This document shows positions 1-64,000 of a DNA stretch of 64,000 nt, in pieces (the stretch's first letter is position 1; each line of letters begins with the position of its first letter). The DNA is from Actinoallomurus soli. GTDB taxonomy: Bacteria > Actinomycetota > Actinomycetes > Streptosporangiales > Streptosporangiaceae. Where the stretch lies: assembly GCF_024055715.1 (NCBI RefSeq), contig NZ_JAMXMV010000004.1:62001-126000 (forward strand), in the 5' to 3' direction. The translations under genes were made by a program, and so were the position numbers. The notes beneath the pieces are model-generated. The model was not told the DNA's origin. It searched no databases and saw only the letters and a program-made list of their open reading frames with translations.

Positions 1-98
1 GGTCCGTCTCACTCGCCGCCCTCCCCGAGCCGTCATCGCACCCGCACGACGCTAACCTCCGGACCCGCATGCGGCAAACGCCCCGGTCGGCGGACCGG

Positions 99-581
99 TC
101 AGGACGAGCGGTAGCCGGGGTGCACGCCCGGGGTCAGTCCCTGCTGCTCGGCGACACGGCGGAGCAGCGCGGTCAACTGCGTGTGCTCGTCAGGCGAGAG
201 CGCCGCGCAGACGTCCCGCTCGTGCGCGGCTCCCACCTTGCGCAGCTCGGCCAGCAGCTCGACACCCCGTTCGGTCAGGTACAGCGCGTGCGAGCGCCGG
301 TCGTCCGGATTCTTGCGCCGCTCGATCAGGCCGCGCGTTTCCAGCTCGTCCGCGAACGGCACGAAGCGGCTCGGCGGCATCCCGAGGTCCTCGGCGAGCC
401 GGCGCTGGCTGCGGCCGGGCGTCGCGGCCAGCATCCGCAGCAGCCCCGCCTGCGGAGGTGTCAGGTCCAGCGCGGCGATCCGCGCTGCGAACGCCCGTGC
501 CGCGTGCGCCCCGAGCTGAGCCAGCAGGAAGGCCGCGCCTCCCTGCGTCGCGGAGCGCTCGGCCTCCTCGTTCGTGCCCAT
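99..581 (-). CDS. MarR-family transcriptional regulator
   Basis: This 160-aa protein is a MarR-type winged-helix regulator, normally a dimeric repressor released by small ligands. The sequence shows a helical N-terminus, then a recognition region (SQRRLAEDLGMPPSR) and a wing carrying RRKNPDDRRSHALYLT, the DRR signature of the family. An upstream in-frame extension exists, but the ATG at 581 begins the usual domain length. It is divergent from the membrane protein gene at 661, and the 79-bp AT-rich gap contains palindromes suited to a MarR dimer. I infer autoregulation and control of that neighbour; the ligand is unknown. Confidence 0.9.
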   Translation of the reverse strand: MGTNEEAERSATQGGAAFLLAQLGAHAARAFAARIAALDLTPPQAGLLRMLAATPGRSQRRLAEDLGMPPSRFVPFADELETRGLIERRKNPDDRRSHALYLTERGVELLAELRKVGAAHERDVCAALSPDEHTQLTALLRRVAEQQGLTPGVHPGYRSS

Positions 582-594
582 ACGGAGAATGTAT

Positions 595-609
595 ACGATT
601 GACAATCGT
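595..609. promoter_or_regulatory. Likely MarR operator overlapping a promoter
   Basis: ACGATT-GAC-AATCGT is a perfect inverted repeat with 6-bp arms in the marR/membrane-protein gap. It overlaps a TTGACA -35 hexamer (599-604), followed 18 bp later by CATTAT (623-628), a plausible promoter for the gene at 661. A second perfect 10-bp palindrome, CGTGTACACG, lies at 631-640. Binding here would block the -35 element. The palindromes are seen; the regulator assignment is inferred from adjacency. Confidence 0.65.
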
Positions 610-660
610 TCAAATATGTAATCATTATTGCGTGTACACGATCCGCGTCGAGGAGATGAG

Positions 661-1200
661 ATGACCACCGCCTCTGCCGCCCCCGGCGTTAAGCCCCCAG
701 GCCGCCGCCCGCAGTCCGGCCCTCCCCTGCTCGCACCCGTGCTCGCGTTCACCGCGCTGACCATCGGCTACGTCGTCGCGAACCGCGCTACGCCGCACCC
801 GGACGCCTCCGGCCTCGCCGTTCTGCACCACGCCCGGACCCACGGCACCCCGATCAAGATCGGGGCCTTCCTGCTGCTCGCCTCCGCGGTGCCCCTCGCC
901 CTCGTCGCGGCGGTGCTCTACCGGCGGCTGCGGGCGCTCGGCATCACCGCGCCGGGTTCGGCCATCACCCTGGTCGGCGGTGTGCTGGCCGCCGGTGCGC
1001 TCGGCCTGAGCGGGATGTTCGTCTGGAGCGGCGGCCGGACGAAGACCGACCCGGCGCTCGCCCGCGCCCTCGCCGACCTGGCCTTCCTGTCAGGCGGTCC
1101 GGCCTTCGCGGCGATGTTCGCCATGCTCATCGCCGGTATCTCGGTGACAGGCCTGCTCGCCGGCCTGCTGCCGCGTACGCGACCCTCCCGCCACCAGTGA
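661..1200 (+). CDS. Four-helix membrane protein, MarR-linked
   Basis: A 179-aa protein of unrecognised family. About 20 polar, proline-rich N-terminal residues precede four hydrophobic segments (roughly residues 24-42, 65-88, 98-120 and 142-167), so it is probably integral to the plasma membrane. The ATG at 661 follows the purine-rich GAGGAGATGAG. Because it shares a palindrome-bearing promoter region with a divergent marR gene, it may be the regulator's main target, for instance in stress or solvent response. That role is inference; no catalytic motif is visible. Confidence 0.75.
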   Translation: MTTASAAPGVKPPGRRPQSGPPLLAPVLAFTALTIGYVVANRATPHPDASGLAVLHHARTHGTPIKIGAFLLLASAVPLALVAAVLYRRLRALGITAPGSAITLVGGVLAAGALGLSGMFVWSGGRTKTDPALARALADLAFLSGGPAFAAMFAMLIAGISVTGLLAGLLPRTRPSRHQ

Positions 1201-1238
1201 GAGCCCCGGACCGGGCCGAACACCGAGGAGCCCTTCCC

Positions 1239-2003
1239 ATGACCAGCACCTACTCCGACCTCGCCGGCAAGGTCGTCGTCGTCACCGGCGGGTCGCGCGG
1301 CATCGGCGCGCGGACCGCCCGGGCCTTCGCCGCCCAGGGCGCCGAGGTCTGCGCGGTCGGCCGCGACACGGAAGCCCTCGCGCGGGTGGTCGCCGGGATC
1401 GCCCGGGACGGCGGCGTCGCGATCGACGTGGCCGCCGACGTCACCGACTCCGCCGCGCTCGGCGCCGTACGCGACCAGGTCGAGGCGCGACTCGGCCCGG
1501 TCGACGTCCTCGCCGCCTTCGCCGGCGGCCAGGGCTTCCCGGCCCCCTCCGCGGAGCTGACCGAAGAGCGCTGGCGGGAGGTGCTGGACTCCGACCTCAC
1601 CTCGGTGTTCCTGACCATCAGGGCGTTCCTGCCGGGCATGCTCGAACGCGGCCGGGGCTCGATCATCACGATGTCCTCGGCCGCCGGCCGTCAGCCGAGC
1701 CGGGCCAACCTCGCGTACGGCGTGGCCAACGCGGGGCTGGTCATGCTCACCCGCCACCTCGCCACCGAGGTCGGGCCGCGCGGGGTCCGCGTCAACTGCA
1801 TCGCTCCCTCGGCCATCGCGACGGAGAAGGTCCAGGCCCGCATGCCGGCCGAGGTCCGGGCACAGGTCGCCGCGACGCACCCGCTCGGCCGCATCGGCAC
1901 CACCGACGACGTCGCCCAGACGGCCCTGTTCCTGGCCTCCGATGCCTCGTCCTGGCTGACCGGGATCACCATCGACGTCGCGGGCGGCCGGATCACCGGC
2001 TGA
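1239..2003 (+). CDS. Short-chain dehydrogenase/reductase family protein
   Basis: A classical-length (254-aa) SDR with a Rossmann fold. The cofactor motif TGGSRGIG is at residues 16-23, an NNAG-equivalent FAGG near 94-97, the catalytic-type serine in MSSAAG near 146-147 and the tyrosine at 160. The lysine expected four residues after the tyrosine is asparagine here (YGVAN), so ordinary dehydrogenase chemistry is doubtful. The C-terminal GITIDVAGG motif is family-typical. The start follows GAGGAG at 1223-1228. It lies 38 bp after the membrane protein gene and may be co-transcribed with it. Substrate unknown. Confidence 0.9.
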   Translation: MTSTYSDLAGKVVVVTGGSRGIGARTARAFAAQGAEVCAVGRDTEALARVVAGIARDGGVAIDVAADVTDSAALGAVRDQVEARLGPVDVLAAFAGGQGFPAPSAELTEERWREVLDSDLTSVFLTIRAFLPGMLERGRGSIITMSSAAGRQPSRANLAYGVANAGLVMLTRHLATEVGPRGVRVNCIAPSAIATEKVQARMPAEVRAQVAATHPLGRIGTTDDVAQTALFLASDASSWLTGITIDVAGGRITG

Positions 2004-2054
2004 CGCCGCTCAAGGCGAGCGCGTCGGCCGGTGGCCGGGCGAGGAAGCGGATCC

Positions 2055-2984
2055 TCAGGCGGACGGGGCGCGGAAGTAGTGGCCCTTGTCGAGGTCGTCG
2101 AGGAGGCCGGGCTGGGTCGGCTGCCATCCCACCAGCTCACGGGTCAGCGCGCTCGAGGCCGGAGCGTCGGCCCCGATGAAGGCTCCCAGCCAGCCGAAGT
2201 GCTCCCCCGCGTCCTCGGGGGCGATGGAGACCACCGGGAGGTCGAGGTGGCGGCCGATCACTTCGGCGACCTCACGGATCGGCACGCCCTCGTCGGTCAC
2301 CGCGTGCAGCACCGATCCGGCGGGGGCCTTCTCCAGCCCCAGGCGGAACAGGTTCGCGGCGTCGAGGCGATGCGTCCCGGGCCAGCGGTTGGAGCCGTCG
2401 CCGACGTAGCCGGAGACGCCCTTCTCGCGGGCGACGCCGACCAGGGCCGCCATGAAGGCGTAGTCCCCGTCCCCGTACACGGTCGGGGGCAGGCGCAGCA
2501 CCGACGAGCGGACGCCCCGGGAGGCGAGGGAGAGCGTCAGGAGCGCGGTGCCGTAGCGGGTCCGCGGGCCGGCCGGCGTCGAGTCCGGAGCGGGCCCACG
2601 CCCGTCCTCCTCGGTCGCGACCCGCCCCGGCGCGAGTCCGACCAGCCCGGAGGCGAGGACGAAGGGCCGGTCGGAGCCCGCGAGCGCCTCACCGAACGTC
2701 TCGACGGCGCGGCGATCCGCGTCGGCGGCGGCCTCGAAGCCACCCGAGAAGGCGAGGTCGTGCTTGAAAGCGAGATGGATCACACCGTCCGACGCGGCGG
2801 CCCCCTCCCGCAGGACGTCGAGGTCGTCGAGAGTGCCGCGGAGCGCCTCCGCTCCGGCCGCGGTGAGGGCGGCGGCCGACTTGTCCGAGCGCGCGAGCCC
2901 GATGACCTGGTGGCCGGCGCCGATGAGCTCCGGAACGGCGGCGGAGCCGATCCAGCCGGACGCGCCGGTGACGAATACGCGCAT
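2055..2984 (-). CDS. NAD(P)-dependent epimerase/dehydratase family protein
   Basis: A 309-aa extended or atypical SDR with the N-terminal nucleotide-binding motif TGASGWIGS at residues 6-14. It resembles nucleoside-diphosphate-sugar epimerases such as YbjT- or DFR-like proteins; the canonical YxxxK is not obvious by eye. The start at 2984 was chosen over an upstream ATG because it follows GGAGG (reverse of the CCTCC at 2991-2995) and begins at the Rossmann strand MRVFVTG. It is divergent from a tetR gene with two matching operators between them, so TetR-controlled expression is likely. Substrate unknown. Confidence 0.88.
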   Translation of the reverse strand: MRVFVTGASGWIGSAAVPELIGAGHQVIGLARSDKSAAALTAAGAEALRGTLDDLDVLREGAAASDGVIHLAFKHDLAFSGGFEAAADADRRAVETFGEALAGSDRPFVLASGLVGLAPGRVATEEDGRGPAPDSTPAGPRTRYGTALLTLSLASRGVRSSVLRLPPTVYGDGDYAFMAALVGVAREKGVSGYVGDGSNRWPGTHRLDAANLFRLGLEKAPAGSVLHAVTDEGVPIREVAEVIGRHLDLPVVSIAPEDAGEHFGWLGAFIGADAPASSALTRELVGWQPTQPGLLDDLDKGHYFRAPSA

Positions 2985-3002
2985 GAGAAGCCTCCATAAG
3001 AC

Positions 3003-3021
3003 GATGTCAGTGGCTGTCATC
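3003..3021. promoter_or_regulatory. TetR operator, copy 1
   Basis: GATGTCAG-N3-CTGTCATC is an inverted repeat with 8-bp arms and one mismatch, 18 bp upstream of the epimerase start. It recurs almost identically at 3034-3052. Paired sites in a divergent regulator gap are a standard TetR arrangement. Confidence 0.75.
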
Positions 3022-3033
3022 ACTATAGCAAGC

Positions 3034-3052
3034 GATGTCAGCGGCTGTCATC
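3034..3052. promoter_or_regulatory. TetR operator, copy 2
   Basis: The second copy of the same 19-bp inverted repeat differs from the first only in the spacer (CGG instead of TGG). The centres are 31 bp apart, about three helical turns, so two dimers would sit on the same DNA face. It lies 16 bp upstream of the tetR start, which implies autoregulation. Confidence 0.75.
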
Positions 3053-3068
3053 GGGCTACGATCAGGGC

Positions 3069-3632
3069 ATGGGTCGATGGCAGCCGAACGCGCGCGGCCG
3101 GCTCACGCAGGCGGCATACGAGCTCTACGGCGAACGCGGGTACGAACAGACCACCGTCGCGGAGATCGCCAAGCGGGCGGGGCTGACGGAGCGCACCTTC
3201 TTCCGGCACTTCGCCGACAAGCGCGAGGTCCTGTTCGCGGGATCGGAGGTTCTGCAGGAGGCCTTCGTGAACGCCGTCATCGACGCGCCCGAGTCGGTCG
3301 CGCCGGCCGACGCGGTGACCGCCGCCCTGGAGACCGTCGGTGCCGTGCTTCAGGACCGGGAGCTCTCCCGGCAGCGGCAGCGCCTCATCGAGGCGAACGC
3401 GGAGTTGCGCGAGCGCGAGCTGATCAAGCTCGCGTCACTGGCCACGGCCATCGCCGACGCGCTTCGCAGTCGCGGTGTCCCCGACCTGACCGCGAGTCTG
3501 GCCGCCGAGGTGGGGATGGCCGTCTTCAAGGTCGCGTTCCAGCGCTGGCTCGACGGAACGGGCGACGAGGACCTCGCGGGGTACGTCCGCGAGTCGGTCG
3601 CCGAGCTGAAGGCCGTGACCCCCGACGCCTGA
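3069..3632 (+). CDS. TetR-family transcriptional regulator
   Basis: A 187-aa regulator with a clear N-terminal TetR helix-turn-helix (residues about 6-52, including TTVAEIAKRAGLTERTFFRHF) and a helical ligand-binding C-terminus. The ATG at 3069 gives the compact family N-terminus; the ribosome binding site is weak. It is divergent from the epimerase gene with two identical palindromic operators in the 84-bp gap, so it probably represses both genes. The inducer cannot be read from sequence. Confidence 0.93.
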   Translation: MGRWQPNARGRLTQAAYELYGERGYEQTTVAEIAKRAGLTERTFFRHFADKREVLFAGSEVLQEAFVNAVIDAPESVAPADAVTAALETVGAVLQDRELSRQRQRLIEANAELRERELIKLASLATAIADALRSRGVPDLTASLAAEVGMAVFKVAFQRWLDGTGDEDLAGYVRESVAELKAVTPDA

Positions 3633-3672
3633 GCGCCGGCAGACGCGGCCCTGGTGCCCGTGTCGGCTTACC

Positions 3673-3811
3673 GGCCGAGCGGCCCATGCCAGGTCACAGG
3701 CCGAGCGGCCCATGCCAGGTCACAGGCCGAGCGGCCCATGCAGGTCACAGGCCGAGCGGCCCATGCAGGTCACAGGCCGAGCGGCCCATGCAGGTCACAG
3801 GCCGAGCGGAT
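3673..3811. repeat. 25-26 bp tandem repeat at the ptsI 3' end
   Basis: Five full copies and a partial sixth of a 25-26 bp unit begin at 3673, 3699, 3725, 3750, 3775 and 3800. Each unit contains GGCCGAGCGGCC, a near-perfect palindrome. Copies are almost identical, suggesting recent expansion. The last units include the stop codon of ptsI, and the same stop triplet recurs in every copy (3694, 3720, 3745, 3770, 3795). There are no unique spacers, so it is not CRISPR. Confidence 0.95.
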
Positions 3812-5471
3812 CCAGGCCGGGGAGCTCCGCGCGCGCGGCCGTACGGGCGCCGTCGGCGTCGGTGGCGCGGCGGGCCGCCTCGGCCGCCTTACGGCACTGG
3901 TCCAGGGTGTGCGCGGCCAGCGCGGCGCGTACGCGGGGCAGCGCCCGGGCGCTCATCGACAGCGAGGTCACGCCGAGACCGGTGAGCACGCAGCCGAGCG
4001 CCGGGTCGGCGGCGGCCTCTCCGCAGACACCGCAGTCCTTGCCCGCAGCGCCGGCGGCTCCCGCGGCCAGCGCGACCAGGTCGAGCAGTGCCGGCTGCCA
4101 CGGGTCCTGGAACCGCGCGAGCCCGCTGATCTGCCGGTCGGCGGCGAAGGCGTACTGGGCGAGATCGTTCGTGCCGAGGCTGAAGAAGTCCGCCTCGGCG
4201 GCCAGGTCGCCGGCCCGGAGCGCGGCCGCCGGAATCTCGATCATGACGCCGGCGCGGCTCAGCCCGGCCGCGCGGCAGGCCGCGACGAACGAGCGCGTCT
4301 CCTCCGCGTCGGTGACCATCGGCGCCATCACCTGCAGCCTGACGTCCAGCCCCTCGGCGGCGCGGGCGAGAGCGCGCAACTGCCCCGTCAGCACGCCGGG
4401 ATGGCTGTGGAACAGGCGCAGGCCGCGTTCGCCGAGCGCCGGGTTCGGCTCGTCGTCCGGCGGCGGCAGGAAGCCCAGGGGCTTGTCGGCCCCCGCGTCC
4501 AGCGTCCGTACGACGACGCTCGGAAACGCCTCCAGCACGGCGCGGTAGACCGACTCCTGCTCCTCCTCCGAGGGCGCGGTCGTACGGCCGAGGAAGAGGA
4601 ACTCGGTGCGGAACAGGCCCACGCCCTCCGCACCGCAGGACAGCGCCGCCTCGATGTCCTTGGGGCCGCCGATGTTGGCCAGCAGCGGCACCCGGTGCCC
4701 GTCGGCGGTGGCGCCCGGCCCGGTGCCGGCGCCCAGCACGGCCGCCCGCGCCTCGGCCTCCGCCTGGGCCGCCGCCAGCTCCTGCTCGGTGGGGTCGGGG
4801 CGCACCTCGCCGGAGGTCCCGTCGACGAGCACCATCGTGCCGTCGCCGAGGTCCATGCAGTCACCGCAGGCGACGATCGCGGGCACGCCCATCGCGCGGG
4901 CGAGGATGGCGGTGTGGCTGGTCGGCCCGCCGTCCCGGGTGACGAAGGCGAGGACCTTCGCCGGATCCAGCAGGGCGGTGTCGGCCGGCGCGAGGTCCCG
5001 GGCGACCAGCACGAACGGCTCGTCGGAGTCGGGGACGCCCGGCGCCGCCACACCCAGGAGGATGGCGACGGCACGGTCCCGGATGTCATCGAGGTCGGCG
5101 ACCCGGGCGGCCATGTACTCCCCCGCGCGGGCCAGCGCCGCGCGGAAGGTGTTGAACGCCTCGTACACCGCGCGCGGCGCCGACAGACCCTCGTCGATCC
5201 GGTCGGTCACCACGCCGGCCAGCCCGGGATCCCGGGCCATCATCGCCTGGGCGGCCAGGACCTCCCGCGCCTCGCCGCCCGCCCGCGCGCCACGCTCCTC
5301 CAGGTCCGCGCCGACGCTGTCCAGCGCGGCGAGCGCACGCGCGCGTTCGGCGGCGGCATCGCCCGCGGAGCGTCGGCCGGCGGGTGGTTCGGGCACCGCG
5401 CCCGACATGGTCCGGACCGGCCCGGCCGCGACGCCGGGGCTGACCCCCGTGCCGCGCAGGACGTCAGGCAC
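3795..5471 (-). CDS. ptsI: Phosphoenolpyruvate-protein phosphotransferase (PTS enzyme I)
   Basis: Enzyme I takes phosphate from PEP onto a histidine and passes it to HPr in the cytoplasm, driving all PTS sugar uptake. The 558-aa length is normal. The phospho-histidine loop GGPTSHTAILARAMG is at residues 181-195 with His186. The C-terminal barrel has the PEP-binding segment FFSLGTNDLAQYAFAADR and the active-site cysteine in GVCGEAA. The GTG start at 5471 overlaps the end of ptsH by 8 bp, so translation is probably coupled. The stop codon lies inside a tandem repeat. No enzyme II gene is present in the window. Confidence 0.97.
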   Translation of the reverse strand: MPDVLRGTGVSPGVAAGPVRTMSGAVPEPPAGRRSAGDAAAERARALAALDSVGADLEERGARAGGEAREVLAAQAMMARDPGLAGVVTDRIDEGLSAPRAVYEAFNTFRAALARAGEYMAARVADLDDIRDRAVAILLGVAAPGVPDSDEPFVLVARDLAPADTALLDPAKVLAFVTRDGGPTSHTAILARAMGVPAIVACGDCMDLGDGTMVLVDGTSGEVRPDPTEQELAAAQAEAEARAAVLGAGTGPGATADGHRVPLLANIGGPKDIEAALSCGAEGVGLFRTEFLFLGRTTAPSEEEQESVYRAVLEAFPSVVVRTLDAGADKPLGFLPPPDDEPNPALGERGLRLFHSHPGVLTGQLRALARAAEGLDVRLQVMAPMVTDAEETRSFVAACRAAGLSRAGVMIEIPAAALRAGDLAAEADFFSLGTNDLAQYAFAADRQISGLARFQDPWQPALLDLVALAAGAAGAAGKDCGVCGEAAADPALGCVLTGLGVTSLSMSARALPRVRAALAAHTLDQCRKAAEAARRATDADGARTAARAELPGLDPLGL

Positions 5472-5727
5472 TCGACTCGGTGACCAGTCCCGCCAGCTCC
5501 TCCAGCACGGCGTCGGCGCCGTCGCCCTCCGCCCGGATCACGATCTCCTCGCCGTTCTGGGCGTCGAGAGCGAGCACGGAGAGGATGCTCTTGGCGTTGA
5601 CCGGGTCCTTGCCCTGCTTGGCCACGGTGACGTCCAAGGGCGTCCTCGTGGCCGCCTGGACGAAGAGCGCAGCCGGGCGGGCGTGCAGCCCCACCTTCGT
5701 TTCCACCCTGACACGGCGCTCGGCCAT
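5464..5727 (-). CDS. ptsH: Phosphocarrier protein HPr
   Basis: An 87-aa HPr, the small phosphocarrier between enzyme I and sugar-specific enzyme II proteins. The phosphorylation site is His15 in GLHARPAALF, and the KSILSVLAL segment near residues 46-54 is the regulatory-serine region. The ATG at 5727 follows GGAGGAC; a longer open frame upstream is discarded because it runs into the neighbouring gene. It sits between the SIS gene (17-bp gap) and ptsI (8-bp overlap) in one operon facing a DasR-like regulator. In streptomycetes DasR controls PTS genes, so GlcNAc-responsive control is likely here. Confidence 0.96.
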   Translation of the reverse strand: MAERRVRVETKVGLHARPAALFVQAATRTPLDVTVAKQGKDPVNAKSILSVLALDAQNGEEIVIRAEGDGADAVLEELAGLVTESSA

Positions 5728-5744
5728 GGGGTCCTCCTGCCTCG

Positions 5745-6788
5745 TTAGTCGGTCTGGGTCACCTTGTCGAGGCCGCGCGGGACATCGGGATCGATGCCGA
5801 GCCCGCGGGCCAGCGCCTCGGTCAGCAGCTGGCCTGGCACGATCAAGGCCAGCGGCGATACCCACTCTGGCAGATTCGGACCAGGTAGTGCACATGAGGT
5901 CGCATCGGACAGTGCCCGGCCGCCGCCGACGCCGTACGCCCGGGCGCCCGCCGCCACCACCCGCTCGGCCAGCGCCACCGTGCCGGGCAGCGTCGGACCT
6001 GAGTCGGCGGCGACCAGGACCGCGGGCGTCTCGTCGTCCACGACGGCGATCGGGCCGTGCAGCAGATCAGCGTAGGACAGGCCCATGGCGTGCAGGTAAC
6101 AGGCTTCTTTCAGCTTGAGGGCCAGCTCGAGGGCGGTGCCGTACGCGATGCCGCGCCCGGACACCACCACGCCCTTGACCCCCGCGAGGCCGTCGACGAT
6201 CGGACCGAGAGCGCCGGACTCCTCGGTCGCCGCGATCAGGCGCTCGACCTCGTCGGGCGCACGGCGCAGGTCCGCGACGTCGGCCTCGGCGCCGAGCGCG
6301 ATGCCCAGCACGGCCAGCGCCGCGAGCTGCGTGGTGTAGGTCTTGGTCGCCGGAACCGCCACCTCCGTGCCCGCCTTCGTCACGAGGGCGATCTGGGCGG
6401 CCTCCGCGAGCGGCGATCCCTCGCCGTTGGTGACGGCGATCGTACGGGCGCCGCAGTCGGCGGCCCAGTCCAGCGACTCGACGATCTCCTCGGTCTTGCC
6501 CGACTGGCTGATGGCGACCGCGAGGACCCCCGACAGGTCGAGCCGCTTCTTGTAGGTGGTGGCCACCGACGGCGAGGCGAGGGTCGCCAGGCGGCCGGCG
6601 TGCGTCTGGATCAGATAGCTGCCGTAGACGGCGGCGTTGTCGGACGATCCGCGCGCGATGAAGAGTACGTGGCGGGCCTCCTGCGCCAGGAGCCCGATCT
6701 CCGGCATCCGGGGAAGCAGAGCGTCGAGGGTGGCCCGCAGGGCGGCGGGCTGCTCCCCGATCTCCGCCCGCATGCGCGATGTGCTCAC
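5745..6788 (-). CDS. SIS-domain sugar-phosphate enzyme (GlmS/AgaS-like)
   Basis: A 347-aa protein with two SIS (sugar isomerase) domains like the isomerase half of GlmS, but no glutaminase domain. Recognisable motifs are ISQSGKTEEIVESL in the first SIS domain, VPATKTYTTQ, and GRGIAYGTALELALKLKEAC in the second. It may deaminate or isomerise an amino-sugar phosphate such as glucosamine-6-P in the cytoplasm. The GTG start at 6788 follows GGGAAGG; earlier in-frame codons lie within the promoter. It leads the SIS-ptsH-ptsI operon divergent from a DasR-like regulator, supporting an amino-sugar role. The exact reaction is uncertain. Confidence 0.88.
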   Translation of the reverse strand: MSTSRMRAEIGEQPAALRATLDALLPRMPEIGLLAQEARHVLFIARGSSDNAAVYGSYLIQTHAGRLATLASPSVATTYKKRLDLSGVLAVAISQSGKTEEIVESLDWAADCGARTIAVTNGEGSPLAEAAQIALVTKAGTEVAVPATKTYTTQLAALAVLGIALGAEADVADLRRAPDEVERLIAATEESGALGPIVDGLAGVKGVVVSGRGIAYGTALELALKLKEACYLHAMGLSYADLLHGPIAVVDDETPAVLVAADSGPTLPGTVALAERVVAAGARAYGVGGGRALSDATSCALPGPNLPEWVSPLALIVPGQLLTEALARGLGIDPDVPRGLDKVTQTD

Positions 6789-6851
6789 CGGAACCTTCCC
6801 ATCTGTTGAGCCTGTGATCTCGTCGTTACGTCTTCGTAGTGCTGACCTGCA

Positions 6852-6894
6852 TTGACAGCATGTTCTGACGTGTGGTCTAGTCCGGACTAGACCA
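6852..6894. promoter_or_regulatory. DasR-type operator and promoter
   Basis: Positions 6873-6894 form a perfect 22-bp palindrome with arms TGGTCTAGTCC and its complement. The GGTCTAG half-sites match the known DasR-responsive element core (TGGTCTAGACCA). A TTGACA -35 box at 6852-6857 is followed 18 bp later by TCTAGT, so the palindrome covers the -10 region of the regulator's own promoter. It sits between the SIS-ptsH-ptsI operon and the GntR gene. Confidence 0.8.
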
Positions 6895-6940
6895 GTCTGA
6901 ACCATACTTCAACCCCCACTTCGCTGCCAGAGGTACCCCA

Positions 6941-7690
6941 ATGGGGAAAATCGACCCCAACAGTCCCGTGCCGAAGTACTTCCAGCTCCGCGGCATCCTC
7001 CTCGACCTGATCGACGACGCGGAGTTGCCCGTGGACGCGCCGATCCCCTCGGAACGCGAGCTCTGCCAGCGGTTCGGGCTCTCCCGGATGACCGTTCGTC
7101 AGGCGGTCGACCACCTGGTCACGGAGGGCCGGCTGTACCGGGTTCCCGGAAAGGGCACGTTCGTCGCGCGGCCGAAGATCGAGATGCCGCTGCGCCTGGT
7201 CTCCTTCACCGAGGACATGCGGGCGCGCGGCCTGGAGCCCGGCGCACGGGATCTCGACCACCGCACCACGCAGGCGAACAGCAATCTCGCGCGGGTGTTC
7301 GGCATTCCGGTGGGCGCCGGGGTGCACGTCATCGAGCGGCTGCGGACCGCCGACGGTGAGCCCATGGCGGTCGAACGCTCCCAGATCCCGGCGGCCGTCG
7401 CCCCGGGGCTCCTCGACATCCCCCTTCGGGACGTCTCGCTGTACGACGTGCTGGAGAAGCGCTTTGGCGTGATCTTCGACGCGGGCGAGCAGACGATCGA
7501 GGCGGGCCTGGCCGACGCGGCGGACGCCCGGCTCCTCGACCTGCCCCGCGGCAGCGCCGTCCTGCTGCTGCAGCGCCGGTCGTTCATGAACGGCAGGTGC
7601 GTCGAGCTCGCCGTCTCCACCTACCGCGCCGATCGCTACCAGATCCGCGGCGCCCTGGAGATCCCCCGCCGCGGCCGCCCACGCCAGTGA
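6941..7690 (+). CDS. GntR/HutC-family regulator, DasR-like
   Basis: A 249-aa GntR regulator of the HutC subfamily. The winged helix covers residues about 9-78 ([26 protein letters not shown], then a wing with [12 protein letters not shown]). The C-terminal UTRA effector domain covers about 95-240 and usually binds a phosphorylated amino sugar. The ATG at 6941 follows AGAGG. Divergence from PTS genes and a SIS-type enzyme, plus the palindrome at 6873-6894, fits DasR, the GlcNAc regulator of actinomycetes. The DasR name is inferred from context and motif, not from an alignment. Confidence 0.9.
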
Positions 7691-7726
7691 CGCATCACGC
7701 CTGAATTCGAAGGCCGGACCACCGCC

Positions 7727-8287
7727 TCAGCCTCCGTCGACCGCGAAGCCGTCCTGGCAGAAGGTGTCGCGGTCATGGTGCGGCGCCGGCGACGGCCGAC
7801 CCGGTTCGGGAGACGGAGGCGCGCCCTGCACCTTGGCGAGAACAAGCTCCCATCGGGACCCGCCCTTGTCGGCTTTCCGCACGAATTGGACGAGCTGATA
7901 GGGGTAGCTCGGGAAATTCAGGCACGCCGCCCGTTCGTCGGGCTTGCCGATCACCGCGAAAGTGATCAAAACTCGTCCGTCGAGCAGACGGGCGTAATTT
8001 CGTACCAGTGAGCGGGCCTGCGCGAGCGCGTCGTCGCCGATGCCGATGCGCGCGATGGCCGCGGGATCACGCGCACGCATGGCGTCGACGAACCGGACCA
8101 TCACCGCCTCGCTCCCCGTGATCTCCCGGGCGCTTTCGGAGAAATCCCTGTCCTCGGTGAGGCGCTTTCCGAAGGTCACGCCGGGCGGCCGTTGTGGATG
8201 CTCGGGCGGCGAGGAGCACCCCGACAGGGCCATCGCGGCGAGCAGGCCCGCCGCGATGCCCCGTCCGTCCCGTCTCATGAGCGCCAT
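7727..8287 (-). CDS. Putative lipoprotein
   Basis: A 186-aa exported protein with a lipoprotein signal: positively charged start (MRRDGRG), hydrophobic stretch, then lipobox LSGC with acylated Cys24. The rest is soluble, with a proline-rich tail and two further cysteines; no family was recognised. Translation may begin at 8287 or at the second ATG (8278). It begins 4 bp after the end of the large amidase-like gene and is almost certainly co-transcribed with it, so it may assist or anchor that secreted protein. Function unknown. Confidence 0.75.
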   Translation of the reverse strand: MALMRRDGRGIAAGLLAAMALSGCSSPPEHPQRPPGVTFGKRLTEDRDFSESAREITGSEAVMVRFVDAMRARDPAAIARIGIGDDALAQARSLVRNYARLLDGRVLITFAVIGKPDERAACLNFPSYPYQLVQFVRKADKGGSRWELVLAKVQGAPPSPEPGRPSPAPHHDRDTFCQDGFAVDGG

Positions 8288-8291
8288 GGGG

Positions 8292-10997
8292 TCACCAGTC
8301 CAGACTCGCGTAGCCGATGTTGCGCACGGTCCTGTCGCGTCTCATCGCGAAGGCCAGTGGCCGGTAGGCGTCGTAACCGACGGTCGGGCTCGAGCCGAGA
8401 CCGTGGTCCGCGATGTAGATGCCGCCCGGGCCGTCGGCATTCTTGTAGGTGACCATGGACATGTGGTCGATGCCATCGATTCGGTCATCCCACCACATGA
8501 CGTCGCCGACTCTGACTTGGGCGTAACTTCGTCTCCAGGTGACACGGTGGTGCTTGCGGCTGAAATGGCCGAGGTTCGCGCCGGCCAGGGTCCAGGATCG
8601 GGTGGCACCGGGCGCGAACGGCGGCGGATCGGCGTTGCGCCACCACGCGGATGAGTTGGTGTACCAACCGCTGACGTACTGCGCGCCACCGCCGAAGTGC
8701 ATGACCTTCGACATGAAGTTGGTGCAGTCCTGGCGATACTGCCACCGGTCCCTGATGTGCCGGACGGCCCAGCCGACCATGCCGGAATGGCTGATCGCCG
8801 AATGGGCCCGTGCGGCGGTCACCGCGTCGGGACCCGCCGCCTTCCGAGCCGCGAAGATCTCGTCCGGCCTCAGGTGCGCCTCGGGGCCTCCGGCCTGGTC
8901 CTTGGTGACCGCGTTGATCTCCCCACCGATCGTTCGGGAGTCGACGGCCGGGCCGGCCAGCTCGTGGAGGAGCGTGACCCCGTCACCGCCGGCGTCGACG
9001 CCGAAGACGAAGTCGGCGCACTCGCGGTACTCGCTGCGGACCTTGTGCTCTCGGCCGGTACCGACACCGTCGGCGTAGACCTTGGCGCCGGACAGGTCGG
9101 CCCGGACGGTCACCGTCCGGGCCGCCGGGGAGTAGGTGACCAGCGACGAGTCCATCCGCACGGTGCTGGACAGCTGCGCCGATCCCATGCTCCGCGCGAA
9201 TCCGCGCATGTCCAGCAGGTCGTTCCGGTGCGCCGCGAGCACGGCGCGGATGGCGTCGCCGGCCGGCCCGGAGCCGGCGACGGCGGGGGGAGCGGTGCCT
9301 TCGATGAGGCTCTCGCGGGCTCTGACGTAGGCGGTGGTGAGGTCGAGGAATCGCCGTGTCCCGCCGGGGACGGCGACCGGAGTGATCCGGCCGGCCGTGG
9401 TCCAGGGGCCCGCGCCGAAACCGTTGCGCGCGCGGATCCGGCTCAGGTATGCGGTGCCGTCGGCCAGACCGGCGACGGTCACGTCGGGCGTCTGGCTCCG
9501 CACCGTCGTGACCGCATGACCGGCGTCGTCCAGGATTTGGACGTCGTAGCCGGTGATGGCCGTGTCGGTGGCCCCGTCACCGGTGAGCGGAGGTGCCGCC
9601 GCCCCGGAGTCGGCGGGCGGAGCCCAGGTGACCAGGGCTCCGCCGTCGCCCTGCCGGGCCGTCGCGTCGGAGACCGCGCCGGGCACCGTTCCGGGAACGT
9701 AGGTGACCTCGACCGAGGCGTGCGCCAGGTCGTAGCCGACCGCGGTGGCCGAATCGGAGGTCAGGGCGATGCCGGTGTTCCTCGCCGGCTCGTGCCGCCA
9801 CGAGCGGATCAGATCGGTGAGGTCCAGCCTGGCGTCCTGGAGCGCCGAGGACGTGCCGGCCTCCGGGATCGACGCGGCGACGACATCGGCACCGGTCGCC
9901 TCCGTACCCAGGGCCCTTCGCAGTTGGGCGGCGATCAGATGCGCCGATGCCGGGCAGCCGCCGTGGCCGGCGCAGGTCGGACCGCCCAGCCTGAGAACCG
10001 CCGACGTGATCCGCGCGCCTCGGGGAATGGCGGACGTGTCCACCTTCAGCAGGGTGACCCGTCGACGCGAGCCGGTGCCACCGCCGACCCGGATCGCAGT
10101 GCCCGCGGTCAACACGCAGGAGGTGCCCGGACAGGCGCCGGACGCCGCTTCGGCGGTCCAGGCGGACACCGCCTTGTCGGCCAAGGTCGTCGACGCGGTG
10201 CCCTTCAGCACGGGCGGGATCTGCGGAACCCTGAACGGAACCGGCCGCGTGGCGGCACTGCAGGCATCCTGGACGCAGGCCTTCATCGTCCAGGTGTAGG
10301 CCGCTCCCGGACGCGTCAGGCCGTCGGGCACCCGGAGCGAGATGCGTTCGCCGCCGTCCGCGGCACCGACGCCCAGCGGGCTTCCGCCGACCGGGCGACC
10401 GGCACCGTCGTACAGGAAGAACCAGCCGGTCACCGGCATCCCGGACGGGCGGGTCACCAGCCCGGTCAGGACGGGGCTCGCCGGGTCCCGCAGGTCGGTC
10501 CCCACGTCGGTGGGAACGCCGGGAGCGTCCACGACCGCCCAGGTGACCGGCGACCAGTCACTGACCGTCCGGCCGTTCGCGGTCCGGACCCGATAGCCGT
10601 AGACGCCGGGATTCCGCAGCGCGCTCAAGGCCAAGGTGGCCGGCCGCCCGGACGGGACGCCGGTGACGGTCGCCTGCTGGACCGGGACCCTGTCGTTGAA
10701 GTCGGTCAGCACCTGGAAGGTGTAGTCCAGCGGCGCGCCGCCGGGGTCGGTCGCGACCGCGGACAGCGTCGGCGCCGTGCTGGTGACGACCTGCAGGCCG
10801 GCCGGAGCCTGCCGGTCGGTGGGTTCCATCGTCGCCCGGATGGACCGGCCCGGCGGGTCCGCCCGGGGGACGGCCGCCGCGACGGCGGGCGCCGACAGCG
10901 CGAGCGGCAGGGACAACGCGACCGCGAGCACCACCGACCGTCTCCCGCGAAGGCGTGGTTCGCGGCCGGACCTGGCGTACGAGCCCAGTGGATCCAC
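8292..10997 (-). CDS. Secreted multidomain protein with DNRLRE, FN3 and amidase-like domains
   Basis: A 901-aa exported protein. Residues 1-41 carry arginines and a hydrophobic signal segment ending AVAAAVP. The middle has beta-rich regions, a segment like the DNRLRE domain (about residues 265-435, with LLKVDTSAIPRGARITSAVLRL) and a fibronectin type III-like region (about 435-545). The C-terminal 200 residues resemble the putative amidase domain family (Amidase_6): QDCTNFMSK supplies the nucleophilic Cys, WW and HMSMVTY give Trp and His, and YIADHG is near the end. It probably acts on cell-wall or extracellular peptide material. The downstream lipoprotein is in the same operon. Confidence 0.8.
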   Translation of the reverse strand: MDPLGSYARSGREPRLRGRRSVVLAVALSLPLALSAPAVAAAVPRADPPGRSIRATMEPTDRQAPAGLQVVTSTAPTLSAVATDPGGAPLDYTFQVLTDFNDRVPVQQATVTGVPSGRPATLALSALRNPGVYGYRVRTANGRTVSDWSPVTWAVVDAPGVPTDVGTDLRDPASPVLTGLVTRPSGMPVTGWFFLYDGAGRPVGGSPLGVGAADGGERISLRVPDGLTRPGAAYTWTMKACVQDACSAATRPVPFRVPQIPPVLKGTASTTLADKAVSAWTAEAASGACPGTSCVLTAGTAIRVGGGTGSRRRVTLLKVDTSAIPRGARITSAVLRLGGPTCAGHGGCPASAHLIAAQLRRALGTEATGADVVAASIPEAGTSSALQDARLDLTDLIRSWRHEPARNTGIALTSDSATAVGYDLAHASVEVTYVPGTVPGAVSDATARQGDGGALVTWAPPADSGAAAPPLTGDGATDTAITGYDVQILDDAGHAVTTVRSQTPDVTVAGLADGTAYLSRIRARNGFGAGPWTTAGRITPVAVPGGTRRFLDLTTAYVRARESLIEGTAPPAVAGSGPAGDAIRAVLAAHRNDLLDMRGFARSMGSAQLSSTVRMDSSLVTYSPAARTVTVRADLSGAKVYADGVGTGREHKVRSEYRECADFVFGVDAGGDGVTLLHELAGPAVDSRTIGGEINAVTKDQAGGPEAHLRPDEIFAARKAAGPDAVTAARAHSAISHSGMVGWAVRHIRDRWQYRQDCTNFMSKVMHFGGGAQYVSGWYTNSSAWWRNADPPPFAPGATRSWTLAGANLGHFSRKHHRVTWRRSYAQVRVGDVMWWDDRIDGIDHMSMVTYKNADGPGGIYIADHGLGSSPTVGYDAYRPLAFAMRRDRTVRNIGYASLDW

Positions 10998-11135
10998 CGA
11001 CGACCCTTCCCGACGTCACCATCAGTGCCGACTCGGACACCGATGGTAATCGGAGAAATCCGCGATCGGCTCCACGGGGCACGGTCCTGGCCGGATGCGG
11101 CCAGGACGTATCAACGCGCCGTCTCAGGCCTCTTT

Positions 11136-11166
11136 GTGTCTGCCGCCCTCCCCGCGCGGCAGACAC
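11136..11166 (+). promoter_or_regulatory. Perfect 10-bp hairpin just upstream of a ribosome binding site
   Basis: GTGTCTGCCG (11136-11145) and CGGCAGACAC (11157-11166) form a perfect stem with an 11-nt loop. The GGAGG of the next gene starts 5 nt later. It could be an operator, a leader-RNA structure limiting translation, or a processing site. It lies in the 184-bp gap of a divergent pair. Confidence 0.6.
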
Positions 11167-11181
11167 CAAGGGAGGCCCGTC

Positions 11182-11661
11182 ATGCGCCGAAACCCACCCG
11201 CACGCCGTCCGGCCCCGATCCGGCTCATCCCGTACGGCTCGGGCCGGGCCGCCGGGATCGTCGTCCACGGTTCACTGGCCGTCGCCCTGGACTCCGGGCC
11301 GCCACCCCGGACCCGTCCGCCGCTCGGCGTCGTACGCCCCGGCGCGCCGGACGTCACCGCGGACGCCCGGCTCATCGCCCGGCTGGTCCTGGAGGTGCTG
11401 GCCGGCGTGCGCCCGTACCACCACCTCGCCGGCCGTACGACGCCGGAGCTGTTCGAGCACCTGGACGGGTTCGCGGCCCGGATGAGGACGCGGGTGTTCC
11501 CCCGGCTGGGCACGGTACGGGTCTGCGCCCCCGCTCCCGGCGTCGCCGAGGTCACCGCGCTCGCGTCGTTCGGCTCGCGGGTCCACGCCCTGGCGCTCCG
11601 GCTGGAGCAGGAGCGCGGCCGGTGGCGCTGCGCCGCCATCGAGACCGCGATCCCGGCCTGA
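11182..11661 (+). CDS. Rv3235-family protein
   Basis: A 159-aa protein resembling the Rv3235 family conserved beside secA in actinobacteria. Features are an arginine/proline-rich N-terminus, a central LIARLVLEVLAGVRP helix, the RTTPELFEHLDGF motif and a beta-rich C-terminus with RWRCAAIETAIPA. No membrane segment is visible, so it is probably cytoplasmic. The ATG at 11182 follows GGAGG. Its position a few genes from secA matches the mycobacterial order. The molecular function of the family is not known to me. Confidence 0.8.
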   Translation: MRRNPPARRPAPIRLIPYGSGRAAGIVVHGSLAVALDSGPPPRTRPPLGVVRPGAPDVTADARLIARLVLEVLAGVRPYHHLAGRTTPELFEHLDGFAARMRTRVFPRLGTVRVCAPAPGVAEVTALASFGSRVHALALRLEQERGRWRCAAIETAIPA

Positions 11662-11667
11662 GACACC

Positions 11668-11714
11668 GAGGGCCCGGCCCCCCCGTGATCGTGTGTCACG
11701 GGGGGCGGGCCCTC
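11668..11714. terminator. Bidirectional terminator
   Basis: A long GC-rich hairpin between convergent genes: GAGGGCCCG plus CCCCCGTGA pairs with TCACGGGGG plus CGGGCCCTC, with a small bulge. It serves the Rv3235-like gene and the CU044_5270-like gene. Confidence 0.85.
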
Positions 11715-11729
11715 AGGCGGCCTCGGTCG

Positions 11730-12701
11730 TCAGCCTCGCTGCCCGGCATGGTCGACCACCGCGGAGCCGAGGACGGCCTGGGTCGAGTCGCCCATGTAGC
11801 GGTAGGTCCGAGGATCAAGGATGATCTCCATGCCTCCCCTCGTACCCGGCGTCCCCCAGAGGACCGCGATGCCGTGGCGCCCGGCGTAGTCGGTGCCGTC
11901 CTTGGCGACGCGCACCCCGGGCATCAGCGCGAGAGCCCGGTAGAACGCCGCGGTCGTCTTCGGCGGCATGAGCCTGTCATCCCGCAGAATCCCGGAGATC
12001 TTGCCGAACATTCGTCCGTAATCGTCCTGGCGGTAGTGTCCGTCCTTCCGGATCCGCGCGAGCAGGGCGACCGGATCGGTCGGCAGGCCGGCGACGTAGC
12101 CGTACACCACCTTCGGCGCGGAGTTCCAGATGCCCGGACCCCCGATCCACCCCGCGTTGACGGCGGGATCAGGGCGACGCGGCGGCCGATCTCCCATCCC
12201 CGGCAGGACGCCCTTGACGTAGAGCCTGCCGCCCTGGAGCGACCGTGCCAGGCGCCTGCCGTCGAAACGCCACCACTCCTCTTCCTTCACCTTGCCGTGC
12301 AGCATCGCCTCCGGCCCGACGACGTCACCGTCCTGGAGGGCGTACTTGTCCATCCGCAGCGTGTAGACCCACTGTCCCGGCCGGGGCCGGCCGACGGGCA
12401 CCTGGGTCTCGACGGTCGCCGCCGCCAGCTCCAGCGTCCGCGTCGTCAGCGCCTCCGGAGAGGACGGCGAATGCCCGCCCGGGAGCACGGCCACGATCCC
12501 GGCCGCGGTACAGGCCGCCGCCGCCACACCGACGGGCAGGACCCACCGGGCCGCCCGGCGGCGCGCCGCCCGGCGCCGGGTCTGCGGAGCCCCGATGATC
12601 TCGGCGTGCAGGCGCGCCCGGGCCCGTGCCCCGGCCCCCGTGTCCTGCGGCGGATCCGCCGGACGGGCCCGGCCGACCAGGTCGATCTCGTCGTCGATCA
12701 C
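11730..12701 (-). CDS. CU044_5270-family membrane protein, ECF sigma partner
   Basis: A 323-aa protein with one membrane segment at about residues 54-74 (WVLPVGVAAAACTAAGIVAVL), an arginine-rich cytoplasmic N-terminus and a large extracytoplasmic domain. It resembles the CU044_5270 family commonly encoded directly after ECF sigma factor genes. The GTG start at 12701 overlaps the sigma gene stop as GTGA and follows AGGAGG. I infer that it senses or modulates the sigma factor, possibly as an unconventional anti-sigma factor; no zinc-binding ZAS motif is visible in the N-terminus. Confidence 0.82.
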   Translation of the reverse strand: MIDDEIDLVGRARPADPPQDTGAGARARARLHAEIIGAPQTRRRAARRRAARWVLPVGVAAAACTAAGIVAVLPGGHSPSSPEALTTRTLELAAATVETQVPVGRPRPGQWVYTLRMDKYALQDGDVVGPEAMLHGKVKEEEWWRFDGRRLARSLQGGRLYVKGVLPGMGDRPPRRPDPAVNAGWIGGPGIWNSAPKVVYGYVAGLPTDPVALLARIRKDGHYRQDDYGRMFGKISGILRDDRLMPPKTTAAFYRALALMPGVRVAKDGTDYAGRHGIAVLWGTPGTRGGMEIILDPRTYRYMGDSTQAVLGSAVVDHAGQRG

Positions 12702-13297
12702 GCGAACTCCTCCTGCAGACGTGAGGGGTCGATCCCGCCGAACGCCCGGCGGAGCTTCCCGCGGACCCGGTGCAGCCGGGACCTGACCGTGCCGAGCGGC
12801 AGGTCCAGCGCCTGCGCCGCCTCCTCGTACGTCAGGTCGGCCCAGGCGATGAGCAGCAGCAGGTCGCGCTCCGCCGCCGACAGGCGGGTGAGCGCGGCGG
12901 CGATCCGCGGGCCGAGCCGCTGCGCCGTCACCCGCGCGTCGCTGCCCTCGTCGAACGGCACGGCCGTCCACTCGGCATTCGCCTGTGCCAGGGCGCGTTG
13001 CCTGCGGCGCTCCGCCCGGCGATGCTCACCGATCAGATTCGTCGCGATGCCGAAAAGCCACGGCCGGGCGTCGGGCCGCGTCAGGTCGTAACGGCCGCGG
13101 GCGCGGAAGGCGACGATGAAGGTCTCCGCGCTGACGTCCTCGGCGACCTCGGGGCCGAGCCTGCGGACCACGTACCGGTGGATCGCGTCCCAGTGCCGAT
13201 CGAAGACCTGAGAGAACCTCTCCGGATCGGTGATGGACTCCGCGATCGCCTCGCCGTCGGTCACCTCCCTCGTGCCCGGGTGCGGCGTGTTCTCCAC
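12698..13297 (-). CDS. ECF RNA polymerase sigma factor
   Basis: A 199-aa extracytoplasmic-function sigma factor. Region 2 spans about residues 30-97 (VFDRHWDAIHRYVVRRLG, then DVSAETFIVAFR, then RPWLFGIATNLI), and region 4 about 130-185 with the helix-turn-helix LTYEEAAQALDLPLGTVRSRLHR. The GTG start at 13297 is preceded by AAAGGAG. The downstream membrane protein overlaps by 4 bp, so they are co-translated. Promoter specificity and signal are unknown. Confidence 0.95.
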   Translation of the reverse strand: MENTPHPGTREVTDGEAIAESITDPERFSQVFDRHWDAIHRYVVRRLGPEVAEDVSAETFIVAFRARGRYDLTRPDARPWLFGIATNLIGEHRRAERRRQRALAQANAEWTAVPFDEGSDARVTAQRLGPRIAAALTRLSAAERDLLLLIAWADLTYEEAAQALDLPLGTVRSRLHRVRGKLRRAFGGIDPSRLQEEFA

Positions 13298-13389
13298 CGA
13301 AGTCTCCTTTCGATGCGGTGCGCATCGGTCATCCGGTACTTGGTGCAGCGGCGCCGCGTTGTTCCCGCTTTTTTTCGCGCTCGGAAACG

Positions 13390-13428
13390 CCGAACGGCCC
13401 CGGGCGAAGATCGCCCGGGGCCGTTCGG
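13390..13428 (-). terminator. secA terminator
   Basis: An 18-bp perfect GC-rich stem with a 3-nt loop, arms starting CCGAACGGCCCC and ending GGGGCCGTTCGG. It is 11 bp beyond the secA stop codon. No U-tract follows on the minus strand, as is common in high-GC actinobacteria. Confidence 0.88.
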
Positions 13429-13438
13429 CCTGTGTCCG

Positions 13439-16243
<2,805 letters not shown>

Positions 16244-16488
16244 TCTCGGAAGCTCCTCGAACCATTGCTGGAATCGCCGGGGGTCATGTCCGACGGTGCA
16301 TACACGACCCGTACGGTGTCATCGTAGGCGAGTCCAACCGTACAGCGGGACCACCTCGATATCACGGGACTCGGCCGCAGGGACGGCGAACCCCGGGTTT
16401 ATCGTTGACCCTGCGAGGAACCGCACCACAAAGCACAACGTAGGACGGCGTTCGGGGACGAACGCAGATGCCCCTGGGAGGAAAACAC

Positions 16489-16797
16489 ATGGCCGGCAGT
16501 TCTCACGCAGGCCGCCTCAGTTCGTGGGTCGCGGTCGTCGTGATGTGGATCGGCTTCATCGTCGGGGGCGTCGCGATGGTCAGCGGACCGTCCTGGTGGC
16601 TCTTCTGGACCGGGGTCGGCATCGTCGCGGTCGGCGGGATCATCGCGCTGATCGTCCGCATCTTCGACGACGTCATCATCGACGCGCCGCGCGTGATCCC
16701 GGAGGAGGCCCACCCGGCCGTGCTGCACGCGCGGGCGACCTCCGGCGAGGGTCCCGCCATCGCCACCGACCCGCAGACGACGCATCCCCACGGCTGA
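16489..16797 (+). CDS. Small two-helix membrane protein
   Basis: A 102-aa protein with two hydrophobic segments (about residues 12-32 and 37-58) separated by a short GPSWW turn, then a soluble tail ending in histidine-rich residues. The ATG at 16489 follows GGGAGGAAAAC. Such small actinobacterial membrane proteins are often found beside secA, but I do not recognise a named function. Both termini are probably on the same side of the membrane. Confidence 0.8.
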   Translation: MAGSSHAGRLSSWVAVVVMWIGFIVGGVAMVSGPSWWLFWTGVGIVAVGGIIALIVRIFDDVIIDAPRVIPEEAHPAVLHARATSGEGPAIATDPQTTHPHG

Positions 16798-16809
16798 GCG
16801 AACACCAGC

Positions 16810-16840
16810 GGACGGCCGAGCGGACATCGCGCGGCCGTCC
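16810..16840 (+). terminator. Probable terminator after the small membrane protein
   Basis: GGACGGCC (16810-16817) pairs perfectly with GGCCGTCC (16833-16840), 12 bp after the stop codon. A second stem, AGGGCCCGC (16907-16915) with GCGGGCCCT (16936-16944), follows and may be a back-up terminator. Confidence 0.65.
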
Positions 16841-17027
16841 ACCGGACTCCGGCGCGGGCGCACCGTCGCACCGCCGTCGTTTTCACGATTCGTTTCACGC
16901 CGTATCAGGGCCCGCCCGAGCCGAGCACCGGCCGAGCGGGCCCTTCGCGTTCCCCTGATCGTCCGTGCCGCCCCGACCGCTCAACCCCCATAACCGTTTC
17001 GTCGGTGTCGCCGCCTACGATCTGCCC

Positions 17028-18293
17028 ATGCCGACCGACGAGCTGACCGCCGACGAGGCGCGCCGGATCCAGCTGCACGCCCAGGGCCTCATCGGACGGG
17101 TCACGCCCGCCCCGGTGTCCGGGCTGCGCGGCGACCCGGACGCGCGCCGGGCGCTCGGCGCGCTCCGCCACCTCGGCGCGGTCCAGCTGGACACGATCTC
17201 CGTGCTCGCCCGCTCCCATGAGCTGGTCGCGTACGCCCGGCTCGGCGCGGTCGGGCGGACGAGCGTCGAGCGGGCCTACTGGGGCGGGACCGCCGCGTTC
17301 GAGTACTGGTCGCACGCCGCGTGCGTCCTGCCCATCGAGGACTGGCCGCTGTACGCCTTCCGCCGCCGCGCCTACCGGCGGCGGGGCCGGCACTGGCACC
17401 GCACGCCGGAGAAGGTCTGCGAGGACGTCCTGGCCCGGCTCCGCGCCGAGGGCCCGCTCACCGTCACGGGTCTCGGCGGCGCCAAGAAGGGCGGCGAGTG
17501 GTTCGACCGCACCGACGAGAAGATCGCCGCCGAGTTCCTGCTCGCCACCGGCGACGTCGTCTGCACCCGGCGGGTCGGCTGGCGGCGCGTGTACGACCTG
17601 CCGGAGCGGGCCGTCCCGGCCGAGCTGCGCGCTCGGGACCTCGACGACGCCGAGTGCTTCACGACGCTCGTACGGCGCGCCGCGCGGGCGCTGGGCGTCG
17701 CGACCAGGGCCGACCTCGCCGACTACGTCCGCGTCCGTGGTGAGGACGTGGACGCGGTCGTCGAGGCGGCCGGCCTGGTCCCGGTCACGGTGGCGGGCTG
17801 GGCCAACGGCAACGGCACAGGCCGCAGCGCCGCCTGGGCGCATCCGGACGCGCTGGCCGCACCGCCGCGGGGCCGGCACCGAACGACCCTGCTGTCGCCG
17901 TTCGACTCGCTCGTCTGGGATCGCAAGCGCACCCAGCGGGTGTTCGGCTTCGACCACCGGCTGGAGGCGTACGTCCCCCGCGACAAGCGCGTGCACGGCT
18001 ACTTCACGATGCCGCTCCTCGCGGGCGGGCGGCTCATCGGCCGCGCCGACCCGGCCCGTGAGGGAAGCACGCTCGTCGTCCACAAGGCGTCGCTGGAGCC
18101 CGCGGCCGTGAGCACCCCGGCCCGTGCGGAGATCGCGGTGACACGGCTGGCCGACGCGCTGACGGAGGCCGCGGCCTGGGTGGGGTGCGACGCCGTCCGC
18201 GTGGAGCGGCTCGATCCGCCCGAGCTCGCCTCGCTGCTCGGCACCGCCCTGAAGGAGGCGGGACTCGCCCGGTCCTCGGCGTCCGGGCAGTGA
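17028..18293 (+). CDS. YcaQ/AlkX-like winged-helix DNA glycosylase family protein
   Basis: A protein of about 421 aa of the HTH_42 (YcaQ, AlkX-like) family, which includes glycosylases that unhook interstrand DNA crosslinks and related natural-product resistance enzymes. Family features are LRHLGAVQLDTISVLARSHELVAYARLG near residues 46-75, the WSHAACVLPIEDWPLY segment, the winged-helix repeats, and LLSPFDSLVWDRKRTQRVFGFDHRLEAYV. The start at 17028 begins at MPTDELTADEARRI; no strong ribosome binding site is seen, and an upstream ATG at 16965 is less likely. Role in DNA repair is inferred from the family. Confidence 0.85.
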   Translation: MPTDELTADEARRIQLHAQGLIGRVTPAPVSGLRGDPDARRALGALRHLGAVQLDTISVLARSHELVAYARLGAVGRTSVERAYWGGTAAFEYWSHAACVLPIEDWPLYAFRRRAYRRRGRHWHRTPEKVCEDVLARLRAEGPLTVTGLGGAKKGGEWFDRTDEKIAAEFLLATGDVVCTRRVGWRRVYDLPERAVPAELRARDLDDAECFTTLVRRAARALGVATRADLADYVRVRGEDVDAVVEAAGLVPVTVAGWANGNGTGRSAAWAHPDALAAPPRGRHRTTLLSPFDSLVWDRKRTQRVFGFDHRLEAYVPRDKRVHGYFTMPLLAGGRLIGRADPAREGSTLVVHKASLEPAAVSTPARAEIAVTRLADALTEAAAWVGCDAVRVERLDPPELASLLGTALKEAGLARSSASGQ

Positions 18294-18312
18294 CCGGCCG
18301 CTCACGCCGCGG

Positions 18313-19011
18313 TCAGCTGATCTCGAGAAGCTTCTCCCGCACCGCGTAGACCACCGCCTCCATCCGCGAGTGCAGCTGAAGCTTCTCGAGGATGTTGCGG
18401 ATGTGGTTCTTCACGGTGTTCTCGGAGATGAAAAGCTCCTTGGCGATCTCCCGGTTGCCCAGGCCCCGTGCGACGAGACGGAGGACCTCCATCTCCCGCT
18501 CGGTGAGCTTGGGCGCCGGGACCTGCTGCTGCCGCTCCTCGCCGCGCTTGGCCAGCGCGGCGAACTCGGTGATCAGCTTGGACGCCATCGACGGGCTGAT
18601 GAAGGACTGGCCGTCGTGGACGGCGCGGACGACGTCGGCGACCTCGTCGATCGAGACGTCCTTCAACAGGTAGCCCGTGGCACCGGCCTTGATCGCCTCG
18701 AAGAGGTCCTCCTCCTCGTCGCTGATGGTCAGCATCACGATCTTGGCGCTCGGTACCTGGTCCTTGATGGCGGTACACGCCTCGATGCCGCCGCGCCGCG
18801 GCATCCGGATGTCCATGAGCACGACGTCCGGCAGCAGGTCTCCCACCTGCTCGACGGCCTCCTGGCCGTCGCCGCACTGCCCGACGACCTCGACGCCGTC
18901 CTCATCCTCGAGCACCATCTCCAGGCCACGGCGGAACAGCGCGTGGTCGTCGACGATCAGCACGCGGATGGGATCACCGGCCGCGCCGCGAGTCTCGGGG
19001 GTCTCGCTCAA
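18313..19011 (-). CDS. NarL/LuxR-type response regulator (orphan)
   Basis: A 232-aa response regulator. The receiver domain has the acidic pocket DD at 21-22, phospho-acceptor Asp67 in VVLMDIRM, and a conserved Lys in YLLKD. The LuxR-type helix-turn-helix is near the C-terminus ([36 protein letters not shown]). The start is TTG at 19011, five bases after GGAGG; the nearby ATG leads immediately to a stop. No histidine kinase gene is adjacent, so it is an orphan here. It lies beside hpf, near mtrAB, as in other actinomycetes. Confidence 0.93.
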
Positions 19012-19158
19012 CTCATCCTCCAAACGGTGCGCCTGCCCATGATCAAATCCTGGGCGTGTCGCAGGGCTGAGAGCAAGCTCGGGGAGTCCTGGGCGTCCCA
19101 CCGCGGAACGCTTCCGAGTCCAGAGTGGTCGAGGCCGTGGCGCGGCGCAAGCGGAGGG

Positions 19159-19836
19159 TCACTCTTCGACGAGACGAATGACGCCGTAGTCCCATCCCCG
19201 CCGCCGGTAGACCACGCTGGCGTCGCCGGAGTCCTTGTCGCGGAAGAGGAAGAAGTCGTGACCGACCAGCTCCATCTCGAAGAGGGCCTGGTCGATCGTC
19301 ATGGGCTGGGCCTTGTGCGACTTCTCGCGCACCACGAGCGGCCCCTCGCCCTCCATCGGGATGGGGACGATGCCCTCTTCGGTCTCCCGCCGGTCGCGGC
19401 CCTCGTCGCGCCAGGTGTCCTGGAGCTCCTCCACGGCCGGCTCCGTCAGGGGAACGGCGCCGCCGAGGGTCTCCACGGGTTCCGGAGCCAGAGCCTCCGC
19501 GAGACGGGCGCGCCCGTGGCCGCCATGGCCTCCGCGCGGCTTACGCCGGTCGCTCACGCGGCGGAGCCGCGCCTCGAGCTTGCCGATGGCCATGTCGAGC
19601 GCCGCGACCCGGTCGTCGGCGGCGGCCTCGGCCCGGATCACCGGGCCGCGTGAGTGGATGGTGAGCTCAACGCGCTCGCGCTGGGCCGACTGGCGGGGAT
19701 TGTGCTCCTCGGAGACCTCGACGTCGATCCGCATGACCTTCGGGTCCAGCTTCTCGACCTTCGCGATCTTGCTGTCCACGTGACGGCGGAACCGGTCGCT
19801 CACGTCCGTGTGGCGACCCTTGACGATGATTTCCAC
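19159..19836 (-). CDS. hpf: Long-form ribosome hibernation promoting factor
   Basis: A 225-aa long HPF that dimerises 70S ribosomes into inactive 100S particles during stress or stationary phase. The N-terminal S30AE domain (about 1-100) starts MEIIVKGRHTDVSDRF, and the C-terminal dimerisation domain (about 165-225) contains SHKAQPMTIDQALFEMELVGHDFF. A charged, glycine- and arginine-rich linker joins them. A purine-rich GGAGGAGGGG precedes the start. The 618-bp gap upstream suggests a complex promoter. Confidence 0.97.
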   Translation of the reverse strand: MEIIVKGRHTDVSDRFRRHVDSKIAKVEKLDPKVMRIDVEVSEEHNPRQSAQRERVELTIHSRGPVIRAEAAADDRVAALDMAIGKLEARLRRVSDRRKPRGGHGGHGRARLAEALAPEPVETLGGAVPLTEPAVEELQDTWRDEGRDRRETEEGIVPIPMEGEGPLVVREKSHKAQPMTIDQALFEMELVGHDFFLFRDKDSGDASVVYRRRGWDYGVIRLVEE

Positions 19837-20454
19837 GGGGGACCCCCCTCCTCCCCTGCCGCTGACCTGTCAGCGACGGGAACGCCGGGCTCGGTAGGTT
19901 CTTCGGATCCGGCCGTTCGTCGCCGGACCCCTAGGGGACAACACCCGCCCGGCCGACCTGGTCTTCGTCCCCACATCCGCCTGCTGAGGGTCTCGCGGCG
20001 CTCTCGCCACTACTGCCCTTCTCCCGGTCCGGGAGACATCTGATCCCCCGGCGAGGCAGGACTTACCTCTAAGCCGCACCGTGATCGGTCGACGAAAAGT
20101 CGCCTTACGTGGGCCGTTTCGCCTGCGGCTGGCATCGGCTTGCCGGGCCGGTAGGGGCTCGGCGCAACCACGGACCCGGGCGGGTGTCATGTTGGAACGC
20201 TAACCCCTCTTCGGGCGAATGTCAGGGGGGTGTGACGGAGAAAACCACGGATAGTCATGAACGAAGGCCGTTTCGGCCCTCCGGTTCGGCCTGCCGAGCC
20301 GCCCGGCCACCCGCCGCCGACCGGGCGAAACGCGCTGCCGTACGGGCCTCGCCGACGTCCGTACGCCCGGAGAATCGCCCTCCGGACACGGCGGGACGCC
20401 GACGGTGACCCTTCGGGCCCGGCCGCGCGGTCTGGAGGGGCGGCCGATAATCGG
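19837..20454. other. Long intergenic region between hpf and comF
   Basis: 618 bp without a credible gene in either direction. It should hold the hpf promoter and leader plus the comF 3' region. A short stem GGCCG-TTT-CGGCC occurs at 20266-20278 and several GC-rich hairpins could form. I see no RNA gene or conserved riboswitch that I can name. Confidence 0.6.
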
Positions 20455-21222
20455 TTACGCAAAGTTACCGAACTCGGTGGGCGCCAGACCGTCGCCGTAC
20501 CGGCGTGTCGCCGCGACCACCGCCGCCGCCCGGACCCGCGCCCCGCCCGACCGGAGGGCGCGGGCGGCCTCCGCGAGCGTCGCCCCGGTGGTGATCACGT
20601 CGTCGACCACGACCACGAGCGCTCCCCGCACGTCACCACGGACCTCCAGCGCGCCCGCGAGGTTGGCGGACCGGTCCGCCGCCGACAGGCCGGCCTGGTC
20701 GGCGACCCTCCGCCGATGGGCGAGCGCCCGCGCGACCGACACGGCCGCGCCCGAACGGACGGCCTCGCGGGCGGCGGCCAGCGCGATGCGCAGCGTCGGA
20801 TCGTGGCCCCGGCGGCGGACCGACGCCCGCGAGGACGGCACCGGGACCAGCAGGACGGGGCATGCCGCGTCCCCGGCGGCCGCCAGCACGGCCGTGGCGA
20901 GACAGGAGCCGAGGGGCCGGGCCAGGCCCGTGCGGCCGTGCTCCTTGTGCGCCAGGATCATCTCCCGGACCGCGCCGGTGTAGGCGGCGACCGCCCAGGG
21001 CCGCGGCAGGCCGGGCGGCGTGGGCCGCGGCGGGCGGACCCGCGCCGGGCCGCCGAGCAGAGCGGCGCAGGCGGAGCACAGGAGACCGCCGGTCCGGCCG
21101 CAGCCGGCGCACTGCTGCGGCAGCATCAGGTCGAGGGCGGCGCCGAGGAGTCCCACGGCTCGAAGCCTGCCCGCCCGCGTCCCCGGCCCGCCAGTCCCGT
21201 ACCGCGACCTGTGGACGGGCAC
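20455..21222 (-). CDS. ComF-family phosphoribosyltransferase-like protein
   Basis: A ComF-like protein of up to 255 aa. A zinc-finger-type motif (CAGCGRTGGLLCSAC) near the N-terminus is followed by a phosphoribosyltransferase-type domain with the PRPP loop VVVVDDVITTGATLAEAA. ComF proteins take part in DNA uptake in competent bacteria; their job in actinobacteria is unclear. The GTG at 21222 gives the longest form, but a GTG at 21156 (just before GLLGAALDLMLPQQC) is equally plausible because the longer start lies next to an imperfect tandem repeat. It follows lpqB, as in mycobacteria. Confidence 0.85.
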   Translation of the reverse strand: MPVHRSRYGTGGPGTRAGRLRAVGLLGAALDLMLPQQCAGCGRTGGLLCSACAALLGGPARVRPPRPTPPGLPRPWAVAAYTGAVREMILAHKEHGRTGLARPLGSCLATAVLAAAGDAACPVLLVPVPSSRASVRRRGHDPTLRIALAAAREAVRSGAAVSVARALAHRRRVADQAGLSAADRSANLAGALEVRGDVRGALVVVVDDVITTGATLAEAARALRSGGARVRAAAVVAATRRYGDGLAPTEFGNFA

Positions 21223-21350
21223 CGCGCCGTCGGCCGGGTGGCCGGCGCCGGGAACCCACGCGCCGTCGGCCGGGACGGCGGGGTCGGAGAAACTCGCGCC
21301 GTCAGCCGGGATGGACGTGACGGGAAACGCTCGCGCCCCGTCAGCCGGGG
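21223..21350. repeat. 36-bp imperfect tandem repeat at the lpqB 3' end
   Basis: Four units start at 21223, 21259, 21295 and 21332, so the period is 36, 36 and 37 bp, each led by CGCGCCGTCGGCCGGG or a variant. The lpqB stop (21341-21343) falls in the fourth unit. The same stop triplet is present at the equivalent place in the third unit and is mutated by one base in the first two. This is decayed compared with the repeat at ptsI. Confidence 0.85.
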
Positions 21351-23077
21351 TAGGCGGGGTTGGAGGTGCCGTTGAAGCACTTCCACTCGTCGTACTGGAC
21401 GCTGAGCCGGCAGACGTTCAGCGTCTTGTCCCCCGAGATGCGCTGGGTGACCAGCAGCGGCGAGCCGGGCGAGGCGGTGATCGTGGTGATCTCCCCGCCC
21501 GGGCCGATCATCGGCGAGATCGGAGCCCCGCTCACCGGCACGTCGAACAGCGACGGCGAGGGGTTCCCCTGCGTCATGCCGACGACGGCGAGATGGTCGG
21601 TGGTGCTCCACGCCAGGTCGATGGCGCTCTGCAGCTCCGAACTGATCGAGATGAAGCCCTCCGCCTGCAACCCGCCGGACGGGGCGCGGTCCACCCGGCC
21701 GAGCTGGACCTGCCAGCGGCCGTCCACCTTGACGATGACCGCGGCGCGCGTGCCGTCCCGGGCGATGCGCAGCGCCTTCACGGGGTACTGGGCCAGCGCC
21801 CAGCCGTCGACCGCGACGGACCGGGTGCCGCCCTCGATGACCCAGAGCTGGGAGCCCGTCTTGGTCGACTCGACCACCCAGACGTTCCCTCGCGAGTCCC
21901 AGGAGGGCGGGGTGAACCGGCCGTCCTTCGCGTTGGCCCGCAACGTCGTGCGGACGGCGCCGCCGATCAGGTCCGTGACGGTGACCGTGTCGGCCGCGTC
22001 GTTCAGGGAGGCGACCTGCCGGTCGTCGTAGGAGATCGCGGGGTGACCGGCCTGCACCTTGGTCGGCACGGCCGACGCGCGGGCGGCGTCCAGCCGGCCG
22101 AGGCGACCGTCGGCGAGCCGGACGTAGGCCGGTTGCGGTTCGCCGCCGCCGTTGGGGTTGTAGGCCGCCCAGTCGCGGGTCGACTGCAGGGCCCCGCTGA
22201 CGCCGGGGACGTCGACCGGCTTGCCGTCGATCCGCAGCTCCATCCGCTGGACCTCGCGCAGCTGCCGGAGCGTCCACATCAGCTGGATCGACATGGTGTT
22301 CAGGTCGCCGGCGCGCGCCTGCCGGGTCAGGTCGACCGTCGCGACGCCCCCGTTGATCCGCAGGCCGCGCAGACGGGTGCCGGCCGGGAACGCCGAGCGC
22401 ACGAGCGCGCTCTTGAGCCAGGTCGTGGGGCCCCCGATCAGCTGCTTCACCAGCTGTGTCGGCAGCCAGGACCGGCTCACGAGCGGGATGAACACCGGGT
22501 TCGGCACGAGCATCTGTGAGTCGGGCGCGAAGAAGTACAGGTCGAGAGTGCGGAAGGCGCGGGTGACGTCGTCCCGGCTGAGCAGCAGCTCCGACGGCAG
22601 GTCGGTGATGCGCCACTGCCGCTGGGCGTCCTGGCGCAGGTGGAAGACCTGCTTGAAATCGCGGGCGTCCGCGATGTACTGCCCGTCGGCGCCGATCTGG
22701 CCCAGCTGGGTGCCCTGGAGCGTGACCGTCGCCCGGTTGGGGCCGTCCTGCTCGTACGACGGGGGGTCCAGCCTGCTGTAGACGATCGAGGCGACGCCCG
22801 GCCGCCAGCAGGACACGCAGGCGAGGTAAGAGCGGGCGACCTGGTGGTCGCCGTTCGGCCCGTCGAAGCTGGAGGAGGCCGTGCGGAACCCTTCGACGAT
22901 CGCGATGGGCGACCAGTCGCGCGCGGGGCCGACCGGGATGATGCCGACGAACGGGTCGTCGACCGGCTGCTCGGTCCCACCGGCGTTCCCGCTCAGCACC
23001 CGGCCGCCCTGCGGCACGCCGACGCAGCCGCCCGCCAGGAGCGTCAGGAGGGCGACGGCCAAGAGCCGGAACCTCAT
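21341..23077 (-). CDS. lpqB: MtrAB-associated lipoprotein LpqB
   Basis: A 578-aa lipoprotein that works with the MtrAB two-component system; in mycobacteria LpqB interacts with the sensor MtrB. The signal is MRFRLLAVALLTLLAGGC, with acylated Cys18. A GerMN-type domain (about residues 195-310) is followed by a beta-propeller-like C-terminus. It overlaps mtrB by ATGA, so it is co-translated in the mtnA-mtrA-mtrB-lpqB operon. It acts on the outer face of the membrane. Its stop codon is part of a 36-bp tandem repeat. Confidence 0.95.
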   Translation of the reverse strand: MRFRLLAVALLTLLAGGCVGVPQGGRVLSGNAGGTEQPVDDPFVGIIPVGPARDWSPIAIVEGFRTASSSFDGPNGDHQVARSYLACVSCWRPGVASIVYSRLDPPSYEQDGPNRATVTLQGTQLGQIGADGQYIADARDFKQVFHLRQDAQRQWRITDLPSELLLSRDDVTRAFRTLDLYFFAPDSQMLVPNPVFIPLVSRSWLPTQLVKQLIGGPTTWLKSALVRSAFPAGTRLRGLRINGGVATVDLTRQARAGDLNTMSIQLMWTLRQLREVQRMELRIDGKPVDVPGVSGALQSTRDWAAYNPNGGGEPQPAYVRLADGRLGRLDAARASAVPTKVQAGHPAISYDDRQVASLNDAADTVTVTDLIGGAVRTTLRANAKDGRFTPPSWDSRGNVWVVESTKTGSQLWVIEGGTRSVAVDGWALAQYPVKALRIARDGTRAAVIVKVDGRWQVQLGRVDRAPSGGLQAEGFISISSELQSAIDLAWSTTDHLAVVGMTQGNPSPSLFDVPVSGAPISPMIGPGGEITTITASPGSPLLVTQRISGDKTLNVCRLSVQYDEWKCFNGTSNPAYPG

Positions 23078-24723
23078 GCGTCCGCCTCCAGTTCCAGCTC
23101 GGCGTACGGCGCCCGCTGCAGCTCGATCTCCGGCGGCACCAGCGGCAGCGGCGACCCGCGCAGCTCCGCCCCCGCCACCCGGGGCAGCGACAGCCGGAAC
23201 TGCGATCCCTGGCCGGGCTCGCCCCAGGCCTGCAGCCAGCCGCCGTGCAGCTGGGCGTCCTCCATCGAGATCGACAGGCCCAGGCCGGTGCCGCCCGTCG
23301 TACGGGCCCGGGCCGGGTCGGCGCGCCAGAACCGGTCGAACACCATGTTCGCCTCGCCGGGCCGCAGACCGCAGCCGTGATCGCGGACGGCGATGGCGAC
23401 GGCGTCCCGGTCGGCGGCGACACTGACGACGATGTCCTTGCCCTCGCCGTGCTCGACCGCGTTGACCAGGAGGTTGCGCAGGATCCGCTCGACGCGGCGA
23501 CGGTCGACCTCGGCCATGGTCGCCTCGCCGGGCAGCTGCTGGATGATCTTGCTGCCCTTGCGCTCGGCCAGGTCCTCGGCGTAGCCGACCGACCGCAGCA
23601 CGAGGTCGCGGACGTCCATCGGCTCGATGTCGAGGGTCGCGGCGCCGGCGTCGTACCGGCTGATCTCCAGCAGGTCGGCCAGCAGCCCGTCGAAGCGCTC
23701 CAGCTGGCTCTGCAGCAGCTCGGCCGAGCGGGAGGCCATCGGGTCGAAGTCCTCCCGAGACTCGTACAGCACCTCGGCGGCCATCCGAACCGTGGTCAGG
23801 GGCGTGCGCAGCTCGTGCGAGACGTCGGAGACGAACTGCCGCTGCACCTGCGACAGCTCCTGCAACTGGACGATCTTCTCCTGGAGGTTCGCGGCCATGT
23901 CGTTGAAGGAGGTCGCGAGCCGGGCCAGGTCGTCCTCGCCGCGCACCCGCATCCGCTCCTCCAGGCGGCCGGCCGCCAGGCGCTCGGCCGCCTGGGCCGC
24001 CATCCGCACGGGGATGACCACCTGGCGCGTGACGATCGACGCGATCGCGGCGAGGAGCAGGACGAGCGCCGCGCCGACCCCGAGGATGGTCTGCTGGACC
24101 ACCGCCAGGCTCTGCCGCTCCTGGGTCAGCGGGAACAGGTAGTACAGCTGGTACCGGCTGACCTTCTTGCCGACGATCAGACCCGGCTTCGACGAGCCGT
24201 CGTCGTAGGTCAGCGTGCCGTAGGTGCGGTACGGCTTGCTCGCGTCCGACGCCTCGACCTGCTGCATCAGCACGGCCGGGACGCTCTTCAGCCGGATCCA
24301 GTTCGAGCTGAACCCGACGCTGCCCGGGTCGTCCCGGTCGATGATGATGACCTCGTACAGGCCCGACGGCCCGCTCCGGTGCGCGAGCGAGGTGACGATC
24401 CCGTTGAGCGTGCTCTTGGTGTTGTCGGAGTCGTCCGTACCGGCGCCGGCCAGCCGCCCCTGGGCCACGCCGACGCCCTCGTCGAGCTGGAGCAGCGCCG
24501 CCCGCTCCTTGGCCTCCAGCAGCGCGGTCGTGATCTGCTGCATCAGGAAGACGCCCAGGACCGCGACGACGAGGCCGGACACCAGGAGGGTCGTCGTCAC
24601 GACGCGGGCCTGCAGCGACCGCCGCCAGCTCACGTAGGCCCTGCGCACCGCGGCGCGGGAGTAACGGCGGATCAGGCGCAGGCCGCGGCGGGCCGCCGAC
24701 GGCAACGTCGGCCATCTGTTCAT
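23074..24723 (-). CDS. mtrB: Sensor histidine kinase MtrB
   Basis: A 549-aa membrane histidine kinase controlling cell division and envelope genes through MtrA. Two transmembrane segments (about residues 41-62 and 210-232) flank an extracellular sensor; a HAMP region follows. The phospho-acceptor is His303 in FVSDVSHELRTPL, and the ATPase domain has N-box LRNLLVNAVEHGEG and G-boxes DHGCGLRPGE and GGTGLGLSIS. The ATG at 24723 follows mtrA after 30 bp. The first 40 residues form a basic cytoplasmic extension. Confidence 0.97.
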   Translation of the reverse strand: MNRWPTLPSAARRGLRLIRRYSRAAVRRAYVSWRRSLQARVVTTTLLVSGLVVAVLGVFLMQQITTALLEAKERAALLQLDEGVGVAQGRLAGAGTDDSDNTKSTLNGIVTSLAHRSGPSGLYEVIIIDRDDPGSVGFSSNWIRLKSVPAVLMQQVEASDASKPYRTYGTLTYDDGSSKPGLIVGKKVSRYQLYYLFPLTQERQSLAVVQQTILGVGAALVLLLAAIASIVTRQVVIPVRMAAQAAERLAAGRLEERMRVRGEDDLARLATSFNDMAANLQEKIVQLQELSQVQRQFVSDVSHELRTPLTTVRMAAEVLYESREDFDPMASRSAELLQSQLERFDGLLADLLEISRYDAGAATLDIEPMDVRDLVLRSVGYAEDLAERKGSKIIQQLPGEATMAEVDRRRVERILRNLLVNAVEHGEGKDIVVSVAADRDAVAIAVRDHGCGLRPGEANMVFDRFWRADPARARTTGGTGLGLSISMEDAQLHGGWLQAWGEPGQGSQFRLSLPRVAGAELRGSPLPLVPPEIELQRAPYAELELEADA

Positions 24724-24753
24724 GGACTGCTCGGGGGGGAGTCGAAAGGGCCG

Positions 24754-25431
24754 TTACGCCGGCCCCGCCTTGTAACCGACACCGCGCACGGTGACGACGA
24801 TCTCCGGGTGCTCGGGGTCCTTCTCGATCTTGGCGCGCAGCCGCTGGACGTGGACGTTCACCAGCCGTGTGTCGGCGGCGTGGCGGTAGCCCCACACCTG
24901 CTCGAGCAGCACCTCGCGGGTGAAGACCTGGCGCGGCTTGCGGGCCAGCGCGACGAGCAGGTCGAACTCCAGCGGCGTGAGCGGAATGTGCCGGTCCGCT
25001 CGCTTCACCGAGTGGCCCGCCACGTCGATCGAGATGTCGCCGATCTGCAGCAGCTCCGGCGTCGGGTCGTCGGTCCGGCGGAGCCGGGCGCGGACCCGCG
25101 CCACCAGCTCCTTCGGCTTGAACGGCTTGACGATGTAGTCGTCGGCGCCGGATTCGAGGCCGAGGACGACGTCGACCGTGTCGCTCTTGGCGGTCAGCAT
25201 CACGATCGGCACGCCGGACTCGGCGCGGATCTGACGGCAGACGTCGATCCCGTCGATGCCGGGGAGCATCAGGTCCAGCAGCACGAGGTCGGGCCGGGTC
25301 TCCCGGAAGGCCTCGAGCGCCTTGTCACCGTCGTGCACGAACGACGGCTCGAAGCCTTCGCCGCGGAGCACGATGCCGAGCATCTCGGCCAGAGCCAGGT
25401 CGTCATCGACGACCAGCACGCGTCCCTTCAT
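24754..25431 (-). CDS. mtrA: Response regulator MtrA
   Basis: A 225-aa OmpR/PhoB-type response regulator, essential in mycobacteria and a developmental regulator in streptomycetes. The receiver domain has DDD at 9-11, phospho-acceptor Asp53 in LLDLMLPGIDG and Lys in IVKPF. The C-terminal winged helix includes TPLEFDLLVALARKPRQVF and VNVHVQRLRAKIE. The ATG at 25431 follows GAGGG and starts 6 bp after the mtnA stop, so the two are likely co-transcribed. Confidence 0.98.
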   Translation of the reverse strand: MKGRVLVVDDDLALAEMLGIVLRGEGFEPSFVHDGDKALEAFRETRPDLVLLDLMLPGIDGIDVCRQIRAESGVPIVMLTAKSDTVDVVLGLESGADDYIVKPFKPKELVARVRARLRRTDDPTPELLQIGDISIDVAGHSVKRADRHIPLTPLEFDLLVALARKPRQVFTREVLLEQVWGYRHAADTRLVNVHVQRLRAKIEKDPEHPEIVVTVRGVGYKAGPA

Positions 25432-25437
25432 GAGCCC

Positions 25438-26448
25438 TCATCGTCGCGTTATCGGAGGCGGGTCGCCCAGGGCAGCCAGGGTACCCTCGTTCACCGGCGA
25501 GATGACCCCACGCTCGGTGACGATGGCCGTCACCAGGTCTCCCGGGGTCACGTCGAAGGCCGGATTGTAGACAGGACTCCCGAGCGGCGCCGTCGGTTGT
25601 CCGGCGAACGCGGTGACTTCTCCCGGATCACGTAGCTCGATCGGGATGTCGTCACCCGTCCGCGCGGTCAGATCGACGGTACTCGTCGGCGCGACCACTA
25701 CGAACGGAACGCCGTGATGGCGGGCGAGCACCGCGAGGGAGTACGTCCCGACCTTGTTGGCCACGCTGCCGTCCCGGGCGATGCGGTCGGCGCCCAGCAC
25801 GACCAGGTCGACCTCCCCCGCCGCGAACAGCGAGGCCGCCGCGCCGTCCGGCAGCAGGGTGTACGGCAGGCCGTGACGCGCCGCCTCGTACGCCGTCAGC
25901 CGGGCGCCCTGCAGCAGCGGCCGGGTCTCGTCCACCCACAGCCGCGTGAGCCGCCCGGCGCGATGTGCGGCGATCACGACGCCCAGCGCCGTACCGTCGC
26001 CGCCCGCCGCGAGGGCCCCGGTGTTGCAGTGCGTGAGGACCCGCCCGCCGTCCGGCACCAGCTCCAGGCCGTGCTCGGCCATCCGCGCGGAGTACGCCGC
26101 CTCCTCCTCCGCGATCGCGTGCGCCTCGGACAGGGCGGAACGCCCCTCCCGGTGGGCGCGCAGGACCCGCTCGGCGCCCCGGGCGAGGTTGACAGCGGTG
26201 GGCCGGGCACCGGCGAGGTCGCGCGCCGCCGCCTCGACGTCCTCGCCGAGCGCGACGGCCAGCGCGACGCCGTACCCGGCGGCGATCCCGAGCAGCGGCG
26301 CCCCGCGGACGGCGAGATCCTTGATGGCCCTGACGATGTCGGGGACCTCACGGCAGACGAGAACGACCTCCTCATGCGGCAGCCGGGTCTGGTCGAGCAA
26401 CAGGAGCGCCGGGCCCTCGGGCGGATCATTCCACCGCAACACGTCCAC
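25438..26448 (-). CDS. mtnA: Methylthioribose-1-phosphate isomerase
   Basis: A 336-aa MtnA, converting 5-methylthioribose-1-P to the ribulose form in the methionine salvage pathway. The eIF2B-like fold shows RGAPLLGIAAGYG near the N-terminus, the catalytic Cys in LTHCNTGALAAGGDGTALGV, and the Asp in LGADRIARDGSVANKVGTY. The GTG start at 26448 follows TGAGGA. It is upstream of mtrAB with a 6-bp gap. Other mtn genes are not in the window, although two AhcY homologs 11 kb away also serve the methyl cycle. Confidence 0.96.
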   Translation of the reverse strand: MDVLRWNDPPEGPALLLLDQTRLPHEEVVLVCREVPDIVRAIKDLAVRGAPLLGIAAGYGVALAVALGEDVEAAARDLAGARPTAVNLARGAERVLRAHREGRSALSEAHAIAEEEAAYSARMAEHGLELVPDGGRVLTHCNTGALAAGGDGTALGVVIAAHRAGRLTRLWVDETRPLLQGARLTAYEAARHGLPYTLLPDGAAASLFAAGEVDLVVLGADRIARDGSVANKVGTYSLAVLARHHGVPFVVVAPTSTVDLTARTGDDIPIELRDPGEVTAFAGQPTAPLGSPVYNPAFDVTPGDLVTAIVTERGVISPVNEGTLAALGDPPPITRR

Positions 26449-26721
26449 GGTCCTCAGTCTGCCTCATCGGGTACGGCCGGTCAGCGGATCGGACCGACCC
26501 CGGCCACCGGGACACGGGGCGGCGAATCCGCCCCGGCGGCAGACGCTTCCGGCCGACCGCGGCCACCGGACGGCGGGCGGCTCCGGCCCACCACCGCCAC
26601 CGGACGGCAGGAAGGCGGATCGCCCCGACGGCGGGCGGGTCCGGGCGTCCGCGGCGACCGATCACCGGGACTCTCTCCGCATGGCAGGATTGGCCGGGTA
26701 ATCGGCGGGCGGGAGCAGGCG

Positions 26722-27870
26722 ATGACCGACGCACCGGGTTGGGCGGCGCCGGGCTCCGCCATGCCCGAAACCGCCGAAGCGGCCGTCCCGCCGCCGGCGG
26801 CGCCTCCCGCCGTGGACGACTCGCCGGTGACCGAGATCCCGCTGCGGCCGCTCGGCGTCTCCGAGCTCCTCGACGGAGCGATCACCTACGTCCGCCGCAG
26901 CCCGCGCGCCGTGCTCGGCCTGTCGGCGATCCTCACGTCGATCGTCCAGGTGATCGTCACGGTCGTGCAGGTCATCGCGCTCGGCGGCCGGATCCACATC
27001 GAGAGCCCCGCGGACCTGACCGGCGTCCTCGGGCCGGCGTCCATGACCTCCCTCGTCGGGCTGTTCCTCACCGCGTACGTCGTGCTCCTGCTCAGCGGGC
27101 TCCTCGCCCCGGTCATGGGCCGCACGCTGCTCGGCCACGGCACCTCGTTCGGGCATGCCTGCCGCGACGCGCGCCCCGTGAAGGGCCGCCTCGCCGGCGC
27201 CGCCACGGCCGTTCTCGCGATCGTGCTGCTCGCCGTCGCGCTGCCGATCGCCCCGCTCGTCGCGTCGCTGCTCGTCCACGCTCCCACCGGCGTTCAGGCC
27301 CTCACCGCCGTCCTCGGCGTCCCGCTGTCGGTGGGGCTGATGGTGGTGGGTTACGTCTGGTTCGCCTTCGCCACCCCCATCGCCGTCCTCGAACGCCGGG
27401 GCGTCCGGGCCGCGCTCCGCCGCTCGGCCGAGGTCGTACGGGGCCGCTGGTGGCGGGTGATGGGCGTGCTCACCCTGGCGCTGATCATCACCGTGTTCGT
27501 CGAGTTCCTCGTGCTGCCGGTGCCGTTCGCGGTCGCCCAGCAGATCATCCTCGCCTTCGACAAGAACCCGCACGGCTGGTTGCTCGTGGCCGTCATCGCG
27601 GTCGGCGGAGTGGGCCGCGTCATCGCCGGCACGCTCGTCAACCCCTTCAACGCCGGAGTGATCATCCTGATCTACGCCGACCGCCGGATGCGGCGTGAGG
27701 CGTTCGACCTGGAGCTGCAGCTCGAGCCCGCGGACGACCCGCTCGCCGCCTGGCTGCCCGGCCCGCTCACGGCCGCCGGGTCCGGTCCCCAGCCGAAGAC
27801 GCCGCGCCGGTCGTTCGTGGCTCCCCCGCCGCCGCCCCCACCGCCGCCGCCCCCGGGATGGCACCGATGA
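26722..27870 (+). CDS. Multi-pass membrane protein with polyproline tail
   Basis: A 382-aa membrane protein. After a proline-rich N-terminus and the motif EIPLRPLGVSELLDGAITYVRRSPR, about six hydrophobic segments follow (residues roughly 70-330). The C-terminus has a run of about a dozen prolines ending GWHR. This resembles glycerophosphodiester-phosphodiesterase-type membrane domain proteins of actinobacteria, without the catalytic domain. It leads an operon with DUF4129, DUF4350, MoxR and DUF58 genes; its stop overlaps the next start as ATGA. Likely part of an envelope-associated MoxR complex (inference). Confidence 0.82.
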   Translation: MTDAPGWAAPGSAMPETAEAAVPPPAAPPAVDDSPVTEIPLRPLGVSELLDGAITYVRRSPRAVLGLSAILTSIVQVIVTVVQVIALGGRIHIESPADLTGVLGPASMTSLVGLFLTAYVVLLLSGLLAPVMGRTLLGHGTSFGHACRDARPVKGRLAGAATAVLAIVLLAVALPIAPLVASLLVHAPTGVQALTAVLGVPLSVGLMVVGYVWFAFATPIAVLERRGVRAALRRSAEVVRGRWWRVMGVLTLALIITVFVEFLVLPVPFAVAQQIILAFDKNPHGWLLVAVIAVGGVGRVIAGTLVNPFNAGVIILIYADRRMRREAFDLELQLEPADDPLAAWLPGPLTAAGSGPQPKTPRRSFVAPPPPPPPPPPPGWHR

Positions 27871-28520
27871 CGCCGATGATCCGGTACGGAGGCGGTCCGC
27901 CGATCGCCCGCGACCCCGCGCGCGAGCTGGCCCGCCGCGAGCTGGGCAAGCCGATCTACCACCAGGACGACCCCTCGTTCTTCGAGCGCATCCTGAACAA
28001 GATCTCGGACTGGCTCAACGCCCTCTACCACCGGTTCACCGACGTCGGAGGCGGCGCGGGCGGCGGCTGGCTCGGCATCGTCGTCCTGCTCGTCATCCTG
28101 GCCGTGGTGGTCGGCGCCGTCTGGTGGCGGATCGGCAGCGTGCGCCGCAACGCCGCCGGGCCCGGCGCCCTCCTCGGTGAGGCGGTCACCACCGCCGAGG
28201 ACCACCGCGCCACGGCCGAACGCCACGCCGCCGCCGGTCAGTGGCCCGAGGCCATCCGCGAGCGCCTCCGCGCCATCGCACGCGACCTGGAGGAGCGGGC
28301 CATCGTCCCGCCCCGGCCCGGCCGTACCGCCGACGAGCTGGCGACCGAGGCGGGGACGGCGCTGCCCGACCACGCCGACGCCCTGGCCTCCGGCGTGCGG
28401 CTGTTCGACGACGTCTGGTACGGCGGGCGGCAGGGCGACGCCGACGGCTACCGAGCGCTCGTCGACCTCGACGACCGCTTGCGCGCCGCCCGGCCGGTCC
28501 CGCTCGGAGGCGTCTCATGA
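27867..28520 (+). CDS. DUF4129-domain membrane protein
   Basis: A 217-aa protein with one membrane segment at about residues 67-88 (LGIVVLLVILAVVVGAVWW) and a C-terminal DUF4129 domain (HAAAGQWPEAIRERLRAIARDLEERAI, then LFDDVWYGGR). DUF4129 proteins typically sit in MoxR/DUF58 operons; some carry transglutaminase domains, but this one does not. The start at 27867 overlaps the preceding stop as ATGA and begins MTPMIRYGG. Its stop codon lies at the start of a 68-bp tandem repeat that separates it from the DUF4350 gene. Confidence 0.88.
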   Translation: MTPMIRYGGGPPIARDPARELARRELGKPIYHQDDPSFFERILNKISDWLNALYHRFTDVGGGAGGGWLGIVVLLVILAVVVGAVWWRIGSVRRNAAGPGALLGEAVTTAEDHRATAERHAAAGQWPEAIRERLRAIARDLEERAIVPPRPGRTADELATEAGTALPDHADALASGVRLFDDVWYGGRQGDADGYRALVDLDDRLRAARPVPLGGVS

Positions 28521-28539
28521 GGCCGACGGAGGAGGTCCC

Positions 28540-28611
28540 ATGACCGAGCGGAGCGAGGGAATCAATAAGCAGAGCACCTTGGTCATGAGGCCGACGGAGG
28601 AGGTCCCATGA
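28540..28611 (+). CDS. Repeat-encoded mini-ORF 1
   Basis: A 23-codon ORF (begins MTERSEGINK, ends TEEVP) preceded by GGAGGAGG. An 8-codon ORF (28517-28543) overlaps the DUF4129 stop and leads into it by ATGA. Its own stop overlaps the next mini-ORF by ATGA. It is probably translated by coupling; whether the peptide has any function is unknown. A by-product of tandem duplication is most likely. Confidence 0.35.
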   Translation: MTERSEGINKQSTLVMRPTEEVP

Positions 28612-28679
28612 CCGAGCGGAGCGAGGGAATCAATAAGCAGAGCACCTTGGTCATGAGGCCGACGGAGGAGGTCCCATGA
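28608..28679 (+). CDS. Repeat-encoded mini-ORF 2
   Basis: This 23-codon ORF is identical to mini-ORF 1, 68 bp further on. Its stop overlaps the DUF4350 start (28676) as ATGA. It shows that duplication kept a continuous reading and re-initiation path from the DUF4129 gene to the DUF4350 gene. Confidence 0.35.
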   Translation: MTERSEGINKQSTLVMRPTEEVP

Positions 28680-29862
28680 CCGCCCTGCAGGCTCCGCCGG
28701 TCGGTGAGCCGGCCACCGCCGGGCAGGTCGCGCGGCGGCGCTGGCGGCGGTCCCGCGGCATCCTCGTCGCGGTGCTCGCCCTGCTCGTCCTCGGCGTGCT
28801 GCTCGCCCTGATGCGCCCGCGCACCGGCTCGGAGACCCTCGACCCGGACTCGCCCGGGCAGCAGGGCGCGCGCGCCCTCGCGGAGATCACGCGGCGGCAC
28901 GGCACGCCCGTGACCGTCGTGCACCGGGCCTCCGACGCCGCCGACCGCCTGCGCGCCCAGCCCGACTCCGTCCTCGTCGTCGTCCGCTCCGAGCGTCTCG
29001 TGGCCGCCGACCTGACCACGCTGCGGGGCGCGCCCGGCGACCGGCTCCTCGTCACCCCGTCCAGCGAGACGCTGACCGCGCTCGCCCCGGGCGTGGAGGC
29101 CGCCGGGTCCGCGTGGGGCGTCCCCGAGCCCGGCTGCACCCTGCCGGCGGCGGCCTACGCCGGCGACGCCGACTTCCTCGGCGCGACCACCTACAAGGCG
29201 CGCGGCGAGGCCACCCAGTGCTACTTCGACGGCCTCGGCGGCGCGGGGCTGGTCCAGCTGCCGGTCGGCGGCGCGACGGTCACCGTCCTCGGCTCCTCCC
29301 GCGCGCTCATGAACGAGCACCTCGCCGAGCACGGCAACGCCGCGCTGGCCATGAACCTCATCGAGGGACGGGCCCGCGTCGTCTGGCTGATGCCGGACCT
29401 GCCCGCGCCGGGCAGCGGGGGGCACAAGTCGTTCGCCGAGCTCCTCCCGTTCGGCGTCAAACTCGCCGTGCTGCAGATCGTGATCGCCGTGGTCCTGGTC
29501 GCGCTGTGGCGGTCCCGGCGCCTCGGCCCGGTCGTGGTCGAGCCGCTCCCGGTCGTCGTCCGCTCCGCGGAGGCCGTCGAGGGCCGGGCCCGGCTGTACC
29601 GCTCCCGCCGGGCCGCCGACCGGGCCGCGGAGGCGCTGCGCGCCGGCGCGCTCGAACGGCTCACCGCGCTGCTCGGCATGCCGCGCAGCGCCGCCTCCGA
29701 CCCCGCGATGGCCGCCGAGATCGTCGCCGCGGTCGCGGCGCACACCGGCCGGGAGCAGGCCGTGGTCGGCGCCGCCCTGTACGGTCCTCCCCCAGTGGAC
29801 GACGCCGGGCTCGTGAGCCTCGCGGGCGTCCTCGACGACCTGGAAAGGTTGGTTCGCAACTC

Positions 29863-29866
<4 letters not shown>
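28676..29866 (+). CDS. DUF4350-domain membrane protein
   Basis: A 396-aa membrane protein with an N-terminal membrane segment at about residues 24-43 ([19 protein letters not shown]), an extracytoplasmic DUF4350-type domain (about 50-250, with SPGQQGARALAEITRRHGTPV) and a second membrane segment near 265-285. DUF4350 proteins accompany MoxR and DUF58 in actinobacteria. The ATG at 28676 follows GGAGGAGG inside the 68-bp repeat. The end overlaps the moxR start as TTGA. No catalytic motif is recognised. Confidence 0.88.
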
Positions 29867-30840
<974 letters not shown>

Positions 30841-30853
30841 GCGGGGACCGGGC

Positions 30854-32146
30854 ATGGCGCTGACCGGGCGTACGGGGCTGCTGGCCGTCCTCGGCGCGGT
30901 GGTCCTCGTGATCGTTCCCAGCTGGTGGACGCTGCTGGCCGTCGACGGTGTGATCGTCGCGCTCGTCGTGGCCGACCTCGTGCTCGCGGGCAACGTGCGG
31001 CGCCTGCGCCTGCACCGCTCCGGTGACACGAACGTCCGCCTCGGCGAGGAGGCCACCGTGGCCCTGATCGTCGAGAACCCGGGCCCCCGGCGGCTGCGGG
31101 CCCGGCTGCGGGACGCGTGGCCGCCGAGCGCGGGCTCGTCGCCCCGTACGGTCACCGTGACGATCCCGCCCGGCGAGCGGCGCCGCGTCGAGACCCGCCT
31201 CGTGCCGACCCGCCGCGGCGACCGCGCGGCCGTGGCGGTCACCGTGCGCTCGTACGGCCCGCTGGGGCTCGCGGCCCGCCAGCTGAACCGCGCCGCGCCC
31301 TGGACCGTACGGGTCCTGCCCGCCTTCCCGTCCCGGCGCCACCTGCCCGCCAAGCTCGCGCGCCTGCGCGAGCTCACCGGCCAGCACGTCGCGCTGATCC
31401 GCGGCCAGGGCACCGAATTCGACTCGCTGCGGGAGTACGTCGACGGCGACGACGTCCGCTCGATCGACTGGCGGGCGACCGCGCGCCGCGGCGACGTCGT
31501 CGTCCGCACCTGGCGGCCCGAGCGCGACCGGCGGATCTACCTCGTGCTCGACACCGGCCGTACGGCCGCCGGGCGCGTCGGCGACATCCCGCGCCTGGAC
31601 TGCTCGATGGACGCCGCGCTGCTGCTGGGCGCGCTGGCCTCCCGCGCCGGCGACCGCGTCGACCTGCTCGCCTACGACCGGCGGGTCCGCGCCCGCGTCG
31701 AAGGCGTCTCCCGTACCGAGGTGCTGACCGCGATGGTGCGGGCGATGGCGCCGCTGGAGCCGGAGCTGATCGAGGCGGACGCGGCGGGCATGGTCTCGAC
31801 GCTGCTGTCCCGGGTCCGGCAGCGGTGCCTGGTGGTGCTGCTGACCGACCTCAACACGACCGCGATCGAGGAGGGCCTCCTGCCGCTCCTCCCCCAGCTG
31901 ACCGCCAAGCATCTCGTCGTCGTCGCGGCGGTGAGCGATCCGCGGGTGACCGAGATGGCGGCGGCCCGCGGCGACGCGGCGGCGCTCTACGACGCCGCCG
32001 CCGCCGAGCGCGCCCGGGCCGACCGCCGCCGCGTCACCGTCGAACTCCGCAAGTACGGCGTCGAGGTCGTCGACGCGCCCCCGGACGAGATCGCCCCCGC
32101 CCTCGCCGACGCGTACCTCTCCCTCAAGGCCGCCGGCCGCCTCTGA
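30854..32146 (+). CDS. DUF58 (vWA-like) membrane protein
   Basis: A 430-aa protein with two N-terminal membrane segments (about residues 9-45), a beta-rich region, then the DUF58 signature FDSLREYVDGDDVRSIDWRATARRGDVVVR at about 190-220 and a von Willebrand A-like domain with the metal-site motif VLDTGRT. It is the standard partner of MoxR ATPases. It starts 13 bp after moxR and is the last gene of the operon. Cellular target unknown. Confidence 0.93.
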   Translation: MALTGRTGLLAVLGAVVLVIVPSWWTLLAVDGVIVALVVADLVLAGNVRRLRLHRSGDTNVRLGEEATVALIVENPGPRRLRARLRDAWPPSAGSSPRTVTVTIPPGERRRVETRLVPTRRGDRAAVAVTVRSYGPLGLAARQLNRAAPWTVRVLPAFPSRRHLPAKLARLRELTGQHVALIRGQGTEFDSLREYVDGDDVRSIDWRATARRGDVVVRTWRPERDRRIYLVLDTGRTAAGRVGDIPRLDCSMDAALLLGALASRAGDRVDLLAYDRRVRARVEGVSRTEVLTAMVRAMAPLEPELIEADAAGMVSTLLSRVRQRCLVVLLTDLNTTAIEEGLLPLLPQLTAKHLVVVAAVSDPRVTEMAAARGDAAALYDAAAAERARADRRRVTVELRKYGVEVVDAPPDEIAPALADAYLSLKAAGRL

Positions 32147-32230
32147 CGACAGAAGGATCGCCCCGTCAACGGCGGTACTTCTAAGATGTGAGAAGCAGGG
32201 AGAGCGACCCCTGGCACCAGGAGGGCCATT

Positions 32231-32797
32231 ATGACGGCTTTGCCGGAATGGATGTTGAGCCTTCCGGAGGAAGGCGTCACCGCGGAGCAATACGATCGGA
32301 TGCCGGAAGAGATCTGCCGGCGTATTGAGATCGTTGACGGGAGCATCATCGTGTCGCCCTCCGCGACCCCGCGGCACAGTCGGATCGCGCGTCTGTTCGC
32401 CAACGCGCTGGAGGCGGCCGCACCGGCTCCCTGGCAGGTCACCACGGACGTCGACCTCCGACTCGCGGACGTCCCGCTGCACAACCGCCGGCCGGATGTC
32501 CTGGTGTTCGACGGTGACCCGGACGTGCTCCCGGTCCGCCCGCATCAGGTTCTGCTGGCGGTCGAAATCATGAGCAAGGGCAGCATCAGCGCCGACCGCC
32601 TGGACAAACCGGCCGAATATGCCACAGTAGGCATTCCACATTATTGGCGTGTCGAGCAGCAGAATTCTGGATTGATCACGTATACCCACATCCTGAATGC
32701 GACGACGAGAAGCTACGCCTCATCCGGCGCCCACACCGGTGTCCTGAAGACCGATCAGCCTTTCCCCGTCGCCATCGACCTCGACGCGTTGAGCTGA
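32231..32797 (+). CDS. Uma2-family PD-(D/E)XK nuclease-fold protein
   Basis: A 188-aa Uma2-family protein with the restriction-endonuclease-like fold. Seen: EIVDGSIIVSP, RRPDVLVF carrying the Asp, then a VEIMSKGS segment that replaces the usual ExK-type VEVxS motif, and KPAEYATVGIPHYWRVE. The family is widespread and multi-copy in actinobacteria and cyanobacteria; its function is not established. The ATG follows CAGGAGGG. GC is slightly lower than in flanking genes, compatible with mobility. Confidence 0.93.
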   Translation: MTALPEWMLSLPEEGVTAEQYDRMPEEICRRIEIVDGSIIVSPSATPRHSRIARLFANALEAAAPAPWQVTTDVDLRLADVPLHNRRPDVLVFDGDPDVLPVRPHQVLLAVEIMSKGSISADRLDKPAEYATVGIPHYWRVEQQNSGLITYTHILNATTRSYASSGAHTGVLKTDQPFPVAIDLDALS

Positions 32798-32805
32798 TCC
32801 ATCAA

Positions 32806-32846
32806 CGCCGAGGGTTCCGATCGCCCATACGACCAGACCCTCGGCG
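32806..32846. terminator. Terminator between convergent genes
   Basis: CGCCGAGGGT (32806-32815) and ACCCTCGGCG (32837-32846) make a perfect 10-bp stem between the uma2 and GNAT genes. The CCGAGGGTT arm is shared with the terminator after fbiB at 52124. Confidence 0.85.
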
Positions 32847-32853
32847 GAGACGC

Positions 32854-33624
32854 TCAGGCCGGCGGCGACCAGACGTAGGGGGTCGTCGTGGTGACGGGGC
32901 TGAAGCCGAGGCGCTCCAGGATGGGGCGGCTGTCGTCGGAGGCGTCGACCTGCAGGTACCGGTAGCCGCGCTCGGCGGCCACGCGCGCCCGGGCGGCCAC
33001 GAGCGTCCGGTAGATGCCGCGGCCCCGCCACGCCTCCAGTGTCGACCCGCCCCACAGGGACGCGAAGACCCCGTCCTCGCGGAGCGCCACCCAGGCGGCC
33101 GCGACGACCTGGCCGCCGGCCTCCGCGGTGAAGATCGCCAGCCGGTCGGGGGCGGCGGCCAGCCTCCCGGCCAGGTGCTCACCGATGAAGCCGCAGTCGC
33201 GCCCCCACACCTGTGACTCCATCGCCACGATCGCGGGGATCGCCTCGCCGCCGGCCCGGCGGATCACCACGCCGTCGGAGGCGGGAGGCGCGGCCGGCAG
33301 GTCGGTGACGCGGCCGATCACGACCGTCTCGGTGGGCTCGGCCACGAATCCCGCGGCGCGCAGCCGGTCGGGGAGGTCGCCGGGGAGGTCGTGACCGCGG
33401 GTCTTCCACTCCACCGCCTCGCCGCGGGCGCCGAAGAAGGCGACCTGCGCGGCGATGAGGGCGTCGACGTCGTGACCGGACAGGTCGCGGGGGCCGGTGA
33501 CGAATCCGCGTTGCTCTCCGACGACCCGCAGCAGCGGACCGTCCCGCTCGATCCACGCGCCCTGGGCGGGAACGCCCACCCCGCGCAGATGCTCGTCGTA
33601 GGCGGCCAGAAGATCCTCAGTCAT
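32854..33624 (-). CDS. GNAT-family N-acetyltransferase
   Basis: A 256-aa protein whose C-terminal half is a GNAT fold. The acetyl-CoA motif appears as WGGSTLEAWRGRGIYRTLVAARARVAAERGY, followed by LQVDASDDSRPILERLGF. The N-terminal half may be a second, degenerate GNAT domain. The ATG at 33624 begins MTEDLLAAYDEHLRG; no clear ribosome binding site is visible. Convergent with uma2, separated by a hairpin. Substrate unknown. Confidence 0.88.
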   Translation of the reverse strand: MTEDLLAAYDEHLRGVGVPAQGAWIERDGPLLRVVGEQRGFVTGPRDLSGHDVDALIAAQVAFFGARGEAVEWKTRGHDLPGDLPDRLRAAGFVAEPTETVVIGRVTDLPAAPPASDGVVIRRAGGEAIPAIVAMESQVWGRDCGFIGEHLAGRLAAAPDRLAIFTAEAGGQVVAAAWVALREDGVFASLWGGSTLEAWRGRGIYRTLVAARARVAAERGYRYLQVDASDDSRPILERLGFSPVTTTTPYVWSPPA

Positions 33625-33716
33625 CCGGCTGGAGAGTAATGCCTCGTGCCTCCAGCTGCGACCGCTTTTCCGCACCCCTGCCGGGATCGGTGACGGAACG
33701 GCTCCGGGCGGTTCGG

Positions 33717-34715
33717 TCAGGCGGCGACGGGGGCGGTGTCGGGAACGAGCTCGGCGTCGCCGGTCGCGCCCTCCCTGGCGGCACGGCGGCCGAACACGAT
33801 GACGTACGAGAGGAAGGCCGTCTCGGCGACGATCCCGATGGCGATGCGCAGCCACGTGACGTGGACGTGGCCGGTGACGAAGCCCTCGATGGCGCCGGAG
33901 ACGGCGAGCACGCCGATCAGGCCGATCGCGATGCTCATCGCGGCCCGGCCCTCCTCGGCGAGCGCCTGCCCCCTCCGGCGCGGGCCCGGGTCGATGACCG
34001 TCCAGCCGAGCCGCAGGCCCGCCGCCGACGCGAGGTAGACCGCCGTCAGCTCCAGCAGGCCGTGCGGCAGGATCAGGCCGAAGAAGATCGCGCCCTTGCC
34101 GTGGGCGAACATCAGGCCGGCGGAGACGCCGAGGTTCAGCTGGTTGGCGAACAGGGCGAGGATCGTCGGGATGCCGAGCAGGATGCCGAAGATCAAGGTC
34201 TCCGCGGAGACCCAGACGTTGTTGATCCACACGTGGAACGCGAACGCCCCGGCGGCGTGCTCGGTGTAGTAGTTGGCGAAGTCGTGGTCGACGAGCTGCT
34301 TGATCTGGTCGGGGGACAGCAGCGAGGTCTGCACCTGCGGGTTGCGCGCGATCCACACCGCGAGGATCAGGGAGACGAGGTTGGACAGCACCGCCGACCC
34401 CAGCCACCACCAGCGCATGCGGTAGGCGGTCACCGGGAACGCCACGGTGAGGAAGCGGGCGGCGTCCCGCCACATGGGGGCCTGCGCGCCGGTCACCGCG
34501 GCCCGGCCCCGGGCGACCAGCCCGGACAGGCGGCCGACCAGTGCGGGCTCCGGGGAGCTGGAGCGCACCACCGACAGGTGGGTGGCCGCCCGCTGGTAGA
34601 GCTCGACCAGTTCGTCGATCTCCGTGCCGCTCAGCTTGCGCGTGCCGCGGTTGACGAGCTGCTCGAGGCGCAGCCACTCGGCGTTGTGCGCGGCCACGAA
34701 GGCGTCGACGTCCAC
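33717..34715 (-). CDS. Stage II sporulation protein M-like (DUF95) membrane protein
   Basis: A 332-aa SpoIIM-family membrane protein with about five membrane helices. Family hallmarks are the cytoplasmic N-terminal helical domain (WLRLEQLVNRG, then LVELYQRAATHLSVVR), a membrane entry at FAFHVWINNVWVSAETLIFGILLGIPTI and ILPHGLLELTAVYLA. The GTG start is at 34715. It is divergent from an RDD protein, a pairing common in actinobacteria and near MoxR/DUF58 loci. The function is unknown outside endospore formers. Confidence 0.92.
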   Translation of the reverse strand: MDVDAFVAAHNAEWLRLEQLVNRGTRKLSGTEIDELVELYQRAATHLSVVRSSSPEPALVGRLSGLVARGRAAVTGAQAPMWRDAARFLTVAFPVTAYRMRWWWLGSAVLSNLVSLILAVWIARNPQVQTSLLSPDQIKQLVDHDFANYYTEHAAGAFAFHVWINNVWVSAETLIFGILLGIPTILALFANQLNLGVSAGLMFAHGKGAIFFGLILPHGLLELTAVYLASAAGLRLGWTVIDPGPRRRGQALAEEGRAAMSIAIGLIGVLAVSGAIEGFVTGHVHVTWLRIAIGIVAETAFLSYVIVFGRRAAREGATGDAELVPDTAPVAA

Positions 34716-34782
34716 AACCCGGCAGACTACCGTTCACTGGGAATCTCCAGGCTCGAACGCATCCGCGACCGGAAGGGGCAGC

Positions 34783-35751
34783 GTGCCCGTCGAACTCGTC
34801 ACCGGTGAGGCCGTCGCACTCGACATCCGGGTCGCGCGGCTGGCCAGCCGCGCGCTGGCCCTGTTCATCGACGTGATGCTGCAGCTGATGGTGCTCTACT
34901 TCTGCATGATCTTCATCAGCCTGTCCGCGCACGTGTCGGACACCGCGGTCACGGCCGGACTGACGATCCTCGCGCTCGTCGGCGTGCTGGTGGGCTACCC
35001 GACGATCATCGAGACGCTCACCCGTGGCCGTACGCTCGGCAAACTCGCCCTCGGACTGCGCGTGGTCGCGGACGACGGCGGGCCGGAGCGGTTCCGGCAG
35101 GCCCTGGTGCGGGCGCTGGGCGGGTTCGTCGAGTTCTGGATGCTGGCCGGCTCTCCGGCGCTGATCGCGTCGCTGCTGAGCCGGCGCGGAAAGCGGCTCG
35201 GCGACATCTTCGCGGGCACGATCGTCATCCAGGACCGGGTTCCGGTGAGCGTGATGCTCGGCCCGGTGGCGATCATGCCGCCGCAGCTCGCGCCCTGGGC
35301 GGCGTCCCTGGAGCTGTCCCGGCTGCCGGACACCACCGCCCTGGCGGCGCGGCAATATCTCACGCGGTTCTGGGAGCTCGCGCCGCTGGTCCGGGACGAG
35401 ATGGGACGGCGGCTCATGGACGAGGTGCTGACGTACGTCAGCCCGCCGCCGCCGATGGGGTTCCGGCCGGAGATCTACCTGTCGGCCGTGCTGGCCGAGC
35501 GGCGGCACCGCGAGGAGCGCCGGCTGGCCGAACGCGCCGCCCGGCGGGCCGCGATCGCCCGGCGCGGGCTGCCGCTCGCGGTGAGCGTTCCGCCCGGCGC
35601 GGGACGGCCCGGCGGCCCCGCCTTCATCCCGGTGGGCGGCCCGCCGCCGGTCCCCCCGTCGTACGGCGGCGGTCCCGTGCCCGTCCCGGAATGGCTCGGC
35701 GGCGCCCCGGGCACCGCGAACCCGCCGCGGTTCATCCCGCCCGCGGGCTGA
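34783..35751 (+). CDS. RDD-family membrane protein
   Basis: A 322-aa protein with an RDD domain in residues 1-170: IRVARLASRALALFIDVMLQ, two or three membrane helices and the TRGRTLGKLALGLRVV motif. The cytoplasmic tail is long and charged, then glycine/proline-rich (about 265-322). The GTG start at 34783 follows GGAAGGGG. It is divergent from the SpoIIM-like gene with a 67-bp gap, suggesting shared regulation and possibly a membrane complex with the MoxR/DUF58 products. Confidence 0.92.
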   Translation: MPVELVTGEAVALDIRVARLASRALALFIDVMLQLMVLYFCMIFISLSAHVSDTAVTAGLTILALVGVLVGYPTIIETLTRGRTLGKLALGLRVVADDGGPERFRQALVRALGGFVEFWMLAGSPALIASLLSRRGKRLGDIFAGTIVIQDRVPVSVMLGPVAIMPPQLAPWAASLELSRLPDTTALAARQYLTRFWELAPLVRDEMGRRLMDEVLTYVSPPPPMGFRPEIYLSAVLAERRHREERRLAERAARRAAIARRGLPLAVSVPPGAGRPGGPAFIPVGGPPPVPPSYGGGPVPVPEWLGGAPGTANPPRFIPPAG

Positions 35752-35792
35752 CGCGAGCGGCGCCGGCGCGCGCACCCGCGAAGGGGGGCGGT

Positions 35793-36224
35793 TCAGCGCA
35801 CGGTGACGCGGACCGTCGGGGACGGCCCGTAGATCTCGTGCGCCTTGTGCTTCTTGTGGCGCACGCTCATCCCGACGGCGCGGAAGGAGTACTTGCCGCG
35901 CGAGAGCAGCCGGGTGCTGAAGCCGAAGTCGGCGGTCCAGCCGTCGACGCGATACGGCGTCACGCACTCGCCGACCTGGCTCCAGTGCCCGGCGTCCCGC
36001 ACCTGCAGGCAGAACCGGCTCTCGCGCAGCCCCGCGTCATCCCCGGCGAATCCCGCCAGGTGCACGGTCTGACCTCGATGGATCACATTGCGCGCGGCCC
36101 TGAGGTCGAGATCGGACTTGGCCATGGCCGCACCCCCGGCCGCCACGACCAGCCCGCCACTGAGAAGCCCCACCACACCGGCGCCCACGAACACACGCAT
36201 CATGATCCGTATGACACCGCACAT
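35793..36224 (-). CDS. Small secreted protein
   Basis: A 143-aa protein with an N-terminal signal peptide (residues about 9-36, hydrophobic, ending GGAAMAKS) and a mature beta-rich domain of about 107 residues containing two cysteines (FCLQV and GECVT) that could form a disulfide. It is rich in His/Lys near HKKHKAH. I do not recognise the family. It lies 23 bp downstream of the 186-aa hypothetical gene and may be co-transcribed. Confidence 0.72.
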   Translation of the reverse strand: MCGVIRIMMRVFVGAGVVGLLSGGLVVAAGGAAMAKSDLDLRAARNVIHRGQTVHLAGFAGDDAGLRESRFCLQVRDAGHWSQVGECVTPYRVDGWTADFGFSTRLLSRGKYSFRAVGMSVRHKKHKAHEIYGPSPTVRVTVR

Positions 36225-36247
36225 GACCCCGAGGTTGTCAGAGATTC

Positions 36248-36808
36248 CTAGGAAAAATTCGGGGGATTCTCAAGGTTGACCAGTTCGATACCGGGAGCAG
36301 CCACGACCACGTCTCCGGCCAGGTGGAACTCCGAGACCTCACCGGTCTCCAGGTCGGTGATCTCATAGCGCTCGACCGGGACGCGCTCCCCGTCGGCGTC
36401 GTGCCAGGCGGTCTCGGCGAGGGCCCAGCGCTGCGGGACCGTACGGACCGCGAGCGACGGGGCGGTGACCTGCAGGACGCGCACGTCGACGCGCTCCCCC
36501 TCCGCGAGGCGCAGCGACCGGGCCACGGCGACCAGCAGGCCCGGGGACTCGCCGAGGAAGCCGGCGGCCCGCGCGGCGTGCTCCCGGCCGGCGGTCACCC
36601 ACAGCAGCTCGGCCCCGACGGCGCCGCCCCGCAGGACCTGCTCCCCCGCGGTCACCTGGAGCCGGGCGGCCCGCCACCGGCTGTCGGCGACCAGCTCGAT
36701 CGTGCCGCCGTCGGACCGCTCGGCGGAGTAGCGCCAGCCACCGCCGTCCAGGTCGCAGGCGAAGCGCTCCTCGACGCCGGGCTCGTGAACGTACGTACCG
36801 CGCGGCAT
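36248..36808 (-). CDS. Hypothetical protein
   Basis: A 186-aa soluble protein with no membrane segment and no recognised motif. It is beta-strand-rich, with acidic character and segments such as GGWRYSAERSDGGTIELVAD. It starts with an ATG at 36808. Codon usage and GC match neighbouring core genes, which supports that it is real. Context gives no strong clue to function. Confidence 0.7.
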   Translation of the reverse strand: MPRGTYVHEPGVEERFACDLDGGGWRYSAERSDGGTIELVADSRWRAARLQVTAGEQVLRGGAVGAELLWVTAGREHAARAAGFLGESPGLLVAVARSLRLAEGERVDVRVLQVTAPSLAVRTVPQRWALAETAWHDADGERVPVERYEITDLETGEVSEFHLAGDVVVAAPGIELVNLENPPNFS

Positions 36809-37184
36809 GCTGAGAATCTACGCGACGGCACCGGCCCCCGACCGACCCGAGTCCGGCGGCCACCGCCCGCTCCGGCGGCGTGCCGCCCCGCAGGTGTGGG
36901 CCGGCCCCATGCCACCGCCAGCCCGAGCCTGGGTCATCCGGCCGGCTCGATCAGCCACATTGACGTCGCCATGCGCCCACCAAGACCGGCATAGGGGTCA
37001 TCACCCCGACGCAGCGGCGGCGAAGTGACCACCACGGCGGCGAAGTCCTGCGACATTTCCCGTCGTCACCGTGCGTGCGGCCGGGGGCTCTCTGCTATCT
37101 GACCCAACCCACCGGCCGTTCACAGATCCCTGGCGATCGCTGCGCCCTAGAGCCGCAGCGAACACCAGCGGGCCGGGTGGCCTG
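36809..37184. other. Intergenic region downstream of the short AhcY gene
   Basis: 376 bp with no credible gene. CGCTGCG (37138-37144) and CGCAGCG (37154-37160) form a stem suited to terminate the ahcY pair. GGGGT-CATC-ACCCC (36994-37007) is a smaller hairpin. The promoter of the 186-aa hypothetical gene should lie at the left. Confidence 0.55.
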
Positions 37185-38438
37185 TCAGCTCCCCTGGCGC
37201 CAGGAGGACAGGTACTCCTCCTGGCCCGGCGTGAGGGCGTCGATCCCGACGTCCATGGAGGCCAGTTTGAGACCGGCGACCTCGGTGTCGATCTCCTTCG
37301 GGACGTCGTAGACGCCGGGCGTCAGCTCCTGGCCGACGAGCCACTCGCAGGTGAGGGCCTGATCGGCGAAGGACATGTCCATGACGGCCGCCGGATGGCC
37401 CTCGGCGGCGGCGAGGTTGACCAGGCGGCCCTCGGCGAGCAGGACGAGCCTGCGGCCGTCGGCGAGGACGTACTCGTCGGCCTGCGGGCGCACGCCGCGG
37501 TTGACCTCCACGGCCAGGTCGGCGAGCGCCCGTACGTCGATCTCCACGTCGAAGTGGCCGGAGTTGGCGAGGATCGCGCCGTCCTTCATCCGGGCGAGGT
37601 GCTCGGCGCGGATGACGTCCCGGTTGCCGGTGACGGTGATGAAGACGTCGCCGTGCTCGGCGGCCTGGGCCATCGGCAGGACGCGGTAGCCCTGGAGGAC
37701 CGCGTCGAGGGCCTTGACCGGGTCGATCTCGGTGACGACGACGCGGCCGCCCATGCCGCGGGCGCGTTCGGCCAGGCCCCGGCCGCAGTAGCCGAACCCG
37801 GCGATGACGATGGTCTTGCCGGCCAGCAGCGTGTTGGTGGCGCGGACGATGCCGTCGAGGGTCGACTGACCGGTGCCGTACCGGTTGTCGAACATGTGCT
37901 TGGTGTCGGTGTCGTTGACCGCGACCATCGGGAAGCGCAGCGCGCCCTCGCGGGCCATCTGGTGCAGGCGGATGACGCCCGTCGTGGTCTCCTCGCAGCC
38001 GCCGCGCACGCCGTCGAGCAGGTCGAGGCGCTCGGTGTGCAGGATGTTGACCAGGTCGCAGCCGTCGTCGAGGACGAGGTCCGGGGCGATCTCGAGCGCC
38101 TGGTGGATGTGCCGGTAGTACCCGTCGCGGTCGACCCCCTGCCGGGCGAACACCGCGGCGCCGTACTCGTGGACCAGCGCGGCGGCGGTGTCGTCCTGGG
38201 TGGACAGGGGGTTCGAGGCGGCGAGGGCCACCTGCGCGCCGCCGGCCTGGAGCGTACGGATCAGGTTGGCGGTCTCCGTGGTGACGTGCATGCACGCCGC
38301 GACGCGCAGGCCGTCCAGGGGGCGGTCGGCGGCGAAGCGCTCGCGGATGCGCCGCAGCACGGGCATGGACCGGTCGGCCCACTCGATGCGCCGGACCCCG
38401 GACTCGGCGAGCCCGGGGTCCGTGATGTCGTACGTCAC
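37185..38438 (-). CDS. Short-form S-adenosylhomocysteinase-like hydrolase
   Basis: A 417-aa AdoHcy hydrolase homolog, shorter than its neighbour by 58 residues. It keeps the substrate region HVTTETANL, the [13 protein letters not shown] motif, the catalytic-type [17 protein letters not shown] and the NAD fold [17 protein letters not shown]. It lacks the long-form insertion and the KSDHYRY-type C-terminus that contacts NAD in bacterial enzymes. This size and tail match archaeal/Thermotoga-type enzymes, some of which prefer S-inosylhomocysteine. Whether it hydrolyses AdoHcy, a variant substrate, or is regulatory is open. It follows the long paralog by 13 bp. Confidence 0.85.
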
Positions 38439-38451
38439 GACGAGGCAGACC

Positions 38452-39909
<1,458 letters not shown>

Positions 39910-39960
39910 TCAGCGAGTCTAGGCGCGGCTACTCGGGGATCGCACGAGCCGGACGCCGTA

Positions 39961-39980
39961 TCTGACACTGATTTGTCAGA
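39961..39980. promoter_or_regulatory. Likely MerR operator
   Basis: TCTGACA-CTGATT-TGTCAGA is a perfect inverted repeat with 7-bp arms in the ahcY/merR gap, 9 bp upstream of the merR start. Its 20-bp span is right for a MerR-family dimer site. Assignment is by adjacency. Confidence 0.7.
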
Positions 39981-39989
39981 ATAGGCCTC

Positions 39990-40328
39990 ATGCGTATCAC
40001 GGAGGCCGCCCGGCGGCTCGGCACATCCCCCCGCATGCTCCGCTATCGCGAGAGCCTCGGCCTCCTCCCGCCGACCCGCGAGCGGCAGGGCCATCGCCGC
40101 TTCGGCGACGCCGAGCTGCGCGCCGTCGCCCTCGCGCTGGCGCTGGAGCGCAGGTACGACATCAGCCCGGCGGAGCTGGCGTTCGGACTGCGCGTGCTGG
40201 CCGACCCGGAGGTGCGCGCGGACGTACGAGAGCTGGGCGAGCGGGTCGGCCGGCTGTCGGCGCCTCCGGCGCGCGCCCTGGACTTCGAGAAGGAGAAGGC
40301 CCTGCGCCTCCTGCGCGGCCGGCCGTAA
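39990..40328 (+). CDS. MerR-family transcriptional regulator (short)
   Basis: A 112-aa MerR-type regulator. The N-terminal helix-turn-helix reads MRITEAARRLGTSPRMLRYRESLGLLPPTR, with wing GHRRFGDAELRAV. The C-terminal part is a short helical dimerisation segment with no metal-binding cysteines, so it is not a metal sensor by sequence. Start ATG 39990. It is divergent from ahcY with a 20-bp palindrome between them; control of methyl-cycle genes is inferred. The gene ends inside a 32-bp tandem repeat that includes its TAA stop. Confidence 0.9.
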   Translation: MRITEAARRLGTSPRMLRYRESLGLLPPTRERQGHRRFGDAELRAVALALALERRYDISPAELAFGLRVLADPEVRADVRELGERVGRLSAPPARALDFEKEKALRLLRGRP

Positions 40329-40403
40329 GGGTCCCGGGTCTCCTGCGCCACCGGCCGTGGAGATCCCCGGCCTCCCGCGCGGCCGGCCGTGGAGATCCCC
40401 GCC
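40308..40403 (+). repeat. 32-bp tandem repeat at the merR 3' end
   Basis: Three exact-length 32-bp units start at 40308, 40340 and 40372. The first contains the last six codons and the TAA stop of merR; in the other two TAA has become TGG. Units 2 and 3 are nearly identical. Confidence 0.92.
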
Positions 40404-40474
40404 GCGCCGATGTCACATCTCGCGCGGCCGCGTCGTCAGAGGGGTGTCAGCACGCAGACGACGAGGAGAATCTC

Positions 40475-40945
40475 ATGGAAGCCCGGCTGAACTACTACGG
40501 CAACCCGGTCGCGGGGAATTTCGCGAAGTACATCAACTCCGCCGGCAAGGTGGTGACCGACTCGAGCCTGCCCGCCACGACGCAGGAGCTGGTGAAGATC
40601 CGCGCGAGCCAGATCAACGGCTGCTCGCTCTGCCTCGACATGCACACCAAGGACGCCGCGCACGCCGGGGAGACCGCGCTGCGCCTCAATCTGCTCGCGG
40701 CCTGGAGGGAGGCCAAGGTCTTCACCGAGGCCGAGCGGGCCGCCCTGGAACTCACCGAGCAGGGCACCCGCCTCGCCGACGCCGGTGGCGTCACCGACGA
40801 GGCCTGGGCGAACGCCGCCAAGCACTACGACGAGGAGCAGCTCGCCGCGCTGGTCTCCCTCATCGCCCTCATCAACACCTACAACCGCATGAACGCCATC
40901 ACCCAGCAGCCCGCGGGCGACTACCAGCCCGGCCAGTGGGGATGA
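40475..40945 (+). CDS. AhpD/carboxymuconolactone decarboxylase-family protein
   Basis: A 156-aa AhpD-like protein. The core motif INGCSLCLDMHTKDA carries the CxxC pair (Cys50 and Cys53) with His57, typical of peroxidase-type members that reduce alkyl hydroperoxides. All-helical sequence throughout. The ATG follows GAGGAGAATCTC. It is 147 bp after merR; whether MerR controls it is unknown. The physiological electron donor cannot be read here. Confidence 0.93.
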   Translation: MEARLNYYGNPVAGNFAKYINSAGKVVTDSSLPATTQELVKIRASQINGCSLCLDMHTKDAAHAGETALRLNLLAAWREAKVFTEAERAALELTEQGTRLADAGGVTDEAWANAAKHYDEEQLAALVSLIALINTYNRMNAITQQPAGDYQPGQWG

Positions 40946-41400
40946 TCATCGGTCCGCGGCGGCCCGCGCGGAGGAACCGCACGGGCCCGCCGCCGGCGCG
41001 TCCGCCGGCGTGAAACGGCGGGCCATCGCGTGCAGCCCCCGCCGAGGAGGCCGGATCGGGGCATTCCCCAGCCCATGGTCGCCCCGACCGGCCGTCCACG
41101 GGACACACCCGCGGGAGACCCGGACGGACTGCGGCCACCTCGGCGAGGGACGTCGGCCGCGCCACCCGAACCCCCGAGATCCAGATGACACGACCCGGGC
41201 GCCGGCGACCTCGGACCCCCTAGTGCGAGGACGCCGGCGCCCCGTCACAATGCAAAGGTACGCCGCGGATCGCGGCCGGTCGTCCCCCGCAAGGATGGAC
41301 CCGGGATCGTCCCAGAGGTGGACATCGGGGCACTCACGGCCGAGAAGGAATCGCCCCGTACGGTGAGGCGAACACCCCCGCGGGCAGGCGATAGTAAAGA
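40946..41400. other. Intergenic region before the histidine kinase gene
   Basis: 455 bp without a credible gene. At the left, GGCGGCCCG and CGGGCCCGCC near 40957-40995 can pair as a terminator for the AhpD-like gene. The right part should hold the promoter of the two-component operon. The kinase GTG at 41401 has no clear ribosome binding site, so a leaderless or near-leaderless transcript is possible. Confidence 0.55.
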
Positions 41401-42906
41401 GTGACCAGCGACAAGCCTGACTTCCTCCACGAGGCCGGACCGGCGGCGTGGCGCGTGGCCGCGCAGGTCGTGACCGCGGTGGGTCAGGTCCTTCTGTGGA
41501 TCCTCACCGGGGTCGGCCGGCTCCTGCGCCCGATCACCAACCGCCTCGTCGCCGCCCTGTACGGCAGAAGCACTCCACCTCCGGCGTCTCCGCCTTACGG
41601 CGGACCGCCCCCGTACGCCACCCCGGACGGCACCCTGTTCACGCGGCAGCCGGTGCCCCCGCCCGGAGCGCCCGCCCCGCCGGCGAGGCCGCCCAGGACG
41701 CCGCCGCTGCTGCGCTGGGCGCACGCCTGGCGCCGGTTCGGCGAGTCGTGGGCGTACGGCCCGGTGACCGGCGCGATCCTCGCCGTGGCGGCCCTGATCG
41801 AGCTGCCTCTGCACGATCTTCAGGTCGTGAGCCTGTCCGGCGCGTTCGCGCTTGCGGCGACGCTGCCGCTGATGTTCCGCCGCGAGTCGCTGCGGCCCGC
41901 GTCGGCGATCGTGCTGGGCGCGCTGGCCGCGGGCCTGCTGTCCGGGCAGCACGTCCTGCTGACGACGGCCTTCGCCGGGCTGTACACGTTGTACCTCCTC
42001 GCCCAGCAGTTGCCCCGCCAGTCCACGGGCGTGCTCGGCGTGTGCAGCGTCGTCGCCGTCGGCGTGGTCTACCTCGCCTCCGGCAGCCTGGACGACATCC
42101 CGTGGCTCGCCGGGTTCACGGCCGTGATCGCCGCCATCGGCCTGGGCGACGCCCGCCGTACGGTGGAGACCGCCGAGGCGAGCGTGGACGAGGAGCGCGA
42201 GCGCAGCAGCGAGACCCTCACCCAGCTCAACGCCGCCCAGCGCGAGCAGGCCATCCTGCGGGAGCGCGCCCGGATCGCCCGGGAGCTCCACGACGTGGTC
42301 GCGCACTCGGTCTCGATGATCGCCGTGCAGGCGGAGACGGCCCCGTACACGATGCGGGACCTGTCCCCCGAGGCCAAGAAGGGCTTCGGGGAGATCGCGG
42401 GCGCCGCGCGGGAGGCCCTGGAGGAGATGCGCCGCCTCCTGACCGTGCTGCGCGCCGAACCCGGCGCCGAGCCGGAGGTGACGCCGCAGCCGCGGCTCGA
42501 CCGGCTGGGCGAGCTCATCGACTCCCACCGCGGCGCGGGCGGCGACGCGCGGCTGACCGTACGCGGCAGCGCGCGGCCCCTGTCCACCACGATCGAGCTG
42601 TCGGCGTACCGGATCGTGCAGGAGGCCCTGACCAACGCGCGGCGGCACGCGCCGGGCGCGCAGGTGAACGTCGAGCTGGACTACCAGGGCGACCGGCTCG
42701 CCGTCCGCGTCACCGACGACGGCGCGACCGTCCCGCCCACGACGACGGTGAACACCGACGGCCGCACGAAGCTGATGGGCCACGGGCTCGTCGGCATGCG
42801 CGAGCGGGCGACGATGCTCGGCGGGCGTTTCGCGGCCGGTCCGCGGCCGGAAGGCGGATTCGCCGTGCAGGCCGAGCTTCCGGTAGGCCAGAATCGTCGA
42901 TCGTGA
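41401..42906 (+). CDS. NarL-type sensor histidine kinase
   Basis: A 501-aa membrane kinase. Residues 1-50 include one amphipathic or membrane segment; 55-102 is a proline-rich linker; about five membrane helices lie between 118 and 250. The dimerisation domain has phospho-acceptor His297 in ARIARELHDVVAHSVSMIAVQ (HisKA_3 type). The ATPase part has NARRHAPGAQVNVEL and a G-box MGHGLVGMRERATMLGG. The GTG start at 41401 is the only start consistent with the N-terminus. It overlaps its response regulator by GTGA. Signal unknown. Confidence 0.92.
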   Translation: MTSDKPDFLHEAGPAAWRVAAQVVTAVGQVLLWILTGVGRLLRPITNRLVAALYGRSTPPPASPPYGGPPPYATPDGTLFTRQPVPPPGAPAPPARPPRTPPLLRWAHAWRRFGESWAYGPVTGAILAVAALIELPLHDLQVVSLSGAFALAATLPLMFRRESLRPASAIVLGALAAGLLSGQHVLLTTAFAGLYTLYLLAQQLPRQSTGVLGVCSVVAVGVVYLASGSLDDIPWLAGFTAVIAAIGLGDARRTVETAEASVDEERERSSETLTQLNAAQREQAILRERARIARELHDVVAHSVSMIAVQAETAPYTMRDLSPEAKKGFGEIAGAAREALEEMRRLLTVLRAEPGAEPEVTPQPRLDRLGELIDSHRGAGGDARLTVRGSARPLSTTIELSAYRIVQEALTNARRHAPGAQVNVELDYQGDRLAVRVTDDGATVPPTTTVNTDGRTKLMGHGLVGMRERATMLGGRFAAGPRPEGGFAVQAELPVGQNRRS

Positions 42907-43574
42907 TCCGAGTGCTGATCGTCGACGACCAGACGATCGTCCGGGCCGGTTTCGCCGCCCTCCTGGCCGCCCAGCCGGACATCGACGTCGTCGGGCAGTG
43001 CGGTGACGGGCGGGAGGCCGTGCGCCTCGCCGAGACCCACCGGCCCGACGTCGTGCTGATGGACATCAGGATGCCGAAGATGGACGGCATCGAGGCCACC
43101 CGGCGCATCCTCGCCGACCCGGCCGGCGCGTCGGCGCGCGTGCTCGTGCTGACGACGTTCGACGTGGACGAGTACGTCTACGAGGCGCTGTCCGCCGGGG
43201 CGAGCGGCTTCCTGCTGAAGGACTCGACCGCCGACGACCTGGTGGCCGCCGTACGCGTGGTCGCCCGGGGCGACGCCCTCCTGGCCCCGCAGGTGACGGG
43301 GCGGCTGATCCGGGAGTTCGCGCGCCAGCGCCGCGACCGGCCGAAGCCCGTCCCGGCGCTGGCGACGCTGACCGCACGCGAGACCGAGGTCCTCCAGCTG
43401 ATCGCCGGAGGCCTGTCCAACGCCGAGATCGCCGCGCGTCTCGTGGTGAGCGAGCACACGGTCAAGACGCACGTCGCCCGCGTGTTCACCAAGCTCGGCC
43501 TGCGCGACCGCGCCCAGGCCGTCGTCCTGGCCTACGAGTCCGGCCTGGTCACCCCGGGCGGCGCCGCCCCATAG
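42903..43574 (+). CDS. NarL/LuxR-type response regulator
   Basis: A 223-aa response regulator paired with the preceding kinase. The receiver domain has DD at 8-9, phospho-acceptor Asp54 in [13 protein letters not shown] and Lys in FLLKDS. The LuxR helix-turn-helix is LTARETEVLQLIAGGLSNAEIAARLVVSEHTVKTHVARVF. The GTG start overlaps the kinase stop by GTGA, ensuring balanced synthesis. The stop lies 5 bp from the convergent cation-efflux gene. Confidence 0.95.
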   Translation: MIRVLIVDDQTIVRAGFAALLAAQPDIDVVGQCGDGREAVRLAETHRPDVVLMDIRMPKMDGIEATRRILADPAGASARVLVLTTFDVDEYVYEALSAGASGFLLKDSTADDLVAAVRVVARGDALLAPQVTGRLIREFARQRRDRPKPVPALATLTARETEVLQLIAGGLSNAEIAARLVVSEHTVKTHVARVFTKLGLRDRAQAVVLAYESGLVTPGGAAP

Positions 43575-43579
43575 CCGGA

Positions 43580-44521
43580 TCAGGCCTGGCGGCCGGGCTC
43601 CGGGGAGAGGGCGGAGCGGTCCAGGTCGGGTTCGAGGTAGATGTGGCGGGCCATCGGGACGGCGGTCCGTACGCGCTTCTCGGCCGCGTCGATCGCCCGG
43701 GCGACCTCGGCGGCGGTGTCGTCGTGGGTGACCGCGATCTTGGCGGCGACGAGCAGCTCCTCCGGGCCGACGTGCAGCGTCCGGATGTGGATCACCCGGT
43801 CGACCTCCTCGACCGACTCCAGCTCGGTCACGATCTGCTTCTCCACCTCGGTGGCCGCGGCCTCGCCGATGAGCAGGCTCTTGGTCTCGACGGCCAGCAC
43901 GATCGCCACGAACGCCAGCAGAACGCCGATGGCCATCGAGCCGACGCCGTCCCAGACGCCGTTGCCGGTGACGACCGCCAGCGCGACGCAGATCAGGGCG
44001 ATGACCAGGCCCAGCAGGGCCGCGGAGTCCTCCAGGAGCACGACCGGCAGCTCGGGCGCCTTCGCGCGGCGGATGTAGGACACCCAGCTCTGCCCGCCCC
44101 GCGTGCGGCTCGCCTCCTTCATCGCCGTACGGAACGAGGAGCCTTCGAGGAGGATCCCGAGAATCAGCACGGCGAACGCCCAGATCGGGTCCTCGACGTC
44201 GTGCGGGTCGATGACCTTGTGCCAGCCCTCGTACAGCGAGAACAGCGCGCCGACGGTGAACAGCACGACGGCGACGATGAAGGCGTAGAAGTAGCGCTCG
44301 CTGCCGTAGCCGAACGGGTGCTCACGGGTCCTGGCCCGCTTGGACCGCTTGCTGCCGAGCAGCAGGAGGCCCTGGTTGCCCGAGTCGGCGATCGAGTGCA
44401 CGCCCTCGGCCATCATCGACGCCGATCCGGTGAACGCGAACGCCACGAACTTCGCAGCAGCGATGCCGAGGTTCGCCCCGAGCGCCGCGATGATCGCCTT
44501 GGTACCGCCTTCAGCACTCAC
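43580..44521 (-). CDS. Cation diffusion facilitator family transporter
   Basis: A 313-aa CDF-family membrane protein with about six helices, expected to export divalent metal by proton exchange. Seen: ASMMAEGVHSIADSGNQ in helix 2, the HPFGYGSERYFYAF motif, LEDSAALLGLVIAL in helix 5 and a cytoplasmic C-terminal domain (about 215-305). The metal-site HxxxD and DxxxD patterns are partly altered (EGVHSIAD and EDSAALLG), so the metal is uncertain. Starts with GTG at 44521. Convergent with the response regulator with only 5 bp between stops. Confidence 0.92.
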   Translation of the reverse strand: MSAEGGTKAIIAALGANLGIAAAKFVAFAFTGSASMMAEGVHSIADSGNQGLLLLGSKRSKRARTREHPFGYGSERYFYAFIVAVVLFTVGALFSLYEGWHKVIDPHDVEDPIWAFAVLILGILLEGSSFRTAMKEASRTRGGQSWVSYIRRAKAPELPVVLLEDSAALLGLVIALICVALAVVTGNGVWDGVGSMAIGVLLAFVAIVLAVETKSLLIGEAAATEVEKQIVTELESVEEVDRVIHIRTLHVGPEELLVAAKIAVTHDDTAAEVARAIDAAEKRVRTAVPMARHIYLEPDLDRSALSPEPGRQA

Positions 44522-44554
44522 GGTCGCTCCCGTCCATCGCGCGGCCGGTGTTAC

Positions 44555-45703
44555 TCACAGGGTCCTCTCTTCGGGCTCCCGGACGGTCGCCGACGGATCG
44601 ACGCCGACGGCCAGTGCCAGGTAGACGCTGATGTAGTCGATGTGCGCGATGAGCCCGGCGAGCCGCTCCAGGGGATGGGTGCCCCTGGTCGTCAGCTCCA
44701 CCACGGGGACGGCGCGGTCGCGGGCGAACTCGGCGGCGAGCTCCCGCCGCCTGGTCACCTGCGGGTGCTCCTCGACGTCGTTGAGGAGCACGAGCGACAG
44801 CCGGGTCGGCTCCGGTTCCTCGACCCGGTCGCGGAAGAAGTCCTCCTCGGCGGAGCCGCCGGAGCCGCCGGAGCCGGCGGCGAACGGGCCGTCGAACATC
44901 GCCGCCTGGTCGTGCCAGGCCGCCGGCAGCTCACCGTGGAGGGCGGGGCACCCGGCGTTCGCCGCGAGCTGGCTCGCGAACCGGTGGGCGGCCGCCCCCG
45001 TCATCGGTGACGTACCCCAGATGACGGGCACCGACCCGGCGAGCTCCAGGGCGACCTGCTTGGCCGGGTTGACGAACGACTCGCTCGCCGGGCGGCACTG
45101 GTGGCTCATGTCCTCCAGCGTCCCGGCCGTCCGTTCGAGGGCCTCCGCGGTGATGTCGACCAGGTCGAGCGCCCGCGCGGCCAGCAGCAGCGGGACGGTC
45201 AGGCCCCACAGCATCGCCCGCTCCGGCCCGGCCGCCCGCACGGGCACGAACGGCACCCCCGCCTGGACGGCGATCTCCGCCAGCGGTGATCCGGCCGCGC
45301 CGACGCACAGCAGCCGGCAGCCCCGGCGCACGGCCTCGACGGCCGCCGCCAGGGTCTCCTCGGTGCCGCCCGGCCCGGACACGGCGATGACCAGGTCGGC
45401 CGCGCCGACCCAGCCGGGGAGCCGGTGACCTCGCACGGTCGTGATCGGCACGCGGCAGCCCTGCCCGCAGACGGCCGCCAGCATCTCGCCGGCGAGGCCG
45501 GAGCCGCTGGTGCCGACCACCACGATGGCACGGGGACGGCCGCCCTGGGCGATGCGTTCGACGCCCGCCTCGGCGGTGTACAGCTGGGCCTCGCGGACCT
45601 GCGCCGCGGCCGAGGCGACGCGCCGCAGCATCTCTCCGGGATCGGCGGCCGCCAGCGCCTCGGCGTCGTCGAGGCGGCCGGGGTCGACCTCGACAGAACT
45701 CAT
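44555..45703 (-). CDS. SIS-domain mannose-6-phosphate isomerase
   Basis: A 382-aa SIS-domain protein of the bifunctional phosphoglucose/phosphomannose isomerase type that supplies mannose-6-P in many actinobacteria. It shows VVGTSGSGLAGEMLAAV, VIWGTSPMTGAAAHRFASQLAANA, NDVEEHPQVTRRRELA and the C-terminal IDYISVYLALAVGVDPSATV motif characteristic of this family. It lies after the Trm112-like gene and phosphomannomutase gene, in mannose order. The residues 296-303 GSGGSGGS insert is a flexible linker. A role in GDP-mannose supply is consistent with manC at 62.5 kb. Confidence 0.9.
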   Translation of the reverse strand: MSSVEVDPGRLDDAEALAAADPGEMLRRVASAAAQVREAQLYTAEAGVERIAQGGRPRAIVVVGTSGSGLAGEMLAAVCGQGCRVPITTVRGHRLPGWVGAADLVIAVSGPGGTEETLAAAVEAVRRGCRLLCVGAAGSPLAEIAVQAGVPFVPVRAAGPERAMLWGLTVPLLLAARALDLVDITAEALERTAGTLEDMSHQCRPASESFVNPAKQVALELAGSVPVIWGTSPMTGAAAHRFASQLAANAGCPALHGELPAAWHDQAAMFDGPFAAGSGGSGGSAEEDFFRDRVEEPEPTRLSLVLLNDVEEHPQVTRRRELAAEFARDRAVPVVELTTRGTHPLERLAGLIAHIDYISVYLALAVGVDPSATVREPEERTL

Positions 45704-45704
45704 G

Positions 45705-45878
45705 TCAGGCCGGGGTCCGCGCCTGGTCGACCAGGAGGACGGGGATGTCGTCGCGCACCGGGTAGGCGTACTTGCAGGTGCCGGTGCAGACGAGCTCGTC
45801 GGCCGCCTCGTCGGTCTTCAGCTCACCCCGGCAGTTGGGGCAGGCCAGGATCTCCAGCAGCCAGGAGTCGATCTTCAA
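45705..45878 (-). CDS. Trm112-family zinc-finger protein
   Basis: A 57-aa protein with a Trm112 fold: [20 protein letters not shown], then [22 protein letters not shown], four cysteines in two pairs for zinc. In eukaryotes Trm112 activates methyltransferases; the bacterial role is less clear. The TTG start at 45878 follows AAAGGAAG and overlaps the phosphomannomutase stop by TTGA. It is 1 bp from the PMI start. The three genes form one translational unit. Confidence 0.88.
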
Positions 45879-47248
45879 CGTTCTTCCTTTCGCACCACGG
45901 CGAGCACTTCGTCGCGCACCGCGGCCATGGTCTCGGGGTCGGCCGCCTCGGCGTTGAGGCGGAGGAGGGGTTCGGTGTTGGACGGTCGCAGGTTGAACCA
46001 CCAGTCGGCGTGCCCGACCGTGAGACCGTCGAGTTCGTCCACGGTAACGCCGGGCCGCCCCGCGAACTCCGCGCGTACCCGCGCCGTCGCCGCCGCCTGG
46101 TCGGCGACCTCGGAGTTGATCTCACCGGACGCGGTGTACGGGCTGTAGGCGGCGAGCAGCGCGGACAGCGGGCGCTCCTGCTCGCCGAGCGCGGCGAGGA
46201 CGTGCAGCGCGGCGAGCATGCCGGAGTCGGCGAACCAGAAGTCGCGGAAGTAGTAGTGGGCGGAGTGCTCGCCGCCGAAGACGGCGCCGGCCTCGGCCAT
46301 CGTCTGCTTGATGAACGAGTGCCCGACCCGGGTACGGACGGGCTCCCCGCCGTGCTCCCGGATGATCTCCGGCACGGCGCGCGAGGTGATGAGGTTGTGC
46401 ACGATCCGCGCGCCGGGGTGCTTGGCCAGCTCCCGTACGGCGACCAGGGCGGTGATGGCGGAGGGCGTGACGGGCTCGCCGCGCTCGTCCACGACGAAGC
46501 AGCGGTCGGCGTCGCCGTCGAAGGCCAGCCCGAGGTCGGCTCCGTGCTCGCGCACCGCCGCCTGGAGGTCGCGGAGGTTCTCCGGCTCGATCGGGTTGGC
46601 CTCGTGGTTCGGGAACGTGCCGTCGAGCTCGAAGTACAGGGGCACCAGGTCGATCGGCAGACCCGCGAACACCCCCGGCACCGTGTGCCCGGCCATGCCG
46701 TTGCCGGCGTCCACGACGACCTTGAGCGGGCGAATGCCCGACAGGTCGACGAGGGACCGCAGGTGCGCGGAGTACCCCGGGAGCAGGTCCGACCTGCGGA
46801 CCGTGCCCGCCGGGCCGTCGTGGGCGGGGACGCCCTCCTCGACGAGCCGGCGCATCTCACCGAGCCCGGTGTCCCTGCTGATCGGCCGGGCGCCCGCCCG
46901 GCACAGCTTGATCCCGTTGTACCGGGCCGGGTTGTGGCTGGCGGTGAACATCGCGCCGGGCAGGCCGAGACTGCCGCTGGCGTAGTAGAGCAGGTCGGTC
47001 GAGCCGAGGCCCGCCTCCGTCACGTCGGCGCCCTGGGCGGTGGCGCCCCGCGCGAACGCCGCGGACAGCGGGCCCGACGAGGTGCGCATGTCGTGGGCGG
47101 TGACGATCGCCGTGGCGCCGGTGACGCGCACGAACGCGGCGCCGGCCGCCTCGGCTATCCGCTCGTCGAACTCATCGGGCACGACCCCCCGGACGTCGTA
47201 CGCCTTGAAGATCTTGGCCAGGTCGCCCACGCGCGCCCCCCTGCTCAC
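45875..47248 (-). CDS. manB: Phosphomannomutase/phosphoglucomutase
   Basis: A 457-aa alpha-D-phosphohexomutase making mannose-1-P for GDP-mannose. The phosphoserine loop is [15 protein letters not shown], the magnesium site [15 protein letters not shown], the sugar-binding [10 protein letters not shown] and the phosphate-binding [14 protein letters not shown]. The first usable start is GTG at 47248; a GTG at 47230, just before [14 protein letters not shown], also fits the family. It overlaps the Trm112 gene. Equivalent to Rv3257c in the mycobacterial order. Confidence 0.95.
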
Positions 47249-47291
47249 GGCCCGGTCGTCGCTTTGCGGTCATGAGCCTACCGGGAGCGGA

Positions 47292-47672
47292 TCAGGGCTT
47301 GCGGGGCGTGTCGGAGCGGAGGGGCGTGTCGGATCGGAGGACCCGAAGATGGCCGCGCCGGCCGACCTCGATGCCCTGCCCGACCGGCTCCTCCCGCGGC
47401 GTGGCCGGCTTGGCGGCCTCGCGGACGGCGTTGGCCAGGGCTTCGAGATCGTCGCTGGTCGGCTCGGACTCTTCGGCGGGGAGGCGGACGAGCTCCCAGC
47501 CGACGGGGGCGGTCAGGCGCTCGGCGTGCTCGGCGCAGAGGTCATAGCAGTGCGGCTCGACGTACGCTGCCAGCGGGCCCAGAACAGCGGTCGAGTCGGC
47601 GTAGACGTACGTGAGCGTGTAGACAGCAGACTGCTTGCACGCGGTGCGGGAGCAGATGCGGACGGGGCTCAC
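47292..47672 (-). CDS. DUF3499 family protein
   Basis: A 126-aa member of DUF3499 (Rv3258c-like), conserved between manB and the zincin-like gene in actinobacteria. The N-terminus VRICSRTACKQSAVYTLTYVYADSTAVLGPL and the CYDLCAEHAERLTAP segment, with four cysteines, suggest metal binding. The tail carries a tandem repeat of a 6-aa unit (RSDTPL) encoded by an 18-bp duplication at 47303-47338, close to the stop codon. Function unknown. Confidence 0.93.
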   Translation of the reverse strand: MSPVRICSRTACKQSAVYTLTYVYADSTAVLGPLAAYVEPHCYDLCAEHAERLTAPVGWELVRLPAEESEPTSDDLEALANAVREAAKPATPREEPVGQGIEVGRRGHLRVLRSDTPLRSDTPRKP

Positions 47673-47817
47673 GACGGGAACGTATCTCCTCCTGCCGCCC
47701 CTGCGCCACTATCCTCACTTCGTGTCGCCGTATTTCCGGCGCGCGACCGCATAACGGATCTTTGTGCGGGGGACGGTCAGGCCAGGTCCGGACTATGCTC
47801 AAGGAGTGCGATCCCGG

Positions 47818-48249
47818 GTGACACGCTCCAGCACACGCCGCCGCGACCGCCGTGGGCGCGGCATGCGCGGACCGCTCACGCCGCCCGATGCGCCGATCTC
47901 CCGGACCCGCGCCGAGCGCTTCGACGATCTGGTCCGCGATGAGGCGCGCCGGCTCGAGCAACGGTGGAGCCGCGAGTTGACGGGTGTCGAGTTCGCCGTC
48001 GAAGAGGTTCCGCCCGTCGAGCCGTGGGCGGACGCCGCCGATCCGGTCCCGCTCGGACGCCTGCTGCCCGCGGCGGACGACAGGCCGGCGCGGATCGTGG
48101 TGTACCGGCGGCCGGTGGAGGCGCGTGGCGGCGACGACGAGCGCGACCGCGCCCGCCTGGTCCGCGACGTGGTCGTCGAGGAGGTCGCGGACCTGCTCGG
48201 CCTCGCGCCGGAGTCCGTCGACCCGACCTACGACTCCCGCGACGACTGA
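47818..48249 (+). CDS. Zincin-like metallopeptidase family protein with degenerate motif
   Basis: A protein of about 143 aa of the small metallopeptidase family (Rv3259-like). After a basic N-terminus it has the family core TRAERFDDLVRDEARRLEQRW and ends RDVVVEEVADLLGLAPESVDPTYDSRDD. Where a zincin has HExxH, this sequence has VEEVADLL, with no histidine, so zinc-dependent catalysis is unlikely. The GTG at 47818 was chosen over a longer frame because of AAGGAG about 11 bp upstream. Its stop codon is inside a 16-bp repeat. Confidence 0.85.
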   Translation: MTRSSTRRRDRRGRGMRGPLTPPDAPISRTRAERFDDLVRDEARRLEQRWSRELTGVEFAVEEVPPVEPWADAADPVPLGRLLPAADDRPARIVVYRRPVEARGGDDERDRARLVRDVVVEEVADLLGLAPESVDPTYDSRDD

Positions 48250-48293
48250 GACGTGGTCGGCCGAGACGGCTGACCGGCTGAGACGTGGTCGGC
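48246..48293 (+). repeat. Direct repeat at the zincin-like gene stop codon
   Basis: CTGAGACGTGGTCGGC occurs at 48246-48261 and again at 48278-48293, a period of 32 bp. The first copy contains the gene's TGA stop; the second repeats it. Confidence 0.85.
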
Positions 48294-48477
48294 TGGAACG
48301 ATCCCACCGCCGGTCCCGATCGGCGGGCATGGGCGTTGCGAGGCTCTGCGTGGGACTTCCGGGGCGCCGCGGCCGTGGGCCTTCGGTGCCGCCGGGGCCC
48401 GCCGGACCGCGTCAGAGCCGTCCGGCAGGACCCCGGTGAAACGTCACCGCGGGCGTCATACGCCGCGAATGCGGGTT

Positions 48478-48741
48478 TCAGCCTGCAGCGCGCTTGAGCT
48501 TCCGGCGTTCACGTTCGGACAGACCTCCCCAGATCCCGAACCGCTCGTCATGCCCCAGCGCATATTCCAAGCATTCCGCCCGCACCTCACAGGCACGGCA
48601 CACTTTCTTGGCTTCACGGGTCGAGCCACCCTTTTCCGGAAAAAAAGCTTCCGGGTCGGTTTGCGCGCACAGGGCGCGCTCCTGCCAGCCCAACTCTTCG
48701 CCTTCTGCACCGTGCGCCAGCGGGATGAGCACTTCGCTCAC
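48478..48741 (-). CDS. WhiB-family iron-sulfur transcriptional regulator
   Basis: An 87-aa WhiB-like protein. Four cysteines for a [4Fe-4S] cluster: Cys25, Cys48, Cys51 and Cys57 (pattern C-22-C-2-C-5-C), then the GIWGGLSERERRKLKR signature. Position between the zincin-like gene and fbiA, as for Rv3260c, points to the WhiB2/WhmD subgroup linked with septation and sporulation. The GTG start at 48741 follows GAGGAGG. A 12-bp palindrome in its upstream region could be an operator. Confidence 0.96.
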   Translation of the reverse strand: MSEVLIPLAHGAEGEELGWQERALCAQTDPEAFFPEKGGSTREAKKVCRACEVRAECLEYALGHDERFGIWGGLSERERRKLKRAAG

Positions 48742-48828
48742 AGACGCACCTCCTCGCCCCGTGGAGTCCCCCCCTGGTCACCTTCCCCGACACAGTCCCC
48801 CGGGAAGGCAGAACTACACCCATGAAAT

Positions 48829-48840
48829 TACACGCGTGTA
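48829..48840. promoter_or_regulatory. Palindrome upstream of whiB
   Basis: TACACGCGTGTA is a perfect 12-bp palindrome 88 bp upstream of the whiB start. It partly resembles BldD boxes (TnACnC-GnGTnA) but lacks the central base. whiB is a known BldD target in Streptomyces; the assignment here is weak. Confidence 0.45.
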
Positions 48841-48963
48841 TGACCAGGGACGTCAAGCCGAATGGGCACGGTGCGGTGTGTCACGACGCAAAGTCGTGCT
48901 GACCTGCGGAGACGATCAGTGACTCCACAGAACCCCGCGGTTATGCGTTCCTGCCGTCGCCGA

Positions 48964-49803
48964 CTACTCCGGAGGCCGGTACGGGTCCGCCGGAGGCGAC
49001 TGATCCGACTCCTCGGACCCCGACGAGGTCTCCTTCGGCGCCGGCTGGTCCGTGCTGCCGTAGGCACGCGTCCACTCACCCTCACCCTCCCCGGCCGGCG
49101 GTGCCGGCTGGGCCGGCGGCGCCGACGGGGCGGCCTGGGCGGGTCGCTGCTGATAGTAAGCAGACTGACCGTACGGCTGCTGCGGAAATGGGGACTGTTG
49201 ACCATACGGTTGCTGCATCTGGGGCTGCCCATAGGGCTGTCCCGGCTGACCGTAAGGCTGCTGCTGACCGTACGCCGGTCCGTACGGCGGCGCCGGCTGG
49301 CCGTACCCCTGCGGGTACTGCGGAACGGCGGGCTGGGCCGGCGCCATCGACTGGAACGTGGAGAAGGCGTAGAAAGCGGCCACGGCACCCACCGCGAGCT
49401 TCGCGACGCCGTACAGGAACATCGAGAACTTCGCGCTGGCCGGCACGTCCAGGATGACGCCCGGAGTGTTGCCGCCCGCCGTGAGGCCGGCCAGGATGGC
49501 GATGACCTCGACCAGCCCCATCACGCCGAGCAGGATCGCGCCGGCGAGGGCGACGTTGCGGGCCTGGGCGGTGGGGGGACCTCCCAGCCGGGACGCCAGC
49601 GCCACCGCGACGACGACCACCCCGATGACGGTCAGGCCCGCGAAGAAGTTGTCGTACGCGACGAAGTTGTAGGCGCGGTAGCTGAAGTCCGTCCCCTTGC
49701 CCGTCGATAGGGCGATGAGTCCACTGACGAACTGCAGGGCCACCGAAGCCAGGAGGATCCAGGCACCGGGTCCTCGTAGCCGCTGCGCGGCGTCGTTGTT
49801 CAC
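48964..49803 (-). CDS. Four-helix membrane protein with PYGQ-rich tail
   Basis: A 279-aa membrane protein. Residues 1-150 contain four hydrophobic segments (about 14-32, 52-70, 83-106, 125-147). From about 155 the tail is low-complexity, rich in Pro, Gln, Tyr and Gly with repeated PYGQ units, then acidic and serine-rich. Such tails are common in actinobacterial membrane proteins at the cell pole or septum, but the function is unknown. It lies between whiB and cofD, divergent from cofD. Confidence 0.78.
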   Translation of the reverse strand: MNNDAAQRLRGPGAWILLASVALQFVSGLIALSTGKGTDFSYRAYNFVAYDNFFAGLTVIGVVVVAVALASRLGGPPTAQARNVALAGAILLGVMGLVEVIAILAGLTAGGNTPGVILDVPASAKFSMFLYGVAKLAVGAVAAFYAFSTFQSMAPAQPAVPQYPQGYGQPAPPYGPAYGQQQPYGQPGQPYGQPQMQQPYGQQSPFPQQPYGQSAYYQQRPAQAAPSAPPAQPAPPAGEGEGEWTRAYGSTDQPAPKETSSGSEESDQSPPADPYRPPE

Positions 49804-49901
49804 GCGCTACTCCCTGTCGGTTATCGGATCGACGTCAGCTTCGCACACCGACCCGCGGCCCGTGGGCATCCGCCACTCCCCGAGGTGCCAGACTTGTCCG
49901 C

Positions 49902-50846
49902 ATGCGCATCGTGGCATTGGCGGGCGGAATCGGGGGAGCCCGTTTCCTGCGCGGACTACGGCAGGCCGCCCCGGAGGCGGACATCACCGTTATCGGCAAC
50001 ATCGGCGACGACATTTCACTCTTCGGACTACGCGTCTGTCCCGACCTGGACACCGTGATGTACACCCTCGGCGGTGGCATCAACGAGGAGCAGGGCTGGG
50101 GCCGCGCGGACGAGACCTTCACGATCCGCGAGGAGCTCGCCGCGTACGAGGTCGGCCCCTCCTGGTTCACCCTCGGCGACCGTGACTTCGCGACGCACAT
50201 CGTGCGCACGCAGATGCTCGACGCCGGATATCCGCTGTCCGCCGTGACCGAGGCGCTCTGCGACCGGTGGAAGCCGGGCGTGCGCCTGCTGCCGATGAGC
50301 GACGACCGGGTGGAGACCCACGTCCTCATCGAGGACGAGCAGGGCCGGCGGGCCGTCCACTTCCAGGAGTGGTGGGTGCGCCTGCACGCCCAGGTCCCGG
50401 CCCGCTCGATCGTCGCGGTCGGCGCCGAGGACTCCAAGCCCGCGCCCGGCGTGCTCGAGGCGATCGACGCCGCCGACTTCGTGATCCTCCCGCCGTCCAA
50501 CCCGGTGGTCAGCGTCGGGACGATCCTGTCCGTACCGGGCATCCGCCCGGCGGTCGCGGCCAAGACCGTGGTCGGCGTCTCCCCGATCATCGGCGGCGCG
50601 CCCGTACGCGGCATGGCCGACGCCTGTCTCACCGCGATCGGCGTGGAGACCTCCGCCGGAGCGGTGGCCGCGCACTACGGGGCCGACCTGCTCGACGGCT
50701 GGCTCGTCGACACCGCCGACGCCGCGCTCGAGGGCGACCTCGGCGGCATCGCCGTCCGCTCCCGGCCACTCCTGATGACGGACGTGGACGCGGCCGCGGA
50801 CATCGCCCGCGCCGCCGTCGACCTCGCCGAGGAGCTCTCCGCATGA
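49902..50846 (+). CDS. fbiA: 2-phospho-L-lactate/enolpyruvate transferase (F420 biosynthesis)
   Basis: A 314-aa FbiA/CofD enzyme, which joins the activated phospho-lactyl or enolpyruvyl guanylyl donor to the deazaflavin Fo in making coenzyme F420. Family motifs: N-terminal [55 protein letters not shown] and [13 protein letters not shown]. It overlaps fbiB by ATGA. With fbiC at 53.8 kb most of the F420 pathway is in this window; the donor-making guanylyltransferase is not. Confidence 0.97.
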
Positions 50847-52114
50847 GCGCCTACGAGGTGTTCGGGGTCGACGGCCTGCCCGAGGTGCGCCAGGGCGACG
50901 ACGTCGCCGAGCTGATCGCCGGGGCCGGCCTGCGGGACGGTGACGTGGTCGTCGTCACCTCCAAGATCATCAGCAAGGCGGAGGGGCGGACCCTGGTCGC
51001 CGACGACCGGGAGAAGGCGATCGACGCCGAGACCGTTCGCGTCGTGGCGCGAAGGGGCCCCACCCGGATCGTGCAGACCCGCCAGGGCCTGGTCCTGGCC
51101 GCCGCGGGCGTGGACGCCTCGAACACCGCTCCGGGCACGGTGCTGCTCCTCCCCGAGGACCCGGACGCGTCGGCGCGCCGCATCCGCGCGCGCCTGCGCG
51201 AGCTGACCGGAGCACGGGTCGGCGTGATCGTCTCGGACACCCTGGGCCGGCCCTGGCGGCTCGGCCTCACCGACGCCGCCATCGGCGCGGCCGGCGTCGC
51301 GCCGCTGGAGGACCTGCGAGGCCGCGTCGACGCGTACGGGAACCGTCTCGACGCCACGGTCGTCTCGGTCGCCGACGAGATCGCCTCGGCCGCCGAGCTC
51401 GTGAAGGGCAAGCTGGCCGGCGTCCCGGTCGCGGTCGTCCGCGGCCTGGCCGACCACGTGACCGAGGAGGACGGACCGGGCGCGCGGGCGCTCGTCCGCT
51501 CGCCCGACGAGGACATGTTCCGGTACGGCTCGGCGGACGTCCTGACGGCCCGCCGTACGGTACGGGAGTTCGCGCCGGACCCGGTGGACCCGGCGGCGGT
51601 CCGCCGCGCGGTGGCCGCCGCGATCACCGCACCCGCCCCGCACCACACGACCCCCTGGCGGTTCGTGCTCGTCGAGGAGCACAAGGACCGGCTGCTCGAC
51701 GCGATGCGCGACGCCTGGGAGGCCGACCTGCGCGGCGACGGCTTCAGCGAGGAGTCGATCGCCCGGCGGCTCAGGCGCGGCGACGTGCTGCGCCGTGCCC
51801 CGTACCTCGTGGTGCCGTGCCTCGTGGCGGACGGCGCGCACGACTACCCGGACGCGCGCCGGTCCCGAGCCGAGCGCGAGATGTTCCTGGTCGCGATGGG
51901 CGCGGGTGTGGAGAACCTCCTCGTGGCACTGGCCGTCGAGGGCCTCGGCTCGTGCTGGGTGTCGAGCACGCTGTTCTGCGCCGACGTCGTGCGCGAGACG
52001 CTCGGCCTGCCGCAGAACTGGGACCCGATGGGCGCGGTCGGCGTCGGCCACCCCGCCGCTCCCCCGCGCGACCGCCCGCCCCGCGACCCGGACGACTTCA
52101 TCGTGACCCGCTGA
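50843..52114 (+). CDS. fbiB: Bifunctional F420 ligase/dehydro-F420 reductase FbiB
   Basis: A 423-aa two-domain protein. The N-terminal half is CofE, the gamma-glutamyl ligase adding glutamates to F420-0 ([14 protein letters not shown], then [15 protein letters not shown] and DRVDAYGN-type [11 protein letters not shown]). The C-terminal half is a nitroreductase-like FMN domain ([13 protein letters not shown], then [10 protein letters not shown], then GLGSCWVS), which in mycobacteria reduces dehydro-F420-0. The ATG overlaps fbiA. A terminator hairpin follows the stop. Fusion is standard for actinobacteria. Confidence 0.97.
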
Positions 52115-52123
52115 GCCGTACGG

Positions 52124-52161
52124 CCGAGGGTTCTCGCCGCCGGAACGACGAGAACCCTCGG
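52124..52161. terminator. Terminator after fbiAB
   Basis: CCGAGGGTTCTCG (52124-52136) pairs perfectly with CGAGAACCCTCGG (52149-52161), a 13-bp stem with a 12-nt loop between convergent genes. Confidence 0.92.
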
Positions 52162-52169
52162 CGGAGCCG

Positions 52170-53147
52170 TCAGGACCGCATCGCGGCCGCCACCTGCGCC
52201 GGAGTCGGGGCGGGGAGGATCCTGGGGAGGGTCTCCCTCAGGCCCAGGCGGGTGGCGTCGCGGAGGTCGAGGCGGCCGTCCGTGGTGCGGAAGCCGTACC
52301 ACTGAAAGGTGTCGACGGCCTGCCGGCCCCGCAGCGCCCAGCGGAACGCGTCGACGGCCTGGGCGCGCAGTGGGTCGGTGCTCACCGCGACGAACGGGTG
52401 ATCGAGCAGGAGGGTGCCCTCCTCGGGGACGATGACCGACGCGGGGTTGGGCCGGTGGGCGTCGTTGTAGGCGACGACCGACTGTTCGGACGCGGCGACG
52501 AGGGGGCGGCGGAGGTCCTGCAGGCCCGCGAAGGAGGCGTAGAGCCGGGCGGGGCCCGGGGCGTGCGGCGCCGTGACGCGGCCGACGGTCGCGCGGGCGG
52601 CCAGCGCCACCGCGACGCCGGCGGCGTCGCGCGCCGGGTCGAGGACGCGCACCGACGCGTGCAGCGGGGCGTTCTTCAGCAGGCGCCAGCTGGCGGCGAT
52701 CCCGTCGTCCCGCAGCTCGGCGGCGACGGCGCGCGGCGCGGCGATCACCACGGGGGACGCGGCGAGGGGCGAGCCGAACCCGACCGCCCGCGCGCCGGCG
52801 GCCCGCGCGCGGTCCAGCCACATCGAGGAGTCGGGCACCCAGGCGTCCACGTCGGACCGGTCGCCCTTCGCCAGGGACCGGACGACCGTTCCCGGGTCCC
52901 GCGCCTCGACCTCGATCTGGGCGCACCGTCCCCCGATCTCGTGCGGCTGCACGTTGAACCGGGCGGCGATCGCGGCGAGCGCGGGGGTGATGTCCGGGGC
53001 CGCCACCACCCCGACCGGCAGGGCCTTGCCGTGACAGGCCTGCGGACGGTCGCGCAGGAGGTACCACCCGGCGGACAGGCCGGCGAGCAGGAGCACGGCG
53101 CCGACGACCAGCAGCCGGATGCGCGGATCCCTCCTGGTCGCGGCCAT
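52170..53147 (-). CDS. Membrane-anchored substrate-binding-like protein
   Basis: A 325-aa protein with an N-terminal membrane anchor (residues about 11-28, LLVVGAVLLLAGLSAGWYLL) and an extracytoplasmic type 2 periplasmic-binding fold (SBP_bac_11-like): PDITPALAAIAARFN, VDAWVPDSSMWLDRA, LLDHPFVAVSTDPLRAQAVDAFRWAL. In related actinobacterial proteins this domain is fused to a C-terminal von Willebrand A domain, missing here. No ABC transporter genes lie nearby. It may be a solute or signal sensor. Confidence 0.82.
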   Translation of the reverse strand: MAATRRDPRIRLLVVGAVLLLAGLSAGWYLLRDRPQACHGKALPVGVVAAPDITPALAAIAARFNVQPHEIGGRCAQIEVEARDPGTVVRSLAKGDRSDVDAWVPDSSMWLDRARAAGARAVGFGSPLAASPVVIAAPRAVAAELRDDGIAASWRLLKNAPLHASVRVLDPARDAAGVAVALAARATVGRVTAPHAPGPARLYASFAGLQDLRRPLVAASEQSVVAYNDAHRPNPASVIVPEEGTLLLDHPFVAVSTDPLRAQAVDAFRWALRGRQAVDTFQWYGFRTTDGRLDLRDATRLGLRETLPRILPAPTPAQVAAAMRS

Positions 53148-53403
53148 GATCCGGAGAATAGCGCGCCGACCGGTCCGCTCTCCCCGCCCTCTACCAGACC
53201 TCCGGGCCCGCTCGCTCCCGTCTCAACGGAGATCAGAGCTTTTTAGGACTACGGGGCTAATTGGGGTCTTGATGTTGGGTCTTTTGGATCTCGCCGTATA
53301 CGGAGGCCGCCGACTAGCTTCGTTCCCGTCATCCCGCCCGTGACCGCGCGCCGACACGGCGTGCCCGGACCGGCGGTAGAGACGATCCCAAGGAGAATCC
53401 CCC

Positions 53404-53775
53404 ATGAAGAAGCTTCTGGCCGCGGGCGTGGCGGCCGCCGCGCTGACGATCACCGGAATCGGCACGGCCCCCGTCGCGTCGGCGAAGACCTCCCACTCGG
53501 ACGTGTCGGCCGCGTCCTGCGTGTACCGGCTCAAGGCCCGGTACAACGTCAAGATCCGCAAGTCCAAGAAGATCAGCGCGACCGCTCTCGGCGTCCTGCC
53601 CCACGGCAAGCCCGTCTGCTCGGACAAGTACGAGCTGGGCGGCAAGTACACCTACAAGGGGTCCTGCAAGGACAGGTACGGCTGGAAGAACCACTGGGAC
53701 CACATCACCTACAAGCCCAAGGGTCACGCCAAGATCGTGGGCTGGGTGCCCAGCACCTGCCTCACCTGGGCCTGA
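53404..53775 (+). CDS. Small secreted SH3-like protein
   Basis: A 123-aa exported protein with a signal peptide (residues 1-27, MKKLLAAGVAAAALTITGIG..APVASA) and a mature domain of about 95 residues that resembles bacterial SH3-like modules (YNVKIRKSKKISATALGVLPHGKPV, then WDHITYKPKGHAKIVGWVPSTCLTW). Four cysteines in the mature part may form two disulfides. The basic surface suggests cell-wall binding. The ATG follows AAGGAGAA. It stands alone downstream of an AT-rich promoter region. Confidence 0.82.
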   Translation: MKKLLAAGVAAAALTITGIGTAPVASAKTSHSDVSAASCVYRLKARYNVKIRKSKKISATALGVLPHGKPVCSDKYELGGKYTYKGSCKDRYGWKNHWDHITYKPKGHAKIVGWVPSTCLTWA

Positions 53776-53777
53776 GC

Positions 53778-53843
53778 GTCCGATCCTGTGCCGTGCCTCC
53801 GGAGACTGCCGCCTCCGGACGCCCCGCCCGTCCGCGGATCGGA
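53778..53843 (+). terminator. Possible terminator structure after the SH3-like gene
   Basis: TCCGATCC (about 53779-53786) can pair with GGATCGGA (53837-53844) around an inner GCCTCCGG hairpin. It lies between convergent genes. Confidence 0.5.
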
Positions 53844-53847
53844 GCCG

Positions 53848-56400
53848 TCAGCCGACGATCGGGAGGAACCGGCCGACGCCGTCGGTCGCCAGCGCCGCGG
53901 CGCGGCGCTCCTCCGGGACCGGGCCGTACAGGGTCGTCCGCTGCCGCGCCGGGCGCCCGGCCTTCGCGGCCAGCTCCTCCAGCGCCGACATCGTCTTGAA
54001 CGAGCCGTTCTCCGAGCCCGCCATCCGGCTGATCGTCTCCTCCATGAGCGTGCCGCCGAGGTCGTTGACGCCGCCCTGGAGGACCTGCGCGCACAGGTCG
54101 TCCTCGAGCTTCACCCACGAGCACTGGATGTTGGGGATCGCCCCGTGCAGGAGGACGCGGGCGAGCGCGTGCACGGCGCGGTTCTCCCGTGCGGTCGGGC
54201 CGGTCCGCGCCAGGCCCGCGAGGTAGATCGGCGCGTTGTGGTGCACGAAGGGCAGCAGGACGAACTCGGTGAAGCCGCCGGTGCGCTCCTGGATCGACCG
54301 GATCAGCTTCAGGTGCGCGACCCAGTGCGCGGGGGTGTCCACGTGGCCGTACATCATCGTGGACGTCGTCGGCAGGCCGATCTCGTGGGCGGTGGTGACG
54401 ACCTCGATCCACGCCGAGGTCGGCAGCTTGCCCTTCGTGAGCACCCAGCGCACGTCGTCGTCGAGGATCTCGGCGGCCGTGCCGGGCAGTGAGTCCACGC
54501 CCGCCGCCTTCGCCTCGAGCAGGAAGTCGCGGACCGACAGGTTCGTCCGGGCGGCGCCGTTGACGACCTCCATCGGGCTGAAGGCGTGCATGTGGATCTC
54601 CGGGGCCCGCCGTTTGACCTCGCGGGCGAGGTCGAAGTAGGCGGTGCCCGGCAGGTCGGGGTGGATGCCGCCCTGCATGCACACCTCGGTCGCCCCGGCC
54701 GCCCAGGCCTCGTCGATCCGCTGCCCGACCTGCTCGATCGACAGCGTGTACGCGTCGGCGTCCGTACGGCGCTGGGCGAACGCGCAGAACCGGCAGCCGG
54801 TGTAGCAGACGTTCGTGAAGTTGATGTTGCGAGTGACGACGTAGGTCACCTCGTCGCCGACGGCGTCGCGGCGCAGGTCGTCCGCCAGCCGGGCCAGGGC
54901 CTCCAGCTCGGGACCGTCGGCGTGCAGCAGGGCGAGGGCGTCCGCGTCGGACAGCCCGGCCGGGTCGCGCTCGGCGTTCCGGAGCGCCGCCGCCACGTCG
55001 GCGTCGAAGCGCTCCGCCGGACGGATCCGCGTCCCCACCTCGGACCAGTCGCCGTACACCTCGTCGAAGTCGTCCCGGCGGTCCTTCGTCCGGCCCTCGG
55101 CGTCGATCGCCACGTGCAGGTCCGTCCGTCCGGCCTCGCCCCAGCTGCCGTCCGGCTCCTGCCAGGGCAGGCCGGCCGGCGTGACGTCCTCGCGGGCCAG
55201 TCCGTCCGGGCCGGCCAGCGCGGCCACGTGGGCGGCGAGGCGCGGGTCGAGCCAGGACTCGCCGCGCCGGACGTACTCGGGGTAGATGGTCAGGCGCTCG
55301 CGCAGCGTGAAGCCGCTGTCGGCGGTGCGGGCGGCCAGCTCGTCGATGTGCGGCCACGGCCGCTCGGGGTTGACGTGGTCGGGGGTCAGCGGCGAGACGC
55401 CGCCCCAGTCGTCGATGCCCGCCCGCAGCATCAGGGCGTACTCGGAGTCGACGAGGTTCGGCGGGGCCTGCACCCGCGCCTTGGGCCCCAGGACGACGCG
55501 CGTCACGGCGATCGTGGCGGCCAGCTCCTCCAGCTCCGCGTCGGGCGTGGCGCGCATCTTGGTGTCCGGCTTGGCGCGGAAGTTCTGGACGATGACCTCC
55601 TGGATCCCGCCGTACTCCCGCATGACCTTGCGGATGGCGAAGATCGACTCGGCGCGGTCGCGGATCGTCTCGCCGATGCCGATGAGGATCCCGGTCGTGA
55701 ACGGGACGTTCGAGCGGCCGGCGTCCTCGAGCACCCGCAGGCGCACGGCCGGGTCCTTGTCCGGGGACCCGAAGTGCGCGCCGCCCTTCTCCTCGAACAG
55801 CCGGCGCGACGTCGTCTCCAGCATCATGCCCATCGACGGCGCGACCGGCCGCAGCCGCTGCAGGTCCCGCCAGCTCATCACGCCGGGGTTGAGGTGGGGC
55901 AGCAGCCCGGTCTCCTCCAGCACGCGGATCGCCATCGCGCGCACGTACGAGAGCGTGTCGTCGTAACCGTGCGCGTGCAGCCACTCGCCGGCCTGTTTCC
56001 AGCGGTCCTCCGGCCGGTCGCCGAGGGTGAACAGCGCCTCCTTGCACCCGAGCGCGGCACCCTGGCGGGCGATCTCCAGAACCTCGTCCGGGCCCAGGTA
56101 GGGCGCGTCCAGACGGCCGGGGACCGTGGCGAACGTGCAGTAGCCGCACCGGTCGCGGCACAGGCGCGTGAGGGGGATGAAGACCTTCCGGCTGTAGGTG
56201 ATCACGCCGGGCCGTCCGGCGGCCTCCAGCCCCGCGTCACGGACGCGGGCGGCGTACGTCAGGAGCGTCTCCAGGTCCTCGCCGCGAGCGTGCAACAGCA
56301 CCTCGGCCTCGGACACGTCGATCGACTTGCCGTCGCGCGCGCGGGCGAGCGCGCGGCGGAGGGCGGTGGGTGAGGGTGCCGGGGCGACCAGATCACTCAT
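53848..56400 (-). CDS. fbiC: F420 precursor Fo synthase FbiC (CofG/CofH fusion)
   Basis: An 850-aa fusion of two radical SAM enzymes that makes the deazaflavin Fo, the chromophore of F420, from tyrosine and a flavin precursor. The CofG half has CRDRCGYC, cysteines at 81, 85 and 88. The CofH half has [10 protein letters not shown] near residue 530. Both halves keep the TIM-barrel features ([51 protein letters not shown]). Start is ATG at 56400. Together with fbiA and fbiB it gives a nearly complete F420 pathway. Confidence 0.98.
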
Positions 56401-56564
56401 GCTGGAAACCTACGCCCGCGCCGTATCCGGTCTTCCCACTGCCCCCTGATGCCAGTGCGTATCCAAGTGAGAACGCACCAACCCTGGCCTGCGGGCCGAC
56501 GCTCACGACCAGCGTCCGGTCAGCCGCTCCCTATCCGTACCGGACGGCTCAGGCCACGCGTTGG

Positions 56565-56945
56565 TCAAGCGTGCTTTTCGATCTCTTCGAAGATATCGAT
56601 ATCGGTCTGTTGCTGCCATCCCGGAAGCACGTCCCAATCCGCGACGTAGGATGGCTTCGGGTCGGGAATGTGCTTGTAGATCTGAGCGATCCAACACAGC
56701 GCGACGAAGCGACCCTTTTGTTCTCGGGTGAGTTTGTCGGTCGCCCCGCCGGACACCGCGACGAAATCGGCCACTTGCCGGTAGACCGCACTTGCGGCTT
56801 GGCGTTCCCATTCGGGAGTCTCGTCCCACGGCGCGACGTAGCCGGGCTTGGGGTCACCTGGATAGTGCTTGCGCACTCCGGCGATCCATGCTTCCCGGAA
56901 GATACGGCCGTCTTCGCTTTGCCGGGTGTCCAGCTGTTCCTGCAT
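56565..56945 (-). CDS. Small protein with an internal ~42-residue duplication
   Basis: A 126-aa acidic soluble protein made of two copies of one motif. Copy 1 is at residues about 19-62 (WIAGVRKHYPGDPKPGYVAPWD, then PEWERQ), copy 2 at about 84-124 (WIAQIYKHIPDPKPSYVADWD, then PGWQQQ). The core DPKPxYVAxWDxxPxW is shared. The ATG at 56945 follows GAGGAG. It directly follows the XRE regulator gene (9-bp gap), so the two form an operon. The family is not one I can name; a regulatory or binding role is inferred. GC is visibly lower than the genome. Confidence 0.8.
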   Translation of the reverse strand: MQEQLDTRQSEDGRIFREAWIAGVRKHYPGDPKPGYVAPWDETPEWERQAASAVYRQVADFVAVSGGATDKLTREQKGRFVALCWIAQIYKHIPDPKPSYVADWDVLPGWQQQTDIDIFEEIEKHA

Positions 56946-56954
56946 ATCGTCTCC

Positions 56955-58247
56955 TCAGAGTTCGGCGATTCGTTCGCTGAGTTGAGCCGCCCGGCTGTTG
57001 GACGCCAACGGGGCAAGCTGGGTACGCAAATCTTGGAGCTTGCGCCCGATGTACCCCGACGAGCCGGTCTGTTCTGCTAGTTCGACCGCTTGCCCACCGT
57101 AATCCAGGACCCGGTCCAGGTCCCTGGCCTGCATACCCAGGGCGGCAAGGTCGGTCAGGATGCTTCCGCGCCGACGCGGCGATGTGGCCGTGTCGAGAGC
57201 CTTGATCAGCGCTTCGGAGGCCAAGTCGGCCCGCCCAAGAGCGGCGTAACACGTGCCGCGCTCCTCGGCCAATCGTGAGTCGTCAAAGCGGAGCCAGCCA
57301 CCTGGCATCGCACGCCCGGTCAGCGCCTTCACCTGCTCGGCTTCGTCGAGGGCACGTTGGCACGCGTCAAGGTCCCCCAGCCCGGCATACGCCTCAGCCT
57401 GCACCGCGGCAACCCAATGCCGGGTAGACAATTGCCGGTCACCACGTCGGGCGAGCCTGGCGGCCCCCTCCAAGATCGGCGTCACATCCTCGAATCGGCG
57501 TTCGTACATGCCGAGATAGGCGTGTCGGGTCAAGGCGCACGCCCACAGGTCGAACGCCTCAGCCTCTTTACTGGCATCGGCCGCGAGTTTGTAACAGTGC
57601 GCCGCGTCGGTATACCGGTCGGAGTCAAAGAAGATCTCTCCGGCCAGTTGGAGGAGATCCCCGGTAGCGGCACAGAGTCGCTTGTGCGCGGCGGACGAGT
57701 GCGCCCGGTCGAGGCTTCCGGTCAGCAAGCCCAGTTGTTGCCGTACGACCGGGTACACGGTCCGCTTGGACTCCGACAGGGCATACACCTGCCATAGGTG
57801 GGAGTTCAGCTGCTCGTACTGGCCGATCTGTTCGGAGTCATCGAGAGATCCATCGGTGACGAGATCAGGCACCGCGACCAGCGTTCCCGCGATGCTCAGC
57901 AGACGAAGCAACCCGCGGCGGTTCATGTCCTCCAGTCCATCAGAGTCGACATCGGGTGTAACCACTGTGGCAGCGATAACGCGGCCCTGGAGCACCCGTC
58001 TCTGAGCGGGCGGCGCGTGGACCTGCATCCATGCCGCGTCAATCATCAGTAATTCGTCCAGTTCCTCCCGGCTAACTTGGAGGAGCTCGCAGAGCTTGAA
58101 TCGGTGGTATAGCTGCGGGTCACATTGCCCGCGTTCCCATCGGGCGACGGTGGACCGGTCGGCCCCGAGCGCGGCGGCAAGCGACTCCTGAGTGAAGCCG
58201 CACGTTCTTCGGCGTTCGGCCAGCCGGGGCCGTCGTCCTGTCGTCAT
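56955..58247 (-). CDS. XRE-family regulator with TPR-like C-terminus
   Basis: A 430-aa protein with an N-terminal XRE helix-turn-helix (residues about 5-65: LAERRRTCGFTQESLAAALGADRSTVARWERG) and a long helical domain resembling tetratricopeptide repeats (about 170-420, with LQLAGEIFFDSDRYTDAAHCYKLAADASKEAEAFDLWACAL). This architecture is common in actinomycetes, where such regulators sit beside small accessory operons and may bind peptides. The ATG at 58247 follows GGAGGA. It is divergent from the HATPase gene that heads the putative RiPP operon, so regulation across the 277-bp gap is plausible. Confidence 0.93.
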   Translation of the reverse strand: MTTGRRPRLAERRRTCGFTQESLAAALGADRSTVARWERGQCDPQLYHRFKLCELLQVSREELDELLMIDAAWMQVHAPPAQRRVLQGRVIAATVVTPDVDSDGLEDMNRRGLLRLLSIAGTLVAVPDLVTDGSLDDSEQIGQYEQLNSHLWQVYALSESKRTVYPVVRQQLGLLTGSLDRAHSSAAHKRLCAATGDLLQLAGEIFFDSDRYTDAAHCYKLAADASKEAEAFDLWACALTRHAYLGMYERRFEDVTPILEGAARLARRGDRQLSTRHWVAAVQAEAYAGLGDLDACQRALDEAEQVKALTGRAMPGGWLRFDDSRLAEERGTCYAALGRADLASEALIKALDTATSPRRRGSILTDLAALGMQARDLDRVLDYGGQAVELAEQTGSSGYIGRKLQDLRTQLAPLASNSRAAQLSERIAEL

Positions 58248-58524
58248 CGAGAGTCCTCCAGGCGATGAAACCGACTCGCCATCGTCGGGTTTGCCAACGT
58301 CAGCGTAAGGCGTGAATCGGCGATGCAGCGCGAATGCAGCAGAGATGCCCCACGGTTGCACCAGCACCGCGCCACGGATGCTCTGGGGTGAAGGCGTTCG
58401 CTCGGCTTTCCTGGGAGAGAACCGAGCAACCAGCCATGAGCCGAGCTTGGATCCATCCCAATACGCAGAGTGATTCCACCATCACGGATCTCACTCGATG
58501 ACCCCCGACGGGGAGTGATTCCCT
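58248..58524. promoter_or_regulatory. Divergent promoter region of the RiPP-like island
   Basis: 277 bp between the XRE gene and the HATPase gene, of visibly lower GC than the rest of the window. It contains GATGCAGCG and GAATGCAGCA close together near 58319-58339, which may be half-sites. No hexamer could be fixed with confidence. Confidence 0.4.
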
Positions 58525-59013
58525 GTGCCACTAGAGTCAGCGGTCACCGACCGCACGTCCCCCACACCTCGCCGCCCTGCGTGGCGTGCCCTGCGCGCCC
58601 GGCCCAGCGAGGTGGCCCGGGCACGGTCTTTCGCCTCGTCCGAGGTGTTCGGTCTGCCGTTCGACGCCCACGAGATCGGGCTGATCACCAGCGAGATCGT
58701 CACCAACGCGGTCAACGCCGCCCGCGCGCTGTGCGAATGGCCGGACCACATGTCGCCGATCATCATCCGCATGGTCGTCACCGATCGGTATGTGCACCTG
58801 GCCGTCACCGACCCCGACCACCGGCCCATCGCCGGCCTGGACCAGGGCGGCCAACTCGCCGAGTACGGCCGCGGCCTATCGATCGTCGACCAGTTGGCCG
58901 CCGCGCGCTGGGTGACGTATGACGAGCAGTCCAAGATCGTGCACGTCGTCGTAGCCGCGGACAAGGTCATCCTGACCGACACCGAACTCATGCGGATCGG
59001 GGTGCCGGCGTGA
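58525..59013 (+). CDS. HATPase_c anti-sigma-type ATP-binding protein
   Basis: A 162-aa GHKL ATPase domain resembling RsbW-like anti-sigma kinases: RALRARPSEVARARSFASSEV, then the N-box ITSEIVTNAVNAARA, and a G-box GQLAEYGRGLSIVDQLAA. Such single-domain ATPases are common next to XRE regulators in actinomycetes. The GTG start at 58525 follows GGGGAG. Its stop overlaps the next small ORF as GTGA. It probably regulates the locus, but a kinase target is unknown. Confidence 0.9.
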   Translation: MPLESAVTDRTSPTPRRPAWRALRARPSEVARARSFASSEVFGLPFDAHEIGLITSEIVTNAVNAARALCEWPDHMSPIIIRMVVTDRYVHLAVTDPDHRPIAGLDQGGQLAEYGRGLSIVDQLAAARWVTYDEQSKIVHVVVAADKVILTDTELMRIGVPA

Positions 59014-59135
59014 GCGGCGAACAGATCTCCTGCCAGGTCACCCGGGCCCCCTACGTCCCCGGCTTTTGCAGCGCCCGACGCATCGAGTTCGGCGCCCTCT
59101 CGGCGGCCACAGAACGCCGCGAGCCGGGCCCGTAG
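59010..59135 (+). CDS. Small 41-aa protein, GTGA-overlapped
   Basis: A 41-codon ORF starting at a GTG that overlaps the HATPase stop by 4 bp. It starts VSGEQISCQVTRAPYVPGFC and has two cysteines. The overlap suggests translational coupling, but there is no independent ribosome binding site and no recognised family. It may be real or a read-through product; a hairpin (59159-59190) follows it. Confidence 0.45.
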   Translation: MSGEQISCQVTRAPYVPGFCSARRIEFGALSAATERREPGP

Positions 59136-59158
59136 CGCAGGACCCACAGCCGCGGCCG

Positions 59159-59190
59159 ACCGTGGCTCTGGCGCTTACTCAGGCCACGGT
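59159..59190 (+). promoter_or_regulatory. Intercistronic hairpin before the precursor-like gene
   Basis: ACCGTGGC (59159-59166) and GCCACGGT (59183-59190) form a perfect 8-bp stem 20 bp before the precursor's GGGAGG. It could process or partly terminate the upstream transcript, isolating the precursor gene. Confidence 0.55.
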
Positions 59191-59222
59191 TCTCGTAAGA
59201 GGCACACGCGAAGGGAGGTGTC

Positions 59223-59369
59223 ATGGTCACGCTGACGCTCGACCCCATCGGGGACCTGTTCACCGATACGCCGGAGTGGGAGGTTCCCCCGGTCGAGGAC
59301 CGCTTCGCCTACAAGAAGAAGGCGGGCTCCTCGGACAGCTACAACACCAAGGACGAGATCGAGACCTGA
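59223..59369 (+). CDS. Putative RiPP precursor peptide (48 aa)
   Basis: A 48-aa acidic peptide with a strong ribosome binding site (AGGGAGGTG). The N-terminal part (MVTLTLDPIGDLFTDTPEW) looks like a leader. The C-terminal part carries three lysines (31-33), then AGSSDSYNTKDEIET. It sits directly upstream of a cyclase-type enzyme and a strong hairpin, as RiPP precursors do. Candidate core residues include Gly35, Lys43 and several Asp/Glu acceptors. The canonical lasso leader features (penultimate Thr, YxxP) are absent, so product type is uncertain. Confidence 0.7.
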   Translation: MVTLTLDPIGDLFTDTPEWEVPPVEDRFAYKKKAGSSDSYNTKDEIET

Positions 59370-59396
59370 CCGTCGACGCGTGAGAGTCGACACGTT

Positions 59397-59422
59397 GGCC
59401 GGCGGCCTTCGTGCCGCCGGCC
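59397..59422 (+). terminator. Attenuator-like hairpin after the precursor
   Basis: GGCCGGCGGC (59397-59406) and GCCGCCGGCC (59413-59422) make a perfect 10-bp GC stem with a 6-nt loop between the precursor-like gene and the cyclase gene. Partial terminators here commonly keep precursor mRNA in excess over enzyme mRNA. Confidence 0.8.
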
Positions 59423-59445
59423 TTCCACTCCGAACGGGAGCTGGC

Positions 59446-60921
59446 ATGCTGAAGCTGAAAATCTCGATCGACGATACGAACGGGCCGTGGACGTGGGACG
59501 GCCGCCGGTGGACGCACGGGCGGTCCTGGATCGAGCCGTACGCCCATCCGGCCTTGGAGCGCCTGCACGCATACGGCCGGTTCTGCATCCGCGAACGCAT
59601 GGCCTGCCGCGACGGGCAGCCGGCCGACTTCCTCGACATCCGGATCGACGCCGGGCGGGTCCGGATCACCGCCGGGCTGCGGGGCGTCGCGCCGCTGTAT
59701 GTCGCCGAGCAGGCCGGGGTCCTTCACGGCTCCTGGGATCTGTTCGACCTCCGGCCTCACATCGACCCGGGGAAGCTACTCGACCGTGAAGTGGCCCGGC
59801 TGCTGGCGTTCCGCGTCCGGTACGGACACGACACCGTGTTCGCCGGCGTCTACCGGATCAGCGAACGGTCCACCGCCGTCTACGACCGCAATGGCCTCAC
59901 CCTGCACTACCCCGAGCCCGCGCTGCACTCGCGGTCCCGGCAGTTACGCCCCGACGTCGACGATGCCGCGGTGATCGACGCGTACGAGCAGTTGCTCGCT
60001 GGGGCCGTCGCCGGGCATCGCTACGATCCGGCGAGCTCCTGCGTCGAGCTGTCCGGCGGCATGGACTCCGCGAACGTCGCAGCAACGCTCGGTGCCCTCC
60101 ACCCGGCACAGGTGAGCGCGGGAGCGTTGATCATCCTCGGTGACGCCGGACGGCAACAGATCCGTCGCCGTGACGCGTTCATCGACCTGCTGCAACTCGG
60201 TGCGGACACCCAGGTCACCCTCGGCGGGCGGCTGCCGTTCTGCCCCGGCGGCCGACGCGGCCCCTACGATGACGCCTACGCCGAAGCCAAGAACATCCTG
60301 CTCGCTCGGCTGGCCGGCCAGGGTGTCCGGACGGTGTTCACCGGCATCGGCGGGGATGAGATGGTCGCGGTGACGTCGCGAGAGTGGCCACACCCGCCCT
60401 ACGGCACCGAGTTGGAGACCAAATCCTGGATCGGTGACCGGGTCGTGGACGGGCTGAAGGAGGCCGAGGACAACGTCGCTCCCGCAGCGGTCATCAACGA
60501 GATGACGTTGTCCGCGCAGGCGTGCGCGGCGCCGGCGTTCCTGCGCGCCGGGATGTGGCCCGTTCATCCGCTCGCCGATCCGCGGCTGATCACCTTCGGC
60601 GAATGGCTGCCCCTGGGGTGGAGACGCCACAAACGTCTCCACCGCGAACGGCTGGAACACCGCGGCTGCCACGGCGAACTGATCCACCCGCCACTGGTGG
60701 AGAACTTCGCGCCGGTGATGCGTGAAGGCCTTCGCCGCCACGGCGTCGCGCACATCAATGTCATGCTCGGCGGAGGTTCACCGCTGATCGACGGCGGTTA
60801 CGTCGCAGCGGATGGCCTGGCCGACGCCCGCGACCGCATCGCCCGTGGCCAGTTCCTCGATCGGGACGCGGAGCTGTATATGGTGCTGGCCCTAGATCTG
60901 ACCCTGCGATCGTTCAGCTGA
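59446..60921 (+). CDS. Asparagine-synthetase-like macrolactam cyclase
   Basis: A 491-aa asparagine synthetase B-like enzyme with no N-terminal Cys2, so it cannot use glutamine like AsnB. It resembles lasso-peptide and albusnodin-family cyclases and beta-lactam synthetase. The degenerate N-terminal domain covers about 1-160. The ATP-pyrophosphatase loop is CVELSGGMDSANVAATLG (SGGMDS at 203-208), and GIGGDE is at 300-305. It would adenylate a side-chain carboxylate and form an amide. The ATG at 59446 follows GGGAG; an upstream frame start at 59380 lies in the hairpin. It overlaps the convergent GNAT gene. Confidence 0.88.
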   Translation: MLKLKISIDDTNGPWTWDGRRWTHGRSWIEPYAHPALERLHAYGRFCIRERMACRDGQPADFLDIRIDAGRVRITAGLRGVAPLYVAEQAGVLHGSWDLFDLRPHIDPGKLLDREVARLLAFRVRYGHDTVFAGVYRISERSTAVYDRNGLTLHYPEPALHSRSRQLRPDVDDAAVIDAYEQLLAGAVAGHRYDPASSCVELSGGMDSANVAATLGALHPAQVSAGALIILGDAGRQQIRRRDAFIDLLQLGADTQVTLGGRLPFCPGGRRGPYDDAYAEAKNILLARLAGQGVRTVFTGIGGDEMVAVTSREWPHPPYGTELETKSWIGDRVVDGLKEAEDNVAPAAVINEMTLSAQACAAPAFLRAGMWPVHPLADPRLITFGEWLPLGWRRHKRLHRERLEHRGCHGELIHPPLVENFAPVMREGLRRHGVAHINVMLGGGSPLIDGGYVAADGLADARDRIARGQFLDRDAELYMVLALDLTLRSFS

Positions 60922-61441
60922 CCGGCGCGCCGGTCAGCACGGGCAGGTCGGGCTGCAGCTCGGCACGCCGAGCCAGCCCGACCACCGTTACACCGCCACG
61001 TTCCTGCTCCCGCACGATCTGCCAGCCCTGCACCTGCGTGTAGTAGCGGACCAGACCCGGCTCGATCGTGCCGCGCCGCACCCATTCCCGGCCGCTGCGG
61101 GCCGCGTGGTCCAGGACCCAGCGGAGCATCAGGTGCCCGAAGCCCTGGCCGGCGAACGCCGGATCGGTGACCGTCGAAGCGACGAAGTATGCCGTCTCGG
61201 CGCACTCCTCAGGCGTCCAGAACCACGCGGGGGACTCCTCATACAGGCACGTCGCCCCGGCCACCTGACCGTCGCGGGTCAGGACCCACATCGGAAAGTC
61301 GGCGTCGGCGGCCTGGCGGCCGTACTCGGGTGCGAACTCCCGCCATCCCTGCCCGTGCAGTCCGCGAGCCTCCAGCCAGTCCGCCCGCGCCTGCGTCATC
61401 GCTACGATCGGCTCGCTGTCCTCGGCGGTCGCCGGGCGCAT
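60914..61441 (-). CDS. GNAT-family N-acetyltransferase
   Basis: A 175-aa acetyltransferase. The core is AYFVASTVTDPAFAGQGFGHLMLRWVLDHAARSGREWVRRG, with the acetyl-CoA loop GQGFGH, then VRYYTQVQGWQIVREQ. The start at 61441 (MRPATAEDS) or a GTG at 61444 is preferred; the ATG at 61450 abuts its GGAGG. It overlaps the cyclase gene end-to-end by 8 bp. In albusnodin-type clusters an acetyltransferase modifies a lysine of the peptide; the same is plausible here (inference), or it may be a self-resistance enzyme. Confidence 0.85.
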   Translation of the reverse strand: MRPATAEDSEPIVAMTQARADWLEARGLHGQGWREFAPEYGRQAADADFPMWVLTRDGQVAGATCLYEESPAWFWTPEECAETAYFVASTVTDPAFAGQGFGHLMLRWVLDHAARSGREWVRRGTIEPGLVRYYTQVQGWQIVREQERGGVTVVGLARRAELQPDLPVLTGAPVS

Positions 61442-61575
61442 CACCAGCATCCTCCGACCCTATGCAATCCGGCCCGTCGACGCCGCGACAACCCATCGGA
61501 TCGGTCGCGCCCCGGACATGACGAAGCGCCCCCGCCCTCCCCGCAGACCGGACTGGTGCGGAGCGGTTCCCGTGA

Positions 61576-62481
61576 TCAGAAGTGGCGGTAGTCGCGGACG
61601 GGCATGCGCGGGCCCCGGCGCGGCGGGGACGCGCCGGACAGCTCCAGCAGGCGGGTCACGCGGTACCGGTGGCCGGCGTACGGCGTGAGCAGCTCCAGCA
61701 TGCCCGCGTCGTCGACCTTGCGGCCGCTCAGCGCCCAGCCGACGATGCCGGGGATGTGGTAGTCGCCCACCGAGACCGCGTCGGCGTCGCCGAGGGCGCG
61801 CTGGCGCACCTCCGCCGACGTCCACACGCCGATGCCGCTCAGCGAGCGGAGCCGCCGATCCAGCTCCAGCGTGTCGTCGCCCTCCAGCCGGCTCGCGACC
61901 CGCGCGGCGCCGATGATCGTACGGGCCCGTACCGCCTCGATGCCCGACTTGTGCCACTCCCAGGAGGGGATCACGACCCAGGCGCGAGGCGGGGGCGGCA
62001 CCCGCAGGTCCAGCGGGCCGGGCGCGGGCTCGCCGAACCGGCGCACCAGGTAGCGCCAGGCCCGCCACGCCTCCTTGCCGACCACCTTCTGCTCCAGGAC
62101 CGCCGGCACGAGCGCCTCGAAGACGTTGCGGGTCCGGCCGATGCGGAAGTGCCGCAGGCGCAGCGCCGCGCGGCGCAGGACCTCGTGCTCCGGCCGGAAC
62201 GACGCCGGGTCGTCCGCCGCGCCGAGCAGGTCGGGCACGCCGTCGAGGAGCCGGGCCGCGCCCGGTCCCCATGCCTCGGCCTCGATCGCGTCGCCGCGGG
62301 CGAGGAGCCGGATCGTGCCCGGCCCGTCCGGGGTCGTGGACGCCCGCCACACCGCCCCGTCCGGCGTCACCGCGAAGGCGGGGTCACCGGTGCCCCGGCG
62401 GTGCGGCGCCAGCGTCAGCCGTACGTCGACCGGCCAGGGCGGCCGCCACGTCCGGGTCTGGGAGACCTCGCGGGTGAGCAT
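61576..62481 (-). CDS. DNA-3-methyladenine glycosylase 2-like protein
   Basis: A 301-aa HhH-GPD-type glycosylase resembling AlkA, which removes alkylated bases. Seen: FEALVPAVLEQKVVGKEAWRAWR, the helix-hairpin-helix SLSGIGVWTSAEVRQRALGDADAVSVGDYHIP with catalytic Asp in the VGDYH region, and a compact C-terminus. The ATG at 62481 is 8 bp after the manC stop. It has no obvious link to manC beyond co-transcription. Confidence 0.9.
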   Translation of the reverse strand: MLTREVSQTRTWRPPWPVDVRLTLAPHRRGTGDPAFAVTPDGAVWRASTTPDGPGTIRLLARGDAIEAEAWGPGAARLLDGVPDLLGAADDPASFRPEHEVLRRAALRLRHFRIGRTRNVFEALVPAVLEQKVVGKEAWRAWRYLVRRFGEPAPGPLDLRVPPPPRAWVVIPSWEWHKSGIEAVRARTIIGAARVASRLEGDDTLELDRRLRSLSGIGVWTSAEVRQRALGDADAVSVGDYHIPGIVGWALSGRKVDDAGMLELLTPYAGHRYRVTRLLELSGASPPRRGPRMPVRDYRHF

Positions 62482-62489
62482 GCCGGGCC

Positions 62490-63557
62490 TCACACGTCGG
62501 AGGAGAACCGCACGGCCGTCTCCGGCAGCTGCACGCCCGGCCACAGGCGCAGCCCGTCCCGCAGCTCGTTGCCCGGCCCGACCATCGCGCCGTCGCCGAT
62601 CACGGCGTCCGACACGACCGCGCCCGCGCAGATCCGCGCGCCCCGGCCGAGCACCGAACGCGACACCCGCGCCCCGCGCTCGACGACGGCGCCGTCGAAC
62701 AGCACGCTGGACTCCACGGTCGCGCCCGACTCGACCACGGCCCCGGCGCCGACGGTCGTGCCGCCGGAGACCGCGGCCTCCGGGGCGACCACCGAGCCGT
62801 TGAGGAAAAGCACGCCACCGCCCGGCCGCACGGCGGGCGACTCCATCCGGCCCAGCACCAGGTCGCACGAGCCCTGCACGAACGCGGCCGGCGTGCCGAC
62901 GTCCAGCCAGTACGCGCCCTCGACGTACCCCATGATCGTCTCACCGGAGGCGAGCAGCTGCGGGAACGTCTCGTACTCCACCGACACCACGCGGCCGGTG
63001 GGGATCGCGTCGATCGCCGAGCGGCGGAAGACGTAGCAGCCGGCGTTCACCTGGTTGGTCGGCGGTTTCGGGGACTTCTCCACGAACTCGATGACCTTGC
63101 CCTCGGAGGTCGTCGGCACCGCGCCGTAGCGCCGGGCGTCGTCGACCAGGGTCAGGTGCATCGTGACGGCCGCGTCGGACTTCTCGTGCATGGCGACCTG
63201 GGACACCAGGTCGTGGCCGGAGAGGATGTCGCCGTTCAGCACGACGACCGGGCTGTCGTCCTCGCAGGTCAGCTCCGCGGCGGCGTTCCGGATCGCGCCG
63301 GCCGTGCCCAGCGGCTCGTCCTCGGTGACGTAGACCAGCTCCAGCCCGAACCGCGACCCGTCGCCGAACGCCTCGGTGAACATCGCGGCGCGGTACGACG
63401 TGGCGAACACGACGCGGCGGATGCCCGCCGCGCTCGCCTTGCGCAGCTGGTGCTCCAGCAGTGGCACCCCGGCCGTCGGCAGCAGTGGCTTCGGCGTCGA
63501 GATCGTCAGCGGCCGAAGCCGCGTGCCCTTACCTCCGACCAGCAGGATCGCTTCCAG
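62490..63557 (-). CDS. manC: Mannose-1-phosphate guanylyltransferase/NTP transferase
   Basis: A 355-aa sugar nucleotidyltransferase, probably making GDP-mannose. The N-terminus LEAILLVGGKGTRLRPLT and STPKPLLPTAG form the nucleotide-binding signature. The C-terminal 90 residues have left-handed beta-helix hexapeptides (VAPEAAVSGGTTVGAGAVVESGA). The frame starts with CTG at 63557, preceded by GGAGGGG at 5-6 bp; no ATG, GTG or TTG lies between an upstream in-frame TGA and the signature. Starting at the next GTG (63467) would remove that signature. Syntenic with Rv3264c. Confidence 0.93.
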   Translation of the reverse strand: MEAILLVGGKGTRLRPLTISTPKPLLPTAGVPLLEHQLRKASAAGIRRVVFATSYRAAMFTEAFGDGSRFGLELVYVTEDEPLGTAGAIRNAAAELTCEDDSPVVVLNGDILSGHDLVSQVAMHEKSDAAVTMHLTLVDDARRYGAVPTTSEGKVIEFVEKSPKPPTNQVNAGCYVFRRSAIDAIPTGRVVSVEYETFPQLLASGETIMGYVEGAYWLDVGTPAAFVQGSCDLVLGRMESPAVRPGGGVLFLNGSVVAPEAAVSGGTTVGAGAVVESGATVESSVLFDGAVVERGARVSRSVLGRGARICAGAVVSDAVIGDGAMVGPGNELRDGLRLWPGVQLPETAVRFSSDV

Positions 63558-63591
63558 GGTGCCCCTCCCTCATCGGTACCGGCCGAACACC

Positions 63592-64000
63592 TTACTGTTC
63601 GACGGCGCGCTGGTACGCCGCCAGATGTGCCTCGGCGGATGCAGCCCAGGTGAATTCTCGGGAACGCGCGTGCGCCGCCTCGGCGAGCCGCCTCCGCCGC
63701 TCCGGGTCGTCGATCAGCGCGCGCAGCGCCGCCGCGATGTCCTCCACGCCGGGCTCGGTGTAGGCGACCGCGTCGCCGCCCACCTCCGGGAGCGAGGCGC
63801 GGTGGGTGGTCAGCACCGTGGCGCCGCAGGCCATCGCCTCCAGGACCGGCAGGCCGAACCCCTCGCCCCGGCTGGGCAGGGCCACGGCCAGCGACCCGGC
63901 GAAGAAACCAGGCAGCGACGGCCACGGCAGGTATCCCGGCCGGATGACCTTCAGGTGGGAGGGGACGTCGGCCAGCGCGGCGTCCAGCTCGTCGTCCCAG
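63592..64000 (-). CDS. Glycosyltransferase family 4 protein (3' part only)
   Basis: The C-terminal 135 codons of a GT-B glycosyltransferase, open at the window edge. Seen: KVIRPGYLPWPSLPGFFAGSLAVALPSRGEGFGLPVLEAMACG, containing the donor-binding EGFGLPVLEAM motif, then LPEVGGDAVAYTEPG. It precedes manC in the same orientation with a 34-bp gap. It likely uses a nucleotide sugar such as GDP-mannose to build envelope glycan; specificity cannot be told from this part. Confidence 0.88.
   Translation of the reverse strand, partial: WDDELDAALADVPSHLKVIRPGYLPWPSLPGFFAGSLAVALPSRGEGFGLPVLEAMACGATVLTTHRASLPEVGGDAVAYTEPGVEDIAAALRALIDDPERRRRLAEAAHARSREFTWAASAEAHLAAYQRAVEQ

Follow-up and report, generated by a model that had tools for sequence, protein, structure and literature searches.

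Our analysis describes a compact RiPP-like locus in a 64,000-nucleotide stretch of Actinoallomurus soli DNA (the window), in which a non-canonical 48-aa precursor peptide is encoded beside a candidate AsnB-type cyclase and a GNAT acetyltransferase. The original prediction of such a locus is supported, and its conserved core is 59223-61450. Judging from the sequence, we consider it rather probable that the locus is a RiPP system whose ligase, of the AsnB/beta-lactam-synthetase fold, links the side chains of K32 and D38 of the peptide to give a macrolactam without removal of the leader. The pair of peptide and AsnB-like enzyme is conserved in Actinomycetota, in gamma- and alphaproteobacteria and in one Bacteroidota genome, and thus a small precursor gene is conserved next to a modifying enzyme, as in RiPP systems; this family of ring-forming peptides seems to have been overlooked so far, and our literature search found no description of the pair or of the peptides. 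The earlier suggestion of a side-chain-amide RiPP or a new class is supported by the conserved pair, by the Lys-Asp spacing and by the absence of matches to the lasso genes B1 and B2 in the A. soli genome.

The precursor peptide and its Lys-Asp spacing

The precursor gene (59223..59369, plus strand) is read directly from the sequence, as is the Shine-Dalgarno-like AAGGGAGGT just 5' of it (59211..59219, plus strand), and both signals stand as first described. Its homologues form a BLAST cluster of 28 peptides from 27 loci in which F13, K32, G35, D38 and D44 are invariant, showing that the peptide is conserved across relatives. Invariance in the core holds for K32 (codon 59316-59318), G35, D38 (59334-59336) and D44 (59352-59354, all plus strand) and does not extend to the whole AGSSDSYNTKDEIET stretch. 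The window peptide has no YxxP motif, as had been noted, and neither YxxP nor a penultimate Thr is an invariant column among the 28 peptides. Scans of the precursors with NCBIfam and Pfam assigned no family, except for one match to DUF4621 (E 0.051).

The feature common to the precursors is a Lys followed by an Asp six, sometimes seven, residues on, here K32 and D38. All 28 peptides of the BLAST cluster carry the pair at +6 (shuffle mean 6.7, maximum 13), and a leader-selected xanthomonad-type set carries it anywhere in the peptide in 24 of 27 (shuffle mean 6.2, maximum 12), neither set having been selected by the K/D motif; within the last 34 residues of the xanthomonad-type peptides, 22 of 27 have the Asp at +6 and the other five at +7. 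Among plasmid loci retrieved through the enzyme only, of which 14 of 46 records were read, 13 of the 14 have one upstream ORF with K+6D in its C-terminal part, and K+6/7D occurs in none of the 21 other ORFs listed for them. A set of 102 peptides includes 75 that were preselected by a K..G..D pattern. Related sequences in these counts are not independent, the gene calls come from a crude custom caller and the clusters were formed by single linkage. The spacing is constant though the interior between Lys and Asp varies (KxxGxxD, KxxxxGD, KAAETSD), and the conserved Gly shifts position or is missing in other precursor groups. Gly35 as residue 1 of a lasso was therefore rejected, given also that the invariant Asps lie at +3 from it, which is too small, or at +9, a ring of ten. 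D44 is as invariant as D38 in the actinomycete peptides, so that the acid could be D44 in actinomycetes.

A KxxGxxD peptide lies directly upstream of the enzyme gene in 75 of 87 distinct loci, which indicates a pairing beyond chance. The other 12 comprise five truncated enzymes, one locus masked upstream, one with the motif in a run-on frame and five gammaproteobacterial loci with a different peptide; most enzyme relatives thus have a linked peptide gene. Neither of the refuting outcomes named with the original prediction, enzyme homologues lacking a linked peptide gene and a 48-aa ORF that is not conserved, was obtained. Peptide frames are altered in L126 and L217, and L162 has no recognisable peptide. 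In 25 xanthomonad-type neighbourhoods (24 distinct, L185 being on the same contig as L138), only the peptide and the enzyme are common to more than three. The Flavobacteriaceae case is single, the pair being found in one of the 395 genomes of its order, which is that case itself, and its K/D motif could be due to chance.

Between the precursor and enzyme genes lies a GC hairpin (59397..59422, plus strand) whose perfect 10-bp stem, 59397-59406 pairing with 59413-59422, agrees with the initial description; it probably keeps the precursor level above that of the enzyme. Perfect stems of at least 8 bp, counted without a shuffle control, occur in 23 of 71 homologous gaps with differing sequences, and the mean folding z of these gaps is -2.3 against mononucleotide shuffles. 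The position of a small ORF 20-160 nt upstream of the enzyme gene in 71 loci, often with an intervening hairpin, would also suit a regulatory peptide or attenuator acting on the enzyme gene in place of a substrate. We give this explanation hardly any credence, as the C-terminal amino acids are conserved with invariant K, G and D, tandem distinct precursor copies occur in L037, L164 and L168, and the exchange of tailoring genes follows core type.

The AsnB-like enzyme and comparison with lasso systems

The enzyme gene (59446..60921, plus strand) encodes a 491-aa AsnB/beta-lactam-synthetase-fold ATP-dependent ligase (PF00733, E 5.4e-7), the presumed Lys-Asp macrolactam synthetase, with the motifs SGGMDS and GIGGDE. 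It begins MLK and, as the original prediction held, has no glutaminase cysteine; Cys2 is also absent from a 22-row alignment of relatives, one row of which is without its first residues. A 105-row alignment, in which 46 rows begin with M, is not a fair test of Cys2 and its count was not used. With 28.4 bits against a cut-off of 267.1 for TIGR01536, and with no Cys2, it falls outside the glutamine-hydrolysing asparagine synthase family. An initial contig scan with the single protein gave 43 stretches, none of which was confirmed.

The closest solved sequence is beta-lactam synthetase (E 1.3e-9), the only family with a significant E-value in the PDB sequence search, and the predicted fold matches this enzyme over the whole chain and in the PP-loop, with 12-18% identity to beta-lactam and carbapenam synthetases in structure comparison. 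These synthetases form an intramolecular amide in a small-molecule substrate, which for beta-lactam synthetase is carboxyethylarginine, in a beta-lactam cluster; the genes beside the enzyme here encode a peptide and a GNAT. The highest structural Z for the predicted model is with the hydroxyamidotransferase TsnB9 (Z 21.7 over 441 residues, 4.2 A, 13% identity), in a list that holds no lasso-cyclase structure, an absence that proves nothing. TsnB9 amidates an acid with an outside amine donor, and our enzyme might likewise amidate the Asp with an outside amine, or use the peptide as a carrier onto which it loads a small molecule, with the Lys serving recognition or being modified by other enzymes. 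This we hold to be quite unlikely, since Lys and Asp are equally invariant and stand at a near-fixed distance, and the closest relative by sequence with a solved structure makes an intramolecular amide.

The side-chain ligase that we favour shares with lasso systems an AsnB-superfamily ligase lacking the glutaminase cysteine and a small gene-encoded precursor; it differs from them in having no RRE protein B1, no B2 peptidase and no YxxP leader, and in its invariant Lys-Asp pair. The enzymes form one clade, set apart from the tested lasso cyclases and AsnB proteins, and in a profile comparison A1 aligned with one lasso cyclase over 50 columns only. Albusnodin, an acetylated lasso peptide, has an AsnB-like enzyme and an acetyltransferase in its locus (PMC9266682), a likeness to the present genes that speaks for the earlier option of an albusnodin-type lasso peptide with B1 and B2 encoded elsewhere in the genome. 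That reading is very improbable and is already contradicted. The window enzyme scores 15.8 bits with NF033561, the albusnodin/ikarugamycin family macrolactam cyclase, against a curated cut-off of 300; the model matches 17 of 22 enzyme relatives at E <=0.01, the best at 2.4e-8. All four NF033561-type loci that were read, of which only the L150 cyclase scores above the cut-off, have YxxP and, by eye, B1 and B2 adjoining the cyclase, an arrangement that together with the score led us to reject membership of the albusnodin family. The reported absence of B1 and B2 genes extends to the whole A. soli genome, with no match to PF13471 (B2) or PF05402 (B1); these searches work, because B1 and B2 matches adjoin each other in other genomes. 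A B2 match exists somewhere in 20 of the 29 holder genomes, a point in favour of distant lasso genes, and in none of the other nine, and 11 of 29 have no B1 match; A. soli and two further holders (G201 and G203) have neither, and a canonical lasso pathway with distant B1 and B2 was rejected on these whole-genome searches.

In a different lasso-type route, a protease would cleave immediately N-terminal to the conserved Lys, whose alpha-amine the enzyme would join to the Asp, giving a threaded tail. The ring would then have 7 residues where the pair is at +6 and 8 where it is at +7, which fits the 7-9 residues of lasso rings, and at least six residues follow the Asp in several precursor subfamilies. 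We nevertheless regard this route as unlikely: if the nucleophile were an alpha-amine, nothing would explain why the Lys is invariant across phyla; the preceding residue varies among the loci examined (K, T, R, P, M, I); apart from an M20 gene, present in 5 of 87 loci, conserved peptidase genes were not seen; and B2 has no match in the genomes of A. soli and of the holders from Flavobacteriaceae and Xanthomonas.

GNAT and other neighbouring genes

The GNAT gene (60914..61450, minus strand; PF00583, E 4.4e-7) is convergent with the enzyme gene, as predicted, and is presumed to encode a tailoring or self-protection enzyme. Of the 87 distinct loci, 73 have a GNAT homologue within 200 nt of the enzyme gene, 39 of them co-directional and 34 convergent, and in one subclade a methyltransferase takes its place. 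The Lys and the Asp at +6 are retained also in loci without a GNAT, so the pair goes with the ligase. The second core Lys is unlikely to be the GNAT target as a general rule, because the core of L055 has a single Lys and the locus a GNAT; L110 has a YKK-type peptide and no GNAT. The GNAT profile gave two matches in the PDB, both weak, one of them to puromycin N-acetyltransferase (E 0.0013), and the rhizobial GNAT of L211 has no detectable relation to that of the window (BLASTP E 0.61).

Outside the conserved core, an NsdA-family XRE-TPR gene (56955..58247, minus strand; NF053720, 154.9 bits, cut-off 75) encodes a possible regulator. This gene and the HATPase gene (58525-59013) are singletons in a strict comparison of 29 loci, and belong to clusters of 22 and 12 loci, respectively, in a looser comparison of 87. 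Among the 73 loci that have 4.5 kb of sequence to either side, the NsdA-type cluster is upstream in 15 and downstream in two, and all 15 upstream copies are divergent, as in the window; this mostly upstream and divergent placement makes a regulatory link to the unit likely. The upstream/downstream bias of the HATPase is not significant. None of the 87 loci holds a relative of the 126-aa gene at 56565-56945, which was rejected as part of the unit, and a defence system was rejected as PADLOC gave no match.

Proposed cyclisation and its place among RiPPs

Our observations suggest a model in which the ribosome makes the 48-aa precursor, to whose N-terminal part, perhaps the region of the LF motif, the AsnB-like enzyme binds. 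The enzyme would use ATP to activate the D38 side chain as an acyl-adenylate, which the side-chain amine of K32 would attack to close a macrolactam spanning seven residues, K32-K-A-G-S-S-D38. With a side chain as the nucleophile in place of a freed N-terminus, neither a B2 leader peptidase nor a separate RRE protein B1 would be needed. The GNAT may then acetylate the product or protect the cell from it, with the methyltransferase occupying this place in the sister clade.

The proposed working, a side-chain-to-side-chain macrolactam made with the leader kept during cyclisation, resembles that of graspetides, and the linkage spacings of microviridin are similar to those seen here. Graspetide ligases are ATP-grasp enzymes, whereas the ligase here is of the AsnB fold (PF00733), and no ATP-grasp domain was found in a Pfam scan of six locus proteins. 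We put it at slightly better than an even chance that these systems form a new RiPP class, with a peptide of 30-60 aa, a ligase of the AsnB fold that links the side chains of Lys(i) and Asp(i+6) into a macrolactam and leaves the leader in place, and clade-specific GNAT, methyltransferase or APH-type genes, in Actinomycetota, in gamma- and alphaproteobacteria (in the latter often on rhizobial plasmids) and perhaps in Bacteroidota.

To our knowledge, AsnB-fold ligases in RiPPs have until now been tied to lasso peptides. If our model is correct, ligases of this fold also make side-chain macrolactams, and a single enzyme with a single peptide is enough. That would be a simple and portable cyclisation tool and a convergent answer to graspetides, in a family that would escape any mining rule that calls for a B2 peptidase. 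It would also pose a testable question of evolution: whether lasso cyclases and these ligases arose from a common peptide ligase, with B1 and B2 added or lost.

A conserved peptide, ligase and acetyltransferase unit

The core elements that the original prediction had read in the window are present: an ORF for a 48-aa peptide (59223-59369), directly preceded by AAGGGAGGT, a perfect 10-bp GC hairpin (59397-59422), an AsnB-like ORF (59446-60921; Pfam Asn_synthase, E 5.4e-7) and a convergent GNAT ORF (60914-61450; Acetyltransf_1, E 4.4e-7). None of the NCBIfam, Pfam or PADLOC models recognises the peptide, and the NCBIfam matches of the enzyme are all sub-threshold (for example TIGR01536, 28.4 bits against a cut-off of 267.1).

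Searches found the enzyme in 28 of the 297 genomes from the organism's own family and in 2 of 396 in a phylum-wide sample, its own genome counted in each, and in none of the seven congeners listed. When the genes called in 29 neighbourhoods were clustered by BLAST, three families proved to be widely shared: the enzyme (29), the precursor (27) and the GNAT (25); by tblastn a GNAT adjoins the enzyme at every one of the 29. Named genomes, scanned with a profile, yielded 110 relatives, of which the best 80 were retained; these extend the range to Streptomyces, Nocardiopsis, Actinomadura, Pseudonocardia, Kribbella, Frankia and others, the more distant of these 80 being from Dyella, Xanthomonas and one Flavobacteriaceae MAG. 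Removal of duplicates left 87 distinct loci, and in 75 of them a peptide with KxxGxxD near its end is encoded upstream, so that most homologues of the enzyme do have a linked peptide gene. The other 12 comprise five with truncated enzymes (L062, L063, L136, L140, L144), one masked upstream (L079), one whose KAPGHQD lies in a frame that continues onward (L126) and five gammaproteobacterial loci with a different peptide. Across the order of Dyella, 398 genomes were searched, and 29 of them carry the enzyme, at 30 loci in all. Of these loci, 27 also encode a peptide whose leader is NPFGIQ-like and two (L165, L177) a peptide outside this pattern; no peptide was found at L162. The unit is real and conserved, and we hold with high confidence that it consists of a peptide and a dedicated AsnB-fold ligase.

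Conservation of the 48-aa peptide is borne out by aligning 28 BLAST-selected peptides: the only invariant residues are F13, K32, G35, D38 and D44, numbered as in the window's peptide. Among 11 aligned peptides from the Dyella-order loci, only M1, N16, P17, P25, K38 and D45 are invariant. Examples of precursor subfamilies are YKKxxGSSDxxxTYDT, EYTKxxGxSDxxxxYDE[IM], LETKKFSGNSDTNTERDEHE and K[AM]PG..D..GDHC. Tandem, non-identical precursor genes precede a single enzyme gene at L037:8447-8712, L164 (gaps 113 and 328) and L168 (gaps 89 and 307), and the precursor C-terminus differs from those of relatives at L126:5792-5930 and L217:3294-3488. In many loci strong folding is predicted for the gap between precursor and enzyme genes (mean z -2.3 over 71 gaps; a perfect stem of at least 8 bp in 23), which would fit a precursor produced in excess.

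Lys-Asp spacing and comparison with lasso peptides

All 28 BLAST-chosen peptides have a Lys with an Asp six residues after it (+6; shuffles: mean 6.7, maximum 13), and all likewise have the +12 Asp that is D44. Among 27 xanthomonad-type peptides chosen by their leader, +6 occurs anywhere in the peptide in 24 (shuffles: mean 6.2, maximum 12) and within the last 34 residues in 22, with +7 in the remaining five; +3 likewise exceeds shuffles in this set (17 of 27 against a maximum of 13). Spacings of +7 and +13 are also raised, as expected from adjacent K or D residues. K+6D is the commonest ordered residue pair at spacings 1-19 among 20 representatives below 45% identity (18 of 20), a set whose KxxGxxD members were preselected by a pattern that itself contains K+6D. 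Fourteen of 46 plasmid records, retrieved by the enzyme alone, were also read. Ribosome-site-like sequences precede 35 of their upstream ORFs; 14 of these ORFs have K+6/7D, a single one in each locus, and the other 21 do not. Of the 14 loci, 13 are credited with the pair, L217 being left out because its pair falls outside the core-equivalent part. The motifs are KGGKPGD (three Rhizobium), KFQLSGD and KFLVRGD (Rhizobium), KVRLPGD and KRRLPGD (Mesorhizobium), KAPFPND and KFVLSGD (Bradyrhizobium), KPAGTED, KMPGGGD and KAAETSD (Streptomyces) and KPYLGDD (Xanthomonas); the Lys-to-Asp distance is nearly constant, while the intervening residues vary and the Gly shifts or is missing.

AsnB-fold enzymes without a working glutaminase, such as beta-lactam synthetase and the lasso cyclases, activate a carboxylate with ATP and pass it to an amine. 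The sole acid and amine in register across the family are the Asp (+6, sometimes +7) and the Lys, and the ligase would join their side chains to form a macrolactam. We consider this Lys-Asp macrolactam reasonably probable; it would explain both the invariant Lys and why a peptidase is not needed. A seven-residue lasso ring beginning at the Lys would yield identical spacing but leaves the invariance of the Lys unexplained. In the actinomycete peptides, D44 is another possible acid.

The RRE protein B1 (PF05402) and the leader peptidase B2 (PF13471), which the original prediction had missed at the locus, are lacking from the whole genome, and neither was found in two further holder genomes (G201, G203). 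Across the 29 holders no B1 was found in 11 and no B2 in 9, B2 being absent from the Flavobacteriaceae and Xanthomonas holders; in other holder genomes the B1 and B2 matches adjoin each other, which indicates that the searches work. Two Dyella genomes have weak B2 matches within 522- and 645-codon frames, the former barely above cut-off. The proposed albusnodin-type match did not hold, since the enzyme scores 15.8 bits on the albusnodin/ikarugamycin cyclase model NF033561 (cut-off 300) and the genome has neither B1 nor B2, whereas four NF033561-type loci (one above cut-off) encode, by eye, a YxxP precursor, a cyclase and then B1 and B2 or a B1-B2 fusion, with an ABC-type protein in three. According to PMC9266682, the albusnodin cluster comprises albA, albB, albC and albT, and the peptide is acetylated on Lys10, with no product seen without albT. 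By its defining genes, the unit is not a lasso peptide locus.

Tailoring genes, regulators and other neighbours

In 73 of the 87 loci a GNAT gene is found no more than 200 nt from the enzyme gene (39 co-directional, 34 convergent); L086 has one 2.3 kb upstream, and the remaining 13 have none. The K[AM]PG..D subtype accounts for six of the 13, L126 having an altered end; in five of the six (L106, L114, L121, L126, L127) a SAM methyltransferase follows the enzyme (L106: PF13649, E 3.1e-14), and the sixth, L125, has by eye just a short remnant-like ORF. L110 is exceptional, with a YKK core, an enzyme frame split in two pieces and no GNAT found within the 2.2 kb examined. The plasmid locus L209 combines a GDHC core with a methyltransferase, and three Rhizobiales loci (L211, L213, L214) carry a phosphotransferase gene and a GNAT gene after the enzyme (APH domain shown for L211). 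Gene calls in 25 xanthomonad-type neighbourhoods (24 distinct) gave the enzyme in 25, the peptide in 24 and no other cluster in more than three. The Lys and its +6 Asp are retained in loci without a GNAT, and the pair thus belongs to the ligase.

The XRE-TPR gene of the window is of the NsdA family (NF053720, 154.9 bits; cut-off 75), and 22 of the 87 loci contain a member of its cluster. Among the 73 loci for which 4.5 kb is available on either side, 15 have this cluster upstream, always divergent, and 2 have it downstream; together with two further regulator-like clusters, whose representatives are an NsdA-family protein (89.5 bits) and one with an HTH_3 domain, the count is 31 to 3 (binomial p 8e-7, relatedness ignored), against 8 to 2 for the HATPase cluster (p 0.11). 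From these counts the regulator is probably linked to the unit and the HATPase perhaps so; the 126-aa gene is not. On the reverse strand, 53848-56400 encodes an 850-aa two-domain protein, radical-SAM-looking by eye, which we take to resemble the F420 enzyme FbiC.

An M20-family peptidase (PF01546) and a 233-aa gene, perhaps accessory genes, lie upstream of the precursor at L056:9251-11148 and its relatives (5 of 87 loci). At L046:3180-4283 and relatives (6 of 87), a 382-aa protein resembling protein-isoaspartate methyltransferase by eye is encoded within 4.5 kb, upstream in three and downstream in three; such methyltransferases are linked to aspartimide RiPPs (PMC13001092). An ABC-transporter gene follows the enzyme on two Streptomyces plasmids (L208:3249-4991, L216:5146-7038), and integrase-, excisionase- and primase-like genes adjoin the cassette, by eye, at L086:8004-12508, which is perhaps in an integrative element. 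On two Rhizobium plasmids (L206:2786-3847, L207:2811-3846) the peptide-enzyme pair lies immediately downstream of an acyl-homoserine-lactone synthase gene, and quorum sensing may therefore control its product; L205 has a synthase gene of this kind on the opposite strand, about 2.4 kb upstream.

We found no report of these peptides or this gene pair in open-access PubMed Central papers, and they may be in print elsewhere. The strong conservation of the YKK-subfamily core suggests that the product has one conserved target or is a signal, rather than a fast-changing toxin.
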